DNA from: Actinoplanes lobatus
GTDB lineage: Bacteria > Actinomycetota > Actinomycetes > Mycobacteriales > Micromonosporaceae
Direction of reading: 5' to 3'
Assembly: GCF_014205215.1 (NCBI RefSeq)
Contig: NZ_JACHNC010000001.1
Span: forward strand, 1,989,001-2,053,000
DNA: 64,000 bases
Numbering within the stretch: position 1 is the stretch's first letter; every line of letters starts with the position of its first letter. Under the pieces are notes generated by a model. The model saw nothing but the letters and a program-made list of their open reading frames with translations, was not told the origin of the DNA and did no database searches. Below, piece by piece: positions 1 through 64,000 of this stretch. The position numbers were made by a program, and so were the translations under genes.

Positions 1-327
1 GAGACCGGCCCGGGCGGTCACCACGGCCGGCAGCCGGGCGGCGTCGAGCGAGAAGAAATAGATCCCGGCACCGCCGTCCGGACCGCGTACGTACGTGCGC
101 AGGTTGGTCTCCGGGAAAGTGGAGAGCCAGGGCAGGGCGGGCAGCCAGGGTGGGCGGATCTCGTCCATCAGGAACGGGAGCATGCCCACCCAGACCAGGC
201 CGTCCTTGGCGTCCGGCGTGAGCCCGGCCGGAAGCAGCGGGCCCACCACCTCGGCCGGGTAACGCCAGTGCAGAAACGTCATCCGGCGCCACCACTGGAT
301 CATCATGGCGGTGCGGACCTCGGCCAT
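1..327 (-). CDS. DUF2071 (YqjF-like) family protein, 3' end cut by the window
   Basis: The protein runs leftward out of the window, so only about 109 N-terminal residues are visible. From the ATG at 327 it starts MAEVRTAMMIQWWRR, followed by a hydrophobic, Trp- and Pro-rich stretch with the motifs TFLHWRYP, LLPAGLTPD and WLSTFPETNLRTYV. This W-x-x-[ML]-TFLHW start and the FPE-x-N-x-RTYV segment are typical of the DUF2071/YqjF family, whose biochemical role is not established. Internal ATGs at 306 and 303 are alternative starts nearer the conserved part. It is not obviously coupled to the next gene upstream at 775. Confidence 0.75.
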   Translation of the reverse strand, partial: MAEVRTAMMIQWWRRMTFLHWRYPAEVVGPLLPAGLTPDAKDGLVWVGMLPFLMDEIRPPWLPALPWLSTFPETNLRTYVRGPDGGAGIYFFSLDAARLPAVVTARAGL

Positions 328-403
328 CGGCGGGGCGAGCACAGTCGACCACCTCCCGCCTCGAGTGTCCCCGGTCCACCGCTCGAAACGGACCGGGAAA
401 CGC

Positions 404-775
404 TCAGATATCCAGAGCCACCTCGATCCGCCGCAGCTGGTGCCGGGCCAGGGCCAGATTGGCACGATCCTTGTTCAGCGCCAGGTAGAGGAACAGGCCC
501 TGCCCGGAACGGCCGGTCAACGGCCGGATCAGGTGGTACTGGGTGTCCAGTGAAATCAGGATGTCCTCGATCTTCTCGTGCAGGCTCAACATCTCCATGG
601 TGCGCAGCTTCGCCCGTACCACCTCGGTGTTCGCGGCCGACGCCACCTGGAGATCGAAGTCCCTGCCCCCGCCGGCGATGCCCAGCGCCATACCGCTGGA
701 TCGGTCGACCAGGGCGACGCCGATGGCGCCGTCGATCTGCATCGCGTCCTTGAGGGCTACGTCCATGTCCGGCAT
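404..775 (-). CDS. roadblock/LC7-like protein
   Basis: A 123-residue cytoplasmic protein starting MPDMDVALKDAMQIDGA. The layout is a short helix, the core IGVALVDRSSGMALG, then a long helix carrying NTEVVRAKLRTMEML, and the segment ILISLDTQYHLIRPL, followed by GLFLYLALNKDRANLALAR. This resembles the roadblock/LC7-like small proteins common in actinomycetes, where relatives are linked to small GTPases and polarity or signalling modules. No GTPase gene lies next to it here, so no partner can be assigned. The ATG at 775 is chosen because GGGAGGA lies just upstream; an in-frame ATG at 844 would add 23 non-conserved residues. Confidence 0.75.
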   Translation of the reverse strand: MPDMDVALKDAMQIDGAIGVALVDRSSGMALGIAGGGRDFDLQVASAANTEVVRAKLRTMEMLSLHEKIEDILISLDTQYHLIRPLTGRSGQGLFLYLALNKDRANLALARHQLRRIEVALDI

Positions 776-1058
776 CTCGGGTGTCCTCCCACTTCCTCGG
801 GTCTGGGCCTGAGCGTGATGGACACCGGCGGTAACCGGTCGCACACGATGTGCGCCTCGACCTCATCCGGTCATGGGATCTTCAGGTGTACGACGGCCGA
901 GTTGCGGTTTTCTTCAAGTCAGAAACTGCTCATGGCTTCACGTTGCGGTCCGTCGTGGTCACGCTCACGGATCGAAAACCCTTGGGGGTACGCCGTAACC
1001 GCGCCCGATTCTCCGAAGTTGGGCGTCGGTAGAGCCGGGGTCTAGGCGGAGGGGACGC

Positions 1059-1400
1059 ATGGTGTCAGTGCCGCTGTACCAGGCGAAGGCCGAGATGTTC
1101 CGGACTCTCGGCCACCCGGTCCGGATCCGGGTGCTGGAACTCCTCCAGGACGGCCCGAAACCGGTCCGCGACCTGCTGGCCGAGATCGACGTGGAGGCGT
1201 CGAACCTCTCCCAGCAGCTCGCCGTCCTGCGCCGGGCCGGCATCGTGACATCGTTCCGCGACGGCGCCCTGGTCATGTACATGCTCAGCACCCCGGACGT
1301 CGCCGACCTGCTCGCCGCGGGCCGGCGCATCCTGGGCGCGGTCCTCACCGACCGCGACGGCCTCCTGGTGGAGCTCCGCGCCCAGGGCTCGACGAGCTAA
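1059..1400 (+). CDS. ArsR-family winged-helix transcriptional regulator
   Basis: A 113-residue DNA-binding protein. Residues about 10-85 form an ArsR-type winged helix: KAEMFRTLGHPVRIRVLELL opens the domain, VRDLLAEIDVEASNLSQQLA is the helix-turn-helix, and VTSFRDGALVMYML is the wing. No Cys cluster of the metal-sensing ArsR type is visible, so it is more likely a metal-independent member. The start ATG has GGAGGGG upstream at about 1049-1055. Its stop overlaps the end of the converging repeat-protein gene by 4 bases (CTAA at 1397-1400). The target genes are not evident. Confidence 0.85.
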   Translation: MVSVPLYQAKAEMFRTLGHPVRIRVLELLQDGPKPVRDLLAEIDVEASNLSQQLAVLRRAGIVTSFRDGALVMYMLSTPDVADLLAAGRRILGAVLTDRDGLLVELRAQGSTS

Positions 1401-2599
1401 CGCTCGCAGTTCACCACCACATCCGGCGCCGCGTAGTCGCACTCGTCCCCGGCCGCCGTGGCGTTCTCACCGCCGTCGAGGCGGTCCGCATCGTTTTCGA
1501 AGTCGCCGGTGTCCGTACGGAGCAGATCGTCGCCGCCCTCACCGAAGAAGGTGTCGACACCCGCGGTGTCGTGGATGAAGTCGCGTGCGTCGCCGCCGTG
1601 GACGACGTCGTCTCCCCACCCTCCCGAGATGTCGTCGTAGCCCCCGCCACCCCGGATCTCGTCGTCGCCGTCGCCACCCCGGATGAGATTGGCCGCGCCG
1701 TTGCCGATCAGGACGTCGTTGCCGCTGCCACTCCAGATCCACTCGACGTCATCGCCGACGGTGTCGCCCTCACCCGCCTGGCCGTCGTTGCCCGCCGGCC
1801 CACCCAGGTCGACACGGACCGGATCGAGGTAGTTGTAGTAGTCGACCAGGTCGAGCCCGGTGTTGCCGATGAGGACATCGGCCGACACCGCGTGGCTCAG
1901 CGGGTCGTCACCGGCCATGCTGTCGTTGCCGGGCCCGCCGTCGATCCGGTCCGGGCCGGCCTCGCCCGAGAGGTAGTCGTGGCCGGTGCCGCCCAGCACC
2001 ATGTCCGCGCCCGCGCCGGCCTCGACCACGTCCGCGTGGGAGCCGCCGTCGATGAAGTCGTTGCCGGTCTGGCCACGGAGCAGGTCATACCCGGCGCCGC
2101 CGGAGATGACGTCGTTGCCGCTGCCGCCGTCGAGCGTGTCGTCGCCGGCCGCGCCGTAGAGCTTGTCGTTGCCGGTTCCGCCGTTCAGCACGTCGGCAGC
2201 CGATCCGCCGGTGAGCACGTCGTTGCCGGCCCCGCCGTCGGCGGTCAGCGGGATGGCGGTGCGGTTGGTGACCGTGTCCGCGCCGCCGTAGGTGTAGATC
2301 CGCAGCCCGGTGGGGGCCTTCGGGAGCTTGCAGGTGACCTTGGTCTTGTCGCCGCTCACGGCCTTGCAGCCGGTTCCGGGCTTGACCGCTACCGCGTCGT
2401 CGATCATCACCGTGCTGCCGGAGCGGGTGATCACCAGGCGGTTGGTCCTGCCGGCGGCGGCCTTGAACTGGACCTTGGTGGTCGCGTAGACGGACGCGAC
2501 GCCGCTCGTGGCGGCCTGTGCGGGCGTGGCCAGCACACCTGCCGAGATCGTCGCGAGAAGGGTCATGCCGACCCGGGACAGCCAGATATGACGGGACAC
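1397..2599 (-). CDS. secreted calcium-binding RTX-like repeat protein (family member 1)
   Basis: A 400-residue exported protein. Residues 1-29 are a Sec signal peptide (arginine-containing start, hydrophobic core, TPAQA cleavage site). Residues about 30-125 form the N-terminal domain shared by eight proteins of this window, with TTKVQFKAAAGRTN, a SGSTVMIDDAVAV strand and the Cys pair in GCKAVSGDKTKVTC. Then come many glycine/aspartate nonapeptides of the GGxGxDxLx type (for example GGAGNDVLTGG), which in RTX proteins fold into a calcium-bound beta-roll. The tail GDEC...VVNCER carries a second Cys pair. GTG start with AGGGGAG upstream. No type I secretion genes are nearby, so Sec export is inferred. 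The exact role is unknown; surface or matrix function is possible. Confidence 0.85.
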   Translation of the reverse strand: MSRHIWLSRVGMTLLATISAGVLATPAQAATSGVASVYATTKVQFKAAAGRTNRLVITRSGSTVMIDDAVAVKPGTGCKAVSGDKTKVTCKLPKAPTGLRIYTYGGADTVTNRTAIPLTADGGAGNDVLTGGSAADVLNGGTGNDKLYGAAGDDTLDGGSGNDVISGGAGYDLLRGQTGNDFIDGGSHADVVEAGAGADMVLGGTGHDYLSGEAGPDRIDGGPGNDSMAGDDPLSHAVSADVLIGNTGLDLVDYYNYLDPVRVDLGGPAGNDGQAGEGDTVGDDVEWIWSGSGNDVLIGNGAANLIRGGDGDDEIRGGGGYDDISGGWGDDVVHGGDARDFIHDTAGVDTFFGEGGDDLLRTDTGDFENDADRLDGGENATAAGDECDYAAPDVVVNCER

Positions 2600-2685
2600 A
2601 GTGGATGCTCCCCTGAGAGCCGGCGGCCGATGCGCCGCGCGGGAACCAAGATCATAAATGGCCGGCCCGGGTCGTCAAGGCCCGG

Positions 2686-4101
2686 TCAGGGGGTTACGAG
2701 GATCTCGCAGCGCTGGAAGCGGTCGAACTCCCACTGCACGCAGCTGTCGCCGGACGGCTCGGTCACGTGCTCGCCGCCGTCGAGCTGGTCCTCCACGCCG
2801 TCGTCGCCACCGTCGAGGTAGTCGTCGCCCTCGCCGCCGAGCAGGTAGTCGGCACCGCCGAGGCCGTGGAGGCGGTCGTTGCCAGGGCCGCCATCCAGGT
2901 CGTCGGCGCCGGACCCGCCGGTCAGCTCGTCGTCACCGCCGCCGCCGGTAAGGCGCTCGACGTCGGCTTCGATGGTGTCGCCCTCGCCGTCGGCGCCGTC
3001 GTCACCGATGACGCCGTCCGCGTCGGCGGTCACGTCCGAGTGCTGGTAGCGGTCGTAGTAGACGATGTCGAGGTCGCCCGCGCCGCCGGAGTAGTAGTCG
3101 GCGTCCACAGCCTCCTTCTCACCCTCGCCCGCCAGGGTACCGGCGTCGATGAAGTCGTTGGCGCCGCCGCCGTACAACCGGTCCCGGCCCCAGTCGCCCT
3201 GCATCCGGTCCATGCCCTCGCCGCCGTAGAGCACGTCGTCGCCGTAGTCGCCGCGCAGCTCGTCGTCGCCGTCGCCGCCGGACACCAGGTCGTTGCCGCC
3301 GTCGCCGAAGACCACGTCGTTGCCGGCCGCGCCGTAGAGCGAGTCGGCGCCCTCGCCGCCACGCAGGTAGTCGCGGGTGTCGCCGCCGTCGATGACGTCG
3401 TTGCCGCCCTGACCGAACAGCTGGTCGTAGTCGGCGCCGCCGGAGATGCGGTCGGCCTCGTTGCTGCCGTAGATGGTGTCCTTGCCGGCGTCACCCCAGA
3501 CCCGGCTGCCACCGGTCCAGACCTCGACGTGGTCGTCGCCGTTGCCGCCGGACACCTGGTTGGCGCCGGTCCACCCGTACAGGCGGTCGTCGCCGTCGCC
3601 GCCGGAGATCCGGTCGTCGCCGTCGAGGCCCCAGATGCCGTCGTTGCCGGCGCCGCCGTACAGGGCGTCATGGCCGGCGTCGCCGTACAGGACGTCGGCC
3701 GCGGAACCGCCCACGAGGGTGTCGTTGTCGGCGCCGCCGCTCGCGCTGAGCGGGACGTTCGTGCGGTTGGAGACCGCGTCGGCGTAGTCGTACAGGTAGA
3801 CGCGCAGCAGGGTGGGCGCCTTGGACGTCGTACAGGTGACCCTGGTCTTGTCGTTCTTGACCGGCTTGCATCCGGGGCCGGCCTTGAGCGCCACCCGGTC
3901 GTCAATGGTGATCGTGTTGCCCGAGCGGGTCAGCACGACGCTGTTCTGATACTTGGCGGCTGCCTTGAACTGCACCTTCGTCGTCTCCACGACCGAGGCC
4001 ACGCCGACCGTGGCGGCCTGCGCGGGCGCCGCGAATGCCACGGCGGATGCGGTGGTGAGAACGGTGAAGGTGATGCGAGGCAGCCAGACGGAACGGACCA
4101 T
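2686..4101 (-). CDS. secreted calcium-binding RTX-like repeat protein (family member 2)
   Basis: A 471-residue paralogue of the neighbour at 1397-2599, in tandem and in the same orientation. The signal peptide ends near AAPAQA at about residue 29. The shared N-terminal domain has VETTKVQFKAAAKYQN, NTITIDDRVALKAG and the Cys pair GCKPVKNDKTRVTC. The repeat region (about residues 125-440) is long and regular, with blocks such as GGAGNDGIWGLDGDDRISGG and GGNGDDHVEVW. The C-terminal motif is modified here: GDSC and RCE remain, followed by ILVTP. ATG start with GGAGGATC about 6 bases upstream. Calcium binding is inferred from the repeats. Tandem placement suggests local gene duplication. Confidence 0.85.
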   Translation of the reverse strand: MVRSVWLPRITFTVLTTASAVAFAAPAQAATVGVASVVETTKVQFKAAAKYQNSVVLTRSGNTITIDDRVALKAGPGCKPVKNDKTRVTCTTSKAPTLLRVYLYDYADAVSNRTNVPLSASGGADNDTLVGGSAADVLYGDAGHDALYGGAGNDGIWGLDGDDRISGGDGDDRLYGWTGANQVSGGNGDDHVEVWTGGSRVWGDAGKDTIYGSNEADRISGGADYDQLFGQGGNDVIDGGDTRDYLRGGEGADSLYGAAGNDVVFGDGGNDLVSGGDGDDELRGDYGDDVLYGGEGMDRMQGDWGRDRLYGGGANDFIDAGTLAGEGEKEAVDADYYSGGAGDLDIVYYDRYQHSDVTADADGVIGDDGADGEGDTIEADVERLTGGGGDDELTGGSGADDLDGGPGNDRLHGLGGADYLLGGEGDDYLDGGDDGVEDQLDGGEHVTEPSGDSCVQWEFDRFQRCEILVTP

Positions 4102-4189
4102 TGTGGATCCTCCCCCATGGCTCCGGCGGTTACCTACCGCGCGGTAGCAAGATCGTAGGTGTCGTCGATGTTTCGCGCAGCCCCCGTTT

Positions 4190-5125
4190 TCAGTGGCCGC
4201 TCTCGACGATCCCGGTGATCACGGCCGGCGGCATGGTGAGCCGCCACGAGTCGGTCAGCTTCCCGTACAGCAGTACCGCGCCGATCGTCACGGGCAGAGC
4301 CGCCACCAGGGTTATCGCTGCGATTCGGCGCTTCCAGACGTACGCCGGAGGGGTTGCCGGAAGGACCACCGGTGACGCCGGGGTGATCTCCCGGCCGGGC
4401 GCCGCGGGCAGCGGAATCGTCGCGCCGGAGGCGTGCCACACCTGGCGCAACCGGGCCGCGAAGCCCGCCATGCTGTCGACCGCCGGAACCGGCGTGAGCA
4501 CCTCGTCGAAGAGCCGCGACAGACCGGGCCAGGCCGAGATGATCCGGTCGGCGCGGTCGATGTCACCGGGCCAGTCGTCGCCGGTCAGCACCCGGAAGAG
4601 CAGCGCGCCGAGGGCCGTCACGTCGTCGCGGGGCTCCGGCGCGGTCCGCCCGAGCGGCGCCGTGAAACCGGTGAGCATCGGTTCGCCGGACGCGCCGATC
4701 AGGACGACCTCCGGGCGGATCCGGCCGTGCACCATCCGCGGGCGCATCGCATGCGTCCGGGCCAGCGCGTCGGCCAGGACGATCGCGTGGTGCAGGGCCT
4801 CGGCCGGCGACGGGGGCCGGTCGCGCAGCACGTCGTCGAGGGTACGGCCGTCGATGAGGTCGAGCGCCAGCCAGGGCCGTCCGGTCGCGGTGATCCCGCC
4901 GGAGCGGACCGGGACGATCGCGGTGGTGGCGCCCAGGCCGACCGACGCGGCGACATGCGCGGCGAACGCGGACTCCTCGGCGCGGCCCCGGACGAAACGG
5001 TGGAAGAGCTTCAGCGCCACCCGGCGTCCGGCCCGCTCGTCCCAGGCCTGGTAGAGATCAGCCTCGGCGCCGGTGCTCATCCGCTGCAACCGGGTGTAGC
5101 CCGCCGGGGTGTCGATCCCCGCCAC
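4190..5125 (-). CDS. membrane-anchored protein kinase-like protein, probable pseudokinase
   Basis: A 311-residue protein. Residues 1-220 follow the Ser/Thr kinase fold: GYTRLQRMSTGAEADLYQAW resembles the glycine-rich loop, RRVALKLFHRF holds the ATP-binding lysine, and LALDLIDGRTLDDVL is the hinge. The catalytic loop reads VHGRIRPEVVLI in place of HRDxKxxN, and the metal site reads LTGFTAPLG in place of DFG, so both catalytic aspartates are missing. A single membrane span lies near residues 270-290 (IAAITLVAALPVTIGAVLL), with a short tail outside. I infer a scaffold or sensor rather than an active kinase. It is monocistronic as far as can be seen. Confidence 0.75.
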   Translation of the reverse strand: MAGIDTPAGYTRLQRMSTGAEADLYQAWDERAGRRVALKLFHRFVRGRAEESAFAAHVAASVGLGATTAIVPVRSGGITATGRPWLALDLIDGRTLDDVLRDRPPSPAEALHHAIVLADALARTHAMRPRMVHGRIRPEVVLIGASGEPMLTGFTAPLGRTAPEPRDDVTALGALLFRVLTGDDWPGDIDRADRIISAWPGLSRLFDEVLTPVPAVDSMAGFAARLRQVWHASGATIPLPAAPGREITPASPVVLPATPPAYVWKRRIAAITLVAALPVTIGAVLLYGKLTDSWRLTMPPAVITGIVESGH

Positions 5126-5326
5126 GTATCGCCCCCCTCTGACCGATCTTGAATAGAAATATCACCCACCGAACCGGCAGCGGCAACGACCGCCCAGCCA
5201 GCAAGATCACCCGAACCGCCATGGCGAACCTTTGATGTGAGCCGAGTCACTCCGGTAACGGCGCGCGGCGAGAAGGGCGCGCGGCGGAGAGGCGAGGGCT
5301 CGGGCGGGGAGCCGATAGGTTGAGGT

Positions 5327-5653
5327 ATGGCCTTTGATCAGGCGCTTGCGGATCGGATTCAGGACGAGCTCAGGGACCTCGACGGTGCCGGTGATCGCAA
5401 GATGTTCGGGGGAATCATCTTCATGGTGCACGGCAACATGGCCGTGGGCGTGATGGGCGACGACCTCATCGTGCGGCTCGGTGAGCAGGCGGCGGAGGTG
5501 GCCCTCAGTGAACCGGGCACCCGGGTCTTCGACATCACCCGGCGGCCCATGCGGAACTGGGTCGTCGTCGACGGCGAACGCCTGGACGACGACGCATTGG
5601 TGCGCTGGCTGCGGGCCGGCGTGGCGTTCGCGAGTTCGCTGCCACCGAAATGA
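5327..5653 (+). CDS. TfoX/Sxy N-terminal-domain family protein
   Basis: A 108-residue cytoplasmic protein that covers the TfoX N-terminal domain only. Motifs seen are RKMFGGIIFMVHGNMAVGVM near residue 28 and DDLIVRLGEQ, then FDITRRPMRNWVVVDGE, typical of the stand-alone family found in many actinobacteria. The namesake TfoX/Sxy regulates competence in gamma-proteobacteria, but the short actinobacterial forms have no proven role, so that function should not be transferred. It is divergent from the pseudokinase gene with about 200 bases between. Confidence 0.8.
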   Translation: MAFDQALADRIQDELRDLDGAGDRKMFGGIIFMVHGNMAVGVMGDDLIVRLGEQAAEVALSEPGTRVFDITRRPMRNWVVVDGERLDDDALVRWLRAGVAFASSLPPK

Positions 5654-5786
5654 CTCCGGACGGGGAGCGGCGGGCGGCCTGACGACGGCGCACGAGGTTG
5701 AGCCGGTCCGCGAGCGTCGTTGACCGCGGACCGGTGGTTCAGTGAGCGCGGGCGGCGTGCTGATGAAGCTGCCCGGGGGTGGAGCG

Positions 5787-6578
5787 TCAGATGCTCTGGT
5801 AGCCGGCGATGGTCGCGGCCAGGATGTCGGGGCCGGGGCGCTGCCACAGCTCCTCGTTCATGACCTCCACCTCGATCGGGCCGGTGTAGCCCGCCTTGGC
5901 CACGGCGTCGTGGAAGGCGCGCATGTCGACGCAACCGTCGCCGGGCAGGCCGCGGCCGGTCAGGACGCCCGCGGGCAGCGGGGTGATCCAGTCGGCGAGC
6001 TGGTAGATGGCGATCCGGTCGCCGGCCGCCTCGATCTTCGGCAGTACGGTGTCGTCCCACCACAGGTGGTACGTGTCGACGGTGACGCCGACCTGGCCGG
6101 CCGGGTGCTGTTCGGCGATCGACATGGCCTGGTCCCAGGTGTTGATGACGCAGCGGTCGGCCGCGTACATCGGGTGCAGCGGCTCGATCGCCAGGGTGAC
6201 TCCGGCGGCGGCCGCGTGCGGCGCCAGCTGGGCGATCGCGTCGGCGACGTGTGCGCGGGCGCCGGCGATGTCCTTGGAGCCCTCGGGAAGACCCCCGGAG
6301 ACCAGGACGAGAACCGGTGTTTCCAAGGTGGAAGCCTCGTCGATGGCCCGGCGGTTGTCGTCGTACCAGCCGTCGAGCTGGAAGAAGCCGCTACGGCAGA
6401 GGGTCGTGACGGTCAGCCCCGCGTCGCGGACCAGGGCGGCGGAGCGCTCGAGACCGTGTTCGGCGACCGGTTCACGCCACAGCGCGACCTTGTCGACGCC
6501 CGCGTCCACACAGCCCTTGACCAGGTCGGTCAGCGCCCAGTGTTTCGCGGTGATCTGGTTGAAGGAGAATCGGTTCAT
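5787..6578 (-). CDS. sugar phosphate isomerase/epimerase family protein (xylose isomerase-like TIM barrel)
   Basis: A 263-residue TIM-barrel protein of the AP-endonuclease-2/xylose-isomerase-like family. Conserved acidic and His residues that usually bind a divalent metal are visible in LAIEPLHPMY (Glu), GVTVDTYHLWW (Asp/His) and GPIEVEVMNEEL (Glu near the end). It is the last gene of a three-gene operon: its ATG overlaps the stop of the preceding gene by 4 bases (6575-6578). With an oxidoreductase and a DUF993 aldolase-like protein it probably acts on a keto-sugar or inositol-like intermediate. The actual substrate is unknown. Confidence 0.85.
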   Translation of the reverse strand: MNRFSFNQITAKHWALTDLVKGCVDAGVDKVALWREPVAEHGLERSAALVRDAGLTVTTLCRSGFFQLDGWYDDNRRAIDEASTLETPVLVLVSGGLPEGSKDIAGARAHVADAIAQLAPHAAAAGVTLAIEPLHPMYAADRCVINTWDQAMSIAEQHPAGQVGVTVDTYHLWWDDTVLPKIEAAGDRIAIYQLADWITPLPAGVLTGRGLPGDGCVDMRAFHDAVAKAGYTGPIEVEVMNEELWQRPGPDILAATIAGYQSI

Positions 6579-7714
6579 CCCACTGTCACCTCGAAGAACC
6601 TGTTGGCCCGGCGTGCGGCCAGGTCCGGGTCGGGGAGCAGGCCGGCGGCGTCGGCGAGCTCGATCAGTTTGGCGAAGTGCGGCACCGAGCGGCCGGACTG
6701 GAGGCCGCCGACCATGGTGAAGTGGTCCTGGTGGCCGGCCAGCCAGGCGAGGAACACGATGCCGGTCTTGTAGTAGAAGGTCGGCTTCTCGAAGATGTGC
6801 CGGGACAGCGGCACGGTGGGGGCGAAGATCCGGTCGTACTCCTCCAGGTCGCCCCGGTCCAGGGCGGCGAAGGCCGCCGTGGCCGCCGGTGCGATGGCCG
6901 CGAAGATGCCGAGGAGCGCGTCCGAGTAGCCCTGCTCGTCACCGCGGATCAGCTGCGGGTAGTTGAAGTCGTCGCCGGTGTAGAGACGCACCCCGGAGGG
7001 CAGGCGGCGGCGCAGCCCGATCTCGTGGTCGGCGTCCAGGAGTGAGATCTTGATGCCGTCGACCTTCGCCGGGTTGCTGTTGATCAGCTCCAGCACGGTC
7101 TCGGTGGCCTTGTCCACGTCGGACGAGCCCCAGTAGCCCTCGAGCGCCGGGTCGAACGCCGTGCCCAGCCAGTGCAGGACCACCGGCTTGTCCGACTTGT
7201 TCAATAGTTCACGATAAATAGTGAGGTAATCATCGGCGTCCCGCGCGGTGGCGGCCATGTGACGGCTGCACATCAGCACCGGTACGGCGCCGGCGGTGAG
7301 GACGTCGGCGAGCTGCTCCTCGTACGCCGAAAGCACTTGATCCAGAGACGCCGGACCCGGCGCCAGCTGATCGGTCGCGACCCCCGCGACGATCTTGCCG
7401 CCGACCGAGGCCGCCTCCGCGGCACTGCGCCGGATCAGCTCCCTGGTCGCGGTGTAGTCGAGGCCCATGCCGCGCTGTGCGGTGTCCATGGCTTCGGCGA
7501 CGCCGAGGCCATGCGACCAGAGATGGTGGCGGAACGCCAGGGTCCGCTCCCAGTCCAGGACCGCGGGGGCGCCGGGCGCGTTCTCCGCGCGCGGGTCCGC
7601 GACGACGTGGGCGGCCGCGTACGCGATCCGGCTGCCCGGCGCACCGGCCGGCTTCTGCCAGGTCTTCGTGGAGAGCGTCAGCCGCCGCCCGTCGGGAAGG
7701 TCGACGATGCTCAC
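6575..7714 (-). CDS. DUF993 family (dihydrodipicolinate synthase-like) protein
   Basis: A 379-residue protein of the DUF993 family, a relative of class I aldolase-like lyases with a TIM barrel. Recognisable segments are RIAYAAAHVVADP, FRHHLWSHGLGVAEAMDTAQ, KIVAGVATDQL, KPVVLHWLGTAFDP and KVDGIKISLLDADHE, where the lysine in DGIKIS is at the position expected for a barrel catalytic lysine (inference). It sits in the middle of the operon with 4-base ATGA overlaps on both sides, so the three proteins are translationally coupled. The family occurs in actinobacterial sugar or polyol catabolic clusters; the reaction is not established. Confidence 0.8.
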   Translation of the reverse strand: MSIVDLPDGRRLTLSTKTWQKPAGAPGSRIAYAAAHVVADPRAENAPGAPAVLDWERTLAFRHHLWSHGLGVAEAMDTAQRGMGLDYTATRELIRRSAAEAASVGGKIVAGVATDQLAPGPASLDQVLSAYEEQLADVLTAGAVPVLMCSRHMAATARDADDYLTIYRELLNKSDKPVVLHWLGTAFDPALEGYWGSSDVDKATETVLELINSNPAKVDGIKISLLDADHEIGLRRRLPSGVRLYTGDDFNYPQLIRGDEQGYSDALLGIFAAIAPAATAAFAALDRGDLEEYDRIFAPTVPLSRHIFEKPTFYYKTGIVFLAWLAGHQDHFTMVGGLQSGRSVPHFAKLIELADAAGLLPDPDLAARRANRFFEVTVG

Positions 7715-8853
7715 AGCGTGATCCGCCGTCCCTCACGGGCGGACTGGAGGCCGGCCTCGGCCAGCGCGACACCGCGGGCGCCGGAGGTGAAGTCCCAGTG
7801 GAACGTCTCGCCCGCGACGACGTGCCGCAGGAACGCCTCCCACTGCACCTTGAAGCCGTTGTCGAACTCCTCGTTGTCCGGCACCTCGGTCCACTCGTCG
7901 CGGAACGACTTCCCGGTCAGCGGCAGGTCCGGGTTCCACACCGGCTTCGGCGTGGTGGCCCGGTGCTGGATCTTGCAGCCGCGCAGGCCGGCGACGGCGC
8001 TGCCGTGGGTGCCGTCGACCTGGAACTCGACCAGCTCGTCCCGGTTGACCCGGACCGTCCACGAGGAGTTGAGCTGGGCGACGATGCCGCCCTCCAGCTC
8101 GAAGATCGCGTACGCCGCGTCGTCGGCGTCGGCCGCGTACTCCTCGCCGCGCTCGTCGACCCGCTTGGTGATGTGGGTCGCGGTGGTGCACTGGACCGCC
8201 CGGACGTTCCCGAACAGCTCCTCGAGGACGTAGTTCCAGTGCGGGAACATGTCCATCACGATGCCGCCGCCGTCGGCGAGCCGGTAGTTCCAGGACGGCC
8301 GCTGGGCCACCTGCCAGTCGCCCTCGAAGACCCAGTAGCCGAACTCGCCGCGCACCGACAGGATCTGGCCGAAGAAGCCGCCGTCGATCAGGCGCTTGAG
8401 CTTGCGCAGGCCGGGCAGGAACAGCTTGTCCTGCACGACGCCGTTCTTGATGCTCGCGGCGGCGGCCAGCTCGGCCAGCTCCAGCGACGCCGCGGAGCTC
8501 TCGGCCAGCGGCTTCTCGGTGTAGACGTGCTTGCCGGCGGCGATGGCCTGCCGGATCGCCTTCTCCCGCTGGGCGGTCACCTGGGCGTCGAAGTAGATCT
8601 CCACGTCCGGGCGGGCCAGGGCCGCGTCCAGGTCGGTGGTCCACTCGGTGAGGCCGTGCCGGGCGGCGATGGCGGCCAGTTTGTCGGGGTCGCGGCCGAC
8701 CAGGATCGGCTCGGGCCAGATGTGCCCGCCACCGGCCAGCGGTACGCCACCCTGCTCGCGGATGGCGAGAAGCGAACGAACCAGGTGTTGCCGGTAGCCC
8801 ATCCGCCCGGTGACCCCGTTGACGATGATGCCGATCGATCTGCGCGCTGCCAT
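7711..8853 (-). CDS. Gfo/Idh/MocA family NAD(P)-dependent oxidoreductase
   Basis: A 380-residue dehydrogenase, first gene of the operon. The N-terminal Rossmann fold starts IGIIVNGVTGRMGYRQH, slightly divergent from the usual GxGxxG. The conserved EKP motif is present in HVYTEKPLAESS near residue 111, whose lysine is catalytic in this family. The second domain has WNYRLADGGGIVMDMFPHWNYV, giving the catalytic His of the family. It would oxidise a sugar or cyclitol hydroxyl. ATG start with GGAGGG 6 bases upstream. A perfect LacI-type palindrome lies 24-37 bases before the start, so the operon is probably sugar-repressed, but no LacI gene or transporter lies in this window. Confidence 0.88.
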   Translation of the reverse strand: MAARRSIGIIVNGVTGRMGYRQHLVRSLLAIREQGGVPLAGGGHIWPEPILVGRDPDKLAAIAARHGLTEWTTDLDAALARPDVEIYFDAQVTAQREKAIRQAIAAGKHVYTEKPLAESSAASLELAELAAAASIKNGVVQDKLFLPGLRKLKRLIDGGFFGQILSVRGEFGYWVFEGDWQVAQRPSWNYRLADGGGIVMDMFPHWNYVLEELFGNVRAVQCTTATHITKRVDERGEEYAADADDAAYAIFELEGGIVAQLNSSWTVRVNRDELVEFQVDGTHGSAVAGLRGCKIQHRATTPKPVWNPDLPLTGKSFRDEWTEVPDNEEFDNGFKVQWEAFLRHVVAGETFHWDFTSGARGVALAEAGLQSAREGRRITL

Positions 8854-8876
8854 GTGGAACCCTCCGCCGGTGATGA

Positions 8877-8890
8877 GGAAAGCGCTTTCC
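8877..8890. promoter_or_regulatory. LacI-family operator upstream of the sugar operon
   Basis: The perfect 14-base palindrome GGAAAGCGCTTTCC lies 24 bases before the ATG of the oxidoreductase gene at 8853. It has the central CG of LacI/CcpA-type operators and matches the GAAAGCGCTTTC core common for LacI regulators of sugar catabolism. The position suggests repression of the three-gene operon by blocking transcription initiation. The regulator is encoded elsewhere. Confidence 0.75.
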
Positions 8891-9042
8891 TGCTGCTGGC
8901 AGCGTAGGCGGCGGAAGCCGTTCCGACAAGTCCGAATTGATCACCCGGAATGGTGGCAGGGACCCCTACCGGGCGGTTGCCGCACGAGAAACGGCAGGTG
9001 GATGACGGTTCGGCGAATTTCACTCGACGGGATTCACATGCT

Positions 9043-9071
9043 TTGACACCACACGTGGGGATACCTAATCT
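9043..9071 (+). promoter_or_regulatory. sigma-70-type promoter of the sigma4-like/DUF1566 gene
   Basis: TTGACA at 9043-9048 is followed by a 17-base spacer and TAATCT at 9066-9071. This is an unusually good vegetative-type promoter for such GC-rich DNA. Transcription would start near 9078, about 40 bases before the ATG at 9117. Inferred from sequence only. Confidence 0.5.
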
Positions 9072-9116
9072 CGGCGCGGCATCACTCCGAACCCCCAAAC
9101 CCGAGGGCGAAGCCGC

Positions 9117-10400
9117 ATGAGTACGAGTGACGACTCCGGCAGCGCCGAGGAGCTACGGCAGGTCGAACGGGCGGTCCGCTGGCTCGACGAGGCGGACCGT
9201 GACGTCTTCGCGCTCTGGTGGGAGGAGGCGCGGGGACGGATCGGCCGCGGGCAGGTGGCGGACCGGCTGGAGACCAGCCGGGCGGACGCCGACGTGCGGA
9301 TTCAGCGGATGCGTACGTCGCTGGAGTGGTGCCGGGTGCTCGTCGCCGCGCTGGAGGCGTCGCCGCAGTGCCGAGGGCTCGCGGTGCCGGTCAGCGCCTG
9401 GGACGGGACGCCGGATCTACAGTGGCGGGAGCGGTTCGGGGGGCATATCCGAGAATGCCGGACATGTCGGGGACGACTGCGGGGCGAGAAGTCGATCGAG
9501 CGGCTCCTCGCCGGCGCCGTCACGGAGCCCGCGGAGCCCACGGAACCCGTGAAGCCCACGAAGCCCGCGGAACCCGCGAAGCCCGCGGAACCCGACGAGA
9601 CCCCGGCGCCCGCGGCGCGGAAACCGCGGCGGGGGCGGCGGACACTCGTCGCCGGGTTGGCGGCGATCGTGCTGGTGGGGGCGGGCGCCGCGGCGTACAC
9701 CCTGCTCCCGAAACGGCCCGGACCGATCGCGGAGGCCGCCGATGTGGCAGCCGGCGCGAGCACCGCGCCGTCCGCGTCCACCGAGTCGACCTCGCTCCCG
9801 GTGATCGACGCGCCGGGCTCCTACACGTTCGCGGCGGCGAAGGCGTACTGCGCCACTCTCGGCCGGACCTTGCCGACCCGGATCGAATCGCTGTCGATCG
9901 CCGCCCCGGGCCCGTTCTTCTGGACGTCGACCCCGTACGCGACGACCGGGACGGCACGGAAGGCCTGGGCGGTCAGCGGATCGATCAGCCGGGGCGCGGC
10001 CCAGTCGGCCCGGCACCACGCCCGCTGCACCCGACCAGCGACACCCACGGTGACCGACCTCCGGATCGCGGCCGGGCAGGTCACCGACCCGGTGACCGGT
10101 CTGACCTGGCAGCGGGGCTTCGCACCGGCGGCCATGGCCGCTTCGGCGGCAACGAGCTACTGCGCGAAACTCACGCTGGGTGGCCGGTCCTGGCGCCTTC
10201 CGACGGTACGCGAGCTGGCCACCACGGTCGACGAGACCCGGACGGTTCCGGCTGTCGACACCACGACCTTCCCCGGTACGCCGAGGAGCGGCTGGTTCTG
10301 GGCCGCCCCCGAATCAGGTAAACGCTGGATGCTGACCTATCTGGACGGTTCCACCGATTCCGGCCGGGCGAGGACCGGTCACGTGCGCTGCGTCTCCTGA
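9117..10400 (+). CDS. sigma-region-4-like / anti-sigma-like membrane protein with C-terminal DUF1566 domain
   Basis: A 427-residue protein with an unusual domain order. Residues about 10-85 resemble sigma-factor region 4: ERAVRWLDEADRDVFALWW, then a helix-turn-helix-like GRGQVADRLETSRADADVRI. Near residue 110 HIRECRTCRG has the H-x3-C-x2-C pattern of zinc-binding anti-sigma factors. A Pro/Glu/Lys-rich linker (about 139-165, imperfect EPAKPAEP repeats) leads to one membrane span (LVAGLAAIVLVGAGAAAYTLL). The outer part ends in a DUF1566/Lcl-like domain: VTDPVTGLTWQRG, SYCAKL, SWRLPTVRELATTVD. It may sense something outside and act on transcription inside; this is inference. The 3' end overlaps the converging lyase gene by 22 bases. 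Confidence 0.7.
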   Translation: MSTSDDSGSAEELRQVERAVRWLDEADRDVFALWWEEARGRIGRGQVADRLETSRADADVRIQRMRTSLEWCRVLVAALEASPQCRGLAVPVSAWDGTPDLQWRERFGGHIRECRTCRGRLRGEKSIERLLAGAVTEPAEPTEPVKPTKPAEPAKPAEPDETPAPAARKPRRGRRTLVAGLAAIVLVGAGAAAYTLLPKRPGPIAEAADVAAGASTAPSASTESTSLPVIDAPGSYTFAAAKAYCATLGRTLPTRIESLSIAAPGPFFWTSTPYATTGTARKAWAVSGSISRGAAQSARHHARCTRPATPTVTDLRIAAGQVTDPVTGLTWQRGFAPAAMAASAATSYCAKLTLGGRSWRLPTVRELATTVDETRTVPAVDTTTFPGTPRSGWFWAAPESGKRWMLTYLDGSTDSGRARTGHVRCVS

Positions 10401-11491
10401 TTCAAAAGATCAAGCAGGCGTACGCCGATCGCGCCGACATCCGCAGCCGTCCACTCCAGAGCGGGCCCGGCCGCCGTGACCTCGGTCATCGCGTAACCGG
10501 GCACGTCCGCGTCCGACCAGCCGCCGGCGAACCAGACGCCCTCCTTCTCGGCCATCGCCAGCACCGCCTCGTTGAGGACCGCCGCCGGGTAGGGCAGCCA
10601 GAACCGGAACTGGTGGGTGTGCGGCGGCTCCGGGAACACGCGGGCCCCGGGCAGCGCGGCCAGTGCCCCGGCGATCACCCGGGCGTGTGCCACGTACTCG
10701 GGGATCCGGGGCAGCTCACGGTCCAGGCCGGCGAGCGCGGACAGGGCGACCGGCCACTGCTGGAAGAGGTGGCCGCCGTAGCGGTGCCGCCAGGTGCGGG
10801 CGTACTCGGTCAGGTCGGCGGTCCCGGCCAGGACGGCGCCGCTGATCCCGCCGAGCGTCTTGTAGAACGACACGTAGACGCTGTCCGCCAGGGCCGCGAT
10901 CTCCCGGATCGACCGGCCCAGGTAGGGGGCCGACTCCCAGATCCGGGCGCCGTCGAAGTGCACCCGGGCGCCGATGCCGCGGGCCGCCTTCGCCGCCTCC
11001 ACCAGCTCCGGCCAGGTGGGCAGCACGAAGCCGGCGTCGCGCAGCGGCAGCTCGATGACGACCGTACTGACCGGCTCGGCCAGGCTGATGATCTCGGCGG
11101 CGGTCGGGTTTCGCGGCGCGCCGGTCGAGTGGATCCCGCGCAGGCCGGTGAGCTCGGCGTACGCGTGCCGCTCGTGCACCTCCTGGTGGCCGAGCGGATG
11201 CAGGGCGGCGGCCAGGACGCCGATCCGTTCGGCGCCGTAGCGCAGCGCCACCTGCTGGGCCATCGTCCCGGTCGGGAAGAGCACGGCGTCCTGCGTGCCG
11301 AGCAGCGCGGCCACCCGCTTCTCCAGCACGGTCACCGGGCCGCCGCCGTAGAAGTCGGGCAGGCCGTCCAGGTCGGCGGCGGTCTCCAGGGCGGCGACAT
11401 GCTCGCGCATGGTCAGCGGTCTGACCCCGGAGAGGATGCGGTCGCAGGCCCGCATGGCGGTCTGGCGCCGCTGGATCAAGGAGTCCGGCAT
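10379..11491 (-). CDS. threonine aldolase / beta-eliminating lyase family PLP enzyme
   Basis: A 370-residue fold-type I PLP enzyme. AVLFPTGTMAQQVALR resembles the segment that holds the cofactor phosphate, GARVHFDGARIWES carries the aspartate that contacts the pyridine nitrogen, and VYVSFYKTLGGISGAVLAG contains the Schiff-base lysine. This matches low-specificity threonine aldolases and related beta-eliminating lyases that cleave beta-hydroxy amino acids to glycine and an aldehyde. The length is near the family norm. It is convergent with the DUF1566 gene and divergent from the DUF4132 gene, with only 57 bases between the two starts. Confidence 0.85.
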   Translation of the reverse strand: MPDSLIQRRQTAMRACDRILSGVRPLTMREHVAALETAADLDGLPDFYGGGPVTVLEKRVAALLGTQDAVLFPTGTMAQQVALRYGAERIGVLAAALHPLGHQEVHERHAYAELTGLRGIHSTGAPRNPTAAEIISLAEPVSTVVIELPLRDAGFVLPTWPELVEAAKAARGIGARVHFDGARIWESAPYLGRSIREIAALADSVYVSFYKTLGGISGAVLAGTADLTEYARTWRHRYGGHLFQQWPVALSALAGLDRELPRIPEYVAHARVIAGALAALPGARVFPEPPHTHQFRFWLPYPAAVLNEAVLAMAEKEGVWFAGGWSDADVPGYAMTEVTAAGPALEWTAADVGAIGVRLLDLLNQETQRT

Positions 11492-11548
11492 CAGCGGATG
11501 ATCGCATGCCGCGCGTTTTTGTCGGACCCGGTCGCTACTGTTCGCGCC

Positions 11549-14500
11549 ATGCGGAGCACCTTCGTCTTCCCGTCAGGTTGGTATCGATACCGGTCCGCGC
11601 GCCGGGGCAGCGCCGGAGTGGCCGCCTTCGTGCCATCCGCGAAGGCGCGTGCCGCGGTGGACGCCGACACCGCCCACCATCAGGTTCGGCTCCGGCAGTG
11701 GCTCGGCGCGCCGACGACGCCGGAGCCGATCCGGGCCGACGCCCTCGCGTGGCTGGCCGGTTCGCCGGAGGCCAGCCCGCTCGGTGCCGCGGCGGTCCCG
11801 GCGATCGCCCAGATCAACCGGTGGGACAGCACCGACTGGGCGCATCTCTACGCCGACGTGTGGATCAGCGAGCGTGGGCTGCGTTTCGCCGCCGAGGCCG
11901 CGGTCGGCCTGCTGGGCCTGACGGTCAAGGACGCCTTCGTCCCCCGTGGCGCCGCGAACGGCGACAAGACGGGCGTGTGCCCGAAGGCGCCCGGCGACGT
12001 GAACCGGACCGGGGTGGCGGACCCGTCGATGCTGATCCTGCTGCGGGTCCGGCAGGCGCTGGCGGCCACCTCCGAAAAGGAGTACGGCGAGGTGAAAGCC
12101 GCTCTCGAGCCGTTCCGGCAGGGGCATGTCTATGAGCGGGCGGCGGTCTCCGTCCTCTTCCCCGAGGAGCGCGCCTGGCTCGAGGAGGATGTGGCCGCGG
12201 CGGCCGGCGCCCACGACGAATACCTGGCGTCCCTGCTCTTCACCGCGGTGGGCACCCCGGCGGACGTGGCGGCGCTGCTGCCGGTGGCGAGCGACTACAC
12301 CATGTCGAGCTCGCTGCACATGCTGTCCACACTGGTGGAGGGCGTCGGCCCGGCCGCCGTCCCGGCCCTGTTCCACTGGTTCGACACCGGCTACCACGAC
12401 GCCGAGACACTTCGGCGGCTCCTGTCGGTGCTCACCGTGCTCCCCGGCGACGAGGTGGCCCGCGGGCTGATCGAGCGCATCGACCGGAAATACGTCTCCC
12501 CGGCCCTGCTGGAGCACGCCGACCGTTACCCGGAGCCCGCCCTGCGCCTGCTCGCCGAGGCCGCCGGCAAACGCGAGATCGCCGAGCTGCTCCGCGCCCA
12601 CCTGCTGAAACACCGGGATCTGGCCGCCGGGGTCACCGCCGGACTGAGCCCCGAGGCGGCCGGCCGGGTCGAGCGGATCCTCGCCGAGGAGGCGGTCGCC
12701 GCCCCGCCCGCGCCGCTGTCCGCGGTGCCGCCGGTGCTCGCCGACCCGCCGTGGAAACGCGCCACCAAACCCGTCAAGCCGGTCGTCATCACCGGCCTGA
12801 CCTGCGATGACCCGACCTCCCTCGACTGGCCGGAGGGGGAACGGGAGCGATGGTCCAAGACCAGGATCCATCGGTACGGCGGAGATCGCGAGTGGGAGAG
12901 CTACGCGAGCCAGATCAACACCGCGCGCCTGGGCGCGCGTGAGGCGGCCGTGCTGTTCCTCGACGCGCCGGAGGAGACCGCCCGGCGAGCGATGGCCGAC
13001 TGGGATCCGAGCAACACCTGGTCCGCCGGGACATACATGCGGCCGGTGGTCGCCCGCCACGGGATCGACGCACTTCCCCTGCTGCTGAGGCTGGCCCGGC
13101 TGACGCCGAGCGAGATGGCGTCGATGATGCCGCCGTTCGCCGCGCCGGAGATCGCCGTTCTGGCGGCGAACTGGCTGGCCCGGCTCAAGAGCGTCCGGCC
13201 GGATGCGCTGGCGTGGCTGCTGCGGCACCCGTCCACGGCCGCCCGCGCACTCGTCCCGCCAGCCCTCGGCAAGCCCGGCAAGGCCCGGCAGAATGCGGAG
13301 AACGCGCTGGTCACCCTGCACACCAACGGTCACTCCGAGGCGGTCCGCGCAGCCGCACGGGGGTACGGTCCGGAGGCCGCGGACGCGATCGAGACCCTGC
13401 TCGATTCCGATCCGCTCACCCTCGTCCCCACCAAGGTCCCACCGGCTCCGGCCTGGGCCGATCCCAGCCTGCTCAAGCCGGTGCTGCTGCGCGACGGCTC
13501 CGGGGCGCTTCCCGCCGAGCCGGTGACGAACCTGGTCACCGTGCTGGCGATGTCCCGGCTCGGTGAGCCGTACCCGGCTCTGGACCGGATCGTCGAGACG
13601 TGCGATCCGGCGAGCCTGGCCACGTTCGCCTGGAGCCTCTTCGAGCGGTGGCAGGCGTCCGGAGGCGTCTCGAAGGAGAACTGGGCACTCGACGCGCTCG
13701 GCCTGCTCGGTGACGACGAGACGGTCCGGCGGCTCACCCCGCTGATCCTGGCCTGGCCCGGCGAGGGCGGGCACACCAAGGCGGTCACCGGGTTGCGGGT
13801 GCTCGCCACCATCGGCAGCGACGTGGCCCTCATGCACCTGCACCACATCGCCCAGCGCGCCAGGTTCACCGGGCTCAAGACCGCCGCCCGGCAGAAGATG
13901 GACGAGGTGGCGGCCGATCTGGGGCTGACCGCCGAGCAACTGGCCGACCGGCTCGTCCCCGACCTGGGTCTGGAGACGGACGGCAGCCTGCGCCTCGACT
14001 ACGGTCCCCGGCAGTTCGTGGTGGGCTTCGACGAGCAATTGCGGCCGTTCGTGACGGACGCCGACGGCAAGCGGCTCAAGGCTCTGCCCAAGCCCGGGGT
14101 GCGCGACGACGCGGAGCTGGCGCCGGCGGCGTACCAACGGTTCTCCGCGCTGAAGAAGGACGTCCGGACGATCGCGGCCGACCAGGTCCGCCGGCTGGAA
14201 CGAGCCATGGTCACGAACCGGCGGTGGAGCGGGGCCGACTTCCGGCGACTCTTCGCCGAGCACCCGCTCGTCTGGCACATCGTGCGCCGCCTGGTCTGGG
14301 TCACGTTCGACGCCGACGGTGTGCCGGCCGGATCGTTCCGGGTCGCCGAAGACCGCTCGTTCACCACGGTGGACGACGAGGAGACCACGCTGGCCGACGA
14401 CGCCGTGGTCGGGCTGGCGCACCCGCTGCACCTCGGCGACGATGTGGCGGCCTGGGGCGAGGTGTTCGCCGACTACGAGATCCTGCAACCGTTCCCGCAG

Positions 14501-14881
14501 CTCGGACGGCCGGTCTACGCCCTCGGTGAGGGCGAGCGCACGGGCGCACGGCTGGCCCGGTTCGAGGGCGTCAAGGTGCCGACCACCAGGGTGCTCGGGC
14601 TGGAGCGGCGCGGCTGGCGCCGGGAGGCGCCACAGGACGCGGGCATTCAGGGCCACATCGAGTTCGTCATCGCCCCCGGCCTGGAGATGGTCGTCGAACT
14701 GGAACCGGGCATCGCGATCGGGGCCCTCGACCTCCTTCCGGACCAGCAGTTGGAGCGGGTTTACCTGCACAACGGCACCGGCAACCGGTGGCGCTCGGAG
14801 GGCCACCTCACCCTCGATCGGCTCGATCCGGTGACCGTCTCCGAACTTCTCCACGACCTGGGGGAGCTGACCAAGCCATAG
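11549..14881 (+). CDS. DUF4132 domain protein (MolR-like)
   Basis: A very large cytoplasmic protein of 1110 residues. The N-terminal two thirds are helical and repeat-like (HEAT-like stretches such as RLLAEAAGKREIAELLRAHL). The C-terminal part, from about residue 880, is the DUF4132 region: RAMVTNRRWSGADFRRLFAE, HPLVWHIVRRLVWVTFD, DDAVVGLAHPLHLG and FADYEILQPFPQLGRPVYAL. E. coli MolR and its relatives belong here; their biochemical role is unclear. The ATG at 11549 is preferred because the protein-like composition begins there and the upstream reading frame overlaps the divergent lyase gene. No Shine-Dalgarno is evident. A TACTGT box 7 bases before ATG would fit a leaderless transcript. Confidence 0.75.
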   Translation: MRSTFVFPSGWYRYRSARRGSAGVAAFVPSAKARAAVDADTAHHQVRLRQWLGAPTTPEPIRADALAWLAGSPEASPLGAAAVPAIAQINRWDSTDWAHLYADVWISERGLRFAAEAAVGLLGLTVKDAFVPRGAANGDKTGVCPKAPGDVNRTGVADPSMLILLRVRQALAATSEKEYGEVKAALEPFRQGHVYERAAVSVLFPEERAWLEEDVAAAAGAHDEYLASLLFTAVGTPADVAALLPVASDYTMSSSLHMLSTLVEGVGPAAVPALFHWFDTGYHDAETLRRLLSVLTVLPGDEVARGLIERIDRKYVSPALLEHADRYPEPALRLLAEAAGKREIAELLRAHLLKHRDLAAGVTAGLSPEAAGRVERILAEEAVAAPPAPLSAVPPVLADPPWKRATKPVKPVVITGLTCDDPTSLDWPEGERERWSKTRIHRYGGDREWESYASQINTARLGAREAAVLFLDAPEETARRAMADWDPSNTWSAGTYMRPVVARHGIDALPLLLRLARLTPSEMASMMPPFAAPEIAVLAANWLARLKSVRPDALAWLLRHPSTAARALVPPALGKPGKARQNAENALVTLHTNGHSEAVRAAARGYGPEAADAIETLLDSDPLTLVPTKVPPAPAWADPSLLKPVLLRDGSGALPAEPVTNLVTVLAMSRLGEPYPALDRIVETCDPASLATFAWSLFERWQASGGVSKENWALDALGLLGDDETVRRLTPLILAWPGEGGHTKAVTGLRVLATIGSDVALMHLHHIAQRARFTGLKTAARQKMDEVAADLGLTAEQLADRLVPDLGLETDGSLRLDYGPRQFVVGFDEQLRPFVTDADGKRLKALPKPGVRDDAELAPAAYQRFSALKKDVRTIAADQVRRLERAMVTNRRWSGADFRRLFAEHPLVWHIVRRLVWVTFDADGVPAGSFRVAEDRSFTTVDDEETTLADDAVVGLAHPLHLGDDVAAWGEVFADYEILQPFPQLGRPVYALGEGERTGARLARFEGVKVPTTRVLGLERRGWRREAPQDAGIQGHIEFVIAPGLEMVVELEPGIAIGALDLLPDQQLERVYLHNGTGNRWRSEGHLTLDRLDPVTVSELLHDLGELTKP

Positions 14882-14896
14882 GGCCCCTTTTCATCA

Positions 14897-14922
14897 CGCG
14901 CCCGGCCGCGCGGCCGGGCGCG
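14897..14922. terminator. perfect GC palindrome after the DUF4132 gene
   Basis: A 26-base perfect palindrome with arms built on CGCGCCCGGCC lies 15 bases after the DUF4132 stop. It should form a strong hairpin and most likely terminates rightward transcription; it has no T-tract after it, as is usual in this GC range. Confidence 0.6.
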
Positions 14923-14948
14923 GCTCGGGGCGGCGGGGCGGGGCGGGT

Positions 14949-14974
14949 GCTTGGCGCCCGCGCGGGCGCCAAGC
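14949..14974. terminator. second perfect palindrome, before the heme oxygenase stop
   Basis: A 26-base perfect palindrome with arms GCTTGGCGCCCGC / GCGGGCGCCAAGC lies 10 bases beyond the stop of the leftward heme oxygenase gene. It probably ends that transcript. Two adjacent hairpins thus insulate the two converging genes. Confidence 0.6.
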
Positions 14975-14984
14975 GTGGGTGGGG

Positions 14985-15731
14985 TCAGGCGGCGGGGGCC
15001 AGGTCTTCCGGATTCTCCGGGTAGTGGGCGCCGAGTTCGACGAAGATGTCGGCGTTGCAGCGGAAGGCGAGCTGGGCCTCGGCCACCATGGCCTCGGCCT
15101 GGTCCTCGGTCAGGTCGAGGGCGTCGAGTCGCGCCCGGTAGGCGATCTTGTAGGCGCGCGGGTCGGGGATCTGTTCGAAGCGGTAGAACGAGGTGCCCGC
15201 CTCGCCCAGGCCGTAGAGGTTGGCCAGGGTGCGGCCGATCATCTGGCCGCCGCTGAGGTCGCCCAGGTAGCGGACGTAGTGGTGGGCGATGAAGTGGGTG
15301 GGTGAGGTGGCCGCCCGCGCACGGAGGCGCTCGGCGTAGCGGCGGGTGGAGTCGAGAACGGTGATGGCCGACTCCCAGTCCGGGCCGTAGAGGTGGGCCA
15401 GGTCGGCCTCCAGGGACGGCACCCGGGTCAGCGCCGGATCGGCGAAGCCCGCGACCAGCTCGGCGACCGAACCCGCGGCCGCACGGTCGGAAGCCGGGCC
15501 GGATGGCGAAGCGGCGGTCGCGCGGTCGGCGGGGGACGACGGCGCGGCGGTGCGCATGTGGGAGGCGGCGGACTCCAGCTCGCGGTAGATGGTCAGGTAC
15601 TGCGCGGTCAGGGCGGCGTAACCGGCCATCGGCACCGAACCGGCCATCAGGCGGGAGATGAAGCTGCGGGTCTCGGCCTCACGGTGTTCAACCATGGTGG
15701 CGCGGCGGATGCGGGTGGAGAAGTCGGTCAT
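14985..15731 (-). CDS. hmuO: biliverdin-producing heme oxygenase
   Basis: A 248-residue soluble enzyme that opens heme to biliverdin, CO and iron. The proximal heme ligand is His16 in RRATMVEHREAE, and the distal-helix motif GDLSGGQMIGR is intact near residue 157. HHYVRYLGDLSG and KIAYRARLDAL are also family-typical. A Ser/Ala/Pro-rich insertion of about 25 residues follows YRELESAASHMR, making it longer than the usual form of about 215 residues. The ATG at 15731 has AGGAAGG upstream; an ATG at 15794 would add an unconserved segment. It is the last gene of the leftward, iron-box-controlled heme genes and would release iron from imported heme. Confidence 0.92.
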   Translation of the reverse strand: MTDFSTRIRRATMVEHREAETRSFISRLMAGSVPMAGYAALTAQYLTIYRELESAASHMRTAAPSSPADRATAASPSGPASDRAAAGSVAELVAGFADPALTRVPSLEADLAHLYGPDWESAITVLDSTRRYAERLRARAATSPTHFIAHHYVRYLGDLSGGQMIGRTLANLYGLGEAGTSFYRFEQIPDPRAYKIAYRARLDALDLTEDQAEAMVAEAQLAFRCNADIFVELGAHYPENPEDLAPAA

Positions 15732-15819
15732 CTCGGCTCGTCCTTCCTGATCATCGAGTTGGTGGCGCGGCCGAGGGGCACGGGGATGCGACACGACGTC
15801 GATGTCATCTCGATCATCC

Positions 15820-16875
15820 TCATTGAGCGGCCGCCGGGTCCAGACCCGTTGGGCGGTTCTTCAGCCGCCTGCGGGACAGCCCGCGGCGGACAAGTCGGAA
15901 GGCGAGGTACAAGATACCCACCGCCAGCAGGGCAATCAGGGCCCATGGCCAAGCCCAGACGGACGTGCCCCGGGTGACTTCGGGGAGCTTTCGGTCGAAG
16001 CTCGCGGGTTCCAGGGCCACCTCGGCGGTGAGCCGGACCGTGGGCTGGACGCCCAGGATCCGCTCGGTGACGGCTACCGAGCCACCGGGCAGCAGCTCGG
16101 GGATCTCCATCGCCTCGGTGCCGGCCAGCCGCCAGCCGAACGGGCCGTTCACCCGCACCGAGCCGGTGCCGCCGAGACGGACGTTGCCGGTGTTGCGGAC
16201 CAGGTAGCGGACGGTCATCACACCGCCGTCGGCCGGGTTCGTGGAGGCCGTGTACTCGAGCCGTACCGTATCGATCTTCAAGGTCGGCGCGGTGGCGCCC
16301 GCGACCGTGAGATAGACGCGGGCCGCGACCCGGCGGTCCACCAGGACCTTTCGGCCCTGGGCGTTGGTGGTCTCCTCGGCGATCGAGGCGATCACCCCGC
16401 CGGCGTGGTCGCCGGGGGTGGCGTCGGCCGGGACGGCGATCGCGAACGGCACGTCCAGCCGGGTGTTCGCCGGCACCGTGTACTCGGTAGCGCCCAGGGC
16501 GATCCACGAGCCCACGTCGGTGGCCTTCTGTGCGGCCGGGAGCAGCGCGAACGACCCGTCCTCGGTGTTGTAGGCGTCGGTGCCGTAGACCGTGAAGGTC
16601 ATCGGCCGGGCGGTCAGGTTGGTGATGCCGACGTAGTCGGTGAGGCGCTCGCCGGGCGCCGCGCGCCGGATGATGAAGTCGCGGCCGTCCGGGCCTTTCG
16701 CGCTCGACGGCTGCACGGACCACCGCACATCCGAGCCACTCGGCGCGGCCTGGGCCAGGGCCGGCGCGGCGAGAGCCGGGATCGGCGCGGCGAGAGCCGG
16801 GATCGGCGCGGCCAGAGCCGGGATCGGCGGCGCTGTCAGAAGAAGAACCGCGGCCAGGACGCCTCGGAGGACCAT
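15820..16875 (-). CDS. DUF916 (WxL-interacting-protein-like) membrane-anchored surface protein
   Basis: A 351-residue exported protein. The signal peptide is extended by three identical PIPALAA units (see the 21-base repeat). The extracellular part begins VRWSVQPSSAKGPDGRDFI and continues with YVGITNLTARPMTFTVYGTDAY, the typical DUF916 beta-sandwich. A single membrane span WALIALLAVGILYLAFRLV near the end is followed by a basic cytoplasmic tail RRGLSRRRLKNR. In Firmicutes such proteins bind peptidoglycan and WxL-domain proteins; here the adjacent HtaA protein has a WxL-like C-terminus, so it may hold that receptor at the cell wall. ATG at 16875 with AAGGAG 7 bases upstream. Confidence 0.75.
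   Translation of the reverse strand: MVLRGVLAAVLLLTAPPIPALAAPIPALAAPIPALAAPALAQAAPSGSDVRWSVQPSSAKGPDGRDFIIRRAAPGERLTDYVGITNLTARPMTFTVYGTDAYNTEDGSFALLPAAQKATDVGSWIALGATEYTVPANTRLDVPFAIAVPADATPGDHAGGVIASIAEETTNAQGRKVLVDRRVAARVYLTVAGATAPTLKIDTVRLEYTASTNPADGGVMTVRYLVRNTGNVRLGGTGSVRVNGPFGWRLAGTEAMEIPELLPGGSVAVTERILGVQPTVRLTAEVALEPASFDRKLPEVTRGTSVWAWPWALIALLAVGILYLAFRLVRRGLSRRRLKNRPTGLDPAAAQ
16763..16825 (-). repeat. three 21-base tandem repeats inside the DUF916 signal peptide
   Basis: Three consecutive 21-base units (16763-16783, 16784-16804, 16805-16825) differ at only one position. They encode repeated PIPALAA units between the hydrophobic core and the mature protein. Replication slippage could vary the unit number and so the signal-peptide length. 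Confidence 0.85.
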
Positions 16876-16965
16876 GCTGCTCCTTACGATGGGGCGGGCC
16901 GGCCGGGGATTGTTGCGGAATCCCCGGCCGGTTCCCTCACCCACGAATGCCGGGCGACGCCCGGA

Positions 16966-18114
16966 TCAGGCGAGCGTCAGGGTGAGCACCGCGCTGTACT
17001 CACCCGCTGCGCTGGACTCGGGGATACCGAGGTTGAGGGCGGCGCCGCAGGTGGCGCTGCCGAGGCTGCTTCCGGTCTCGGCGGTGCACAGGGTGCGGCT
17101 GGCGCCGAGGCCGGCGCCGGGGGCCACCGGGGCGCCGGCGGTCACCGCGTTCTTGGCGCCGTTCGCCGCGACCAGACCGCTGGTGGCGACCTGGGCGCTC
17201 GGGGTCCAGCCGAGGTTGGCCGCCGGGATGACGGCCCCGCCGGCCGCGGTGAACTCGGTGACCTGACCGACCAGGTCCCATCCGGCGCTGGTGCCGCGCA
17301 GGTCGCTGACGGTGACCGCGTTGAGGTTGCCGGTCGCGGTCTGGCCCGGCGTCGCCGCCGAGAGCGCCACGGCCGAACCCGCCGAGGTCAGGGTCAGGGC
17401 GCCGCCGGAGACGGCCGCCGTGACGGTCTGCGCCGCGGAGCCGCCGCCACTGCCCGGGTCGGTGGGATCGGTCGGGTCGGTCGGATCCGTCGGGTCCTCG
17501 TCAGAGGCCGACGCCGACCCGGTCACCGGGTCGAGCGCGGTGCCGGCCGGGTAGAACCCGGCGAACGCCGACGCGCCGGACGCGGTCAGCGTGGCGGCGA
17601 GCGCGTTGAACGAGACGTCGCCGTCGGTGACCGTGGGGGCCGTGGTCACCAGGGTGGCGATCTCGGCCTGGTCCAGGTGCTGGTCGGTGGCGCCGTTGTC
17701 GGCGACCAGGTCGACGTCGGCCTTGAGCGAGCCGGTGCCGTCCCCGTCCACGACCAGGGTCGGGTTGGAGACGGTGATCTCGAACAGATGCGCGGGGTAC
17801 GAGAAGACGACCGTTCCGCCGTAGCTGACAGTTGCGGTGCCAGCTGCGGCGTCGTAGGTGCCCCCGGTGGCCGGGAAGTCGAACGTGCCGTCCGTGTTCC
17901 GGGTCGCCCCGTTGCTCGTGGCGATCGGCGGGGTGCCGTTGCCGGTCGAGACGTACGCCCGGAACGAGGCCTTGAAGCCCCAGTCCAGGCTGCCGCCGGC
18001 AACGTCGACCGGGGCGGCGAAGGCCGGCGTGACAGCGGTCAGCGCCGACGCGGCACCCAGGGCGATCGCGCCGGCGAGGAGTGCGGCCCGATGCGGGCCG
18101 TTACGTGTGCCCAT
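16966..18114 (-). CDS. htaA: HtaA-domain heme receptor with C-terminal WxL-like domain
   Basis: A 382-residue secreted protein. Signal peptide to about residue 33 (TPAFAAP). Residues about 36-195 are an HtaA heme-binding domain: GSLDWGFKASFRAYV, then HLFEITVSNPTLVVDGDG, GSLKADVDLVADNG and the closing SAFAGFYPAGTALDPVTGS. A linker of DPT repeats and GSGGGS leads to a C-terminal domain (about 225-382) resembling actinobacterial WxL-like domains, including VTVSDLRGTSAGWDLVGQV and GWTPS. HtaA domains in corynebacteria take heme from hemoglobin and pass it to HmuT. The start lies 35 bases from the iron box at 18149, and DUF916 and heme oxygenase genes follow in the same direction. Confidence 0.85.
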   Translation of the reverse strand: MGTRNGPHRAALLAGAIALGAASALTAVTPAFAAPVDVAGGSLDWGFKASFRAYVSTGNGTPPIATSNGATRNTDGTFDFPATGGTYDAAAGTATVSYGGTVVFSYPAHLFEITVSNPTLVVDGDGTGSLKADVDLVADNGATDQHLDQAEIATLVTTAPTVTDGDVSFNALAATLTASGASAFAGFYPAGTALDPVTGSASASDEDPTDPTDPTDPTDPGSGGGSAAQTVTAAVSGGALTLTSAGSAVALSAATPGQTATGNLNAVTVSDLRGTSAGWDLVGQVTEFTAAGGAVIPAANLGWTPSAQVATSGLVAANGAKNAVTAGAPVAPGAGLGASRTLCTAETGSSLGSATCGAALNLGIPESSAAGEYSAVLTLTLA

Positions 18115-18148
18115 GTTTTGCCTCCGATGAGCTTCGATTCAGGTTCGG

Positions 18149-18167
18149 TTAGGGTAGCCTCACCTAA
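18149..18167. promoter_or_regulatory. DtxR/IdeR-type iron box between divergent heme genes
   Basis: TTAGGGTAGCCTCACCTAA is a 19-base interrupted palindrome that closely matches the DtxR/IdeR consensus TTAGGTTAGGCTAACCTAA. It lies between the starts of htaA (18114, leftward) and the neocarzinostatin-like gene (18221, rightward). One Fe-bound repressor site could therefore switch off both arms of the heme locus under iron sufficiency. Confidence 0.88.
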
Positions 18168-18220
18168 CTCACATGATCAATCAAGGGCATGCGAGATCCG
18201 AATCCGGGATGGAGGACGCG

Positions 18221-18982
18221 GTGCGCATCGGGTCGCGGGCGGCGGTCGCCGCCATGGCACTGCTCGTGGTCGCCACGACCAGCTCACCCGCGCTGGCGGC
18301 GCGACGGCTCTCGGTCTCCAAGACCAGGGGCCTGGACCGGGCCGGCGAGACGGTCACCGTCACCGGTCGCGGGTACGACGTCACGAAGGGCATCTACGTC
18401 GCGTTCTGCCTGGACAACGGCCCCGGGGTGCTGCCGTCGCCGTGCGGGGGCGGGGCCGACACGTCGGGCGGTTCGGGCGCCTCGGTGTGGGTCTCGTCGA
18501 ATCCACCCTCCTATGCGGAGGGACTGACCATCCCGTACGGCAAGGGCGGCTCGTTCACGGTGTCGCTACGGGTCACCCGGATGATCGGCGACATCGACTG
18601 CGCGGTTCGGGGCTGCGCCGTCGTGACCCGAAACGATCACACCCGGACCGCCGACCGGTCGCAGGACGTGCGCATCCCGATCCGGTTCGCGGCGGCGGCC
18701 GGTGGAACCACGACGACTCCAGCGCCCACCGGGACCGTGCGGACCACCGCGAAACCGGGCACCAGGCAGTCCGCCCCGGTCGGGCCGCCGACCGGCCGGC
18801 TCGCGACCGCCGCACCACCGGCGGCCACGACGGCCGTCGCGTTGCAGGCCGGCGAACCCGCGCTGAACCGTACGAGCAACGCCACACCGCTCGGTCACTG
18901 GTGGGCGATCGGTAGCGCGTTCCTGGCCGGCGCCCTGGCGGCCGGCGTGATCGGCCGCATCCGCCGACGCGGGCGGCAGTGA
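18221..18982 (+). CDS. surface protein with neocarzinostatin-like domain and C-terminal membrane anchor
   Basis: A 253-residue exported protein. Signal peptide with TTSSPALAA cleavage region. Residues about 30-155 resemble the neocarzinostatin-family beta-sandwich: LSVSKTRGLDRAGETVTVTG, a cysteine-containing AFCLDNGPGVLPSPCGG, VSSNPPSYAEGLTIPYGKGG and DIDCAVRGCAVVTRNDHTR. A Thr/Pro/Ala-rich spacer follows, then a membrane span (GSAFLAGALAAGVIGRI) with a basic tail RRRGRQ. Relatives occur next to heme-uptake genes in actinobacteria, so it may bind heme or a carrier; this is inference. The GTG at 18221 is chosen because GGAGG lies 5 bases upstream. Iron box at 18149 is 54 bases before it. Confidence 0.7.
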   Translation: MRIGSRAAVAAMALLVVATTSSPALAARRLSVSKTRGLDRAGETVTVTGRGYDVTKGIYVAFCLDNGPGVLPSPCGGGADTSGGSGASVWVSSNPPSYAEGLTIPYGKGGSFTVSLRVTRMIGDIDCAVRGCAVVTRNDHTRTADRSQDVRIPIRFAAAAGGTTTTPAPTGTVRTTAKPGTRQSAPVGPPTGRLATAAPPAATTAVALQAGEPALNRTSNATPLGHWWAIGSAFLAGALAAGVIGRIRRRGRQ

Positions 18983-19067
18983 CCGTGCCGCCGCGCAGCG
19001 CCGACCGGCCGTGCCACAGCGCCGCCTCGATCCAGGTGGGCCCGCGAGAGGAAGGGCAGAACCAGCC

Positions 19068-20078
19068 ATGATCCGTCGTATCGCCGTCGTCGTGGTGAGC
19101 GCGACCGTCCTGCTGACCGGTGGCTGCACCACGGTCAGCGAGGTGGGCCCGGAAACCGCGAGCACCTGTGGCATCGCCACCGCGCGACTGGCCGACGAGG
19201 ACGTCAGCCCGCTCGACCCGCGCCCCACCCCGCAACTGCCGGTCACGGTGAAATCGGCGGACGGGCGCGACGTCACCATCCGGTCGGCCGACCGGATCCT
19301 GGCCGTCAACCTGTACGGCTCACTCGCCGAGATCGTCTTCAGCCTGGGCCTCGGTGACCGGGTGATCGGCCGGGACACCTCGACGGCCTTCCCGTCGGCG
19401 GCAAAACTTCCGCTGGTCACACCGCAGGGGCACGACCTGTCGGCGGAGGCGGTCCTGGCGCTGGACCCGACCGTGCTGATCGCCGACGACAGCATCGGCC
19501 CGGCCACCGTGCTGAAGCAGATCCGGGACGCCGGCATCCCGGTGGTCATCGTCGACGACGAGCAGACCCTGGAGCGGATCCCGGACCACATCCGGGCGGT
19601 GGCCGGGGCGCTGGGCGTCGCCGAGGCCGGGGAACGCCTGGTCACCCGGGTACAAGGGGAGATCGACACGGCCCGGGCGTCGGCGCCGAGGAACGGAACG
19701 CCGCCGCGGATCGCGTTCCTCTACGTCCGGGGCACGGCCGGGGTCTTCATGATCGGCGGGGACGGGGCCGGTTCGGACGCGATGATCGAGGCGATCGGCG
19801 CGGTGGACGCGGGCACCGCCGCGGGGCTGGCGAAGTTCCGGCCGCTGACCAGCGAAGGGCTGATCAACGCGGCGCCGGACGTGATCCTCGTGATGACCGA
19901 GGGCCTCAAGTCGGTCGGCGGGGTGGACGGGCTGCTCGAACTGCCGGGGGTGGCGCAGACCCCGGCCGGGATCAACCGCCGGATCATCGACATGGAGGAC
20001 GGCATCCTGCTGAACTTCGGTGCGCGTACCGGCAAGGCGGTCGAGGCGCTGGCCAAGGCGGTCTACGGCCCGTGCTGA
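19068..20078 (+). CDS. hmuT: heme ABC transporter substrate-binding lipoprotein
   Basis: A 336-residue lipoprotein: signal peptide with lipobox LLTGGC, so Cys about 20 is lipidated. The mature part is a class III periplasmic-binding fold joined by one long helix: RILAVNLYGSLAEIVFSLGL, GDRVIGRDTSTAFPSAAKLP, LDPTVLIADDSIGPATVL and VFMIGGDGAGSDAMIEAIGA. This matches HmuT/BtuF-like proteins, which take heme from the surface receptors and deliver it to the permease. It is followed directly by hmuU and hmuV. The ATG at 19068 places the lipobox correctly. Confidence 0.9.
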   Translation: MIRRIAVVVVSATVLLTGGCTTVSEVGPETASTCGIATARLADEDVSPLDPRPTPQLPVTVKSADGRDVTIRSADRILAVNLYGSLAEIVFSLGLGDRVIGRDTSTAFPSAAKLPLVTPQGHDLSAEAVLALDPTVLIADDSIGPATVLKQIRDAGIPVVIVDDEQTLERIPDHIRAVAGALGVAEAGERLVTRVQGEIDTARASAPRNGTPPRIAFLYVRGTAGVFMIGGDGAGSDAMIEAIGAVDAGTAAGLAKFRPLTSEGLINAAPDVILVMTEGLKSVGGVDGLLELPGVAQTPAGINRRIIDMEDGILLNFGARTGKAVEALAKAVYGPC

Positions 20079-21136
20079 GGAAGGTCGAAAGGCGCGCGCT
20101 CAGCCCGTACAAGAGCATGGTTCTGATCGTGGGGTTGGGTTTGGGGCTGGTGACGGTCGGCCTGATCGCGGCGGGGCGCGGGCAGGTGCCGATCTCGCCG
20201 GCCGAGGTGGCCGGATCCGTGCTGCACCGGCTCGGTGTGGATCTCGGTCCACTGCCGTCGGCCGTGCAGGGTGAGAACGCGTTGTGGCTGGTCCGCTTTC
20301 CGCGGGTGGTGCTCGCCGTGGTGGTCGGCGCGGCTCTCGGGTGCGCCGGCGCGCTCATGCAGGGCGTCTTCGGCAACCCGCTCGCCGAGCCGGGGGTGAT
20401 CGGCGTCTCGTCCGGCGCGGCCGTCGGCGCGGCCGCGGCCATCGTCAGCGGGATCACGGTGGCCGGTGTCTGGACCACCGCGGCCGCGGCCTTCGCCGGC
20501 GGCGTTCTGACCACCTTCATCGTGTACGCGATGTCGCGCGCGAGTGGCCGGACCGAGGTGGTGACGCTGGTTCTGACCGGTGTGGCGGTCAACGCGACGG
20601 CCGGCGCCCTGCTCGGTCTGCTGATGTTCGTGACCGACGACGACGGCGTACGGGCGATCGCGTTCTGGCAGCTGGGAAGCCTGGCGCAGGCCACCTGGGG
20701 TGCGGTCGCGGTGGCCGCGCCGTGTGCCGCGGCCGGTCTCGCGGTGGCCTGGAGTCAGGCCCGCAAGCTGGACCTGCTGGCCCTCGGCGAACGCCCGGCC
20801 CGGCATCTGGGCGTCGGCACCGAACGGTTGCGGATCACCGCGATCGTGGCGACGGCGCTGCTCACCGCGTCGGCGGTGGCGTTCACCGGGATCATCGCGT
20901 TCGTCGGGCTGGTGGTGCCGCACCTGATCCGGATGATCGCCGGGCCGGGGCACCGGGTGCTGATCCCGGCGAGCGCGCTGGCCGGCGCGATCGTGGTGGT
21001 GACCGGTGATCTGGTCGCCCGGACCGCGATCGACTACCAGGAGTTGCCGCTGGGGGTGCTGACCGCGGTGGTCGGCGGGCCGGCGTTCTTCTGGCTGCTG
21101 CGCCGGACCCGGGCCCGGGCCGGAGGCTGGGGATGA
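20072..21136 (+). CDS. hmuU: heme ABC transporter permease (FecCD family)
   Basis: A 354-residue polytopic membrane protein of the FecCD family, about ten spans. Signature segments are RFPRVVLAVVVGAALGCAGA, LMQGVFGNPLAEPGVIGVSS and the coupling region near GIIAFVGLVVPHLIRMIAGP. The GTG start overlaps the end of hmuT (GTGCTGA), and its own stop overlaps hmuV by 4 bases, so the three are translationally coupled. It forms the heme channel in the cytoplasmic membrane. Confidence 0.92.
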   Translation: MLRKVERRALSPYKSMVLIVGLGLGLVTVGLIAAGRGQVPISPAEVAGSVLHRLGVDLGPLPSAVQGENALWLVRFPRVVLAVVVGAALGCAGALMQGVFGNPLAEPGVIGVSSGAAVGAAAAIVSGITVAGVWTTAAAAFAGGVLTTFIVYAMSRASGRTEVVTLVLTGVAVNATAGALLGLLMFVTDDDGVRAIAFWQLGSLAQATWGAVAVAAPCAAAGLAVAWSQARKLDLLALGERPARHLGVGTERLRITAIVATALLTASAVAFTGIIAFVGLVVPHLIRMIAGPGHRVLIPASALAGAIVVVTGDLVARTAIDYQELPLGVLTAVVGGPAFFWLLRRTRARAGGWG

Positions 21137-21888
21137 GAGCCGTCGCGGTGGAGGTCCGCCTGGGCGACCGGGCCGTCGTGAACGGTGTCGATCTCCACGT
21201 CTCGCCCGGGGAGGTCGTCGCGCTGGTCGGGCCGAACGGCGCCGGGAAGTCCACCCTGCTCGCCGCGCTGGCCGGCGACCTTCCGGCGGCCGGGCGTATC
21301 GAGATCGCCGGCCGGGAGGTACGCGCCTGGAAACCGGTCGAGCTGGCCCGGCGGCGGGCCGTGCTGCCGCAGAAGGCGACGCTGTCGTTCCCGTTCACGG
21401 TCGGTGAGGTGGTGGCGATGGGACGGGCGCCGTGGGCCGGCCGCCCGGAGAGCGCCGACGACCGGGACGCGGTGGACGAGGCGATGCGGCTGACCGGGAC
21501 GACCGGGTTCGCCGGGCGGCCGTTCCCGGAGCTGTCCGGCGGGGAGCAGGCGCGGGTGGCGCTGGCCCGGGTGCTGGCCCAGCGGGCGCCGGTGCTGCTG
21601 TTGGACGAGCCGACCGCGGCGCTCGACATGCGGCATCAGGAGCTGGTGCTGCGTACCGTCCGGGACCGGGCCGCCGGTGGGGCGGCGGTCGTCGTGGTTC
21701 TGCACGATCTGGGGCTGGCGGCGGCGTACGCGGATCGGGCCTATGTCCTGGCCGCGGGACGGGTCCGCGGTGCGGGGCCGCCCCGGGAGGTGTTCACCGA
21801 GGAGCTGCTCAGCGACGTGTACCAGCACGGGGTCGAGGTGTTCGGTCATCCGCGGACCGGGACGCCGCTCGTGGTGCCGCGACGCTGA
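21133..21888 (+). CDS. hmuV: heme ABC transporter ATP-binding protein
   Basis: A 251-residue ATPase. Walker A GPNGAGKST is near residue 36, the signature LSGGEQARVALARVL near 140, Walker B VLLLDEPTAALD near 155, and the switch histidine in VVVLHDLGLAAAYAD. The end HPRTGTPLVVPRR is typical for HmuV. It powers heme import with HmuU. Its last 80 bases are overlapped on the opposite strand by the tail of the type III restriction gene; codon choice here fits HmuV, so the restriction gene is probably the altered partner. Confidence 0.93.
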   Translation: MRAVAVEVRLGDRAVVNGVDLHVSPGEVVALVGPNGAGKSTLLAALAGDLPAAGRIEIAGREVRAWKPVELARRRAVLPQKATLSFPFTVGEVVAMGRAPWAGRPESADDRDAVDEAMRLTGTTGFAGRPFPELSGGEQARVALARVLAQRAPVLLLDEPTAALDMRHQELVLRTVRDRAAGGAAVVVVLHDLGLAAAYADRAYVLAAGRVRGAGPPREVFTEELLSDVYQHGVEVFGHPRTGTPLVVPRR

Positions 21889-24094
21889 ACGGGACGCCCA
21901 GGGCGGCGAAGAACCGCTTGGCGCACTCGATCCGCGCCGGGTCGGTGTTCCGGTCGTCCGCGATCACCGTGCAGCCGTCGTCGAGGGCCACCAGCCAGCC
22001 GGGGTGGTAGTCGCCCAGTGGGGTGGGGATGGCGTAGTCGCCGGGCAGCCGGGCGTAGACGACCACGTCCTCGCGGGTCTCCAGCTCGTGGACCAGGGTG
22101 AGGTCGGTGGTGGCGTGGTCGTAGATGTTCTTGAAAAGTCGTGGGCCGGCGTGGGTGAGATCGATCCTGGGCCGGACGTCGGTGAAGATCTCCCGGTGGG
22201 CGGGGAGGATGTCGTAGCTGAGCCCTCGCACGGCCAATTCGGCCTTTTCTCTATTTATCAGGGTTTCAGCTTCCTCTGCGAATCGGGCGGGATCGTTGCG
22301 GTACAGGCCAAAGGTCTGCGGGTCGACTCCAGCGAGGATGGCTCCGATCGTTCGCCGCGTCAGCGCGGTTCGCCCCGCAAGATCACCTAGCAGGTCCCGT
22401 GGCTCTCCCGGAATCGGATATATCCGTATTTGCTGACCGTCTTGCACCTCGATCCGCAGTGGAGAGACACGCAGCGAAGCGTCGAGAGCGGCGACACAAC
22501 AAGCGATCAGCTCGGCGGAGTCGAAATCGACCCGGTAGACGGCCCGACGACTGATCCGCTCCACCGCCGTCTGGAACTCCGGCCGGCGGAAGTTGGCGTT
22601 GCGCGCGAGCCGGGTGAGACGACGGCCGTCGGTCACCGCCCCGAGACCGGACTCCTTCTGCAGTCCGGCCACGAAGGACGCGTAGGACTCGTCGGTCACC
22701 ACGGTCAGCTCGTTGATCTCGTGCACGACGGCCGGATCGTCCATCCGCTCGCCGTTGCGGTCCACCGCGAGCCGCAGCCCCCGGCCCACCTCCTGCCGCC
22801 GGGACACGGTGTTGTCGCTGCTCTTGAGCATGCCCATGACGAAAACGTTGGGGTTGTCCCACCCCTCGCGCAGAGCGGAGTGGGAGAAGATGAACCGGAC
22901 CGGCTCCTCCGGCGACAGCAGCCGCTCTCGATCCCGCAGAATCAGACTGTATGCATCTATATCGGTAGATGATGGGTCGACCCATCGCCGGGTCCGCCGG
23001 TCGATCGCGAAGTAGCCCTGATGGGTCCGCTCCACCGGGATCGACGCCAGGTGGCGCCGGTAGTCGCCGTCCGGCTCGGCCGCGACCAGACCCCGGTACT
23101 CCTCGACGAAGATCCGGGCGTACTCCCCCAGCTCGTCGTCGGCCGAGTAGTCCCGGTACCGGCTGACCCGGTCGATGAAGAGCAGGGACAGCACCTTGAT
23201 CCCGCGCGCCCAGAGCTCCCGCTCCTTGTCCAGGTGGGCCCGGATCACCTCACGGATCTGCACCCGCCGGATCGCGGTGACCGGCGCCGACGACGGCGAC
23301 TCCAGGCCGATCACGGTGATCCTTTTTACAAGCCTTTCCCGGTACGCCTCCCGCGCGTCCAGCCGGTGCACCAGATCGTGGGTGACCCGGTGGGTGGCCG
23401 AGTACCGCAGCACCATCAGCGGGTCGAACCGGCTCAGTGAGGCGAGCGACCGGGCCGAACCGATCCGCTGCGGCTCGTCGATGATCACGACCGGTCGCGC
23501 CGCGCTGATCACGTCGATCGGCCGCCGCGACCGGAAGGCGTCCAGCTCCTCGTAGATGCGCCGGTTGTCACGGGCCGCCGAGTTGAACGCCTGGACGTTG
23601 ATGATCATCACCTGTACGCCGGAGCCGTCCCGGAACCGCTCCAGTTCGTGCAGCTCCGAGGAGTCGTACACGAAATGGCGGGGCCGCGTTCCGTACGCCT
23701 GCCGGAAGTGCTCGCCGGTGACCTCGAACGACCGGCGCACCCCCTCGCGGATCGCCACCCCGGGCACCACCACGATGAACTTCGCCCAGCCGTACCGCCG
23801 GTTCAGTTCCATGATCGTTTTTATGTAGACGTACGTCTTGCCGGTGCCGGTCTCCATCTCGACATCCAGGTTCGGGGTGCCGTCCGGGGCCGCGTCACTG
23901 CGGGCCGCCACCGTGGAGAGGGGCAGCCCGGCCCGCTTCTGCACGGCCCGGATGTTCTCCAGCAGCCGCTCCGGGTCCAGTCGCAGCGGCGCGTTGCGGT
24001 TGCCCGGATCCCGTCGCGGCTGCCCGGCGAAGCAGTCCACCACGGCGGCCACCGCCTCGGTCTGGTACGCCTGCACCTTGAACTGGAGCCGCAC
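21809..24094 (-). CDS. res: type III restriction enzyme Res subunit, endonuclease motif degenerate
   Basis: A 761-residue protein, about 200 residues shorter than well-studied Res subunits. The N-terminal start LQFKVQAYQTEAVAAVVDCF is typical. Helicase motifs are intact: Walker A in METGTGKTYVYI (about residue 79), IIDEPQRIGS (about 202), motif V in FSHSALREGWDNPNVF, and motif VI in VGRGLRLAV (about 435). The C-terminal nuclease region, expected as PD...ExK, reads DYHPGWLVALDDG (about residue 695) followed by VIADDRNTDPARIECAKRF; the aspartate after P is Gly and no E-x-K is seen. The final residues run antisense into hmuV. GTG start 3 bases after mod. DNA cleavage activity is doubtful. Confidence 0.82.
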   Translation of the reverse strand: MRLQFKVQAYQTEAVAAVVDCFAGQPRRDPGNRNAPLRLDPERLLENIRAVQKRAGLPLSTVAARSDAAPDGTPNLDVEMETGTGKTYVYIKTIMELNRRYGWAKFIVVVPGVAIREGVRRSFEVTGEHFRQAYGTRPRHFVYDSSELHELERFRDGSGVQVMIINVQAFNSAARDNRRIYEELDAFRSRRPIDVISAARPVVIIDEPQRIGSARSLASLSRFDPLMVLRYSATHRVTHDLVHRLDAREAYRERLVKRITVIGLESPSSAPVTAIRRVQIREVIRAHLDKERELWARGIKVLSLLFIDRVSRYRDYSADDELGEYARIFVEEYRGLVAAEPDGDYRRHLASIPVERTHQGYFAIDRRTRRWVDPSSTDIDAYSLILRDRERLLSPEEPVRFIFSHSALREGWDNPNVFVMGMLKSSDNTVSRRQEVGRGLRLAVDRNGERMDDPAVVHEINELTVVTDESYASFVAGLQKESGLGAVTDGRRLTRLARNANFRRPEFQTAVERISRRAVYRVDFDSAELIACCVAALDASLRVSPLRIEVQDGQQIRIYPIPGEPRDLLGDLAGRTALTRRTIGAILAGVDPQTFGLYRNDPARFAEEAETLINREKAELAVRGLSYDILPAHREIFTDVRPRIDLTHAGPRLFKNIYDHATTDLTLVHELETREDVVVYARLPGDYAIPTPLGDYHPGWLVALDDGCTVIADDRNTDPARIECAKRFFAALGVPFSVAAPRAASRSADDRTPRPRAGTRR

Positions 24095-24097
24095 CGC

Positions 24098-25963
24098 TCA
24101 CAGGACCTTCACGTCGGTGGCCGGCGACACCTCGGCGAACACCTGGCCGGCGTTGATCCGGTCGGCGTCCCCGGCGAACGCCGAGTCCCGGAAGACCGCC
24201 CACCGCGGCCGCCGCCCGGCGACCGCCCGGACCACCGCCGGGCTGACCGTGGCGGCGAAACAGGCGACCAGCTCACCGGCGGTGAGGATCTCCCGCCCGT
24301 CGACCGTCGCCACCGTGATCGGCGTGGCCGGGTCCAGACCCCAGTCCAGTTGCACCTGGAGCAGCAGGTCCTCCCCGGTGCGCCCGGGCCGGATCCGGTC
24401 CGTGTGCGCGGCCAGGCCGGCCTGGTCGAGCGTGTCCGGCGGCACCCGCGCGTCGGTGAGACCCGAGGTGTCCCAGCGCAGCACCCGGAACCCTAGGTCC
24501 AGCGCCGTCCCGGGGTGCCGGGCGCGGATCTCGGCGGCCACGTTGCGGACCCGGGTCAGGCCGATCTCGAAGATGGACGCCAGCCCGGCCTCGGTGACCG
24601 GCAGCGGCTCCGGGATCTGCACGCTGATGAAGCGCCGGTTGCCGCCGTCCGCCAGGTTCTGTTCCAGGACGGCGTGCGCGGTGGTGCCGCTGCCACTGAA
24701 GAAGTCGAGCACGATGTCGCCGTCGCCCGGGTCGCCGGCCAACTGGAGGATGCGGCGGACCAGCTCGACCGGCTTGACCGAGTTGAGGACGTTCGCCGTG
24801 TTCTCGAACGGGACGTAACGCAGCAGTGCCCGTTTGGCGTCCTGGGTGTGCCCGACCTCGTCGTACGGCCACAGCGTCTGCGGGGTGCGCCCGGCCGCCA
24901 CCTCGGAGAGGAACCGCTTGACCGCGGGCACGTTGTCGCCGTCCGCGCCCCACCAGATCCGCCCGTCCGCGTCCAGTTCGTCGAACCGCTGCCGGGAGAT
25001 GCGCCAGTAGCTGCCCCGGGGCGGCCCGTCGATGACCCGACCGGACGGGGTGGTGATCGGGTAGACGCCGGCGTCGTACCGGTTGCGGGCCGACATGTTC
25101 TCGGCCTTCCACGGGCCGCGCGGGTCGTCGTCGGGGTTGCGGTAACGCGCCTCCATGGCCTCGGTCCGGGCCAGCGGCCGGGGCTGCCAGCGCTCCCGGT
25201 TCCGCGCGAAGACCAGGATGTAGTCGTGGTCCTCGGAGAACCAGCGGGCCGAGTTCTTCGGGGCGTACACCTTCTGCCAGATGATCTGCGCGACGAAGTT
25301 CTGTTCGCCGAAGATCTCCGTACCGATCTTCTTGAGGTTGTCGATCTCGTGGTCGTCGATCGAGATGAAGATGACCCCGTCGTCGGCCAGCAGGTTCCGG
25401 GCCAGGGCCAGCCGTGGGTACATCATGGTCAGCCAGTTCGAGTGGAACCGCCCGCCCCACTCGGGATTGGCGACCAGCGGCACGCCACCCGCGCCGACCT
25501 GACCGGATCCGGTCAGGTAGCCGGCCCGGGTCTGTGAGAAGTCGTCGTCGTAGATGAAGTCGTTGCCGGTGTTGTAGGGCGGATCGATGTAGATCAGCTT
25601 GATCCGCCCGAGGTACGGCTCCTGCAACAACCGCAGCACGTCGAGGTTGTCGCCCTCGATGAACAGATTGCCGGTGGTGTCGAAATCCACCGACTCGGAG
25701 CGGACGGGACGCAATGTCCCCGATGCCGGTTCACGCGCCTCGCGCTGCGCCCGCTGTTTGCCCGGCCAGTCCAGCCGGTAACGCTCCCGCTCGCCCTCGA
25801 CCACGTGGTTCCCGAGTCGCCGCCGCAGCTGGTCGAAGTCGATGGCCCGGGCGGCCCGGCCGTCCGCGCCCATCACCTCGGTGACGACCATGGGAAACAG
25901 CTCGGCGAGCCGGTCGGCGTCGCGCGCCGCCGGGTCCACGCTGTCCCGCCTCAGGCTGTCCAC
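24098..25963 (-). CDS. mod: type III restriction-modification DNA methyltransferase Mod subunit
   Basis: A 621-residue beta-class N6-adenine methyltransferase. The catalytic DPPY motif is in IYIDPPYNTGNDFIYDDDF (residue about 127), and the SAM-binding motif is in DFFSGSGTTAHAVLEQN (residue about 420); DPPY preceding the F-x-G-x-G motif is the beta-class order of type III Mod proteins. The central region between them holds target recognition, with GPWKAENMSARNRYDAG. The C-terminal part after LDLGFRVLRWDTSGL is typical of Mod. Res follows 3 bases downstream, so they form an operon. A GTG start is used; another GTG 24 bases further in is possible. Confidence 0.9.
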   Translation of the reverse strand: MDSLRRDSVDPAARDADRLAELFPMVVTEVMGADGRAARAIDFDQLRRRLGNHVVEGERERYRLDWPGKQRAQREAREPASGTLRPVRSESVDFDTTGNLFIEGDNLDVLRLLQEPYLGRIKLIYIDPPYNTGNDFIYDDDFSQTRAGYLTGSGQVGAGGVPLVANPEWGGRFHSNWLTMMYPRLALARNLLADDGVIFISIDDHEIDNLKKIGTEIFGEQNFVAQIIWQKVYAPKNSARWFSEDHDYILVFARNRERWQPRPLARTEAMEARYRNPDDDPRGPWKAENMSARNRYDAGVYPITTPSGRVIDGPPRGSYWRISRQRFDELDADGRIWWGADGDNVPAVKRFLSEVAAGRTPQTLWPYDEVGHTQDAKRALLRYVPFENTANVLNSVKPVELVRRILQLAGDPGDGDIVLDFFSGSGTTAHAVLEQNLADGGNRRFISVQIPEPLPVTEAGLASIFEIGLTRVRNVAAEIRARHPGTALDLGFRVLRWDTSGLTDARVPPDTLDQAGLAAHTDRIRPGRTGEDLLLQVQLDWGLDPATPITVATVDGREILTAGELVACFAATVSPAVVRAVAGRRPRWAVFRDSAFAGDADRINAGQVFAEVSPATDVKVL

Positions 25964-26129
25964 AGGACCCGGAGCCTACTCGCCCAAGCGGTAAAAACCG
26001 GACCTTACACTGCCATTTTTGGGTACGTGGGGGACAAAGCCCATCAGGAGGGCGTTTCCCCGGGACATCGATACGGTTCCGTTCTATGCGATGATCTCTG
26101 AACTCTCCTTCCATTCACGGGGTTGATGG

Positions 26130-27689
26130 ATGTTCACTCTCCTTTCTCGATCTCTGATCACGACGGCCGTCTCGGCGGCCGTTCTCGTCAGCACGACAGG
26201 TTCCGCGATCGCGGCCACGAACACGCTGACCGTCACCGCCGTCAACCGCTCCGGCGCCAAGGTGAGCATCGCGGCCAACGTGATCAACGTCAGCACTAAC
26301 GTGTCGTACACGATCCGCACCGGCAAGGCGAGGAAGCTGCCGAAGGGCAGCTACGCCGTGCTGGCCGCGATCCCGACCGGCTACACCACCACCCTCGGGG
26401 GCAAGCCGGTGAAGGTGTCCGGCTCGACCAAGCTGACCCTCGACGCCCGCTACGGCAAGCCGGTCAACCTCGGGATCAGCCCCGCGGTCACGGGCCTGGA
26501 GAAGCGGACGCAGGCCCGGCTCTGCGTCGACTCCTTCATCAGCACGTCGGTCGAGGGGTACGGCTCCGACGACAGCCCGGTGTACGTCATCCCCACCGCC
26601 TCGAAGAAGATCCAGTTCGCCGCCATGGGGACCTGGACCAACGCGCTGGGCAGCGGGGACAGTTACGCGGTCGTGCACCGCAGCAACGGTGTCCCGAGCA
26701 CCCCGTCCCGCGCCTTCAAGCGGGCATCGCTCGGCACGGTCACGGTCGACTCCCGGCGCGGCACCGGCATCGCCAACTACAACGGCTTCGCCGTGCAGCC
26801 GCAGGACGGTTGCGCCACCGACCTGTACTCGAACCTGTTCACCACCGAGGACCCGACCTACTCGAAGGTCCACCTGACCCCGGGCAACTGGCATCTGCGC
26901 AGCGACAGCCAGGCGACCACCAGCACCGGCGAGGGCTGGAACGTCGACAGCCTGTTCGCGTCGCGCAAGGTGGCCGCCGGCAAGCCGGCGTTCGTCCGCT
27001 TCAACGGGGCGGCCACGGGTCCGGGCTACGAGCTGCCGACGGTGATCCGGGGCCGGATGAACTACTCGCTCGACGACATGTTCACGGATCCGGGCTTCCG
27101 CTGGTCCGGCGACCCGGCCAAGGTCGTCGCCACCCTCAAGACCGGCGGCAAGACGGTGAAGACCCGGAAGGTGGGCACCTACGGCGTCTACGGGCCGCAG
27201 CTCGAGTACTGGGTCAAGAAGGCGGGCTGGTACACCCTCAGCGTCAACGCCACCCGGTACTACCCGGGCATCACCCTGCCGAGCGGGATGCTCTCCACCG
27301 CCTCGGGCGTCGTCTTCCGGTTCCCGGCGAAGCCGGACACCAGCGTGCTGCCCCCGCTCTTCACCGTGCAGCACGTCCCGGCCGGCCTGAACAACTGGAA
27401 CCGCGCCAAGGCCGGCAGCACCACGAACGTCGCGATCAGGCTCAACCGGGCCGGCCACGACACCGACGCCAAGCGGGGCGCGAACCCGAAGCTCAAGTCG
27501 CTGAGCACGAAGATCTCCACCGACGGCGGGCGGACCTGGCGTTCCGTTCCGGTTCGGAAGATCAACGGCGTCTGGCACGCGATCGTCCCGAACCCGGCGT
27601 CCGGCGCGGTCTCGCTGCGCACCCGGGCCACCTACACCAACGGTGGTTACACCGAGGCGACCGTCTTCCGGGCGTACGCGATCGGTTGA
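26130..27689 (+). CDS. secreted protein of unknown function
   Basis: A 519-residue exported protein with a clear signal peptide ending near TGSAIAATNTL. No catalytic motif or known domain is recognised. The mature part is rich in beta-type sequence, Thr, Ser, Gly and aromatic residues; a segment KPVNLGISPAVTGLEKRTQA is followed by conserved-looking FAAMGTWTNALGSGDSYAVV and GWYTLSVNATRYYPGITLPS. The C-terminal part has STDGGRTWRSVPVRKINGVW and looks like an Ig or sialidase-like beta domain. It is divergent from the restriction-modification operon by 166 bases. An extracellular adhesive or binding role is possible but unproven. Confidence 0.75.
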   Translation: MFTLLSRSLITTAVSAAVLVSTTGSAIAATNTLTVTAVNRSGAKVSIAANVINVSTNVSYTIRTGKARKLPKGSYAVLAAIPTGYTTTLGGKPVKVSGSTKLTLDARYGKPVNLGISPAVTGLEKRTQARLCVDSFISTSVEGYGSDDSPVYVIPTASKKIQFAAMGTWTNALGSGDSYAVVHRSNGVPSTPSRAFKRASLGTVTVDSRRGTGIANYNGFAVQPQDGCATDLYSNLFTTEDPTYSKVHLTPGNWHLRSDSQATTSTGEGWNVDSLFASRKVAAGKPAFVRFNGAATGPGYELPTVIRGRMNYSLDDMFTDPGFRWSGDPAKVVATLKTGGKTVKTRKVGTYGVYGPQLEYWVKKAGWYTLSVNATRYYPGITLPSGMLSTASGVVFRFPAKPDTSVLPPLFTVQHVPAGLNNWNRAKAGSTTNVAIRLNRAGHDTDAKRGANPKLKSLSTKISTDGGRTWRSVPVRKINGVWHAIVPNPASGAVSLRTRATYTNGGYTEATVFRAYAIG

Positions 27690-27696
27690 TGGTTTC

Positions 27697-27725
27697 GGCG
27701 GCCCGGTCTCACCGGCCGGGCCGCC
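27697..27725. terminator. shared terminator between converging genes
   Basis: Inverted repeat with arms GGCGGCCCGG (27697-27706) and CCGGGCCGCC (27716-27725), loop of 9 bases. It lies 8 bases after the stop of the rightward secreted protein and includes the stop codon of the leftward membrane protein, so it can serve both. Confidence 0.6.
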
Positions 27726-28257
27726 GCACCACGATCCGGATCAGCGCTCCGATGGCATAGCCGAGGAGCAGCACCCCGATGCCGGAGGCGGTCACCCGCG
27801 CCGGCGTCACATCCGACGCCAGCCCGGCGATCAGGCCGGCCAGCGCGGCCAGGCAGACCGCGACACCGAGCACCCGCAGCGCGGGATCCCGCAGCACCGG
27901 CGCGAGCGGCAGGAAGTGCAGCCCGACGACCGCACCGATCAGGACCGGGATGTACTCGGACTGATGGATGACGGCGAGCAGCACGGCGCCGAAACCGGCC
28001 GCCGCCAGCTCGCCCGCGAAGATCACCAGATACCGGCGGTCGGTGGTCGCATTCCGTTCCACCGGGCCCTGCCGGTGGGCCCGCAGCACCACCAGCGCGC
28101 CGATGCCCGCCACCAGGATCGAGGTCAGGCTGCCCACCACGAGGTAGGTGCCCAGGGGCGGCCGGCTGTCCGGCACGCTGAACCAGATCATCCCGAAAAC
28201 GCCCAGGTAGAGCGCGGTCAGTCCGGCCTGTCGCCGCTCGGCCAGCGATGCCGTCAC
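27709..28257 (-). CDS. integral membrane protein of unknown function
   Basis: A 182-residue protein made almost entirely of about five to six hydrophobic helices: TALYLGVFGMIWFSV, TYLVVGSLTSILVAGIGALV, YLVIFAGELAAAGFGAVLLA, IPVLIGAVVGLHFLPLAPV and VLGVAVCLAALAGLIAGLA. Short basic loops such as VLRAHRQGPVERNATTDRRY suggest the topology. No motif identifies a substrate. The GTG at 28257 is chosen because GGAGGG lies 8 bases before it; upstream codons in the same frame are antisense to the repeat-protein gene and not part of this protein. Confidence 0.7.
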   Translation of the reverse strand: MTASLAERRQAGLTALYLGVFGMIWFSVPDSRPPLGTYLVVGSLTSILVAGIGALVVLRAHRQGPVERNATTDRRYLVIFAGELAAAGFGAVLLAVIHQSEYIPVLIGAVVGLHFLPLAPVLRDPALRVLGVAVCLAALAGLIAGLASDVTPARVTASGIGVLLLGYAIGALIRIVVRRPGR

Positions 28258-28363
28258 AGTGGTTTCCCTCCACGAACGGGACAGCCACCGGTCGGCGGCC
28301 CATGGCATCTTACGAACGGGAACGTGATCCGGTTCGCGCGTGCGTCGATATGGCGGACGGCGG

Positions 28364-29839
28364 TCAGAACTCGCAGCTGACCAGGGTGTCGCCGGGGGAC
28401 TCCCGGCAGCCGTCGCCGCGGGTGCCGTGCGGGCCGCCGTCGAGCAGGTCCACCGTGCCGGTGGTGTCGCCCTGTTCGTGCAGGTCGTCGTCGCCGTCAC
28501 CGCCGTAGAGGCGATCGAGGCCCGCCTCGCCCTGGAGGAAGTCGTTCCCGGCATAGCCGGTGACGATGTCGTTGCCCGCGCCGCCGGTGATGTAGTTGTC
28601 CGCGGCATTGCCGGTGAGCCGGTCGTTGCCCGCGCCGCCGTAGATGTTCTCCACATCGGCGCCCACGCTGTCGTGCTCGCCGGCCAGACCGTCATCGCCG
28701 GTCGCGCCGTCGAGGTCGACGCTCACGGCTGCGGTGTAGCTGTGGTAGCTGACAGTGTCGATACCGTCACCGCCGGCCAGGAAGTCGGAAGCTGCCGTGG
28801 CGGAATCGATGTCGCCATACATGTCGTCGTTGCCTGCACCACCGTAAAGCCGGTCTCGACCCTGGTCACCACCCATCTGATCATCGCCACCGAGCCCGAT
28901 CAGCACGTCGTCGCCGGCCAGACCGCCCAGGAGGTTGCGGCTTCCGTTGCCGGTCAGGCGGTCGGATGCCTTGCCGCCGACCAGAGACTCGACGTCGGCG
29001 CCGATGGAGTCGCGCTCACCGGCCTGACCGTCGTCACCCGTAGCGCCGTCGAGGTCGGCGGTCACCGGCTTGACCCGTTCGGTGTAGGCGACGTGATCCA
29101 GACCGGATCCACCGGACAACAGGTCGCTGTCCGTGGTGTAACCCCAGTTCTGGTCCAGGACATCGTCACCGCCCTCGCCGTAGGACCGGTCGTTGCCCGG
29201 CCCATCGAAGAGATAGTCGCTGTCAGCCCCGCCATACAGCACATCGTTGCCGGAATATCCACGAATATCGTCGTGCCCGTCGCCGCCGTAGAGACGGTCC
29301 GCGCCGTCGTGCCCGACCACGACGTCGTCCCCGGGACCGCCGCTGACGACGTCGTTGCCGACGTTGCCATTCATCGTGTCGGCACCACCCTGACCCCAGA
29401 TGCGGTCGGCTCCGCTTCCGCCGAAAAGACGGTCGCCCCGTGGTCCGCCGGTAAGACGGTCGGCACCGCTGCCCCCGTCAGCGCTCAGGCCGACATCGCT
29501 GCGGTTGTCCACCGAGTCGTTGCGGTCGTAGGTGTAGACCTGCACTCGCGCCGGACCCTGCGCGATGGTGCACCGCACCCGCGTCCTGTCGCCTTGGACC
29601 GCTTTACAGCCCTTGCCGACAGCAAGGGTCACGACATCGTCGATCATCACGGTGTTGCCGCTGCGGCTGATCACGACCCGGTTCTGGTCACCGCCGGCCG
29701 CCTTGTACTGAACCTTGGTGGTCTCGACGACCTGGACGATGCCTGTGGACGCAGCCTGGGCCGGCGATGCGAGCATCCCGGCGGCGACGGTCAGCATGGC
29801 AGACAGGCCGGCACGAACCGACCATGAGGATTCCAGCAC
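28364..29839 (-). CDS. secreted calcium-binding RTX-like repeat protein (family member 3)
   Basis: The largest family member in the window, 491 residues. Signal peptide ending ASPAQAA. The shared N-terminal domain shows VVETTKVQYKAAGGDQN, NTVMIDDVVTLAVG and the Cys pair GCKAVQGDRTRVRC. A first RTX block is followed by two internal copies of VDLDGATGDDGLAGEHDSVG-type segments (first copy TADLDGATGDDGQAGERDSI, second copy VDLDGATGDDGLAGEHDSV), each preceding a further RTX block; this suggests an internal duplication. The C-terminus GDGC...LVSCEF keeps the Cys pair. GTG start with GGGAGG upstream. Export by Sec and calcium binding are inferred. Confidence 0.85.
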   Translation of the reverse strand: MLESSWSVRAGLSAMLTVAAGMLASPAQAASTGIVQVVETTKVQYKAAGGDQNRVVISRSGNTVMIDDVVTLAVGKGCKAVQGDRTRVRCTIAQGPARVQVYTYDRNDSVDNRSDVGLSADGGSGADRLTGGPRGDRLFGGSGADRIWGQGGADTMNGNVGNDVVSGGPGDDVVVGHDGADRLYGGDGHDDIRGYSGNDVLYGGADSDYLFDGPGNDRSYGEGGDDVLDQNWGYTTDSDLLSGGSGLDHVAYTERVKPVTADLDGATGDDGQAGERDSIGADVESLVGGKASDRLTGNGSRNLLGGLAGDDVLIGLGGDDQMGGDQGRDRLYGGAGNDDMYGDIDSATAASDFLAGGDGIDTVSYHSYTAAVSVDLDGATGDDGLAGEHDSVGADVENIYGGAGNDRLTGNAADNYITGGAGNDIVTGYAGNDFLQGEAGLDRLYGGDGDDDLHEQGDTTGTVDLLDGGPHGTRGDGCRESPGDTLVSCEF

Positions 29840-30001
29840 GTCGCCTCCCGTATGAACACGCGCGGCCCGTGATCGTAGGACGGATAGGTCCCGTCCTCAA
29901 TCCGTGACCTTGAAGCCGGCCTCATCCGAACGTCGATGATTCGCCACCCGTCCGGGTACGAATTCATGGTGATCTCAATGTGCGACGTGAATAGCCGGGA
30001 A

Positions 30002-30018
30002 CCTGTCCGCCAGACAGG
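30002..30018 (+). promoter_or_regulatory. hairpin overlapping the ribosome site of the first zinc-ribbon gene
   Basis: Arms CCTGTC (30002-30007) and GACAGG (30013-30018) with a 5-base loop lie just before the ATG at 30022. The right arm contains the start of the AGGGG ribosome site. The hairpin could lower translation of the first cassette gene unless melted. Confidence 0.35.
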
Positions 30019-30021
30019 GGC

Positions 30022-30342
30022 ATGGCCCAGTACTTCGATTTAGTCATCCGTTGCCCGGCGTGCATCGCCGACGGGCGGGACGGCGGATTGCCCGGTTACT
30101 GGTATCACCATCAGTGCGGCGGTGGACTCCAGATCGGCGACGACGCCAACTATCAATGCAAGAGCTGCTTTCAGCGCCACCATGTGCGCAATTGGCGGTA
30201 TGCCTGCGAGCAGCACGAATCGGATTTCCGGGCGACCACCTCGGCCCATCTGGCCAACGCCGTGTCGACGGCCGGCCAGCTCACCAGCGTCGCCGGCCGC
30301 CGCTGGCTGATGACCTTCCTGGAAAACCTCGGCGACTGGTGA
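30022..30342 (+). CDS. small zinc-ribbon-like protein, first gene of AAA cassette (paralogue A)
   Basis: A 106-residue soluble protein, not assignable to a named family by eye. Cysteines are arranged as CPAC at 11-14, a lone Cys32, CKSC at 46-49 and WRYACEQH at 58-65, which suggests one or two zinc ribbons. The C-terminal third is helical: TTSAHLANAVSTAGQLTSVA, ending in [14 protein letters not shown]. Two further paralogues follow in the same operon (30339 and 33497). Its stop overlaps the GTG of the next gene (GTGA). I infer an adaptor, perhaps recruiting substrates to the AAA+ ATPase encoded downstream; no experiment supports this. Confidence 0.75.
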   Translation: MAQYFDLVIRCPACIADGRDGGLPGYWYHHQCGGGLQIGDDANYQCKSCFQRHHVRNWRYACEQHESDFRATTSAHLANAVSTAGQLTSVAGRRWLMTFLENLGDW

Positions 30343-30656
30343 TCACTTATCACCGCCTCTACTTCCGGTGCCCGGCATGCGTCGGCAGCGGTATGCGAAG
30401 CACCGTGGCCAGTTACTGGTACCACGACTGCGGCGGGCCGTTGGAGCTCGGCAGCAATGCGGCGATCCGCTGTACGAGCTGCTGGGAGGAGAGCCATGTA
30501 TCGAATTGGCGCTATTCGTGCAGCAACCACAGCGGTGACTACCGCGCCACCAATTCCGCGCTGTTCGCCAGCTCGATGAGCATGTCCGCCGCCCTCGTAC
30601 AGGCCGGTGGCCGCCGCTGGCTGATGAGCGTGCTGACCAACCTCGCGGACTGGTGA
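30339..30656 (+). CDS. small zinc-ribbon-like protein (paralogue B)
   Basis: A 105-residue paralogue of the gene just upstream, from the overlapping GTG at 30339. It keeps the pattern YFRCPAC, YHDCGG, RCTSC and NWRYSCSNH, then [19 protein letters not shown] and the ending [14 protein letters not shown]. The overlap of start and stop (GTGA) indicates translational coupling to paralogue A, so the two may be made in equal amounts and could form a heterodimer. The next gene, the AAA+ ATPase, starts 25 bases later. Confidence 0.72.
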
Positions 30657-30681
30657 GGGCGATACAGAAAGGGGCAGTGCA

Positions 30682-32839
30682 TTGCGAGTGGCCGAACCCG
30701 GCGTCGTCCTGACCGCCGTGCCGGAGGAGCCGCGGCATCGCGGCATGCATCTGGCCGTCGTGGCGGCCGACGTCGCCCCGCGACTCGGCGTCTCCGGCGG
30801 GCACGACGACCGCGCACCCCGGTACGTCCGGCTGGTGAACCCGGCCACCGGAGCGGCCGGATACGCCCGCCTGCACACCGGCGAGCACCTCGCGCCGGGC
30901 ATCGTGGCGGTGCAGGGATACATCCTGGACAACGCCGGAATCACCGCCGGCGAGAACGTCCGGGTGGAGCGGTGGGATCCGGAGCGGGACGCCCGGCCCG
31001 CGACCGAGGTGACGCTGACCCGGGTGGCCGGTCTCCCGGCCGGCCGGGTGCAGGCCGGCGGGGTACGGGTACGCCTCACCGACTCCGGGCTCACCTTCGT
31101 GCCCGGCCACCGGTTCTCGCTGCCGGCCGGCGGGGCGGACCTGACCTTCGAGGTGGTCGCCGCCGACCCGCCGGACGTACCGGTCCGGTGCACCCCGGAG
31201 ACCGTGCTGACCCTCCAGGACGCCACCGGCCCGGACACCGCCGACCGCACCACCGGCCGCCCGGAGGCCGCGGAGGACGTCTTCGCGGACATCGGTGGCC
31301 TGGACGCGGCGATCCGGCGGATCACCGAGCTGGTCATCTGGCCGGCCGAGCAGCCGGAGCTGTTCACCCGGCTCGGTATCGGCGCGGCCCGCGGCATCAT
31401 CCTGCACGGCCCGCCGGGCACCGGTAAGACCCTGCTCGCCCGGGCCGTGGCCAAGCGGATGGGTGCGCACTTCTTCCTGATCAACGGCCCGGAGGTGATG
31501 TCCAAGTTCTACGGTGAGGCCGAACGCCGGCTGCGCGAGGTGTTCGCCGAGGCGGCCGAGAAACAGCCGAGCGTGGTCTTCATCGACGAGCTGGACTCGA
31601 TCGCGCCGTCTCGGGACCGGGTCTCCGGCGACCTGGAGGTACGCCTGGTCAGCCAGCTGCTCACGCTGCTGGACGGGTTGCACGGCCGCGGCCAGGTGGT
31701 GGTCATCGGCGCCACCAACCGGCCGGCGGCGATCGATCCGGCACTGCGCCGGCCGGGCCGCTTCGACCACGAGGTGGAGATCGCCGCACCGGATCAGGCC
31801 GGGCGCCGCGACATCCTGCGGGTGCACAGCCGTGGCACCCCGCTGGCCGCCGGTGTGAACCTCGACGACCTGGCCGAACGGACCGTCGGGTTCGTCGGCG
31901 CCGACCTGGCCAGCCTGGTGCAGGAGGCGGCGTTCGCGGCGGCCCGGCGCCTGATGGGTGGCGGTCTGGATCCGGCGTCGCTGAGCCGCGCCGAGGTGGG
32001 CCCGGACGACTTCGCCGAAGGGCTGCGGACCGTGGCAGCCGTCGGCGTTCCGGCAACTGCGCCCGGCGCTCAGCGGACCCGACTGGGACGATCTGACCGG
32101 CCTGGAGGCCGCGAAACAGGCCCTGCTCCAGCTCGTCGACTGGCCGCTCACCCGGCGGGAACGGCTGGCCGGGCTCGGCGTGGCCCGGCCCGGCGCGCTG
32201 CTGCTCACCGGACCGCCGCTCGGCGGCAAGACCGGCCTGGTCGGGGCGCTGGCCCGGCGGATGTCGGCGACGCTCCTGCGCCTGCCGGCGATCGAGCTGC
32301 TCAGCCCGTGGGCGGGTGAGGCCGAGCGGATGATCCGCGACATCTTCGTGAAGGCCCGGCAGACGTCGCCGAGCATCGTGCTCATCGACGATCTCGACCG
32401 GCTCACCGCCGGCGATCCCGACCTGGTCCGTCGCCTGCTCGCGCAGGTGGACAACGAGATGACCCAACTGACGTACGCCACCGCGGCCTCGGTGATCGTG
32501 ACCGCCCGTACCGGGGGCCTGCCTCCGGCGGTCCGGCACGACCCGCTCTTCTCCGACGTCGTCGAGCTGGGCCTGCCGTCGTCCACGGAGATCCGTACGG
32601 TCGTGCAGCGCCGCCTCGCCCCGTACCTGGACGGGGAGGTGACCGCCGACGAGCTGGCCGCCGAACTCCGCGACCGTTCGATCGGCGAGGCGCTGCGGGT
32701 CTGCGACGACGCGCTGACCGGCGCGCTGTGGGACGAGCCGGATCACCCGGTCGTCCGGAAACAACACCTCATCACGGCTCTCGACCGTGCCACACACACC
32801 CGTACCACCAGTCCGGAGGAGGACGAGCTCAGTGTCTGA
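30682..32839 (+). CDS. CDC48/p97-like two-domain AAA+ ATPase with an apparent one-base frameshift
   Basis: The frame from the TTG at 30682 (AAAGGGG upstream; GTG at 30688 also possible) encodes a CDC48-type N domain (about 1-175), then D1 with Walker [16 protein letters not shown] (residue 243), Walker [11 protein letters not shown], sensor [20 protein letters not shown] and the second-region [14 protein letters not shown]. After GLRTV the frame turns to nonsense and stops at 32319. If one G at 32034-32035 is skipped, the expected linker [10 protein letters not shown] and a D2 domain follow to 32839 in the next frame. D2 has a weak Walker A (GPPLGGKTG) and DD in place of DE in Walker B. D1 is probably the active ring. 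The break may be a mutation, an assembly error or a programmed shift. Confidence 0.8.
32180..32839 (+). CDS. D2 AAA domain of the CDC48-like ATPase as a separate reading frame
   Basis: If the frameshift is real and not bypassed, the D2 part could only be made from an internal start such as GTG at 32180 (219 residues), for which no ribosome site is evident. It carries [33 protein letters not shown], and [10 protein letters not shown], i.e. a AAA core with altered nucleotide-binding residues. In the same frame, upstream codons from 32036 encode the missing D1-D2 linker ([20 protein letters not shown]), which is strong evidence that this was once one protein with the gene above. Its stop overlaps the next start by 8 bases. 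Confidence 0.5.
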
Positions 32840-33500
32840 CATCCCCAACGGAGGTCGCCGTCAGGTCGCGCCACGGCAGACCATGGAATCGCCGAAGCAG
32901 GTGACCCTCCAGTTCCTCGACGACACCTGGGAGCGGCTGCTCAACTCGCTGGAGCGGCTCGAGCAGGTGAGCGAGGGCTACCGCAATCTGACCGCCACCC
33001 GGCTCGACCAGCACCCGGACCGGGACCGGATCACCGAGTCGGAGCTGGACGTCCGCTGGGAGGTCCACCTCCAGATCAAGAGCCTCGAACGGATCATCAA
33101 GCCGGTCATCGAGGACGCGGAGTGGATGATCGCCGACTTCCTGCGCTGGTTCGGCGGCCGGGCCCGGCGGCCACTCGCGGTCACCGACGAGTACGCGGTA
33201 CCGGTCCTGCACTGCGTCATGGACCACCCGTACGAGCTGCCGGATCTCGACGAGGTGGTGCCCACCGAGAGGGACATCCTGGACGCCGCCGAGGCGCTCG
33301 GCCGTGGCCTGCACGAGTCCGACAAGATCGAGGAACGGTTCCTCGCCGACTCCGGGCTGGAGGCCACCCGGCACCTCCACACCCGCGCCCACAGCCGCAG
33401 CAGCGGCCTGGTCCGGCTCAGCGAACTCAACCGGAAGCTGGCCGTGCACCTGGCCTATCTGATCGACCACCCCCAGCCCGCGAAGGAGGAACCCAGATGA
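32832..33500 (+). CDS. helical protein of unknown function in the AAA/zinc-ribbon cassette
   Basis: A 222-residue soluble protein from the GTG at 32832, with GGAGGAGG upstream inside the end of the ATPase gene. It is mostly helical: VTLQFLDDTWERLLNSLERL, SELDVRWEVHLQIKSLERII, EDAEWMIADFLRWFGGRARR and ERDILDAAEALGRGLHES. No cysteine cluster, catalytic motif or membrane span is seen, and I do not recognise a family. Overlaps on both sides (8 bases with the ATPase, ATGA with paralogue C) mark it as an integral part of the cassette. It could be an effector, an oligomer scaffold or an ATPase cofactor. Confidence 0.75.
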   Translation: MSDIPNGGRRQVAPRQTMESPKQVTLQFLDDTWERLLNSLERLEQVSEGYRNLTATRLDQHPDRDRITESELDVRWEVHLQIKSLERIIKPVIEDAEWMIADFLRWFGGRARRPLAVTDEYAVPVLHCVMDHPYELPDLDEVVPTERDILDAAEALGRGLHESDKIEERFLADSGLEATRHLHTRAHSRSSGLVRLSELNRKLAVHLAYLIDHPQPAKEEPR

Positions 33501-33844
33501 GCCAGTACGACACCCAGGTTCCGGAAGCCGAGTGGTTCAGCCTGGTGATGCGCTGCCCGGCCTGCCTGTCCGAGCAGAAGGAACCCGGCCCGGCGGCGCA
33601 GTGGTTCCACGCCTCCGACGACGGGTTCGTGCAGGTGGGCAGCAGCGCCCAGTACCGCTGCACGAGCTGCCGGTGCGTCGAGCACGTGAAGAGCTGGCGG
33701 TACGCGTGCGAGGCGCACCAGACCGACTTCCGCCCCACCTCGTCGGCGCACCTGGCGAACGCGCTGTCCACCGCCGGGCAGATCACCAGCGTGGCCGGCC
33801 GGCAGTGGATGCAACGGTTCCTGGAGAACCTGGGCGAGTGGTGA
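33497..33844 (+). CDS. small zinc-ribbon-like protein (paralogue C), last gene of AAA cassette
   Basis: A 115-residue paralogue of the two proteins that open the cassette. It keeps MRCPAC, YRCTSCRC, SWRYACEAH and the C-terminal TSSAHLANALSTAGQITSVA plus WMQRFLENLGEW, which is closer to paralogue A than to B. The lone middle Cys of A and B is replaced (WFHASDDGFV), so only the CxxC, CxSC and CxxH sites are common to all three. The ATG overlaps the stop of the helical gene (ATGA), and a hairpin terminator follows 7 bases after the stop. Confidence 0.75.
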   Translation: MSQYDTQVPEAEWFSLVMRCPACLSEQKEPGPAAQWFHASDDGFVQVGSSAQYRCTSCRCVEHVKSWRYACEAHQTDFRPTSSAHLANALSTAGQITSVAGRQWMQRFLENLGEW

Positions 33845-33850
33845 GAACGG

Positions 33851-33887
33851 CGAAGGAGCCGGGGCGGGCCCGCCACCGGCTCCTTCG
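33851..33887. terminator. strong hairpin closing the AAA/zinc-ribbon cassette
   Basis: Perfect 12-base arms CGAAGGAGCCGG (33851-33862) and CCGGCTCCTTCG (33876-33887), with a loop that itself can pair (GGCGGG / CCCGCC). It lies between the cassette end and the stop of the converging repeat protein, so it can end both transcripts. Confidence 0.75.
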
Positions 33888-33906
33888 TGTTCGTCCAGGG
33901 TGCGAT

Positions 33907-35127
33907 TTAGGCCGGCGGGGCGGCGAGCAGGGTCTCGCAGCCGACCTGGACGTTGTCGGTGACGTTGGGGATGTAGCAGGTGTCGCCGGGCGTCTCGGTC
34001 ACGTTCTCGCCGGCGAGGATGACCTCGCGCCCGGTGCTGGACCCGGCGGGCTCGGCGTAGAGCCGGTCGTCGCCGCCCTCGCCGCTGAGGTAGTCGCCGC
34101 CCAGCCCGCCGTAGACGGTGTCGTCGCCGTCCCCGGCGTAGACGGAGTCGGCGCCCGAGCCGGTGTGGATGACGTTCGCCTTGGCGTCGCCGTAGATGAA
34201 GTCGGCGCCCGAGTGACCGACCAGGTTCTCGATCCCGAAGAGCATCTCGTACTCGGTCTGGCCGCCGATCGAGTTGTGTACGCGGCCGTTGCCCCGGTTC
34301 GGGGTGTACGCCATGTTGATGCTCAGTTCCATGCTCGCGCTCAGGTACGCGTAGCTCGCAACGTCGGTGCCCACACCGCCGTCGACCACGTCGTCGCCGG
34401 TACCTCCCTGGAGGTTGTCGGCACCGCCCTCGCCGTTCACCGTGTCCTTGTCGGAACCGCCGTTGAGCACGTCGTCGCCGTCTCCGCCGAACAGCTTGTC
34501 GTCGCCCGCGCCGCCGCTCAGGCTGTCGTTGCCGGCCTCACCCCGCAGGGTGTCGGTGCCGTGGTCGTCGATCAGCGTGTCGTTCCCCGCGCCGCCGGCC
34601 TGCGTGTCGTCACCCCGGCCGCCGACCAGGATGTCGTTGCCGTTCTGCCCGGCGATCGAGTCACGGCTTTCCAGGCCGTAGATGCGGTCGTTGCCATCGC
34701 CACCGAAGAGGGTGTCCGCCCCGGTGCCGCCGGTGATCGTGTCGTCGCCCGCGCCACCGTTGACGGTCACCGGGACGCCGCCACCGACCCGGGTGACGAA
34801 GGTGTCGTTCCCGTTCTGCAGGTAGACCTTGAGCGACTTGACGTTCTTCGTGGCGGTGCACTTGACCTTGGTCTTGTCACCCTTGACCGCTTTACATCCG
34901 GCGCCCGCCTTGACGGCGACCCGGTCGTCGATCGTGATCGTCCGACCCGAGCCGCTGACCACCACGGCATTGGTGGCGCTGGTCGCGGCGACGAAGGTGA
35001 CCGTGGTGCCGGACACCTTCGCCACGCCCGTGGCGGCGGCGAAGGCGGACTGGCCGGTGAAGGCGACCGCCGAAGCGGAGGCGACCAGCACCGCAGCCGC
35101 CCGGGGCAGCCAGATCTTGCGTCTCAT
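33907..35127 (-). CDS. secreted calcium-binding RTX-like repeat protein (family member 4)
   Basis: A 406-residue exported protein. Signal peptide ending TGQSAFAAA. The shared N-terminal domain is more divergent here (GTTVTFVAATSATNAVVVSG) but keeps RTITIDDRVAVKAG and the Cys pair GCKAVKGDKTKVKC. Regular RTX repeats such as GGAGDDTITGGTGADTLFGG follow, are interrupted by a non-repeat segment near residues 265-305 (SMELSINMAYTPNRGNGRV), then resume. The C-terminus has GDTC and VGCE and a longer tail ETLLAAPPA. ATG with GGGGAG 7 bases upstream. It converges on the AAA cassette. Confidence 0.85.
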   Translation of the reverse strand: MRRKIWLPRAAAVLVASASAVAFTGQSAFAAATGVAKVSGTTVTFVAATSATNAVVVSGSGRTITIDDRVAVKAGAGCKAVKGDKTKVKCTATKNVKSLKVYLQNGNDTFVTRVGGGVPVTVNGGAGDDTITGGTGADTLFGGDGNDRIYGLESRDSIAGQNGNDILVGGRGDDTQAGGAGNDTLIDDHGTDTLRGEAGNDSLSGGAGDDKLFGGDGDDVLNGGSDKDTVNGEGGADNLQGGTGDDVVDGGVGTDVASYAYLSASMELSINMAYTPNRGNGRVHNSIGGQTEYEMLFGIENLVGHSGADFIYGDAKANVIHTGSGADSVYAGDGDDTVYGGLGGDYLSGEGGDDRLYAEPAGSSTGREVILAGENVTETPGDTCYIPNVTDNVQVGCETLLAAPPA

Positions 35128-35291
35128 GTCGAACTCCCCGTGGAAATGGCGACGTCGCGTCGGGACGATACCGTTTCGTCAATTGGTATGCCATCCCCTT
35201 GATCGCCGGATGCCCGCCTCCATCGAGGCCGCTCCGGTCACGCCTAGACTGGGCCGGCGCCCGAAGACCGATCGGCCAGGGGAGATCCACG

Positions 35292-36917
35292 GTGAAGCTG
35301 GCCAGTGAGGTCTCCGCCGACAAGCTGCGGGGCGGCTTCTACTCGCCGGCCGGGCTGGTCCGGGTGTGCCTGGAGCGGGTCTCCACACTGGCGACCGGCA
35401 CCGGTTCCCTTCGGGTGCTGGAGCCCAGCGCCGGCGACGGGGCGTTCCTGCGCGGCATCGTGGCGCATCCGCTTCGCGAGCGGGTCGGCGACGTGGTGGC
35501 CGTGGAGATCCTGGAGCCCGAGGCGGCCGCCTGCCGGGACGGCGGCGCGGCTCTCGGCGAGAGCCTGCACGTGCATCACGGCAGCTTTCTGGACGACCAC
35601 GTCCAGCCGGCGCCGTCCTTCGATGTGGTGGTGGGCAATCCGCCGTTCGTCCGCTTCCAGTTCGTCGACGCCGACGAGCGGCGCAAGGCGGAGGCGATCG
35701 CCACGCGGCTCGGCGTGGCCCTCAAGGGCGTCTCCAACCTGTGGATCCCGATCCTGCTGAAGGCCGTGTCCTGCCTGCGTACGGGCGGGGTGTTCGCCTT
35801 CATCCTGCCCGCCGAGTTCCTCACCGGGATCTCCGCCTCGACGGTCCGGGACTGGCTGCTGGCCCACACCACCGAGCTGCGGATCGACCTGTTCCCGCCG
35901 AACTCATTTCCGGCGGTGCTCCAGGAGGTCGTGGTGCTCAGCGGACGGCGGCTCGACGTCTCCGCCGGGACGGCGAACCTCACCGTCTTCGACCACAGCG
36001 GGGATCGGCCGGCCTGGAGCCATCAGGTCCGTCCGGGCACACCCACGTGGACGAACTTCCTGCTGACCCCGGCCCAGGCGGACGCGTACACCGGCGCCTC
36101 CCGGTTGGCGGGCTGCATCGGCCTCGGTGGCGCGGTGCGGTTCAGGGTGGCCACGGTGACCGGCGCGAACGACTTCTTCTCGGTGGACGAGGCGACCGTG
36201 GAGCGGTACGAGCTGGAACCCTGGGCCCGGCCGCTGCTGCCCCGCATCCGTAACGCGCCCGGCCTGGTCTTCACCCAGAGAGATCACGACCGGATCCTCA
36301 GCGAGGGCGGCAAGGGCCGGCTCCTGGACTTCGCCGCCACCGCACCGGACCCGTCGGAGGTGTCCGGCCCCACCGGCTACCTCGGCCTGGGTGAGCGGGA
36401 TCTGCTGCACGAGCGGTACAAATGCCGGATCCGTACCCCGTGGTACCGGGTTCCCGTGGTCGCGCCCGGGGAGCTGCTGCTCTCCAAGCGGTCGCACCTG
36501 TTCCCGCGGGTCGTCCTCAACACCGTGTCAGCGGTCACCACCGACACGATCTATCAGGGCCGGCTCACCGCGGCGTACGCGCGGCGGGGCCGGGCCGTGG
36601 CGGCGTCGTTCCACAACTCGCTGACCATCCTGAGCGCCGAGATCGAGGGCCGTAGCTTCGGCGGCGGGGTGCTGGAGCTGGTGCCCAGCGAGGTGGCCCG
36701 GCTGCGGATCTTCGTGGCCGACGAGCTCGCCGAGGACCTGGGCCGGCTGGACGCCATCTCCCGGTCCACCGATCCGGACAAGGACAGCCTGCTGGTCGAG
36801 GAGACGGACCGGCGGCTGGCGAAGGCGGTGGACGGCCTGGACGACTCGGTTCTCGCCACCCTCGCGGACGCCCGTCGCACGCTTCTCCAGCGCCGTCTGG
36901 ACCGGAACCGGTCCTGA
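35292..36917 (+). CDS. class I N6-adenine DNA methyltransferase, apparently orphan
   Basis: A 541-residue methyltransferase. The N-terminal domain has GGFYSPAGLVRVCLERV, the SAM motif VLEPSAGDGAFLRGI and the catalytic NPPF in FDVVVGNPPFVRFQF (residue about 117), as in gamma-class M.TaqI-like or Eco57I-like enzymes. The C-terminal half (from about 230) would hold target recognition, including LLPRIRNAPGLVFTQRDHD and LLSKRSHLFPRVVLNT, similar to the TaqI-like specificity region. No nuclease gene lies beside it, so it may be regulatory, or one half of a scattered system. GTG start at 35292 with GGGGAG upstream. Confidence 0.82.
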   Translation: MKLASEVSADKLRGGFYSPAGLVRVCLERVSTLATGTGSLRVLEPSAGDGAFLRGIVAHPLRERVGDVVAVEILEPEAAACRDGGAALGESLHVHHGSFLDDHVQPAPSFDVVVGNPPFVRFQFVDADERRKAEAIATRLGVALKGVSNLWIPILLKAVSCLRTGGVFAFILPAEFLTGISASTVRDWLLAHTTELRIDLFPPNSFPAVLQEVVVLSGRRLDVSAGTANLTVFDHSGDRPAWSHQVRPGTPTWTNFLLTPAQADAYTGASRLAGCIGLGGAVRFRVATVTGANDFFSVDEATVERYELEPWARPLLPRIRNAPGLVFTQRDHDRILSEGGKGRLLDFAATAPDPSEVSGPTGYLGLGERDLLHERYKCRIRTPWYRVPVVAPGELLLSKRSHLFPRVVLNTVSAVTTDTIYQGRLTAAYARRGRAVAASFHNSLTILSAEIEGRSFGGGVLELVPSEVARLRIFVADELAEDLGRLDAISRSTDPDKDSLLVEETDRRLAKAVDGLDDSVLATLADARRTLLQRRLDRNRS

Positions 36918-36922
36918 TCCTT

Positions 36923-36956
36923 CCGGTGGGAGACCGGGTCACCGATCTCCCACCGG
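36923..36956. terminator. shared terminator between methyltransferase and GH16 genes
   Basis: Arms CCGGTGGGAGA (36923-36933) and TCTCCCACCGG (36946-36956) form an 11-base stem 6 bases after the methyltransferase stop. Flanking CCTGATCC and GGATCAGG can extend the structure. It lies in front of the stop of the converging GH16 gene. Confidence 0.7.
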
Positions 36957-36963
36957 GGACGGA

Positions 36964-38211
36964 TCAGGCCCTGGCCCACTTCTGGTTGGCGGTGCCGCCG
37001 CAGTCCCAGAGCTGGAGCGGGGCGCCGTTGGCGTTGTTCCATCCGGTGATGTCGACGCACCGGTTCGCCGAGATGTTCACCAGGTCACCGGCGGCCGACA
37101 GGGTGAACCGCTGGACCGGGTTCCCGTTGCAGGTGACCAGCTGGATCGGGGTGCCGTTGGCCAGCGCGCCGCCGGCCGGGTCCATGCACTTGCCCATGGC
37201 GCGCAGGGTGCCGTCGCTCGCGAAGGTCCACTGCTGGGCGGCGGAGCCGTTGCAGTCGTACATCTGGAGCCGAGCGCCGTCGACCGCGTTGGCGCCGGGG
37301 ATGTCGATGCAGCGGCCGTTGAAGTTGCTCTTCAGCGCGTTGCCGGTGGCCGGCGGCGGCGTGGTCGACTCGTTCCAGGCCGAGACGCGCACGTAGTCGA
37401 CCAGCATGGTCTGCGGGAACGAGGTGCTCGCGTCCGGGCTGCCCGGCCAGTTACCGCCGACCGCGACGTTCAGGATCATGAAGAACGGGTGGTCGAAGAC
37501 CCACTGGTTGCCGCCGAGCGAGGCCGGGGTGACGCGGAAGTACTCGGCGCCGTCCAGGTACCAGACGATCAGGTTCGGAGACCATTCGACCGCGTACGAG
37601 TGGAAGGCGTCGCCGAGCGGGGCGCCCAGGGTGCGGCTGCCCCCGATGGAGGCGCCGCCGGAGTAGCCGGGCCCGTGGACGGTGCCGTAGAGCTTGTTCG
37701 GCTCCTTGCCGACGTTCTCCATGATGTCGATCTCGCCGGACTGCGGCCAGCCGACGCTGCCCAGGTTGTCGCCGAGCATCCAGAACGCGGGCCAGATGCC
37801 CTGGCCCTTCGGGACCTTGATGCTGGCCTCGAACCGGCCGTACTTCTGCGTGAATTTTCCGGACGTGAGGATCCGGCCCGACGTGTACTGACAGGTGCCG
37901 TACCAGCACTGGTAGTTGGCGGGGTTCTCCTTACGCGCAGTGATCGCCAGGTGACCCTGGCCGTCCTGGCGGACGTTGCCGGTGGAGTTGGTGTAGTACT
38001 GCAGCTCGCTGTTGCCGAAGCCGCCACCGCCGACGTCGAAGTTCCACTTCGATCCGTCGATCGCCGCGCCGGACGCGCCGTTGAACTCGTCTGACCAGGT
38101 CACCGGGCCGATGGCGGCGTCCGCCGTGTCTCCGCGGGACGTGATGGTCAGGGTTCCGGCGAGGGTGAGCGCGACGGTCGCCGCGCTGAGGAGGGCTCGT
38201 AACTTCCGCAT
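36964..38211 (-). CDS. secreted GH16 endo-beta-1,3-glucanase with C-terminal ricin-type lectin domain
   Basis: A 415-residue secreted enzyme. After the signal peptide, a GH16 jelly-roll domain (about 35-280) has TWSDEFNGASG, GRFEASIKVPKGQGIWPAFW and the catalytic motif GEIDIMENVG with its two catalytic glutamates. The domain ends FPQTMLVDYVRVSAW. A short STTPPPATG linker leads to a ricin B/CBM13-like domain with three QxW-type repeats (AQQWTF, VQRFTL, NQKWARA) that binds sugar polymers. It would cut laminarin or fungal beta-glucan outside the cell. The ATG at 38211 has GGAGG upstream and gives a normal signal peptide; an ATG at 38256 is less likely. Confidence 0.92.
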   Translation of the reverse strand: MRKLRALLSAATVALTLAGTLTITSRGDTADAAIGPVTWSDEFNGASGAAIDGSKWNFDVGGGGFGNSELQYYTNSTGNVRQDGQGHLAITARKENPANYQCWYGTCQYTSGRILTSGKFTQKYGRFEASIKVPKGQGIWPAFWMLGDNLGSVGWPQSGEIDIMENVGKEPNKLYGTVHGPGYSGGASIGGSRTLGAPLGDAFHSYAVEWSPNLIVWYLDGAEYFRVTPASLGGNQWVFDHPFFMILNVAVGGNWPGSPDASTSFPQTMLVDYVRVSAWNESTTPPPATGNALKSNFNGRCIDIPGANAVDGARLQMYDCNGSAAQQWTFASDGTLRAMGKCMDPAGGALANGTPIQLVTCNGNPVQRFTLSAAGDLVNISANRCVDITGWNNANGAPLQLWDCGGTANQKWARA

Positions 38212-38253
38212 GGGGATCCTCCGGGGGAGAGGGAACCTGAACTTTATTTGTAA

Positions 38254-38262
38254 CAATCTTTA
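38254..38262 (-). promoter_or_regulatory. candidate site upstream of GH16, shared with chitinase gene
   Basis: On the minus strand the sequence TAAAGATTG lies about 43 bases before the GH16 start, within AACTTTAAAGATTGTTAC. The same TAAAGATTG occurs before the first chitinase gene at 41860-41868. AT-rich stretches are rare in this DNA, so a shared regulatory site is possible. Confidence 0.3.
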
Positions 38263-38421
38263 AAGTTCGATCGCTGTCAGTCAATGCCGACGGGTTCCGG
38301 AACCACCGGATAACAGGAAACGCACAGCGACCTTCGGTGAACCATCGACAGGCCCGTGCCGTGGAATCTCTCAGATAAGGTGTCACCCGCCGCATCGCCC
38401 ACATCGAGGTTGGAGACAGGG

Positions 38422-39567
38422 TTGCCAAAGTCCGCGAAGCGCCGCACACCCCTGTGGGCGCGGCTGTGTGCCAGTGCCGGCTGCGCACTCATGGTCGTCA
38501 GCGGAGGGACCATGGTCACCGGCCAGGCCCTGGTCTCCAAGTACACCGGCGGGATCACCAACAACGACCTGCTCGACAACGGTGCGGCGCAGGCGGCGCC
38601 GGCCAACAAGGAGATCAAGGGCCCGCTGACGATCCTGCTGGTCGGCATCGACCCGCGGAAGCCCTCGACGCCGCCGCTGTCCGACTCGATCCTGATCGCG
38701 CACATCCCCGCGGACATGAGCACGGCCTACCTGTTCTCCATGCCCCGCGACCTGTACGTGGACATCCCTGCCGACTCGAAGTCCGGCGTCCGCGCGCACA
38801 GCGGGAAGATCAACTCGGCGATGGCGCTGGGCAGCCAGGTGAACGGCAAGATCGACGTCGTCAACGGCTTCCAGCTGCTCTCCAAGACGGTCCGCAACTA
38901 CACCGGCATCGACAAGTTCGACGCCGCGGCGATCATCAACTTCGGCGGCTTCAAGAAGATGATCGAGGCGCTCGGCGGCGTCTCCATGGTCATCGACATG
39001 GACGTGAAGTCGGAGCACCTGACGCCCGAGGGCAAGCAGCGGCCGCGTAAGTCGAGCTGCCCGGTCACCAGCGACTGCCCGCACCCGTACACGGGCCCGC
39101 AGGCGTCCTACAAGAAGAGCACCAAGCCGGTCCGGCTCCAGCCGTGGCAGGCGCTCGACTACGTGCGGCAGCGCTACCCCAACGCCGGCGTCCCGATGAG
39201 CGACTACGACCGGCAGCGCCACCAGCAGCAGTTCATCAAGGCCATGGCCAAGGAGGCGATGAGCAAGGACGTCATCACCGACGTCGGCAAGCTCACCAAG
39301 ATCCTGGACGCGGCCGGTGAGTCGCTCACCTTCGCCGGCGGCGGCAGCGACCCGCTCGAGTGGGCGATCGCGCTCAAGGGCCTCAACGTCGACGACATGG
39401 CCACCGTCAAGCTCCCCGGTGGCGGCAAGTTCGAGTCCGACGGCGACTACCTGGGTGAGGAGTTCCGGCCGGCGACCACGGCCGACGACTTCTTCAAGGC
39501 CGTCCGGGAGGACCGGGTCGCCTCGTTCCTGCTGGACCACCCCGGCCTGGTGAACAAGGACAGCTGA
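38422..39567 (+). CDS. LytR-CpsA-Psr (LCP) family cell-wall glycopolymer transferase
   Basis: A 381-residue membrane-anchored enzyme. A short basic start is followed by one span (LCASAGCALMVVSGGTMVTG), then the extracellular LCP domain: ILLVGIDPR, LSDSILIAHI, YLFSMPRDLYVDIP, the variable loop, and LDYVRQRYP with the conserved Arg that binds the polyprenyl pyrophosphate. LCP enzymes attach teichoic acids, arabinogalactan or similar polymers to peptidoglycan. The TTG at 38422 is preferred (GGAG 6 bases upstream); ATG at 38356 or GTG at 38380 would lengthen the cytoplasmic tail. No glycopolymer genes lie next to it. Confidence 0.88.
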   Translation: MPKSAKRRTPLWARLCASAGCALMVVSGGTMVTGQALVSKYTGGITNNDLLDNGAAQAAPANKEIKGPLTILLVGIDPRKPSTPPLSDSILIAHIPADMSTAYLFSMPRDLYVDIPADSKSGVRAHSGKINSAMALGSQVNGKIDVVNGFQLLSKTVRNYTGIDKFDAAAIINFGGFKKMIEALGGVSMVIDMDVKSEHLTPEGKQRPRKSSCPVTSDCPHPYTGPQASYKKSTKPVRLQPWQALDYVRQRYPNAGVPMSDYDRQRHQQQFIKAMAKEAMSKDVITDVGKLTKILDAAGESLTFAGGGSDPLEWAIALKGLNVDDMATVKLPGGGKFESDGDYLGEEFRPATTADDFFKAVREDRVASFLLDHPGLVNKDS

Positions 39568-39638
39568 CCCGCGGCGGCCCGTTGCATCGATGTGTTTCCC
39601 TGTGTGATCCCGGTCTCGCTATCACGAGGTGAACTCAC

Positions 39639-40709
39639 ATGCGACGATCCACCAGATTTGGAGCCGTCCTCTTCACATCCCTGCTCGGCGGCCTGATCGT
39701 GGCCGTGCCCGCGGAGGCCGCCGCCGCCGGTAACGCCCGGGTCTCCGGGACCCGGGTGTTCTACACCGCCGCGAAAGGCGCGCAGAACCGGGTCGTGGTG
39801 ACCCGGTCCGGCAACCGGATCACGATCGACGACCGGGTGGCGGTCAAGGCCGGCCCAGGCTGCAAGGCCGTCAAGGGTGACCGGACCAGGGTCGTCTGCC
39901 GCATCAGGACCGCATCGACCCGGATCCGGATCTCCACCGGCGATCGGGCCGACACGATCGTCAACCGGACCGGTCTCGGCATGACCGCCGACGGCGGGAC
40001 CGGCGGCGACACGATCAGCGGCGGGCCGGGCGAGGACATCCTCCGCGGCGGTTCCGGCAGCGACCGGCTGTACGGGTACGGCGCCAGCGACGTCCTCTAC
40101 GGCGGCACCGGCGCCGACCGGCTGAACGGCGGCGCCGGCCAGGACTTCCTCCGCGGCCAGTCCGGCGACGACGTCCTCCTCGGGTCGAGCGGCGACGACT
40201 TCCTCACCGGCGAGCTCGGCGCCGACCGCCTCGACGGCGGCAGCGGCAACGACTCGCTCCTCGGCGACGAACCGGGTCTGGGCCGGGTGTCCGCCGATGT
40301 GCTGCGCGGCGGGCCGGGCCGCGACTCGGTCGTCTACGCGAACTACCGCAACGGCGTCACCGTCGACCTCGACGGCTCGGCCCGCGACGACGGCCAGGCC
40401 GGCGAGCACGACACGGTCGGCGCCGACGTGGAGGACATCTACAGCGGCGACGGCAACGACCGGCTGACCGGCAACGCCTCCGCCAACCGCTTCGACGGCG
40501 GCTTCGGCGACGACGTGCTCCGCGGCGGCGCGGGCGACGACGTGCTGATCGGCCTGGACGGCCGGGACAGCATCTACGGCGAGGCCGGCGACGACGAGAT
40601 CGGCGACTTCGACATGGACGGCGACCTGCTGGACGGCGGCACCAACGCCACCCTCGGCGACCGGTGCGTGGTCTCCGGCCCGGACACCACGGTCGACTGC
40701 GAGCGCTGA
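39639..40709 (+). CDS. secreted calcium-binding RTX-like repeat protein (family member 5)
   Basis: A 356-residue exported protein. Signal peptide to VPAEAAAA. The shared N-terminal domain has VFYTAAKGAQNRVVVTRSGN, RITIDDRVAVKAG and the Cys pair GCKAVKGDRTRVVC. RTX repeats such as GGTGGDTISGGPGEDILRGG follow, with the segment VDLDGSARDDGQAGEHDTVG that also occurs in member 3. The C-terminus GDRC...TVDCER keeps the Cys pair. ATG with GAGGTGA upstream. It converges on member 6, separated by a terminator, suggesting an inverted duplication or repeated insertion of this gene family. Confidence 0.85.
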   Translation: MRRSTRFGAVLFTSLLGGLIVAVPAEAAAAGNARVSGTRVFYTAAKGAQNRVVVTRSGNRITIDDRVAVKAGPGCKAVKGDRTRVVCRIRTASTRIRISTGDRADTIVNRTGLGMTADGGTGGDTISGGPGEDILRGGSGSDRLYGYGASDVLYGGTGADRLNGGAGQDFLRGQSGDDVLLGSSGDDFLTGELGADRLDGGSGNDSLLGDEPGLGRVSADVLRGGPGRDSVVYANYRNGVTVDLDGSARDDGQAGEHDTVGADVEDIYSGDGNDRLTGNASANRFDGGFGDDVLRGGAGDDVLIGLDGRDSIYGEAGDDEIGDFDMDGDLLDGGTNATLGDRCVVSGPDTTVDCER

Positions 40710-40713
40710 CGAC

Positions 40714-40743
40714 CCGGGGAGGCGGCTACGGCCGCTTCCCCGG
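40714..40743. terminator. bidirectional terminator with UACG tetraloop
   Basis: A 13-base stem with one G-T pair, left arm CCGGGGAGGCGGC (40714-40726), loop TACG, right arm GCCGCTTCCCCGG (40731-40743). In RNA the closing C-UACG-G is an especially stable UNCG-type tetraloop. It stands between the stops of the converging repeat proteins 5 and 6. Confidence 0.8.
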
Positions 40744-40754
40744 TCCAGCGTCGG

Positions 40755-41741
40755 TCAGCGCTCGCAGTTGACCGAGGTGTCGTCGTCGCCGGGCGCCACG
40801 CAGGTGTCGCCGGCCGCGCCGTTGTCGCCGCCGTCCAGGAGGTCCACGTCGTCGTCGTGTCCGGCGTCCAGGTGGTCGTCGCCGCCGAGGCCGTGGATCT
40901 GGTCGGCGCCGCCGAAGCCGATCAGCGTGTCGGCGGCGCCGGTGCCGTAGAGGCGGTCGTCGCCGTCGCCGCCGTACAGCGTTTCGGCGCTGAGGATGGT
41001 GTCGCCCTCACCGTTGCGGCCGTCGTCCCCGCGTACGCCGTCGGAGTCGGCGCTGATCCCCTTGGTTCGGTAGGTGTAGTAGACCGAGTCGGTGCCGTTG
41101 CCGGCGGAGAGCCAGTCCGCGTCCGAGGCGGTGGTGTCGCGGCCCTGGATGTGCAGGTCGTTGCCGTCGCCGCCGTACTCCCGGTCGTTGCCGGTGCCGC
41201 CGTCCAGCCCGTCGTCGCCGGCGCCGGCCACGAGCAGGTCGTGGCCGCTGCCGCCGTAGAGCTGGTCGGCACCGCCCTGGCCGTAGAGGCGGTCGGCGCC
41301 GGTTCCGCCCTGGAGCAGGTCCGTCCCGGAGCCGCCGATCAGCGTGTCCGTCCCGGAGCCGCCGAGGGCGAACAGCGGCACGTTGCCGCGGTTGGTGACC
41401 CGGTCGTCGCCGGAGCCGAGGAACACGGTCACGCCTTGGGTCTCCTTCGGCGTACACCGGACCTTGGTCTTGTCGCCCTTGACCGCCTTGCAGCCCTTGC
41501 CGGCCCGGACGGTGACCCGGTCGTCGATGGTGACCGTGCGGCCGGATCGGGTGACCACGACGGCGTTCCGCCGGCCCGGTCCGGCTTCGAAAACGATCTG
41601 CCCGGGGTCGCCCGGCTCGGCGTACTGCACGTACACCCTGCCGGTGGTCGCGGCCTGCGCCGGCGCGGCGAACACGCCGACCGCCGCCGTGGTGCCCATC
41701 AGAGCCGCTCCGAGCCTGCTCAGCCATATCGTCCCGGGCAT
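40755..41741 (-). CDS. secreted calcium-binding RTX-like repeat protein (family member 6)
   Basis: A 328-residue exported protein starting MPGTIWLSRLGAALMG; the signal peptide ends AAPAQAA. The N-terminal domain has IVFEAGPGRRNAVVVTRSGR, TVTIDDRVTVRAG and the Cys pair GCKAVKGDKTKVRC. RTX repeats include GGSGTDTLIGGSGTDLLQGG, and the segment ADSDGVRGDDGRNGEGDTI resembles that of member 2. The C-terminus GDTC...SVNCER keeps the Cys pair. The ATG at 41741 has GAGGGAG upstream and gives a typical signal peptide; an ATG at 41783 is less likely. Confidence 0.85.
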   Translation of the reverse strand: MPGTIWLSRLGAALMGTTAAVGVFAAPAQAATTGRVYVQYAEPGDPGQIVFEAGPGRRNAVVVTRSGRTVTIDDRVTVRAGKGCKAVKGDKTKVRCTPKETQGVTVFLGSGDDRVTNRGNVPLFALGGSGTDTLIGGSGTDLLQGGTGADRLYGQGGADQLYGGSGHDLLVAGAGDDGLDGGTGNDREYGGDGNDLHIQGRDTTASDADWLSAGNGTDSVYYTYRTKGISADSDGVRGDDGRNGEGDTILSAETLYGGDGDDRLYGTGAADTLIGFGGADQIHGLGGDDHLDAGHDDDVDLLDGGDNGAAGDTCVAPGDDDTSVNCER

Positions 41742-41859
41742 CCGCGCTCCCTCTTCAAGATCGGTGCACGGATGGTAGATCACCGTCGCAACCTTCGACG
41801 GATCGAGATTTAAGGATGTTTAAGGTCGACACACTCTTTACTTTTACTGTTAACAGTCC

Positions 41860-41868
41860 TAAAGATTG
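41860..41868 (+). promoter_or_regulatory. candidate site upstream of the first chitinase gene
   Basis: TAAAGATTG lies 31 bases before the chitinase ATG, inside AACAGTCCTAAAGATTGGAG, after an AT-rich stretch (TTTACTTTTACTGTTAAC) that could include the -10 region. The same core occurs before the GH16 gene at 38254-38262. Confidence 0.3.
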
Positions 41869-41899
41869 GAGAATCCCCAGATCACTCGAAAGGACGCCG

Positions 41900-43168
41900 A
41901 TGAAGCGCTCCCGATCGGTAATCCTCGCAACGGTCACGGCGCTGGTCGCCGGCGGCGCGGCGACCTGGTTCTCGGGCGAGGCCTCGGCCGCCGCCGCCTG
42001 CGCGCCCACGTGGAGTCCGACCGCCGTGTACGTCAACGGCAACGTGGTCTCGCAGAACAGCCACAACTACACGGCCAAGTGGTGGACGCAGAACGAGTCG
42101 CCGGCCGTCCGCAGTGGTCAGTGGGACGTCTGGGCGGACAACGGCGTCTGTGGAGGCGGCACCACGCCGCCCACGACGACGCCGCCGACCACCACCCCGC
42201 CCACCACGACGCCGCCCACCACCACCCCGCCGACGACCACTCCCCCCACCACGACCCCGCCCAACGGCTCGCTGCCGAAGCACTTCCTCACCGGCTACTG
42301 GCAGAACTTCGACAACGGCGCCGCGCCGCTCAAGCTCGCCGACGTCCCGGCCACGTACGACCTGATCGCGGTCGCCTTCGCGGACGCCACCGCCACCCAG
42401 GGCGCGGTCACCTTCAACCTCGACCCGGGCCTGGCCGGCGCGGTCGGCGGCTACACCACCGCCCAGTTCAAGGCGGACATCGCCACCCTGCACTCGCGGG
42501 GCAAGAAGGTGGTCATCTCGGTCGGCGGCGAGAAGGGCACGGTCGCCGTCAACAGCACGGCCGCGGCCACCGCGTTCGCCGACTCGGTCTACTCGCTGAT
42601 CCAGACGTACGGGTTCGACGGCGTCGACATCGACCTGGAGAACGGGCTCGACCCGACCTACATGGCGAGCGCGCTGCGCAGCCTGCGGGCCAAGGCCGGC
42701 GCGAACCTGATCATCACGATGGCGCCGCAGACCATCGACATGCAGAACCCGCAGTCGTCGTACTTCAAGCTGGCGCTCGACATCAAGGACATCCTGACCG
42801 TCGTCTTCACCCAGTACTACAACTCCGGTGCGATGCTCGGCTGCGACAACAACGCCGCGTACGGCCAGGGCACGGTCAACTTCCTGACCGCGCTGGCCTG
42901 CATCCCGCTGCAGAACGGGCTGCGCCCGGACCAGATCGCCCTCGGCCTGCCGGCCAGCACCCGGGCCGCCGGTGGCGGCTACGTCGCCCCGTCGGTCGTC
43001 ACCAACGCCCTGGACTGCCTGGCCAAGGCCACCAACTGCGGCACCTTCCGGCCGCCGGCCACCTACCCGGGCATCCGCGGTGCGATGACCTGGTCGATCA
43101 ACTGGGACGTCACCAACGGCAACGCCTGGGCCAACACCATCGACCCGCACCTCGCCACTCTCCCCTGA
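41900..43168 (+). CDS. secreted GH18 chitinase with N-terminal chitin-binding domain
   Basis: A 422-residue secreted enzyme. Signal peptide ending EASAAAA; a CBM5/12-type chitin-binding module follows with WSPTAVYVNGNVVSQNSHNY and TAKWWTQNESP. A linker of seven PPTTT-type units (about 42165-42262) leads to a GH18 barrel. The catalytic motif is FDGVDIDLENG, matching DGxDxDxE with the acid/base glutamate. Other segments, VISVGGEKG, FTQYYNSG and GAMTWSINWDV, are typical of this subfamily. It would cleave chitin outside the cell. ATG at 41900 with AAAGGA upstream. A second chitinase follows 14 bases downstream, so both are probably co-transcribed. Confidence 0.93.
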   Translation: MKRSRSVILATVTALVAGGAATWFSGEASAAAACAPTWSPTAVYVNGNVVSQNSHNYTAKWWTQNESPAVRSGQWDVWADNGVCGGGTTPPTTTPPTTTPPTTTPPTTTPPTTTPPTTTPPNGSLPKHFLTGYWQNFDNGAAPLKLADVPATYDLIAVAFADATATQGAVTFNLDPGLAGAVGGYTTAQFKADIATLHSRGKKVVISVGGEKGTVAVNSTAAATAFADSVYSLIQTYGFDGVDIDLENGLDPTYMASALRSLRAKAGANLIITMAPQTIDMQNPQSSYFKLALDIKDILTVVFTQYYNSGAMLGCDNNAAYGQGTVNFLTALACIPLQNGLRPDQIALGLPASTRAAGGGYVAPSVVTNALDCLAKATNCGTFRPPATYPGIRGAMTWSINWDVTNGNAWANTIDPHLATLP

Positions 43169-43182
43169 AACTGGACTCCCCC

Positions 43183-44385
43183 ATGAAACTCAGCAGGAAA
43201 ATCGCCCTCGTGACATCGGTCGGGGCGGTCGGCGCGGCCGCCGCGATCCTCCCGATGGCCACCTCGAACGCGGCCGTCGCCTGCGCCTCGGCGTGGAGCG
43301 CCTCCACGGTCTACGTGAAGGACAACGTGGCCTCGCAGAACGGCCACAACTACACCGCCAAGTGGTGGACCCAGAACGAGTCGCCGGCCACCAACAGCAG
43401 CGAGTGGGCGGTCTGGATCGACAACGGCGTCTGCGGGGGCACCACCAACCCGACCACGCCGCCGACGACCAACCCCACCACCAACCCCACGACACCCCCG
43501 GCGACCGGTACGAAGATGGCCGCCGCCCCGTACATCTACCCGGGCTGGGGTAACCCGCCGGCCCCGTCCACGGTCGTCAACGCCACCGGGATCAAGGCGT
43601 TCACCATGGCGTTCGTCCTGGCCAGCAACGGCTGCAACCCGGCGTGGGACGGCTCGAGCGGACTCACCGGCGGCGCGCACGCCAGCACCATCGCGGCGAT
43701 CCGGGCGGCCGGCGCCGACGTGGTCCCGTCGATCGGCGGCTGGAGCGGCAACAAGCTCGGCCCGAACTGCTCCACCCCGGAGGCGCTGGCCGGCGCGTAC
43801 CAGAAGGTGATCGACGCCTTCCAGCTCAAGGCGATCGACGTCGACATCGAGAACACCGACGAGTTCGAGAACTACGTGGTGGCCGACCGGATCGTGGACG
43901 CGCTGAGGATCGTCAAGCAGAAGAACCCGGGCGTGAAGACGATCCTCACCTTCGGCACCTCGACGACCGGCCCGAACGCGCACGGCGTACGGCTGATCCA
44001 GCAGGCCAAGGCGAAGGGCGCGAACATCGACGTCTTCACCCAGATGCCGTTCGACTTCAGCGGGCACTCCGACATGTACGCCGCGACCGTCGGCGCCACC
44101 GAGGGCCTGAAGAACGTGCTCAAGTCGACGTTCGGGTACACCGACGCGCAGGCCTACTCGCACATGGGCATCTCCGGCATGAACGGTCTCTCCGACCAGC
44201 AGGAGGTCACCACGGTGGAGACCTGGACCCGGATCCGTGACTACGCCACGAGCAAGGGCCTGGCCCGCTTCGCGTTCTGGGCGGTCAACCGGGACCGCGG
44301 CTGCGCCGGCGGCGGCGTGGTCAGCGACTGCTCCGGCATCGCCCAGGCGGACTGGGCGTTCACCAGGGTGAGCGCCGGATTCTGA
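43183..44385 (+). CDS. second secreted GH18 chitinase with N-terminal chitin-binding domain
   Basis: A 400-residue secreted protein. Signal peptide, then a CBM5/12 module very similar to that of the first chitinase (TAKWWTQNESPATNSSEWAV), a short NPTTPPTTNP linker, and a different GH18 type: YIYPGWGNPPAPSTVV, VVPSIGGWSGNKLGPNC and the active-site strand LKAIDVDIENTDEF, which keeps D-x-D-x-E. QMPFDFSGHSD and ARFAFWAVNRDRGC close the barrel. The pair probably acts on chitin in complementary ways. The CBM similarity suggests module duplication. The ribosome site is weak, so translation may depend on the upstream gene. Confidence 0.92.
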   Translation: MKLSRKIALVTSVGAVGAAAAILPMATSNAAVACASAWSASTVYVKDNVASQNGHNYTAKWWTQNESPATNSSEWAVWIDNGVCGGTTNPTTPPTTNPTTNPTTPPATGTKMAAAPYIYPGWGNPPAPSTVVNATGIKAFTMAFVLASNGCNPAWDGSSGLTGGAHASTIAAIRAAGADVVPSIGGWSGNKLGPNCSTPEALAGAYQKVIDAFQLKAIDVDIENTDEFENYVVADRIVDALRIVKQKNPGVKTILTFGTSTTGPNAHGVRLIQQAKAKGANIDVFTQMPFDFSGHSDMYAATVGATEGLKNVLKSTFGYTDAQAYSHMGISGMNGLSDQQEVTTVETWTRIRDYATSKGLARFAFWAVNRDRGCAGGGVVSDCSGIAQADWAFTRVSAGF

Positions 44386-44396
44386 GGTAGCGACGG

Positions 44397-44434
44397 CTGA
44401 GGGCCGGCATCCGTCACCGGGTGCCGGCCCTCAG
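44397..44434. terminator. bidirectional hairpin after the chitinase pair
   Basis: Perfect 13-base arms CTGAGGGCCGGCA (44397-44409) and TGCCGGCCCTCAG (44422-44434) lie 12 bases after the chitinase stop and include the stop of the leftward kinase-NACHT gene. It can end both transcripts. Confidence 0.75.
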
Positions 44435-47400
44435 TCCTTGGCGAGCCGCTCGCGCAGCAACTCGTGGCGGAACTGGTAGGCCGACCCGGCCGCCCGCAGC
44501 ACCTGCCGACCGGCGTGGGCGTCGTCGAGGAAGCGCATGAGCCGCCACGGCAGCTGGTCGCCGGCGGCCAGCCAGGCGCTCTTCACCGCGAACACGCCGA
44601 ACCGGGTGGACGACGCGGCCACCACCAGGCCGGCCGTGAGCCCGTAGGTGGCCAGCGTGCTGAATCCGCCGGCCAGCGCCACCGGGAGCGACTGCCCGCC
44701 CGCGATGGTCCGGAACCCGACCGTCATGCCGATCGCCACCGCGATCACCGCGGTCATCCGCAGGAAGACGCCGCGGTCCTGCCGGAACAGCCGGTTCGGC
44801 GACGCCGCCAGACGGTTGTTCGGGTCGTCGCCGCGGATACCGAACGCGTACGCCCCCGCGACGCCCCCGGTGAGACCGATGACGATCAGCCAGATCGCCG
44901 GGAAGCCGTTCTCCGCGGCGGCGAACGCGCCCATCACGCCGACCAGGGCGCCACCGGCGATCCGGCGCAGCGGGGCGTTCATCCGCAGCGACGGCAGCCG
45001 GCGCTGGGAGATGTCGGTAGCGACGCGCGAACCCAGCCCGGTCACCAGGGCCGGCAGCAGGGCGTAGGCGAAACCCGCCAGCAGGCCCACGATCGTCAGC
45101 CCGGCGATTCCGGCCTCGAGCGGGTCGATCCGGCCGGGCCCCGAGCGGACATCGTCCCGGAGCAGGAAGAACAGCACGGTCAGGGTCATCGCCACACCGG
45201 CGGCGACACCCTGCACGGGACCGGCAGAGACCACGTGGAGACCGCCGGTGATCACTCCGGCCAGCCCGGCGGCGAGCGCCGGCGGAACGATCCGCCGCAG
45301 TCTCGAGACGCGCCGGTCCGGGCGGGCGGGCCGGTCACGCAGGGCCAGCCAGATCAGTACGGCTACCGCCGCCCCTTCACCGATCGACCGTACGACCGGC
45401 GCCGCGATGTCGGAGCGCTGGGTGTAGCCGAGGATGTTCAACCCCGCGGTCAGGACGCCCAGCAGCGTGGCGGCGGCGATCCGGGGCACCGGGCCGTACC
45501 GGCGGGGCACGGTGTTGCGCCGCACCCAGTGGGCCACCCACCAGACGGCCAGGCCGGCGGCGAGCCCGTCCGACGGGGCGATCAGCCACGGCTGGTCCAC
45601 GCCGGGCCGGGCGCCGTCCGCCCACGCGGTGACCGCGGTGACGGCCAGCGCGGTGATCAGGCCGTACCGCACCGGTCGCGCGGCCGTCCCGGCTCGCGTG
45701 ATCTTGAGGCCCAGCCACGTGATCAGGCCCGCGGTGAGACCGGTGGCCAGCCACCCGTTGACGTCCTCGTCCCAGCGCGTGGCGAAGCCGTCGACCGTGC
45801 CGGCCGCGAAGCCCACCACCAGGGAGTCGGTGAGAGTGACGAACTCGCCCAGCCCCCGGATGGCCGCCGTGGCCGCCGCCGTGGCCACGCCGACCAGCAC
45901 CGCCGGCATCAGGTCACCGCCACGGCCGGGCGCCCGTAGCGGCAGCGGCCGCCAGGAGAAGCCGGCCGCCAGCCCGGTCATGATCGCGAGGTCGTAGGAG
46001 CCGCTCAGGGTGCCGGTGATGTACCCGCCCAGCGCCGCCAGCACCGCGGCCCCGTAACTGCCGGTGATCAGGAACAGCGCGCCGTAGCAGACCAGCGCGG
46101 CCGCCGTGATCCGGATCGCTTCGGTGAGCCCGGGGACCGTGCTGCCGAAGACCCAGGTGTGCATCAGTCCGGCGGAGAGCGCGGTCCAGAGCACCACCGC
46201 CACGAGGGTGACCGAGTGGAGCAGTGCCCGGGACGTGGGCGCCGACATCACCCGCAGGTCCCACCAGCGCAGCTCGCCCGTGTCGGCGACCATCCGGGCC
46301 AGGTAGCCGAGCCAGCGGCCCGCCTCCGGTGCGGGGTATGCGGACCGTTCCTCGGCGTACCGGGCCGGGACGAACCCGCGGAGCAGATGGTCGGTGATCT
46401 CCTCGGCGCCGTGCAGGCCGAGCAGGCCGGCCGGGTCGGGCCGGGGTTCGCCGGTGTCCCCGGCGTTGTAGATCGAGTCGACGAGCATGACCATCAGCGG
46501 GGTACGCAGCACCGCGCCGAGGTCCGGCCGCTCCGGCAGGGCGGCGACGACCGGCGCCCACCGTCGCTCGTCCGGTTCGTCCCGTCCGAGGTAGTCGCAC
46601 ACGTCGCGGAGGTCCTGCGAGCCGAGCGTGATCGTGGTGCCGTCCGGGAACAGCTCGTCCACCACCCGGTTCCCGTCCCGGCAGCCGACCAGGACCCGGG
46701 CCGGGCCGTCGAGGCTGTTGAGCTGCTCGACGACCGTGCCCGGCGGCGCCTTCTCCAGCACCTCGTCCAGGCCGTCCAGGATGAGGGCGAGATGCTGGTC
46801 GTCGAGCAGTTTCTCGGCCCGCGACTTGGGCACCGGGCCCTTCGCGGGACGGTCCAGGAAACGGTGGTTGACGTGCAGCCAGTCGATCAGCCACGTACGC
46901 AGGCCGGTCAGGGCCGGATCCCAGGACGCCAGCGGAACCAGCAGGGGCAGCGGCTCGCCCCTGGTCCAGCCGGTCAGCAGGTTACGGAACACGCCCACCA
47001 GCAGCTCGGACTTCCCGGAACCGGCGGCGCCGAGCACCACCGTCCGGGCACCGTCGGCGCCCTTCTGCCAGAGCCGGGTCAGCCGTGCCGCGGCGTCCGT
47101 CTCGCCGGGCGCGCCGTCGTCCGCCGCGGCGCCGCCGACCCGCCACTCGATCGGCAGCCGGCGGCCGGAGCCGACCCGGTTCCACACCGGATCGGTACGC
47201 CACCGCTCGCGCAGCGCCTCGTGCAGGATCGCGACCGCCTCGCCCGCGTCGCCCTCCCGGACGGCGGCCCGGGGCCGGGTCCGTGGCACCACCGGTCGCA
47301 CCGGCGCGCTGCCGCGTCCCGCGCTCTCGTCGTCGAGCACCCGGAGCAGGTCGGCGGCGCTCGGCCGGTCGGCCGGGTCCGGGGCGAGCGCGGCCAGCAC

Positions 47401-48333
47401 GAGCGCCGCCCAGCCGCCGGCGTCGGCGAGCGGGCCGGCCAGCTCGTAGGCGGCCTCACCGCGGCTCATCCGGTCGCGTTCGAACTTCTCCAGCCCCAGG
47501 TGGCCCAGGCTCTTCGACCACGGGTGACGCCGCCCGGCCGCGGTCGCGACGAACAGACCCCAACTGAAGACGTCGTACGCGGGCTGACGGTCGGGTCGCT
47601 CGGTCAGCGGCGCGTCGAGCACCTCGGGCGCGTGCCAGTCCTCGGTACGCCCGGCGGCGTGCCGGGTGAGACCGGTGCTCATCGTCTGCTCGATGCCCTG
47701 ATCCACCCAGCGCGGCGCCCAGGACACCCCGAAGTCGGTGATCACCGGCCCGTTCCCGGTCAGCAGCACGTTGCCCGGCGACAGGTCCCGGTGGACGATC
47801 CCGGCCCGGTGCAGATGTACGAGGCCGGCCGCGTACCCCCGGGCCAGGCTCAGCCACGCGTCGTGGGTGAGCGCACCGGCGGCGATCAGGTCACCGAGCC
47901 GGTGGTGCGGGGTCAGTGGCAGGGCCATCCACGGGTCGCGGGCCTCGTACGGGTCGCCGGGGCGGGGCCGCAGGTCGTACGACTCCGGTCGCACCAGATG
48001 GTGCGGGCCGCTGTCGAGCAGCGGCATCACGTTGGGGTGGGCCGGGATCGACTGCATGATCCGCGCTTCCCGGGTCAGCCGGCGGGCGGCGACCTGGCCG
48101 CGCCCGAGCGTGCCGTCCGGCCGGGACGTCTTGATCGCCACGGGTACGCCGGTGACCGCGTCCGGCGCGTACCAGATGTAGGCCTGACCACCGTCGCCGA
48201 ACGTGCCGCGCAGCGTGTAGCGGCCGTCCTCACCGAGGTGCCGCAGCCGGGTCCGGCCGTCGGCGGCCAGCGGCCACATCCAGTCCTCGGCCGGTGGATC
48301 AGGCTCGGAGATGGGCTCCGGCTCCCCGAGCAT
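44431..48333 (-). CDS. Ser/Thr kinase-NACHT NTPase-polytopic membrane fusion protein
   Basis: A 1300-residue protein with three parts. Residues about 40-330 are a full Ser/Thr kinase: PVAIKTSRP (lysine), VHRDLSPGNVLL (about 181), VITDFGVSW (about 198) and EDWHAPEVLD. From about 430 to 640 is a NACHT-type STAND NTPase: Walker A VVLGAAGSGKS (about 435), Walker B LALILDGLDEVLEK (about 516), and VLVGCRDGNRV as sensor. From about 715 to 1250 are many hydrophobic helices (15 or more), then a cytoplasmic end YQFRHELLRERLA. I do not know a described protein with this exact order. It is downstream of a kinase/phosphatase/vWA triad in the same direction. A membrane-linked sensor is inferred. Confidence 0.85.
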   Translation of the reverse strand: MLGEPEPISEPDPPAEDWMWPLAADGRTRLRHLGEDGRYTLRGTFGDGGQAYIWYAPDAVTGVPVAIKTSRPDGTLGRGQVAARRLTREARIMQSIPAHPNVMPLLDSGPHHLVRPESYDLRPRPGDPYEARDPWMALPLTPHHRLGDLIAAGALTHDAWLSLARGYAAGLVHLHRAGIVHRDLSPGNVLLTGNGPVITDFGVSWAPRWVDQGIEQTMSTGLTRHAAGRTEDWHAPEVLDAPLTERPDRQPAYDVFSWGLFVATAAGRRHPWSKSLGHLGLEKFERDRMSRGEAAYELAGPLADAGGWAALVLAALAPDPADRPSAADLLRVLDDESAGRGSAPVRPVVPRTRPRAAVREGDAGEAVAILHEALRERWRTDPVWNRVGSGRRLPIEWRVGGAAADDGAPGETDAAARLTRLWQKGADGARTVVLGAAGSGKSELLVGVFRNLLTGWTRGEPLPLLVPLASWDPALTGLRTWLIDWLHVNHRFLDRPAKGPVPKSRAEKLLDDQHLALILDGLDEVLEKAPPGTVVEQLNSLDGPARVLVGCRDGNRVVDELFPDGTTITLGSQDLRDVCDYLGRDEPDERRWAPVVAALPERPDLGAVLRTPLMVMLVDSIYNAGDTGEPRPDPAGLLGLHGAEEITDHLLRGFVPARYAEERSAYPAPEAGRWLGYLARMVADTGELRWWDLRVMSAPTSRALLHSVTLVAVVLWTALSAGLMHTWVFGSTVPGLTEAIRITAAALVCYGALFLITGSYGAAVLAALGGYITGTLSGSYDLAIMTGLAAGFSWRPLPLRAPGRGGDLMPAVLVGVATAAATAAIRGLGEFVTLTDSLVVGFAAGTVDGFATRWDEDVNGWLATGLTAGLITWLGLKITRAGTAARPVRYGLITALAVTAVTAWADGARPGVDQPWLIAPSDGLAAGLAVWWVAHWVRRNTVPRRYGPVPRIAAATLLGVLTAGLNILGYTQRSDIAAPVVRSIGEGAAVAVLIWLALRDRPARPDRRVSRLRRIVPPALAAGLAGVITGGLHVVSAGPVQGVAAGVAMTLTVLFFLLRDDVRSGPGRIDPLEAGIAGLTIVGLLAGFAYALLPALVTGLGSRVATDISQRRLPSLRMNAPLRRIAGGALVGVMGAFAAAENGFPAIWLIVIGLTGGVAGAYAFGIRGDDPNNRLAASPNRLFRQDRGVFLRMTAVIAVAIGMTVGFRTIAGGQSLPVALAGGFSTLATYGLTAGLVVAASSTRFGVFAVKSAWLAAGDQLPWRLMRFLDDAHAGRQVLRAAGSAYQFRHELLRERLAKD

Positions 48334-48459
48334 CCGCTCCCCTTTCCGGCTCGGTCACGTCCTGAGCTTGCCTTCCGCTCGCTGTCGCGTCATCCGGTTC
48401 GCGGAGGATTGTGCCCCCGGATGGACGCCGCTAACGTGACCGGTCATCACGGCGGTGGG

Positions 48460-49905
48460 TCAACCCGAGGTGCTGACGAGCATTTTCAGGACGGCGACGG
48501 CGATCCCGCCCATCCAGGCGATCCGTCCGAGGATCGGCGACTGGCCGGCCGACTTGGCCCGGCTCGCCGCGATCAGGCCGAGGATCAGCGCCAGCGGCGT
48601 GCAGAACGTGATCGAGATGATGCCGCCGATCCCGAGCGCCAAGACCGACTTTTCGGCGTACGAGGTCCGCTGCCACACCGGCCGGGACGGAGCCGGAGGA
48701 CGGAACGGCGGTGGAGCCGGAGGAGAGAACGGCGGCGGAGTGACGGGCCGGTAGCGGGTGACCCCGGGCCGGGCGCCGGAGCTGTGGCTCGGGCGCGCCG
48801 GATCCATCGGTTTCTGCGTGCTGGTGGACCGGGTGGCAGCGGCCCGGCTCGCCTTGACCCGGTCCAGCTCGCACCACGGGCAGGTCAGCAACTCCTTCGG
48901 ATGGGCGTGCCCGGGGTCGGCGGCACAGTCCCGGAGGCCGCCGTTCAGCCGGTCGAGCGCGACCTGCCACTCCTCCGCGGTCGGCCGCCGTGCCGGGTCG
49001 CGGGCGCCCTCGATGAACGCCCGCCGGAACAGCGCCCGGATGTCGGCCGGGAGCAGCTTCTCCGGCGGCGTCCCGACCGGCGGCGTGAGCTGCGGATCAC
49101 CGGCCAGGAAGTAGAGCCCGCGCTTGGCCAGGCCCCGGCGGGACGGCTTGTCCCCGGCGCCCGCCCACCGGCCGGAGAACGGATGGCGGCCTTCCATCAA
49201 GAGCATGAAGACGTGTACGGCCAGAGCGAACGTGTCACTGTGGACGGTCCGCGGGCGGCTGTAGTCACCGTCCTCCGGCGGCGTGTAGTCCTCCTTGCCG
49301 ACCCGGCACAGGTAGGGCGTACCGGTGCCGGAGGGGACCTGCATCGAGTCGCAGTCGATCAGCGTGACCAGCGCACGGTCACTGACCAGGATGTTGCTCT
49401 CGTTGAAGTCACCGATCACGTACCCGGCCGTGTGCAGGGCGTGCGTGGCGCCGGCCAGGTTGGCCGCCACCCGGGTCAGCCGCCGCCAGTTGCCGAACGC
49501 GGGCACCCACGCCGGGGTGTCCGGGAGCGGGTCGCTGCGGTCGCCGGGGTTGACGACCTGGTGCAGTGGAACGCTGTGCGCCAGGTCGAGCAGCGGCATC
49601 ACGAAGCCCTGGAAGGCGCCGGATCCGGTGGACACCACGGCGGTCGGCCACGCCAGGGTGGTGTGCCCGGTGCCGGCCGTGGGGTCGACCGGCGGCCGGG
49701 CGACCATCCGGGCCAGCTTGTTCGACAGTTCCGGGCCGCGCTTGGCCAGCACGTCGTCCTTGTAGATCTTCAACGCCGACCGGGCCGGGCTGTGCAGTGC
49801 GTAGACCCAGCCCTCGCCACCCTCGTCGAGGTGCTTGGCCACACGCGGCGAGCCACCGGTGCTCAGGCGGTACCGCCCGAGCACCTCGACCATAGGCATG
49901 CTCAT
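48460..49905 (-). CDS. TerY-P-type protein kinase with zinc-finger and C-terminal membrane spans
   Basis: A 481-residue protein. The kinase domain (about 10-300) is of the YegI-like type: SALKIYKDD carries the lysine, YVIGDFNESNILV keeps the catalytic Asp and Asn, and VTLIDCDSMQV replaces DFG with DCD but keeps the metal Asp. A C-terminal PKELLTCPWCELDR with an earlier Cys resembles a zinc knuckle; a Pro-rich linker follows and then two spans (LGIGGIISITFCTPLALILG and AWMGGIAVAVLKMLV). Such kinases occur with vWA and PP2C genes as TerY-P triads, as here. The ATG at 49905 has GGAGGTGG upstream. Probably active, but not proven. Confidence 0.82.
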   Translation of the reverse strand: MSMPMVEVLGRYRLSTGGSPRVAKHLDEGGEGWVYALHSPARSALKIYKDDVLAKRGPELSNKLARMVARPPVDPTAGTGHTTLAWPTAVVSTGSGAFQGFVMPLLDLAHSVPLHQVVNPGDRSDPLPDTPAWVPAFGNWRRLTRVAANLAGATHALHTAGYVIGDFNESNILVSDRALVTLIDCDSMQVPSGTGTPYLCRVGKEDYTPPEDGDYSRPRTVHSDTFALAVHVFMLLMEGRHPFSGRWAGAGDKPSRRGLAKRGLYFLAGDPQLTPPVGTPPEKLLPADIRALFRRAFIEGARDPARRPTAEEWQVALDRLNGGLRDCAADPGHAHPKELLTCPWCELDRVKASRAAATRSTSTQKPMDPARPSHSSGARPGVTRYRPVTPPPFSPPAPPPFRPPAPSRPVWQRTSYAEKSVLALGIGGIISITFCTPLALILGLIAASRAKSAGQSPILGRIAWMGGIAVAVLKMLVSTSG

Positions 49906-49978
49906 CGTTCCACCTCCGCTTCGCTCCGGTGGCACGACGAGAACTCCACTGAGCCTGATGATTCGCTCGCAAGCTCGC

Positions 49979-50728
49979 TCATTGCCGTACCCCGATGATC
50001 AGGCTCTTGTCGTCTCCGGTCTTGTCGTCGGCGCGTTCGAGGAACGCGGTGAGGTCGGCGTCGCCGGCGCCGTCGCGGACCGCCTGGAAGACGTCGTCGA
50101 AGAACGGCTGGTACGGGTCTCCGGTGGCGCCGCGCTCGGTGATCAGCAGCCGCAGCCCGTCGCTGGAGAGTGCGAAAGCGTCGACGTCGGCCACCGGCAT
50201 GGTCCGCACCGGCGGCCGGGCGATCGTCGAGCCGGTGGTCAGGAAGGTCGCCTCGTTCGCGAACTCACCGCGCATCGGTGGCGCGGCGATGCTCAGTTCC
50301 TTGTCGGCGTCGCGGACCACGGCGACGCCGTCGCCGATCTGGGCCGCCTGCATCAGGTCGCCGTGGACCACGACGAGCGCGAGGGTGCAGGCCAGGTCAC
50401 GGGGCTCCAGCCGGTTCCCGGCGGCGACCGCCCGCATCCGGTACCGGGTGGCCCGGAAGATCGTCGGCAGCAGCCGTTCCGGCGGCACCGGCCGGGCGCT
50501 ATGGCAGAGCCGTTCCGCCACCTCGACGGCGGTCCGGACCGCGGTCTCCGCGCCCAGGTCGGAGGCCGCCGCACTGCCCGCGCCGTCGGCCAGCGCGGCG
50601 ACCAGCCAGCCGTCGCCGCCGGCCCACCGGATCCGGTCCTGGCAGGGCAGGTCGTTGGCGAGGTGCGCGGTTCCGGTGGCCAGTCCACCGGCCAGCGCCC
50701 AGCCCGGGGTGTCTGTGTGCGACTCCAT
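49979..50728 (-). CDS. PP2C-type protein phosphatase of the TerY-P triad
   Basis: A 249-residue phosphatase. PP2C motifs seen: GTAHLANDLPCQDRIRW (a divergent first motif with Asn and Asp), VAALADGAGSAAASDLGAE (metal-binding DG), ALVVVHGDLMQAAQIGDGVA (GDG) and AFALSSDGLRLLI with the terminal KTGDDKSLIIGV. It would reverse the action of the neighbouring kinases. The ATG at 50728 overlaps the stop of the vWA gene by one base (TGATG), so the pair is coupled. An ATG at 50851 is possible but lies inside the vWA gene. Confidence 0.85.
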   Translation of the reverse strand: MESHTDTPGWALAGGLATGTAHLANDLPCQDRIRWAGGDGWLVAALADGAGSAAASDLGAETAVRTAVEVAERLCHSARPVPPERLLPTIFRATRYRMRAVAAGNRLEPRDLACTLALVVVHGDLMQAAQIGDGVAVVRDADKELSIAAPPMRGEFANEATFLTTGSTIARPPVRTMPVADVDAFALSSDGLRLLITERGATGDPYQPFFDDVFQAVRDGAGDADLTAFLERADDKTGDDKSLIIGVRQ

Positions 50729-51426
50729 CAGACCGTCGCCCAACCGGACGGTGAGGGCAACGCGACCTGCGCCGACGACGTGGCCAGGCTCTGGTCGCCG
50801 GCCACCTGCGTGTCGCTCATCGACACCTGCGACATGCTGGCCGACAGCCACTTGAAGAAGTCGCTGAACGACGTGACGCTCCGCAACGAGACCGCCGGGC
50901 GCTCGGTGCTGAGCGAGGACAGGAAGTTCAGGTCGGCATCGCCGCCGACGCCGATCGGGAAGACCGTGACGGCACGCCGCTGCTGCTCGCTGCGCAGTTC
51001 GTCGACGGCCGCCTGCAACTCCGCGGGGTAGTCGGTCGGCGCCCCGTCGGACATGACGATCATCCAGGGCCGGTAGTACTCGACGCCGGCGTTCTTGTAC
51101 GCCTGCTTCTGCTGGTTGATCTCGGAGAGCCCGAGCTGGATCGCCGACGCGACCGGGGTGCCGCCGGACGCCGTGAGATGCGGCGCCACGAAGTGCTGGG
51201 CCTCCTCGAACGGGGCGGCGACCTGCGACGTGCCGCCGAACGTGACCACCAGGATCTCGGTCCGCTTGCGGGCGAGCCGGTCCTCCTTGATGTCGGTGGC
51301 GAAGAGCCGCAGGCCCTCGTTCAGCTCGTTGATCCGGTCACCGCTCATCGACGCGGACACGTCGAGCAGCAGCACGCAGGCCACGCGCGGTTCCGGGTTC
51401 TCCTCGTTGATGCGGGGTTCGAACAT
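50728..51426 (-). CDS. TerY-like von Willebrand factor A domain protein
   Basis: A 232-residue protein that is essentially one vWA domain. The metal-ion-dependent adhesion site is complete: DVSASMSG (DxSxS), the Thr in TASGGTPVASA and the Asp in VMSDGAPTD. This matches TerY-type proteins, which in TerY-P triads are linked with a PP2C phosphatase and a kinase and are thought to act as metal-dependent assembly or signalling factors. It is the first gene of the leftward run, with GGAGGT before the ATG, and is divergent from the VirD4-like gene. Confidence 0.88.
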   Translation of the reverse strand: MFEPRINEENPEPRVACVLLLDVSASMSGDRINELNEGLRLFATDIKEDRLARKRTEILVVTFGGTSQVAAPFEEAQHFVAPHLTASGGTPVASAIQLGLSEINQQKQAYKNAGVEYYRPWMIVMSDGAPTDYPAELQAAVDELRSEQQRRAVTVFPIGVGGDADLNFLSSLSTERPAVSLRSVTSFSDFFKWLSASMSQVSMSDTQVAGDQSLATSSAQVALPSPSGWATV

Positions 51427-51504
51427 GACCTACCTCCAGGAAGAGTTCAGAGACCGAGGTCCATCGAGATTCACGCCGAGGAGCTTTCACCGGTACGGCG
51501 AAGG

Positions 51505-51526
51505 CCGCGCGCAAGCTTGCGCGCGG
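51505..51526. promoter_or_regulatory. 22-base perfect palindrome between the vWA and VirD4-like genes
   Basis: Arms CCGCGCGCAAG and CTTGCGCGCGG meet directly with no spacer, centred on AAGCTT. The site lies 79 bases before the vWA start and 30 bases before the VirD4-like start, in the only divergent promoter region of this island. It could be an operator controlling both directions, or an RNA hairpin in the VirD4-like leader. Confidence 0.55.
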
Positions 51527-51555
51527 GTGCCGGCGGCCCCGCCCAGAATCTGATC

Positions 51556-52728
51556 ATGTCGATAGCCAGTCCGCTCCCGTTCGCCGTCGGGCGCGGCCCC
51601 CGGGTCCCGTCCGCCGGCCTGGAGCTGGGTCTGTCCCTACAGGGGCAGGCGATCCACGCTCCGCCGATGCTGCCCGTGACGGTGATCGGCCCGACCGGGT
51701 CGGGGAAGACCACCCGCGTCGCCGCGCCGATCCTCGCGGACTGGCCGGGTCCGGCCGTCGTGCTCAGCGTCAAGGCCGATCTGATCGGCGCCGCCTATCC
51801 GGCGCGCCGCCGCCGCGGCCCGGTGTGGCTGCTCGATCCCGAGGACGCGCTGCGGGCCGGCGACGAGGCGGCCCGCTTCGACCTGACCGCTTGGATCGCC
51901 TCGCTCGCCGATGCGCAGGACGTGGCGGCCGTGCTGCTCGCCAGCGGAGGCGCCGACGACGTACGCGAGGGGCGGTTCTGGTCCGAACTCGCGCAGAACT
52001 GGACCGCGCCGATCCTGTTCGCGGGCGCCCGGTCCGGTCTCGACATCGGGCAGATCGCCGACCTCGCGATGCGGGACCGGTCCGCGCACGCCGAGCGTCT
52101 GGTCGCCGAGTCCGGTGATCCGATCGCGATAAGGATGCTGCGCAGCGTCCTGGACCTGGAAATACGGGCCCGCACCAGCGTGATGGCCACGGTGTGCCAG
52201 GCGCTGCGGGTGTTCAACCGGCCCGGGGTGGTACGCGCGGCGACCGGCTCCGACTTCACCCTCGACCAGGTGCTGGACGGGACGGCGACCCTGGCGATGA
52301 CCCTTCCGGCCTTCCGGATGCGGCAGGTCGCGCCACTGTTCGCCGCGGTGCTCACCATGCTCTGGTCCCGGTTGCAGACCCGGGCCGTGAACGAGCCCCT
52401 GCTTCTGCTCATCGACGAGGCCGCAAACGTTCCGGGGGTCGCCGATCAGATGCTGGAGTGGGTCACCACCGGCCGTGGCCTGGGCGTACAGGTGGTGACG
52501 CTGTGGCACGACCTGGCCCAGCTGACCGCCCGGTACGGCGTGGAGCGCTCGACCGTGGTGAACAACAGCGGCTCGCTGCTGTTCCTGGGCGCCGGCCGCG
52601 ACCCGGACGGCCGTGAGTTCCTCGACCGCTTCGCCGGGGCGGCGCTGCACGACCGGCTGGCGACGACCGGCAACGTGGTGTTCCGCGAGGGCCGCTGTGA
52701 GCCGCTGCGCCTGCGCGCCCCGGTCTAG
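51556..52728 (+). CDS. VirD4/TraG-like ATPase (type IV coupling protein-like), soluble short form
   Basis: A 390-residue ATPase. Walker A is VIGPTGSGKTTRVAAPIL near residue 45, followed by VVLSVKADLIGA. WLLDPEDALRAG, the helical SELAQNWTAPILFAGA and Walker B in LLLLIDEAANVPGVADQML correspond to the VirD4/TraG core. VVNNSGSLLFLGAGRDPDG near the end is also typical of coupling proteins. No membrane span is present, and no relaxase or type IV secretion genes are visible, so a conjugative role is doubtful. It shares overlapping CTAG stops with the converging gene, and its promoter faces the TerY-P triad, suggesting a shared system. Confidence 0.82.
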   Translation: MSIASPLPFAVGRGPRVPSAGLELGLSLQGQAIHAPPMLPVTVIGPTGSGKTTRVAAPILADWPGPAVVLSVKADLIGAAYPARRRRGPVWLLDPEDALRAGDEAARFDLTAWIASLADAQDVAAVLLASGGADDVREGRFWSELAQNWTAPILFAGARSGLDIGQIADLAMRDRSAHAERLVAESGDPIAIRMLRSVLDLEIRARTSVMATVCQALRVFNRPGVVRAATGSDFTLDQVLDGTATLAMTLPAFRMRQVAPLFAAVLTMLWSRLQTRAVNEPLLLLIDEAANVPGVADQMLEWVTTGRGLGVQVVTLWHDLAQLTARYGVERSTVVNNSGSLLFLGAGRDPDGREFLDRFAGAALHDRLATTGNVVFREGRCEPLRLRAPV

Positions 52729-53756
52729 CCCAGGTCCCGGCCGATGCCGAGCCCGCGTTCCCGGGTGAGGTACTCCTCGAGCTGGTAGCGCCGGAATCCC
52801 CACAGGCCCTTGACCATGGGGATCAGCTCGGTCAGCCCGCCGGTGGAGCCGCCCGGCCGGGAGTTGGCGGAACGGTCCGGGTCGAGGTGGTTGGCGACCA
52901 GGTTCGTGTACCACTTCGGCGCGAACTCCGGCGACGTGCCGACCGCCTCGAGGATCAGCCGGTGGATCTCGTGGGTCGGCCGGCGTTCCGCGACGTTCGT
53001 CAGTTCCCGTTCGATGTACGCCTGCACGCCGATCCCGCTCTTGGCGAGGAAGGCCTGCAGGCTCTCGCTGGAGCGCAGCCGGTCCCGTACGTCCTCGCGG
53101 TCCAGAAAGGACTTGAGCAGCGGGAGGTTCTCCCGCGCGGCCAGCTGGACGCGCAGCGCCGCGTCGTCGAGCTCCCGCTGTTCACGCTCGTTGAGCGGGG
53201 CCCGCGGGTTGGACGTGAAGCCCGGGTCGTTGGCGGGCGCGGTGCGGATCGGCGCCTCGATCCAGACGACGAAGTCGGTGCTCTTGTTGAGGATGGTCAG
53301 CATGGTGCTCGCCGCCTGGATCGCGACCATCGGGGTGGCGAGGATCTCGGCGGGGAAGCCGCCGGGATCGGCCGGCACCGCGGGGTAGAGGCTGACCGGC
53401 TGCGGCAGCCGGGGCGAGCGCAGCTCCAGGATGTTGTTGCCGGACAGGTTCTCGACCAGCACCCGCGCGCCGTCGGCCGGTGCGGTGAACCAGATCCGGC
53501 CGACCACCTTGCTGACCGCGGAGGGCAGGTCCGGCGTCGCCCGGCCGACCTGGAGCCAGTCGCGGCCGTCTTCGGGCCGCTGCGCGCCGAACCAGAGCTG
53601 TCCGCCCGGCCGGAGCTGGGCGACCCGGCACCGGTTCCGGTGCCGCTTGTCGACCGCGAGCCGGTTGACGTGGTTCGGGTTCCGGCACACCTCCGGCAGC
53701 GGTGAGTCACCGGCATCGCACGGGGTGTGAATCTCTGCGATTGACATCGAGCCCAT
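52725..53756 (-). CDS. protein with possible FHA-like N-terminal domain, unknown function
   Basis: A 343-residue soluble protein. The N-terminal part (about 15-150) has VCRNPNHVNRLAVDKRHRNR, GGQLWFGAQ and the ending RVLVENLSGNNILELRSPRL; an Asn-Asn pair and Arg/His residues make a phosphothreonine-binding FHA-like fold possible, but I am not certain. The rest is helical: REQRELDDAALRVQLAAREN, LLKSFLDREDVRDRLRSSES and a C-terminal RRYQLEEYLTRERGLGIG. Its stop shares the CTAG with the VirD4-like gene. If it is FHA-like it could read phosphorylation by the neighbouring kinases. ATG at 53756; ATG at 53747 is an alternative. Confidence 0.65.
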   Translation of the reverse strand: MGSMSIAEIHTPCDAGDSPLPEVCRNPNHVNRLAVDKRHRNRCRVAQLRPGGQLWFGAQRPEDGRDWLQVGRATPDLPSAVSKVVGRIWFTAPADGARVLVENLSGNNILELRSPRLPQPVSLYPAVPADPGGFPAEILATPMVAIQAASTMLTILNKSTDFVVWIEAPIRTAPANDPGFTSNPRAPLNEREQRELDDAALRVQLAARENLPLLKSFLDREDVRDRLRSSESLQAFLAKSGIGVQAYIERELTNVAERRPTHEIHRLILEAVGTSPEFAPKWYTNLVANHLDPDRSANSRPGGSTGGLTELIPMVKGLWGFRRYQLEEYLTRERGLGIGRDLG

Positions 53757-53938
53757 GGTCGGCGATCGCCGGACCGCGCGACAACACCGCTCACGGTCTC
53801 CGCGGCGCACCTTTCGGACCGAATTCGCGTCGTCTGACCGGCCAGCGCCCTGATCGAGGATCAGAACCGGAGCCGGCGTACGGCCGTGCCGAGGTGTCGT
53901 GGGTCCACCGCTCCCCACCCCCACCTCGGCCGGCCACC

Positions 53939-54040
53939 GTGAACAGCGGCGTCCGCAGCGCCGTCGCGGCCGCCGCTTTCGCCCTGATGCTGCTCGTCTT
54001 CGCGCTCTGCTTCGCGGGCGTGAAGGCTATCGCCGGCTGA
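53939..54040 (+). CDS. possible small single-span membrane peptide
   Basis: A GTG at 53939 opens a 33-residue frame with one clear hydrophobic span (AAAAFALMLLVFALCFAGV) behind a short polar start. There is no convincing ribosome site. It lies between two leftward genes and ends 6 bases before the stop of repeat protein 7. It may be real but is unproven. Confidence 0.25.
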   Translation: MNSGVRSAVAAAAFALMLLVFALCFAGVKAIAG

Positions 54041-54046
54041 CGCCGG

Positions 54047-54844
54047 TCACTTCTCGCAGTTGACCCGGCTGTCCAGGCGGGTGCCGCGGCAGGTGTCCCC
54101 GTTGGAGCCGTTGACGCCGCCGTCGAGCGTGTCGGCGACCTGCTTGCGGCTGTCCTTGCCGTACAGCCTGTCGTCGCCGGCTCCGCCGGACAGCGCGTCC
54201 TTGCCGTTGCCGCCGATCAGCCGGTCGTTGCCGTCCCCGCCGCTCAGGTAGTCGACACCGTTCTCACCGCGGAGGATGTCGTTGCCCTCGCTGCCGTAGA
54301 GGCTGTCGCGGCCGGAGCCGCCGAACAGCCGGTCGTCGCCGGAGCGGCCGGCGAGGGTGTCGTTGCCGGCCCCTCCCCAGATGCTGTCGTTGCCGCCCCC
54401 GCCGTCGATGTTGTCGTTGCCGGACTGTCCGAAGAACCGGTCCCGGTTCGTGCCGCCGATGATGCGGTCGTTACCGGCTCCGGCGTAGACGGTCGTCGCC
54501 ACGTCCGAGTCGTTGACGATCTCGTCGTTCAGGTCGTAGGCCCAGACGGTGACCCGCTTCGGCGTCTCCGCCGTCGTGCAGTACACGATCCTCTTGTCAC
54601 TTGCGTCCGCCTCGCAGCCCTTGCCGGCCTTGATCGGGGCGAATTCGTCCCAGATTTCGATCTGGTTCCCGGTGCGGAGCACCACCACCCGGCTCTGGTG
54701 GCCGGACGCCGCCTTGAACTGAACCTGGGACGCGGACGTCACCGAGGCCACACCGACGGAGGCGGCCTGCGCGGGCGCGGCGAAAGCGGTGGCCGAGAGG
54801 GCGGCGATCAGGCCGGCCGTCGCGATGCGCGGAATAGAAGTCAT
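54047..54844 (-). CDS. secreted calcium-binding RTX-like repeat protein (family member 7)
   Basis: A 265-residue exported protein starting MTSIPRIATAGL; the signal peptide ends AAPAQAA. The shared N-terminal domain is divergent: VQFKAASGHQSRVVVLRTGN is normal, but the usual IDD strand reads QIEIWDEFAPIKAG and the Cys pair is GCEADASDKRIVYC. The RTX section is compact (GGTNRDRFFGQSGNDNIDGG and others). The C-terminus GDTC...RVNCEK keeps the Cys pair. ATG with GGAAAGG upstream. It is divergent from member 8, 157 bases apart. Confidence 0.85.
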   Translation of the reverse strand: MTSIPRIATAGLIAALSATAFAAPAQAASVGVASVTSASQVQFKAASGHQSRVVVLRTGNQIEIWDEFAPIKAGKGCEADASDKRIVYCTTAETPKRVTVWAYDLNDEIVNDSDVATTVYAGAGNDRIIGGTNRDRFFGQSGNDNIDGGGGNDSIWGGAGNDTLAGRSGDDRLFGGSGRDSLYGSEGNDILRGENGVDYLSGGDGNDRLIGGNGKDALSGGAGDDRLYGKDSRKQVADTLDGGVNGSNGDTCRGTRLDSRVNCEK

Positions 54845-55001
54845 GGCTACCTTTCCAAGATCAATCAATGTCTCGGAACGGTACGGTAGCGACCACTCGC
54901 AACCACCGTTATCGATCCGTGATCAAAGTCCGCGAACCACCCCGGCCGGCCCCGCATCGCACCAGATGACCGAGCGACAGCGAGCACAACGGGGGAATCC
55001 G

Positions 55002-55625
55002 ATGAACATCTTCAACCGCAAGGCCCTGGCCCTCATCGGCGCGACGGCGACGGCCGTGGCCACCAGCGCCCTCTTCGCCTCCGCGGCGCAGGCCGCCACC
55101 GTCGGCAAGGCCGAGGTGGTGGGCGTGCACAAGAGCATCGTCAGGTTCACCGCCGCCGCCGGCCAGGCGAACTCGCTGACCATCACCATCTCCGGCCGGA
55201 CCGTCACCCTCGACGACAAGGTCGCGATCAAGGCCGGCAAGGGCTGCAAGGCGGTCAAGGGCGACAAGACCAAGGTCAAGTGCACCACTTCCCGTACGCC
55301 CACCGAGCTCAGCATCCTGCTCGGCGACAGGAGCGACCGGGTCCACAACCGCACCGGCGTGTTCATGGCGGCCGACGGCGGCACCGGCAACGACGTCCTG
55401 AGCGGCGGCTCGGACAGCGACCGGCTGATCGGCGGTGCCGGCAACGACAAGCTGAGCGGCAACGGCGGCAACGACGCGATCGACGGCGAGGCGGGCAACG
55501 ACCACCTCTTCGGCGGCGCCGGCAAGGACTGGATCTACGGCGGCGCGGGCGACGACACCCTCACCGGTGGCGCCGGCCGGGACGAGCTCGTCGGTGGCCC
55601 CGGGGTCGACCGGGTCACCCAGTAA
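55002..55625 (+). CDS. secreted calcium-binding RTX-like repeat protein (family member 8, short form)
   Basis: The shortest family member, 207 residues. Signal peptide ending ASAAQAA. The N-terminal domain has IVRFTAAAGQANSLTITISG, RTVTLDDKVAIKAG and the Cys pair GCKAVKGDKTKVKC, close to the family consensus. Only about eight RTX units follow (GGTGNDVLSGGSDSDRLIGG and on), and it ends GGPGVDRVTQ without the C-terminal Cys pair of the other seven. The ATG at 55002 has GGGGGAA upstream. It may be a truncated copy or a minimal functional form. Confidence 0.82.
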   Translation: MNIFNRKALALIGATATAVATSALFASAAQAATVGKAEVVGVHKSIVRFTAAAGQANSLTITISGRTVTLDDKVAIKAGKGCKAVKGDKTKVKCTTSRTPTELSILLGDRSDRVHNRTGVFMAADGGTGNDVLSGGSDSDRLIGGAGNDKLSGNGGNDAIDGEAGNDHLFGGAGKDWIYGGAGDDTLTGGAGRDELVGGPGVDRVTQ

Positions 55626-55688
55626 GGCCGTTCGCCGTACCCCGTGATCTGGATTTTGTAGTGTGATCACGGGGTATGGAGGGTGATC

Positions 55689-57326
55689 TTGTCCCCGATC
55701 GAGATTCTGGCGGCCAACGAGGTCCTGCTCTGCGCGATCGTCCTCGGCCTCGGACATCTCGTCGGCAATCTCCGGATCCGCGGTGTCGCCCTCGGCGTCG
55801 CCGCGGTCTTCTTCGTCGGCCTCGGCATCGGCGCGCTGGACGAGCGGCTGCGCCTGCCGGACTTCGCCGACGAGTTCGGCCTGGCCCTGTTCGTCTACCT
55901 GATCGGGCTCGCCGGCGGCCCGACCTTCTTCGCGGCGCTGCGCCGGCGCGGTCTGCGCGACAACGCCTTCGTCGCCGCGGTCCTCACCGTCGCGGCGCTG
56001 ACCGCGGTCGGCGCCGCGGCCGCCTTCCACCTGAGTCCCGCCACCGCGGCCGGCGTCTTCGCGGGCGCGCTGGTCAACGTGCCGGCGCTGGGCAGCGCGC
56101 AGGAGGCGCTACGCGCCATCGACCCGGCCGAGGGGGGACGGCTCGCCAACGACGCGGCGGTCGGCATGAGCCTCACCTACGGGTACGGCGTGATCGCCAT
56201 GATCGGCGCCCTGATCACCTACATGATCTTCGTCCGGGTCGACTTCGGGCGTGAGGCCGCCGAGAACACCCGCCTCGCGCCCGCCCCGAAGAAGCTGGTC
56301 GAACGCACCCTGCTCGTCACCCGGGGCGCCGGCACCGGCATCCGCGACCTCACCGACCGGCTCGCCGAGGACGGTGAGGCCCTACTGGTACGGCTGCGGC
56401 GCGGCGACCGGATGCACCTGGCCGCGACCGTACCCGCCCTGTGTGAGGGCGACCTGCTGTCGGTCGTCGGCACGCGCGACGCCACCCGGGACCTCGTCGC
56501 CCGGCTCGGCGAGAACGTCAAACCGGCGCTGTCGCTGGATCGCGGCACCCTCGACTTCCGCCGGATCACCGTCTCCGACCCGGACCTGGCCGGCATGACC
56601 GTCGCCGAACTCGACCTGCCGCGCCGCCACCACGCGATGATCACCCGGGTACGGCGGGGCGACCACGACCTCATCGCGACGCCCACCACCCGGCTGCAAC
56701 TCGGCGACCGGGTCCGGGTGGTCGCCGACCGGGACCGCATGCCGGAGGTGACGGCGCTGCTGGGCGACTCCGACCAGTCGCTGACCAGGGTCGACTTCAC
56801 CGGCCTCACCCTCGGCCTCGCGCTGGGCCTGCTGCTGGGCACCATCGCGGTACCGCTCACCGGCAACGCCACCCTGCGCCTGGGCCTGGCCGGCGGCCCG
56901 CTCATCGCCGGCCTGGTCCTGGGCCGTGCCGGGCGGACCGGCCCGATCACCTGGCACCAGCCCCGCTCCACGATCCTGGTGCTGCGCCAGTTGGGCGTGG
57001 CGCTGTTCTTCGCGGGAGTCGGCCTGAAATCCGGCGGCGTGCTCGTGCGCGGCTTCTCCGACGGCGATGCCTGGAAGATCATCGCCGCCGGAGCCCTGGT
57101 CGCGGCCGGCACCGCCGTCGTCTGCATCGTCGGCGGCCGGCTGCTGCGCATGCCTCTCTCCTGGCTGATGGGCGTCATGGCCGGCATCGACACCAACCCC
57201 GCCGTGCTCACCTTCGCCGAGGACCGGACGAGGAACGAACTGCCGGCCCTCGCCTACGCCATGGTGTTCCCGATCGCGATGGTCCTGAAGGTTCTCATCG
57301 CTCAGCTGATGATCGTGCTGCTCTGA
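55689..57326 (+). CDS. AspT/YidE-like transporter with two TrkA-C domains
   Basis: A 545-residue membrane protein of the aspartate-alanine exchanger type. Two membrane halves (about 1-175 and 375-545) flank two cytoplasmic TrkA-C-like domains, visible as LLVRLRRGDRMHLAATV with GDLLSVVGTRD and HHAMITRVRRGDHDLIATPT with LGDRVRVVADRD. Duplicated motifs such as LFVYLIGLAGGPTFFAALRR and LFFAGVGLKSGGVLV mark the inverted repeat of the fold. The substrate is unknown; an anion or amino acid exchange is likely. The TTG at 55689 fits the GGAGGG site; GTG at 55683 overlaps it. The end overlaps the converging WD40 gene by 32 bases. Confidence 0.85.
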   Translation: MSPIEILAANEVLLCAIVLGLGHLVGNLRIRGVALGVAAVFFVGLGIGALDERLRLPDFADEFGLALFVYLIGLAGGPTFFAALRRRGLRDNAFVAAVLTVAALTAVGAAAAFHLSPATAAGVFAGALVNVPALGSAQEALRAIDPAEGGRLANDAAVGMSLTYGYGVIAMIGALITYMIFVRVDFGREAAENTRLAPAPKKLVERTLLVTRGAGTGIRDLTDRLAEDGEALLVRLRRGDRMHLAATVPALCEGDLLSVVGTRDATRDLVARLGENVKPALSLDRGTLDFRRITVSDPDLAGMTVAELDLPRRHHAMITRVRRGDHDLIATPTTRLQLGDRVRVVADRDRMPEVTALLGDSDQSLTRVDFTGLTLGLALGLLLGTIAVPLTGNATLRLGLAGGPLIAGLVLGRAGRTGPITWHQPRSTILVLRQLGVALFFAGVGLKSGGVLVRGFSDGDAWKIIAAGALVAAGTAVVCIVGGRLLRMPLSWLMGVMAGIDTNPAVLTFAEDRTRNELPALAYAMVFPIAMVLKVLIAQLMIVLL

Positions 57327-58515
57327 GCGGCGACCCGCTCATGGGGACCCGCCAGAGCCGAACCTTGTCGTCCGCGCCGGCACTGATCAGACGTCTGCCG
57401 TTCGGGGTGATCCGCACCGACCAGACCGCCCCTTTGTGCCCGGCCAGCGGCACGCCCACGGGCTTCCCGGTGCGGGACTCCCACACCCGTACGGTCCCGT
57501 CGTCGCCCCCGGTGGCCAGCAACCTGCCGTTCGGGCCGAACCGCATGGCCCGCACCGGCCCGGTGTGGCCGGCGAGCGGCGCGGTGGCCGGCCGGTGGGT
57601 GACCGTGTTCCACAGCTGCACGGTGTTGTCGCCGCCGGAGGAGGTGGCCAGGAGCTTCCGTACGCGGCTGAACGTGAGCGCGTAGACGGGCCCGGTCGCG
57701 CTGACGATCGGCTTGCCCGCCGGCTCGCCGGTGGCCGGGTTCCACAGCCGCACGACGTTGCCGCCACCGGAGGCGGCGAAGAGCCGGCCGTCGGGGCTGA
57801 AGCTCATCGCGTACAGCGGGCCCGGCTTGATGGTCAGCACCTCGCTGACGGGCTTGCCGGTGCCGGTCTCCCACAGCCGCACGACATCGCCGGCACCGGA
57901 GGTCGCGAGCCGGTCGCCGTCCTCGCTGAACACGACCGAACGCACACCGCCGGCGTGGGCGTCGATGGTCCGTACCGTCTCCCCGGCCGGATTCCACAGC
58001 CGCACCGTGCCGTCGTCACCGGCGGTGGCCATCAGCCGGGCGGGCTTGCTGAACGCCACCGAGCGCACCGGCCCGACGTGGCCGGTCAGCGGCGGCCCGG
58101 CCGGCTGCCCGGTGGCGGCGTCCCACAGCGAGACGCCGTCGTCACCGGCGATCGCCAGCCGCTTGCCCTCGAAGCTGTACGCCAGGGAGTGGATCGGTCC
58201 GGTATGGCCGGTGATCGGCGCGCTGACCGGGCGCCCGGTCAGCGCGCTCCACTGCCGCACCGTCCCGTGACTCACGGTCGCGAACGCCCGCCCGCCGGGG
58301 CGCATGGCGATCTCCCCGTCCTCACCGGGCACGACGACGCGCGCTTTGCTGGACGCGACGGGCTCGGCCTCCACCGCGTGCGCGGGCCGCGGGCCGGCCG
58401 CCACGGCGGTGAGCGCGAGCAGCCCGGCCAGAGCCACCGCCAAATTACTCTTGGTAGTCACATCTGCACGATAACGACATGCCTTGTGACTGATCATCCG
58501 TTTTACCCGATTCAT
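57295..58515 (-). CDS. exported WD40-repeat (beta-propeller) protein
   Basis: A protein of up to 406 residues with a signal peptide (LAVALAGLLALTAVAAG, then PRPAHA). The mature part is eight WD40-type repeats, for example GHTGPIHSLAYSFEGKRLAI with VSLWDAATG, GHVGPVRSVAFS with GTVRLWNPAG, and GHKGAVWSVRITPNGRRLIS with KVRLWRVP. Eight repeats would form one closed propeller for protein binding outside the membrane. Many actinomycete WD40 proteins are fused to kinases; this one stands alone. The start is uncertain: ATG at 58515, ATG at 58497 and GTG at 58461 are all in frame, and the last gives the most typical signal peptide. Confidence 0.82.
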   Translation of the reverse strand: MNRVKRMISHKACRYRADVTTKSNLAVALAGLLALTAVAAGPRPAHAVEAEPVASSKARVVVPGEDGEIAMRPGGRAFATVSHGTVRQWSALTGRPVSAPITGHTGPIHSLAYSFEGKRLAIAGDDGVSLWDAATGQPAGPPLTGHVGPVRSVAFSKPARLMATAGDDGTVRLWNPAGETVRTIDAHAGGVRSVVFSEDGDRLATSGAGDVVRLWETGTGKPVSEVLTIKPGPLYAMSFSPDGRLFAASGGGNVVRLWNPATGEPAGKPIVSATGPVYALTFSRVRKLLATSSGGDNTVQLWNTVTHRPATAPLAGHTGPVRAMRFGPNGRLLATGGDDGTVRVWESRTGKPVGVPLAGHKGAVWSVRITPNGRRLISAGADDKVRLWRVPMSGSPLRAARSSAER

Positions 58516-58619
58516 CCACCCGAGTGCGATCGCGCTTGTGCACCGATCGACGGATCGATACCGTAACGGCGCGTCGGCCTTGATCGTTTCCGGCGCCTCT
58601 CACGGGGAGGACCTCAACC

Positions 58620-61091
58620 ATGGCTCGACGGCCCCGTTCCGGGCTGCGTTCGTTCGGCGTCGGCACCGCGGTACTGCTCGGCGGCTCGCTGCTCGTCGCG
58701 CCCGTCGCCGCGCACGCGGACACTCCCCGGACCGCCACACCCGCGGCCGCCACCGACGAGATCACCCTGGTCCCGGAGACCGGCGGCCGTACGGCGATCC
58801 AGGTCACACCGGCCTCCGGTGAGCCGACGGCGCCGGTCGGATTCGTGTCGACCGGCGGAACCGTGCGGGCCGAGCGGCTCGACGGAAGCTCCGGCCCCGA
58901 AGTCACGGCGAAGACCGGCGCGCCGGCCGCCAGGACGTCGGTCGCGGCCGGCACGACGTACCGCACCACCATCCGGATCGACTCGCAGAGCAACGCCGCC
59001 CCGTCCAAGTCGATCCACCTGTGGAACATCGACACCTGGACGTACGCCGCCGTCGACAACCCCAACGGCACCCTGTACGCCACCGCGGACCTGCCGCCCG
59101 GCAACTACCTGGTCGCCGCGATGTACGGCTGGTCCGGCTCGAACACCTACCTGCTCTCCAGGTCGTTCACGGTGAAGGACAGGACGCAGACCGTCGCCCT
59201 GGCCGAGTCGGCGACCCGGGAGGTGGCCCTCAAAGCCGACGACCCGACCGCACAGAACAGCGCGAACGCGGTCTGGCTGTCGATGCCCAACGGGGACCTG
59301 GTCGGTTTCTCCGGCGGGTACGCCGCGCGGACGTTCGTGAGCACGGCCGCCGTCACCGGCGTCGTCCTGCGAGCGCACCAGCTCCTCACGAAGAGCGGGT
59401 CCACCACACTCCGGCCCAGCCCGTACCGGTACGACCTGACGCAGAGCTGGGCACACCCGTTCCCGGCGTCCCTGGTCAGCACGGTGAAGACCGCGTCGCT
59501 GGCGAAGACCACGACCACCCTCCGGGCGCAGGGCGTCAACACGACGGGCTGGTACGCGACGGTGCCGAATGTCGGCGAGTGGACTGGCGCCTACCTGTCG
59601 ACCCCGGTGCGGCTGCCGGCCACCTTCACCGAGTACGTGACTCCCGGAATCGAAGTCGACGGGATCGCCAGATACGGCACCGGCTACATCCTGAGCCTCG
59701 GCAGCCGCACCCTCCCGGCCGGCGCCTCCGCCGACACCACGGTCGGCTCCGCACCGGTCGCGCCCGCACGCCGGCCATGGAGGGACGACTCCCGGCGCAC
59801 CCCGGATCAGATCCATGTCAACGAGAACATGATCCACACGGACACCGACGGGAACACCGGCCTCGATCAGGCCGCGAAGGTCTCGACCACGCTCCGCGCC
59901 GGTGACCGGGTGCTGGCGACGGCGGACACCCCCGGCATGGTGGTGGACGTCCCGGCGGGGGAGCAGGCGTACCACCTGGAGCAGACCGCCACCCGCCGGG
60001 TGGGCTGGTCCCAGCTCTCGACCAGCATCCACAGCGACTGGACCTTCGCTTCCGCGGGCACCTCCACCGGCCTGCTGCCGCTCATCGATCTCGCGTTCTC
60101 GGCATCCGGCCTCGACCAGCGCAACCGGGCCGGCACGGCGCCGGTGAACCTGACCGTGGTCCCGTCGACCCGGCGGACCGCGGCGGCGACCACGATCGAG
60201 ACGATCGAGTGGTCGGCCGATGACGGCGCTACCTGGGCTGACCTGCCGTTCACCGCATCCGGGGCGGGCGTCACGGCGTCTCTCGCGGTGCCGTCCACGG
60301 CCGCGTTCGTGTCGCTGCGGGTGACCGCCCGCAACGCCGACGGCGGCGCGCTGACCCGGACCGTGCTGCGCTCCTTCGCCGGCCCGGCCACCGCGGGCGA
60401 CCAGGCCACCGGCGACGTGACCATCTCCAACGTCAAGGTCAACGGCGGCCGGCCCCTGAACCTCGGCACCTCCGGCACCGCGTGGGTCACCACGACGTTC
60501 ACCGCCTCCGCGCCGTCCGGCATCGACCGCGCCGGGCTGGCCCTCTGGCACGGCGCCTACAACGCGCCGGACGGCCGGGAGACCGCCACCGCCACCTGTA
60601 CACCGGTGAGCGCCACCACCGCGAACTGCAGCGCCTCGGTCTACCTCTGGGACGTGCGTTACCTGATCTCCGGCAACGCGCTGGCCGGCGCCTGGCAGGC
60701 CGCGGTGTGGGCGACCGCGAAGGACGGTTCCGGGTACGCCGAACGACAGCGCGCCGGGAGCCTGGTGATGAAGCGGGTCACCCGGCTCACCACGAACGCC
60801 ACTCCGGAGCCGGTGAAGAAGGGCAAGAAGATCACGGTCAGCGGCGTGCTCACCCGCGCCGACTGGAGCACCGGCGCCTACGGACCGTACGCGTACCGCA
60901 CCGTCCTGCTGCAGCGCTTCAAGCGCGGCGGTACGGCGTGGACGAACGTCAAGTACGTCCGGACCGACGCCTACGGCCGGCTCAGTACGACCGTGAAGGC
61001 GACGGCGGACTCCTCCTACCGGTACGTCTACTTCACCGACGCCACCTCGACGGCGGTCGTCAGCGTCTCCGACTACGTCGACGTGCGCTGA
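58620..61091 (+). CDS. large secreted protein of unknown function
   Basis: An 823-residue exported protein with a signal peptide ending PVAAHADTP. No catalytic motif is recognised. The middle region has beta-sandwich character (for example NVGEWTGAYLSTPVRLPATF and HVNENMIHTDTDGN), and the part from about residue 620 (VTISNVKVNGGRPLNLGTSG, RYLISGNALAGAWQAAVWAT) resembles Ig-like domains seen in secreted actinomycete proteins. The last 110 residues, KRVTRLTTNATPEPVKKGKK onward, look like a further Ig-like or carbohydrate-binding domain. ATG with GGGGAGG 9 bases upstream. A 16-base hairpin follows. Confidence 0.75.
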   Translation: MARRPRSGLRSFGVGTAVLLGGSLLVAPVAAHADTPRTATPAAATDEITLVPETGGRTAIQVTPASGEPTAPVGFVSTGGTVRAERLDGSSGPEVTAKTGAPAARTSVAAGTTYRTTIRIDSQSNAAPSKSIHLWNIDTWTYAAVDNPNGTLYATADLPPGNYLVAAMYGWSGSNTYLLSRSFTVKDRTQTVALAESATREVALKADDPTAQNSANAVWLSMPNGDLVGFSGGYAARTFVSTAAVTGVVLRAHQLLTKSGSTTLRPSPYRYDLTQSWAHPFPASLVSTVKTASLAKTTTTLRAQGVNTTGWYATVPNVGEWTGAYLSTPVRLPATFTEYVTPGIEVDGIARYGTGYILSLGSRTLPAGASADTTVGSAPVAPARRPWRDDSRRTPDQIHVNENMIHTDTDGNTGLDQAAKVSTTLRAGDRVLATADTPGMVVDVPAGEQAYHLEQTATRRVGWSQLSTSIHSDWTFASAGTSTGLLPLIDLAFSASGLDQRNRAGTAPVNLTVVPSTRRTAAATTIETIEWSADDGATWADLPFTASGAGVTASLAVPSTAAFVSLRVTARNADGGALTRTVLRSFAGPATAGDQATGDVTISNVKVNGGRPLNLGTSGTAWVTTTFTASAPSGIDRAGLALWHGAYNAPDGRETATATCTPVSATTANCSASVYLWDVRYLISGNALAGAWQAAVWATAKDGSGYAERQRAGSLVMKRVTRLTTNATPEPVKKGKKITVSGVLTRADWSTGAYGPYAYRTVLLQRFKRGGTAWTNVKYVRTDAYGRLSTTVKATADSSYRYVYFTDATSTAVVSVSDYVDVR

Positions 61092-61109
61092 CCGGAAGCG
61101 GGCAAACAG

Positions 61110-61147
61110 AATGGCCGTGACCCGCATATTCGCGGGTCACGGCCATT
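61110..61147 (+). terminator. very strong terminator after the 823-residue secreted protein
   Basis: A perfect 16-base stem, left arm AATGGCCGTGACCCGC (61110-61125), loop ATATTC, right arm GCGGGTCACGGCCATT (61132-61147). It is the longest perfect hairpin in the window and starts 18 bases after the stop codon. Confidence 0.85.
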
Positions 61148-61303
61148 TCCGGCTGGGCTATCGGGTCACCGGGTCAGCTTCTGCTTCGTTATGCGCCGGG
61201 TCGCTCCCGGATCGTCGTAACGATTAAGTGTCGCCATGCATTAAGATCCGGAACAGATCGGGAGCCGCCGATGAATGGCGGCTCCGGCGAAACGGGGGAA
61301 GAC

Positions 61304-62968
61304 GTGTCATTCCTGCGACCCTTGACCGTTCCCACCGCGCTGCTGGCCGGCGTGGCGGGCGCGTTCATGGCCACCGGCCCCGCATCGGCGGACGCCGACG
61401 CCGCCAACGTGGTCCTCGAGGTTCTCGCGAAACGCAACATCCTGCCCACGAACGGCTGGTCCAGCGTGGACGTCCAGATCCGCAACGACGGGACGCTCCC
61501 CGCCGCCGGCGTGACCGTGGCCCTCACGCTGCCGACCGGCCTGCGCCCGGGCGGAGCGGAGAGCACCAGCGACTGGGAGTGCGACTGGGCCACCCCGGTC
61601 ATGACGTGCACCCACATCGGCGACCTCGAACCCGGCGAGTCGAAGCGGGTGATGGCCCGCAGCGTCGGCGTCGAAGGCGTCCAGGCCGGGACCGCGCTCC
61701 CGGTCAGCGCCACCGCGACGACGACCACGGCGGAGAGCTCGACCGCCGACAACACGGCGACCAGGATCATTCGCATCGTCGCCACCGGAGTGGTCCGCGG
61801 CCGGGTCTTCAACGACCTCAACGCCGACGGCGTCCGGCAGGAGAGCGAGCCGACCGTGACCGACGTGGGCCTGTCGATCCGCTCACAGGACGACGAGGAC
61901 AGCTACGGGTTCTCGAACTCCTTCAACGGGATCTACCAGTACGACGTACCGACCAAGCGCTACCGGATCGACACCACCCTGATCCGGAACAACTGGCGGT
62001 TCACCACGCCGAACGTCGGCAGCGACGCCACCGACTCCGACCTGCGGATGACCTCCGAGGGGCAGTACTCCCAGACCGGCGAGAGCCCGGTGTTCACGGT
62101 GACCGCCGCGACCCCGACCGTCGTCGACCTGGGCGTGATCGCGGCCTACCGCCCGACCGGGGTCACCCCCGCATCCGCCCTCCAGGGCACGGCACCCGTG
62201 GTGCGGCTGACCGGCGACGCGTTCAGCGAGAGCCTGACGGTCAAGCTCACCCGCGCCGGCTCCGACCCGATCACCGGCACCGTCTCGAACGTCGCCGCCG
62301 ACCGTAGGTCGATGGACGTGACGTTCCCGCTGGGCCAGGCCGCGACCGGGGCGTGGACGCTCACCATCGACCGGCAGTACGGCCCGCACGCCGAACTCGC
62401 GAACGCCTTCCGCATCACCCTGCCGCCATTGCGGGCCACCACGGCACCGTCGATCACCGGGACGGTCGCGGTGGGCTCGACGGTGAAGGCCACGACCGGC
62501 GCCTGGAGCCCCGCCGCCACGTCCTACACCTATCAGTGGTCGGCGAACGGCGCCGCGATCAAGGGCGCGACCGGCGCGTCGCTGACGATTCCGGCGTCCG
62601 TGGCCGGCAAGCGGCTGACCGTCAAGGTCACCGCGATCCGGGCCGGCAACGACAACGGGACCGCGGTCTCGGCGGCGACGGCGGCGGTCGCGAAGGGCAA
62701 GGCCGCCAAGGCGACCAGGAAGCCCAAGATCTCCGGTACGGCGAAAGTCGGCCGGAAGCTGACCGCCGGTGTCGGCTCGTGGTCGCCGAAGGTGGACTCG
62801 TACCGATACGAGTGGCGGGTGAACGGCAAGCTGATCAAGGGCGCTTCCGCCCGTACGCTGAGGTTGAAGTCCGCCTGGTGCAACAAGAAGATCACCGTGA
62901 CGGTGATCGCGGTGAAGGCGGGCTACGCCGACGGCCGTGCCACCAGCACCGCGGTGAGGGTCCGATAG
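61304..62968 (+). CDS. secreted multi-domain surface protein with DUF11-, SdrD-B- and Ig-like regions
   Basis: A 554-residue exported protein. Signal peptide ending ATGPASADA. Residues about 35-150 resemble a DUF11-type domain (DVQIRNDGTLPAAGVTVALT, then LEPGESKRVMA). VRGRVFNDLNADGVRQESEP near 155 is the start of a SdrD-B-like domain. Two repeated Ig-like modules fill the C-terminus: PSITGTVAVGSTVKATTGAW with YTYQWSANGAAIKGAT, and KISGTAKVGRKLTAGVGSW with YRYEWRVNGKLIKGAS. No anchor or LPXTG motif is seen. A structural or adhesive surface role is likely. GTG at 61304 has GGGGGAA upstream; an ATG at 61271 would add 11 residues. Confidence 0.8.
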   Translation: MSFLRPLTVPTALLAGVAGAFMATGPASADADAANVVLEVLAKRNILPTNGWSSVDVQIRNDGTLPAAGVTVALTLPTGLRPGGAESTSDWECDWATPVMTCTHIGDLEPGESKRVMARSVGVEGVQAGTALPVSATATTTTAESSTADNTATRIIRIVATGVVRGRVFNDLNADGVRQESEPTVTDVGLSIRSQDDEDSYGFSNSFNGIYQYDVPTKRYRIDTTLIRNNWRFTTPNVGSDATDSDLRMTSEGQYSQTGESPVFTVTAATPTVVDLGVIAAYRPTGVTPASALQGTAPVVRLTGDAFSESLTVKLTRAGSDPITGTVSNVAADRRSMDVTFPLGQAATGAWTLTIDRQYGPHAELANAFRITLPPLRATTAPSITGTVAVGSTVKATTGAWSPAATSYTYQWSANGAAIKGATGASLTIPASVAGKRLTVKVTAIRAGNDNGTAVSAATAAVAKGKAAKATRKPKISGTAKVGRKLTAGVGSWSPKVDSYRYEWRVNGKLIKGASARTLRLKSAWCNKKITVTVIAVKAGYADGRATSTAVRVR

Positions 62969-62973
62969 CAACT

Positions 62974-63000
62974 CGGCCGGTGATCAACGATCACCGGCCG
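62974..63000. terminator. terminator between surface protein and PLDc_N genes
   Basis: Perfect 12-base arms CGGCCGGTGATC (62974-62985) and GATCACCGGCCG (62989-63000) with a 3-base loop start 6 bases after the stop of the surface protein and precede the stop of the leftward gene. Confidence 0.75.
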
Positions 63001-63022
63001 GCCCGTCTTCAAAGGTGTTTCC

Positions 63023-63304
63023 TCAGCGCCGGCGCAACTGCTCGGTGAGCTGGCGGAGGAACGCGGGGTCGTCGTCCGGGCCGATCGGGCGGCGAGCGGT
63101 CGCGGCGCGGGCCGGTGCCGCCGCGGCCCGACCGCCGAGGAACCACACGACCGCGCCGCTGACCGGGATGAGCACGATGATCGCGGCCCACGCGGCACGC
63201 GGGAACGACCGGACCCGCGACCGGTCGGTGAGCAGGCAGTCGATCAGGGCCAGCACGCTGAGCGCGACGACGGCGAGCAGAAGGAACGTGAGCAGTCGGG
63301 TCAT
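63023..63304 (-). CDS. PLDc_N-domain membrane protein
   Basis: A 93-residue protein with two membrane spans: LLTFLLLAVVALSVLALIDC and AAWAAIIVLIPVSGAVVWFL, followed by GGRAAAAPARAATARRPIGP and a helical end FLRQLTEQLRRR. The spacing and the R-x-x-P-x-x-W-x-x-I-x-L-I-P-x-x-G pattern are those of the PLDc_N domain found alone or before phospholipase D-like enzymes. Alone it is of unknown role. ATG at 63304; ATG at 63310 is also in frame. Confidence 0.75.
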   Translation of the reverse strand: MTRLLTFLLLAVVALSVLALIDCLLTDRSRVRSFPRAAWAAIIVLIPVSGAVVWFLGGRAAAAPARAATARRPIGPDDDPAFLRQLTEQLRRR

Positions 63305-63437
63305 GCCCATTACGGTGGCGGCCGTAGGCGGCAGCGCCGGTCCCACCACGGTGCCGATCGGTTGCCGCGCATCCGAGGTGCCCATGGCCGTCCGATGATT
63401 ACCATCGGAACACGGGGGTCCACGAGATCGGCTGGCT

Positions 63438-64000
63438 ATGGAAGCGGAAAAAGATCACGTTGACGGTGTGATTATCCGTTACCAGGGTGAGGAACTGCTC
63501 TACCTGAGTGACCGGACGCAGGTCACCCGCCGTATTCCACCCGACGGGCCCGGCGTGATCTACAAACACGCCGCCGGTGCAGGGGCGGCCCACCGGATCG
63601 AGCACGAACGCGCCGTCCTGGAGAAGCTCGCCGGCCTGCCCGGTGTCCCCCGCCTGGCCGCACACCAGCCGCGCCGGACCCTGGTCATGCAGGACGACGG
63701 CGGCGGCCCGCCACCGGCCGGGCCGATGCCGCTGCCCGACCTGGTCCGCACCGCACACGCCCTCGCCACCACGCTCACCGCGGTCCACCGCGCCGGCGTC
63801 CTGCACCGCGACATCACCCCGGCCAACGTGGTGCTGCGGTCCCACGCGCCGCCGCTGCTGATCGACTTCGATCTCGCGATCACCGGCACATCGGAGGCGG
63901 GCGAGGGCCCGGTCGGCACCCTGGGTTTCCTGCCACCGGAGCAGACCGGCCGCAGCGGTCTGGGCATCGACCGCCGCGCCGACCTCTACGGCCTCGGCGC
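63438..64000 (+). CDS. Ser/Thr protein kinase, N-terminal part of a larger protein cut by the window
   Basis: The first 187 residues of a kinase that continues beyond the window. It starts MEAEKDHVDGVIIRYQGEE. Seen are the lysine in GVIYKHAAG, HRIEHERAVLEKLAGLPGVP, the catalytic loop VLHRDITPANVVL and the metal site LIDFDLAIT (DFD for DFG), then GTLGFLPPEQTGRSG and DRRADLYGLG. This pattern, with FLPPEQTGR, is common in long kinases that carry an AAA/STAND ATPase and sensor domains after the kinase, so the missing part is probably large. The kinase core appears active. Confidence 0.85.
   Translation, partial: MEAEKDHVDGVIIRYQGEELLYLSDRTQVTRRIPPDGPGVIYKHAAGAGAAHRIEHERAVLEKLAGLPGVPRLAAHQPRRTLVMQDDGGGPPPAGPMPLPDLVRTAHALATTLTAVHRAGVLHRDITPANVVLRSHAPPLLIDFDLAITGTSEAGEGPVGTLGFLPPEQTGRSGLGIDRRADLYGLG

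Follow-up and report, generated by a model that had tools for sequence, protein, structure and literature searches.

Actinoplanes lobatus encodes a five-gene unit in which three paralogous small zinc-ribbon (ZR) proteins and a helical protein (HEL) accompany an ATPase that, judged from its sequence, is VAT/CDC48-like and of the archaeal type. All five genes are genuine and make up one conserved unit, and the libraries searched hold no description of the families of four of their products. A search of the literature found no description of the unit. We propose, at about even confidence, that it encodes a dedicated and self-contained protein-remodelling machine, in which a D1-driven segregase would work with three non-redundant ZR adaptors and no protease.

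Organization and distribution of the unit

The window, meaning the whole stretch of DNA analysed, comprises 64,000 nt of A. lobatus (NZ_JACHNC010000001.1, positions 1,989,001-2,053,000). The unit has the following features.

30022-30342, + strand: ZR1, small zinc-ribbon protein, 106 aa, in a tree clade of 11 rows
30339-30656, + strand: ZR2, zinc-ribbon paralogue, 105 aa, GTG start, 4-base overlap with ZR1
30682-32319, + strand: CDC48/VAT-like ATPase, frame with the putative N domain and D1; intact homologues in A. flavus and Allocatelliglobosispora
32051-32839, + strand: CDC48/VAT-like ATPase, D2 part, in another frame than D1 in the window
32832-33500, + strand: HEL, helical protein of unknown family, 222 aa, GTG start, 8-base overlap with the ATPase gene
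33497-33844, + strand: ZR3, zinc-ribbon paralogue, 115 aa, extended at its N terminus and joined to HEL by an ATGA junction
33843-33894, + strand: terminator-like hairpin at the end of the unit, -39.6 kcal/mol, z -4.55

The GTGA, 8-base and ATGA junctions and the single 25-base gap reported in the preliminary description are all present in the sequence, as is the strong terminal hairpin 3' of ZR3, which was equalled by none of 200 shuffles. When inspected by eye, the A. flavus and Allocatelliglobosispora sequences also contain an inverted repeat after ZR3. The five genes and their order are alike in the window and these two genomes, which bears out the reading of the cassette as a single unit.

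The unit, carried by soil actinobacteria, is rare and sporadic in Actinomycetota. The ZR genes, HEL and this type of ATPase occur in the identical three of 354 Micromonosporaceae genomes, with three ZR copies in each; this co-occurrence in related genomes leaves the preliminary interpretation standing. HEL is found in 2 of the 36 genomes searched of the genus, that of the window counted, and ZR genes in one of 397 genomes drawn from the order and one of 396 drawn from the phylum. In a comparison of the window with Allocatelliglobosispora, the most distant copy, the cassette alone aligns and the flanks do not.

The ATPase resembles archaeal VAT

The CDC48-like ATPase gene described earlier is present, but it is not one open frame in the window. 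D1 and the putative N domain before it are read in ORF 30682-32319, whose tail past the frame break does not represent the ATPase reading, and D2 lies in another frame that ends at 32839. In A. flavus and Allocatelliglobosispora the gene is a single open frame of 718 aa; the break in the window is therefore not a conserved feature but either an error in sequencing or a mutation of recent origin. Between the window and A. flavus, dN/dS is 0.16 for the N domain with D1 and 0.18 for D2, so relaxation is not visible. The broken frame of the window's own ATPase was counted against the machine proposed here.

The CDC48-like label itself stands, yet the score remains below the curated cut-off for CDC48: the NCBIfam subfamily model TIGR01243 gives 494.3 bits for Allocatelliglobosispora and 490.6 bits for A. 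flavus, short of 802.65. Pfam CDC48_2 likewise scores 16.2 bits, below its 22.4-bit cut-off. The Allocatelliglobosispora protein carries two tandem AAA stretches in one 718-aa chain, the two-module arrangement of CDC48, and in the window these stretches fall in different frames. Among PDB structures, the intact ATPases match the archaeal VCP-like ATPase VAT best (5g4g; 556.8 bits for Allocatelliglobosispora and 550.8 for A. flavus), with which they share two AAA modules and a putative N domain; the alignment begins at chain residue 65 or 58, within the region before D1. D1 is complete: it has Walker A and B, the sensor Asn and the Arg finger, and its KFYG pore loop is aromatic like KYYG of VAT. 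Unlike in VAT, D2 has lost the catalytic Glu (replaced by Asp or Asn), the sensor Asn and the Arg finger (RPGR), and it keeps PWAG or PWVG, a pattern that covers the window and the two intact sequences. The cassette enzyme also differs from VAT in being encoded together with ZRs and HEL in a unit of five genes.

Several other AAA systems were compared. A C-terminal HbYX motif marks proteasome-activating ATPases, and neither intact ATPase, ending in RRHHVS and EDELSV, has one. Cpa, the known actinobacterial CDC48 (PMC6017811), likewise has CDC48-type AAA modules in tandem; in the excerpts of that paper, its sensor Asn and Arg finger are in D2 only and its D1 is mildly degenerate. Both intact cassette ATPases show the reverse pattern and are not Cpa, and the cassette enzyme is 28-29% identical to the probable Cpa that its own genome encodes at a separate locus (C1:1767484). 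A predicted conflict system with an McrBC-type partner also uses a tandem CDC48-like ATPase with one degenerate module, but there Walker A and B are in the C-terminal module only, and no McrBC-type partner is among the five cassette genes.

FtsH-containing MoxR-vWA ternary systems likewise combine an AAA motor with unique helical proteins in hosts with multicellular stages, according to excerpts of PMC7159879, whose main text does not contain the term CDC48. In contrast, the five cassette genes lack MoxR, vWA and FtsH. No vWA match was found for ZR1, ZR2, ZR3 or HEL, or among the 20 families of the Allocatelliglobosispora ATPase at E 0.01, and the best family match of this intact ATPase is the classical AAA model, which sets the unit apart from these systems. 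The IetA model of the anti-phage system IetAS matches the cassette AAA modules (E 5.3e-44 for Allocatelliglobosispora). IetAS is defined by the adjacent subtilisin-like protease IetS, and no protease match was found for ZR1, ZR2, ZR3 or HEL; of the genes in the flanks, some were scanned.

The zinc-ribbon and helical proteins

A search of the 10.4 Mb A. lobatus genome with ZR1 (E <= 0.001) finds only ZR1 itself, ZR3 (E 8.6e-41, 56%) and ZR2 (E 1.2e-31, 48%), a similarity so far above chance that the three small genes can be taken as paralogues. The CPAC, CxSC and WRYxCxxH motifs and the NL(G/A)(D/E)W ending noted previously were all confirmed. Among 94 aligned ZRs, the cysteines are nearly invariant (C20 in 94, C23 in 92, C55 in 94 and C58 in 93), and the terminal residue is exactly W or F in 91. 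Two such Cys pairs qualify the proteins as zinc ribbons and are predicted to be able to hold one zinc, which the ZRs probably bind.

In the ZR tree the three window copies fall into three separate, supported clades, one copy per clade: those of ZR1 (11 rows, support 98/86), ZR2 (10 rows, 100/100) and ZR3 (12 rows, 100/97). ZR1 and ZR3 each differ by one residue between the window and A. flavus, both with a dN/dS of 0.038. The AlphaFold2 model of ZR3 has beta elements followed by C-terminal helices (mean pLDDT 89.6). The profile libraries searched gave no convincing family match for the ZRs and contained no housekeeping adaptor family to which they could be assigned.

ZR relatives also occur in filamentous cyanobacteria. 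Named hosts beyond Actinomycetota are Planktothricoides, Roseofilum, Oscillatoria, Limnospira, Microcoleus and a Thiotrichaceae bacterium, all of which we take to be filamentous. Actinobacteria have three paralogues and some cyanobacteria two or more, and several contigs, equated by equal length, carry two or three ZRs, often from different clades.

HEL is modelled by AlphaFold2 as helices only (mean pLDDT 80.2). It has no convincing family match in the profile libraries searched and no clear match in a fold comparison. A profile search at E 0.01 found 106 ZR relatives and a single-sequence search at E 0.001 found 19 HEL relatives, numbers that are not like-for-like; the larger number for the ZRs nevertheless suggests that they may also function without HEL or the ATPase.

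Proposed function and alternative explanations

In the machine that we propose, the ATPase would form a double-ring hexamer of the VAT/CDC48 kind. Ring D1 would do the ATP work, and D2 would be a catalytically dead ring that still presents an aromatic pore residue (Trp). The three non-redundant ZRs may recognise a substrate or assembly and bring it to the ATPase, probably docking through their conserved acidic C-terminal tail with Trp or Phe at its end, and HEL could act beside them as a scaffold or coupling factor. The motor would then take the target apart but leave it undegraded, since there is no protease in the unit and no proteasome-docking tail on the ATPase. The adaptor binding between ZRs and ATPase is putative, and the ZRs could equally be clients of the ATPase.

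TRIP13 acts on HORMA proteins. By analogy with this action, named in excerpts of PMC7159879, the ZRs and HEL might form a self-acting heteromeric assembly that the ATPase dismantles or resets, a tenable though unlikely alternative. The occurrence of ZRs in sets of two or three per contig fits such an assembly, their exact C-terminal end could be a grip for the motor, and three distinct adaptors are many for one rare motor; however, no effector domain was recognised among the five proteins in the libraries searched.

Alternatively, multicellular bacteria could use the unit against phages or in another kind of conflict, with the motor setting a threshold or pulling out invader proteins. We consider this possible but, on balance, improbable. 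Its occurrence is sporadic, both for HEL in the family and for ZRs in the order and phylum, and the presumed filamentous habit of ZR hosts matches a theme in excerpts of PMC7159879. In the window, a type II methyltransferase is encoded 1.4 kb downstream, and a helicase gene near the Allocatelliglobosispora copy (3810-5996) matches PADLOC PsyrT with 724.5 bits. However, PsyrT-like RecQ helicases can have housekeeping roles, no PsyrA partner was identified, and the adjoining 6011-6745 has no PADLOC match at E 1e-5. No nuclease, protease, NADase or membrane effector was recognised in the unit, PADLOC models give no meaningful match to ZR or HEL (best E-value 0.011), and ZR relatives are absent from the phages, plasmids and viral contigs searched, as are HEL relatives from the viral contigs. 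The single-residue changes in ZR1 and ZR3 are also unlike typical arms-race genes. The conflict role suggested in the preliminary description is thus circumstantial, resting on sporadic occurrence, presumably filamentous hosts and a PsyrT-like helicase near one copy. A more specific version, which we regard as doubtful, is that filamentous bacteria have a conflict or quality-control system not described before, in which a heteromeric ZR sensor marks or holds targets and its acidic C-terminal Trp tail presents them to a D1-driven unfoldase of the archaeal type.

It is quite unlikely that the machine acts on nucleic-acid-bound complexes, with ZRs recognising DNA- or RNA-associated proteins that the motor strips off. 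Less probable still is a developmental role in hyphal or sporulating life, in which the motor remodels a cell-division or spore assembly: Actinoplanes forms sporangia, but HEL is in just 2 of the 36 genomes searched of a genus that sporulates throughout. A distinct Cdc48-family gene is tied to hyphae and spores in haloarchaea, as excerpts of PMC10067837 report.

Implications

CDC48/p97 works through adaptors. This adaptor-dependence of the CDC48 family hampers the finding of substrates for the actinobacterial enzyme, as stated in excerpts of PMC6017811. An operon that seemingly combines a CDC48-type motor with its own adaptor candidates would allow adaptor, motor and substrate to be studied together in bacteria, and the exact aromatic C-terminal end of the ZRs provides a simple, testable docking hypothesis. 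If the more specific version with a heteromeric ZR sensor is correct, sensor and unfoldase would represent the bacterial equivalent of the p97/adaptor system, operating without ubiquitin.

Gene organization and conservation

All five genes of the cassette lie on the plus strand of a 10.4 Mb genome, and neighbouring genes overlap or almost touch.

30022-30342, + strand: zinc-ribbon gene ZR1
30339-30656, + strand: zinc-ribbon gene ZR2
30682-32839, + strand: CDC48-like ATPase gene, in two frames in the window
32832-33500, + strand: helical protein gene HEL
33497-33844, + strand: zinc-ribbon gene ZR3

A strong hairpin (z -4.55) directly follows ZR3. The preliminary description treated these genes as one unit, which their distribution bears out. 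HEL is present in 3 of 354 Micromonosporaceae genomes, the same three carry ZR genes (three copies each) and an ATPase like that of the Allocatelliglobosispora locus (E 1e-110 or better), and gene order is identical in the window, A. flavus and Allocatelliglobosispora. When 30 kb around the window cassette was compared with 20 kb around the Allocatelliglobosispora cassette by blastn, matches were confined to the cassette, with 68.6% over 3986 columns and an additional match of ZR1 to ZR3. The window and A. flavus also have the cassette flanks in common. G028, a further Actinoplanes-genus genome, has the left flank in common with the window as far as roughly 28.3 kb and RTX-like matches past that point; this genome lacks HEL.

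Between the window and A. flavus, ZR1 and ZR3 have a dN/dS of 0.038 and one amino-acid change each, ZR2 has 0.35 on nine changes, and HEL has 0.30. Ratios against Allocatelliglobosispora mostly exceed these (ZR2 0.23, ZR3 0.43, N domain plus D1 0.47, HEL 0.57, ZR1 undefined) and are less reliable, at large dS. ZR1 (79%) and ZR3 (69%) are the proteins best conserved between the window and Allocatelliglobosispora.

The ATPase

The window ATPase is split, with the N domain and D1 in one frame and D2 in another, while A. flavus and Allocatelliglobosispora both encode an intact protein of 718 aa. Since dN/dS is low in both window halves (0.16 and 0.18), the break is a recent event or a sequencing error. 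Both intact ATPases have the archaeal VCP-like ATPase VAT as their best solved-structure match. They score 494 and 491 bits with the curated CDC48 model, under its cut-off of 802.65, and we therefore retain the label CDC48-like but not CDC48 proper.

The catalytic motifs are in place in D1. In D2 the catalytic Glu, sensor Asn and Arg finger have been lost and a Trp pore loop persists. In contrast, D2 is the complete module of Cpa, the known actinobacterial Cdc48-like protein (PMC6017811). The window genome has its likely Cpa at a separate locus; this protein is 28-29% identical to the cassette ATPase, which shares 37-38% identity with an archaeal CDC48 and 36-39% with two proteobacterial CDC48s. 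According to the same paper, sporadic bacterial CDC48s outside Actinobacteria group with archaeal ones (PMC6017811). That clustering would fit gain by transfer; our own tree covers six rows. The intact ATPases end in HHVS and ELSV and lack the HbYX proteasome-docking tail.

At E 1e-40, 244 plasmid records match the ATPase, 22 of them from Escherichia. Among the matches listed, 12 of 15 are annotated as CDC48 family AAA ATPase; the weaker matches could be to AAA proteins of other kinds.

Relatives within and beyond the family

HEL occurs in 2 of 60 relatives examined. ZR was detected in one of 397 genomes of the order and one of 396 of the phylum, each time the window's own genome. Single-sequence searches returned 19 proteins for HEL and 20 for ZR3, and a ZR profile search returned 106 at E 0.01. 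At least one ZR is on the same contig for 9 of the 19 HEL proteins, contigs of equal size being presumed identical (28426, 1240, 4686091, 29352, 90939, 1963, 9885, 5738 and 1157 bases). The remaining 10 had no ZR-matching contig; five of these are on contigs of 1.0-2.3 kb.

Hosts named in the profile search outside Actinomycetota are Planktothricoides, Roseofilum, Oscillatoria laete-virens, Limnospira fusiformis, Microcoleus anatoxicus and a Thiotrichaceae bacterium, all of them filamentous. Limnospira and Microcoleus carry two ZRs each, again on contigs presumed identical from equal size. In the Thiotrichaceae ZR (P0099) the N-terminal part includes a hydrophobic stretch, a possible membrane anchor. 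Two HEL relatives (P0016 and P0019) have long C-terminal parts, that of P0019 resembling a further zinc ribbon by eye.

Genomic surroundings

Genes for GGxGxD-type (RTX-like) repeat proteins flank the cassette on both sides.

28364-29839, - strand: RTX-like repeat protein, repeats seen in translation
33907-35127, - strand: RTX-like repeat protein, repeats seen in translation
35199-36917, + strand: Eco57I-like type II DNA methyltransferase (PADLOC MTase_II, 350.9 bits; Pfam)
L010 (Allocatelliglobosispora locus) 3810-5996, - strand: helicase gene (PADLOC PsyrT model, 724.5 bits)

Related sequences lie nearby in A. flavus and G028, so the region is variable and rich in repeats. The methyltransferase is also found in A. 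flavus (89% identity). The PsyrT-matching gene lies upstream of the Allocatelliglobosispora cassette, at a distance of ~1.5 kb; it may have a role in defence or encode a common RecQ-like helicase. G+C is 63.9% in ZR1 and 64.2% in ZR2 (30022-30656), below the 70.9% of the window, and the gap is wider for Allocatelliglobosispora ZR1 (L010:7468-7788; 58.3% versus 70.3%). This low G+C may hint at a foreign origin.

Proposed function

The ATPase would form a double-ring motor with one working ring, served by three specialised zinc-ribbon partners and a helical partner. This combination, which includes no protease, suggests that targets are extracted or remodelled and not degraded. We prefer the ZRs as partners that bring substrates to the ATPase, their tails being the best candidate for a handle or dock. 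The ZRs may instead themselves be an assembly remodelled by the ATPase, a less favoured reading.

We recognised no description of such a unit in searches of the open-access literature. A plain arms-race gene set is disfavoured by how slowly ZR1 and ZR3 have diverged between the window and A. flavus and by the lack of any recognised effector. A conflict role for the cassette is attractive because of its sporadic occurrence and the nature of its hosts.
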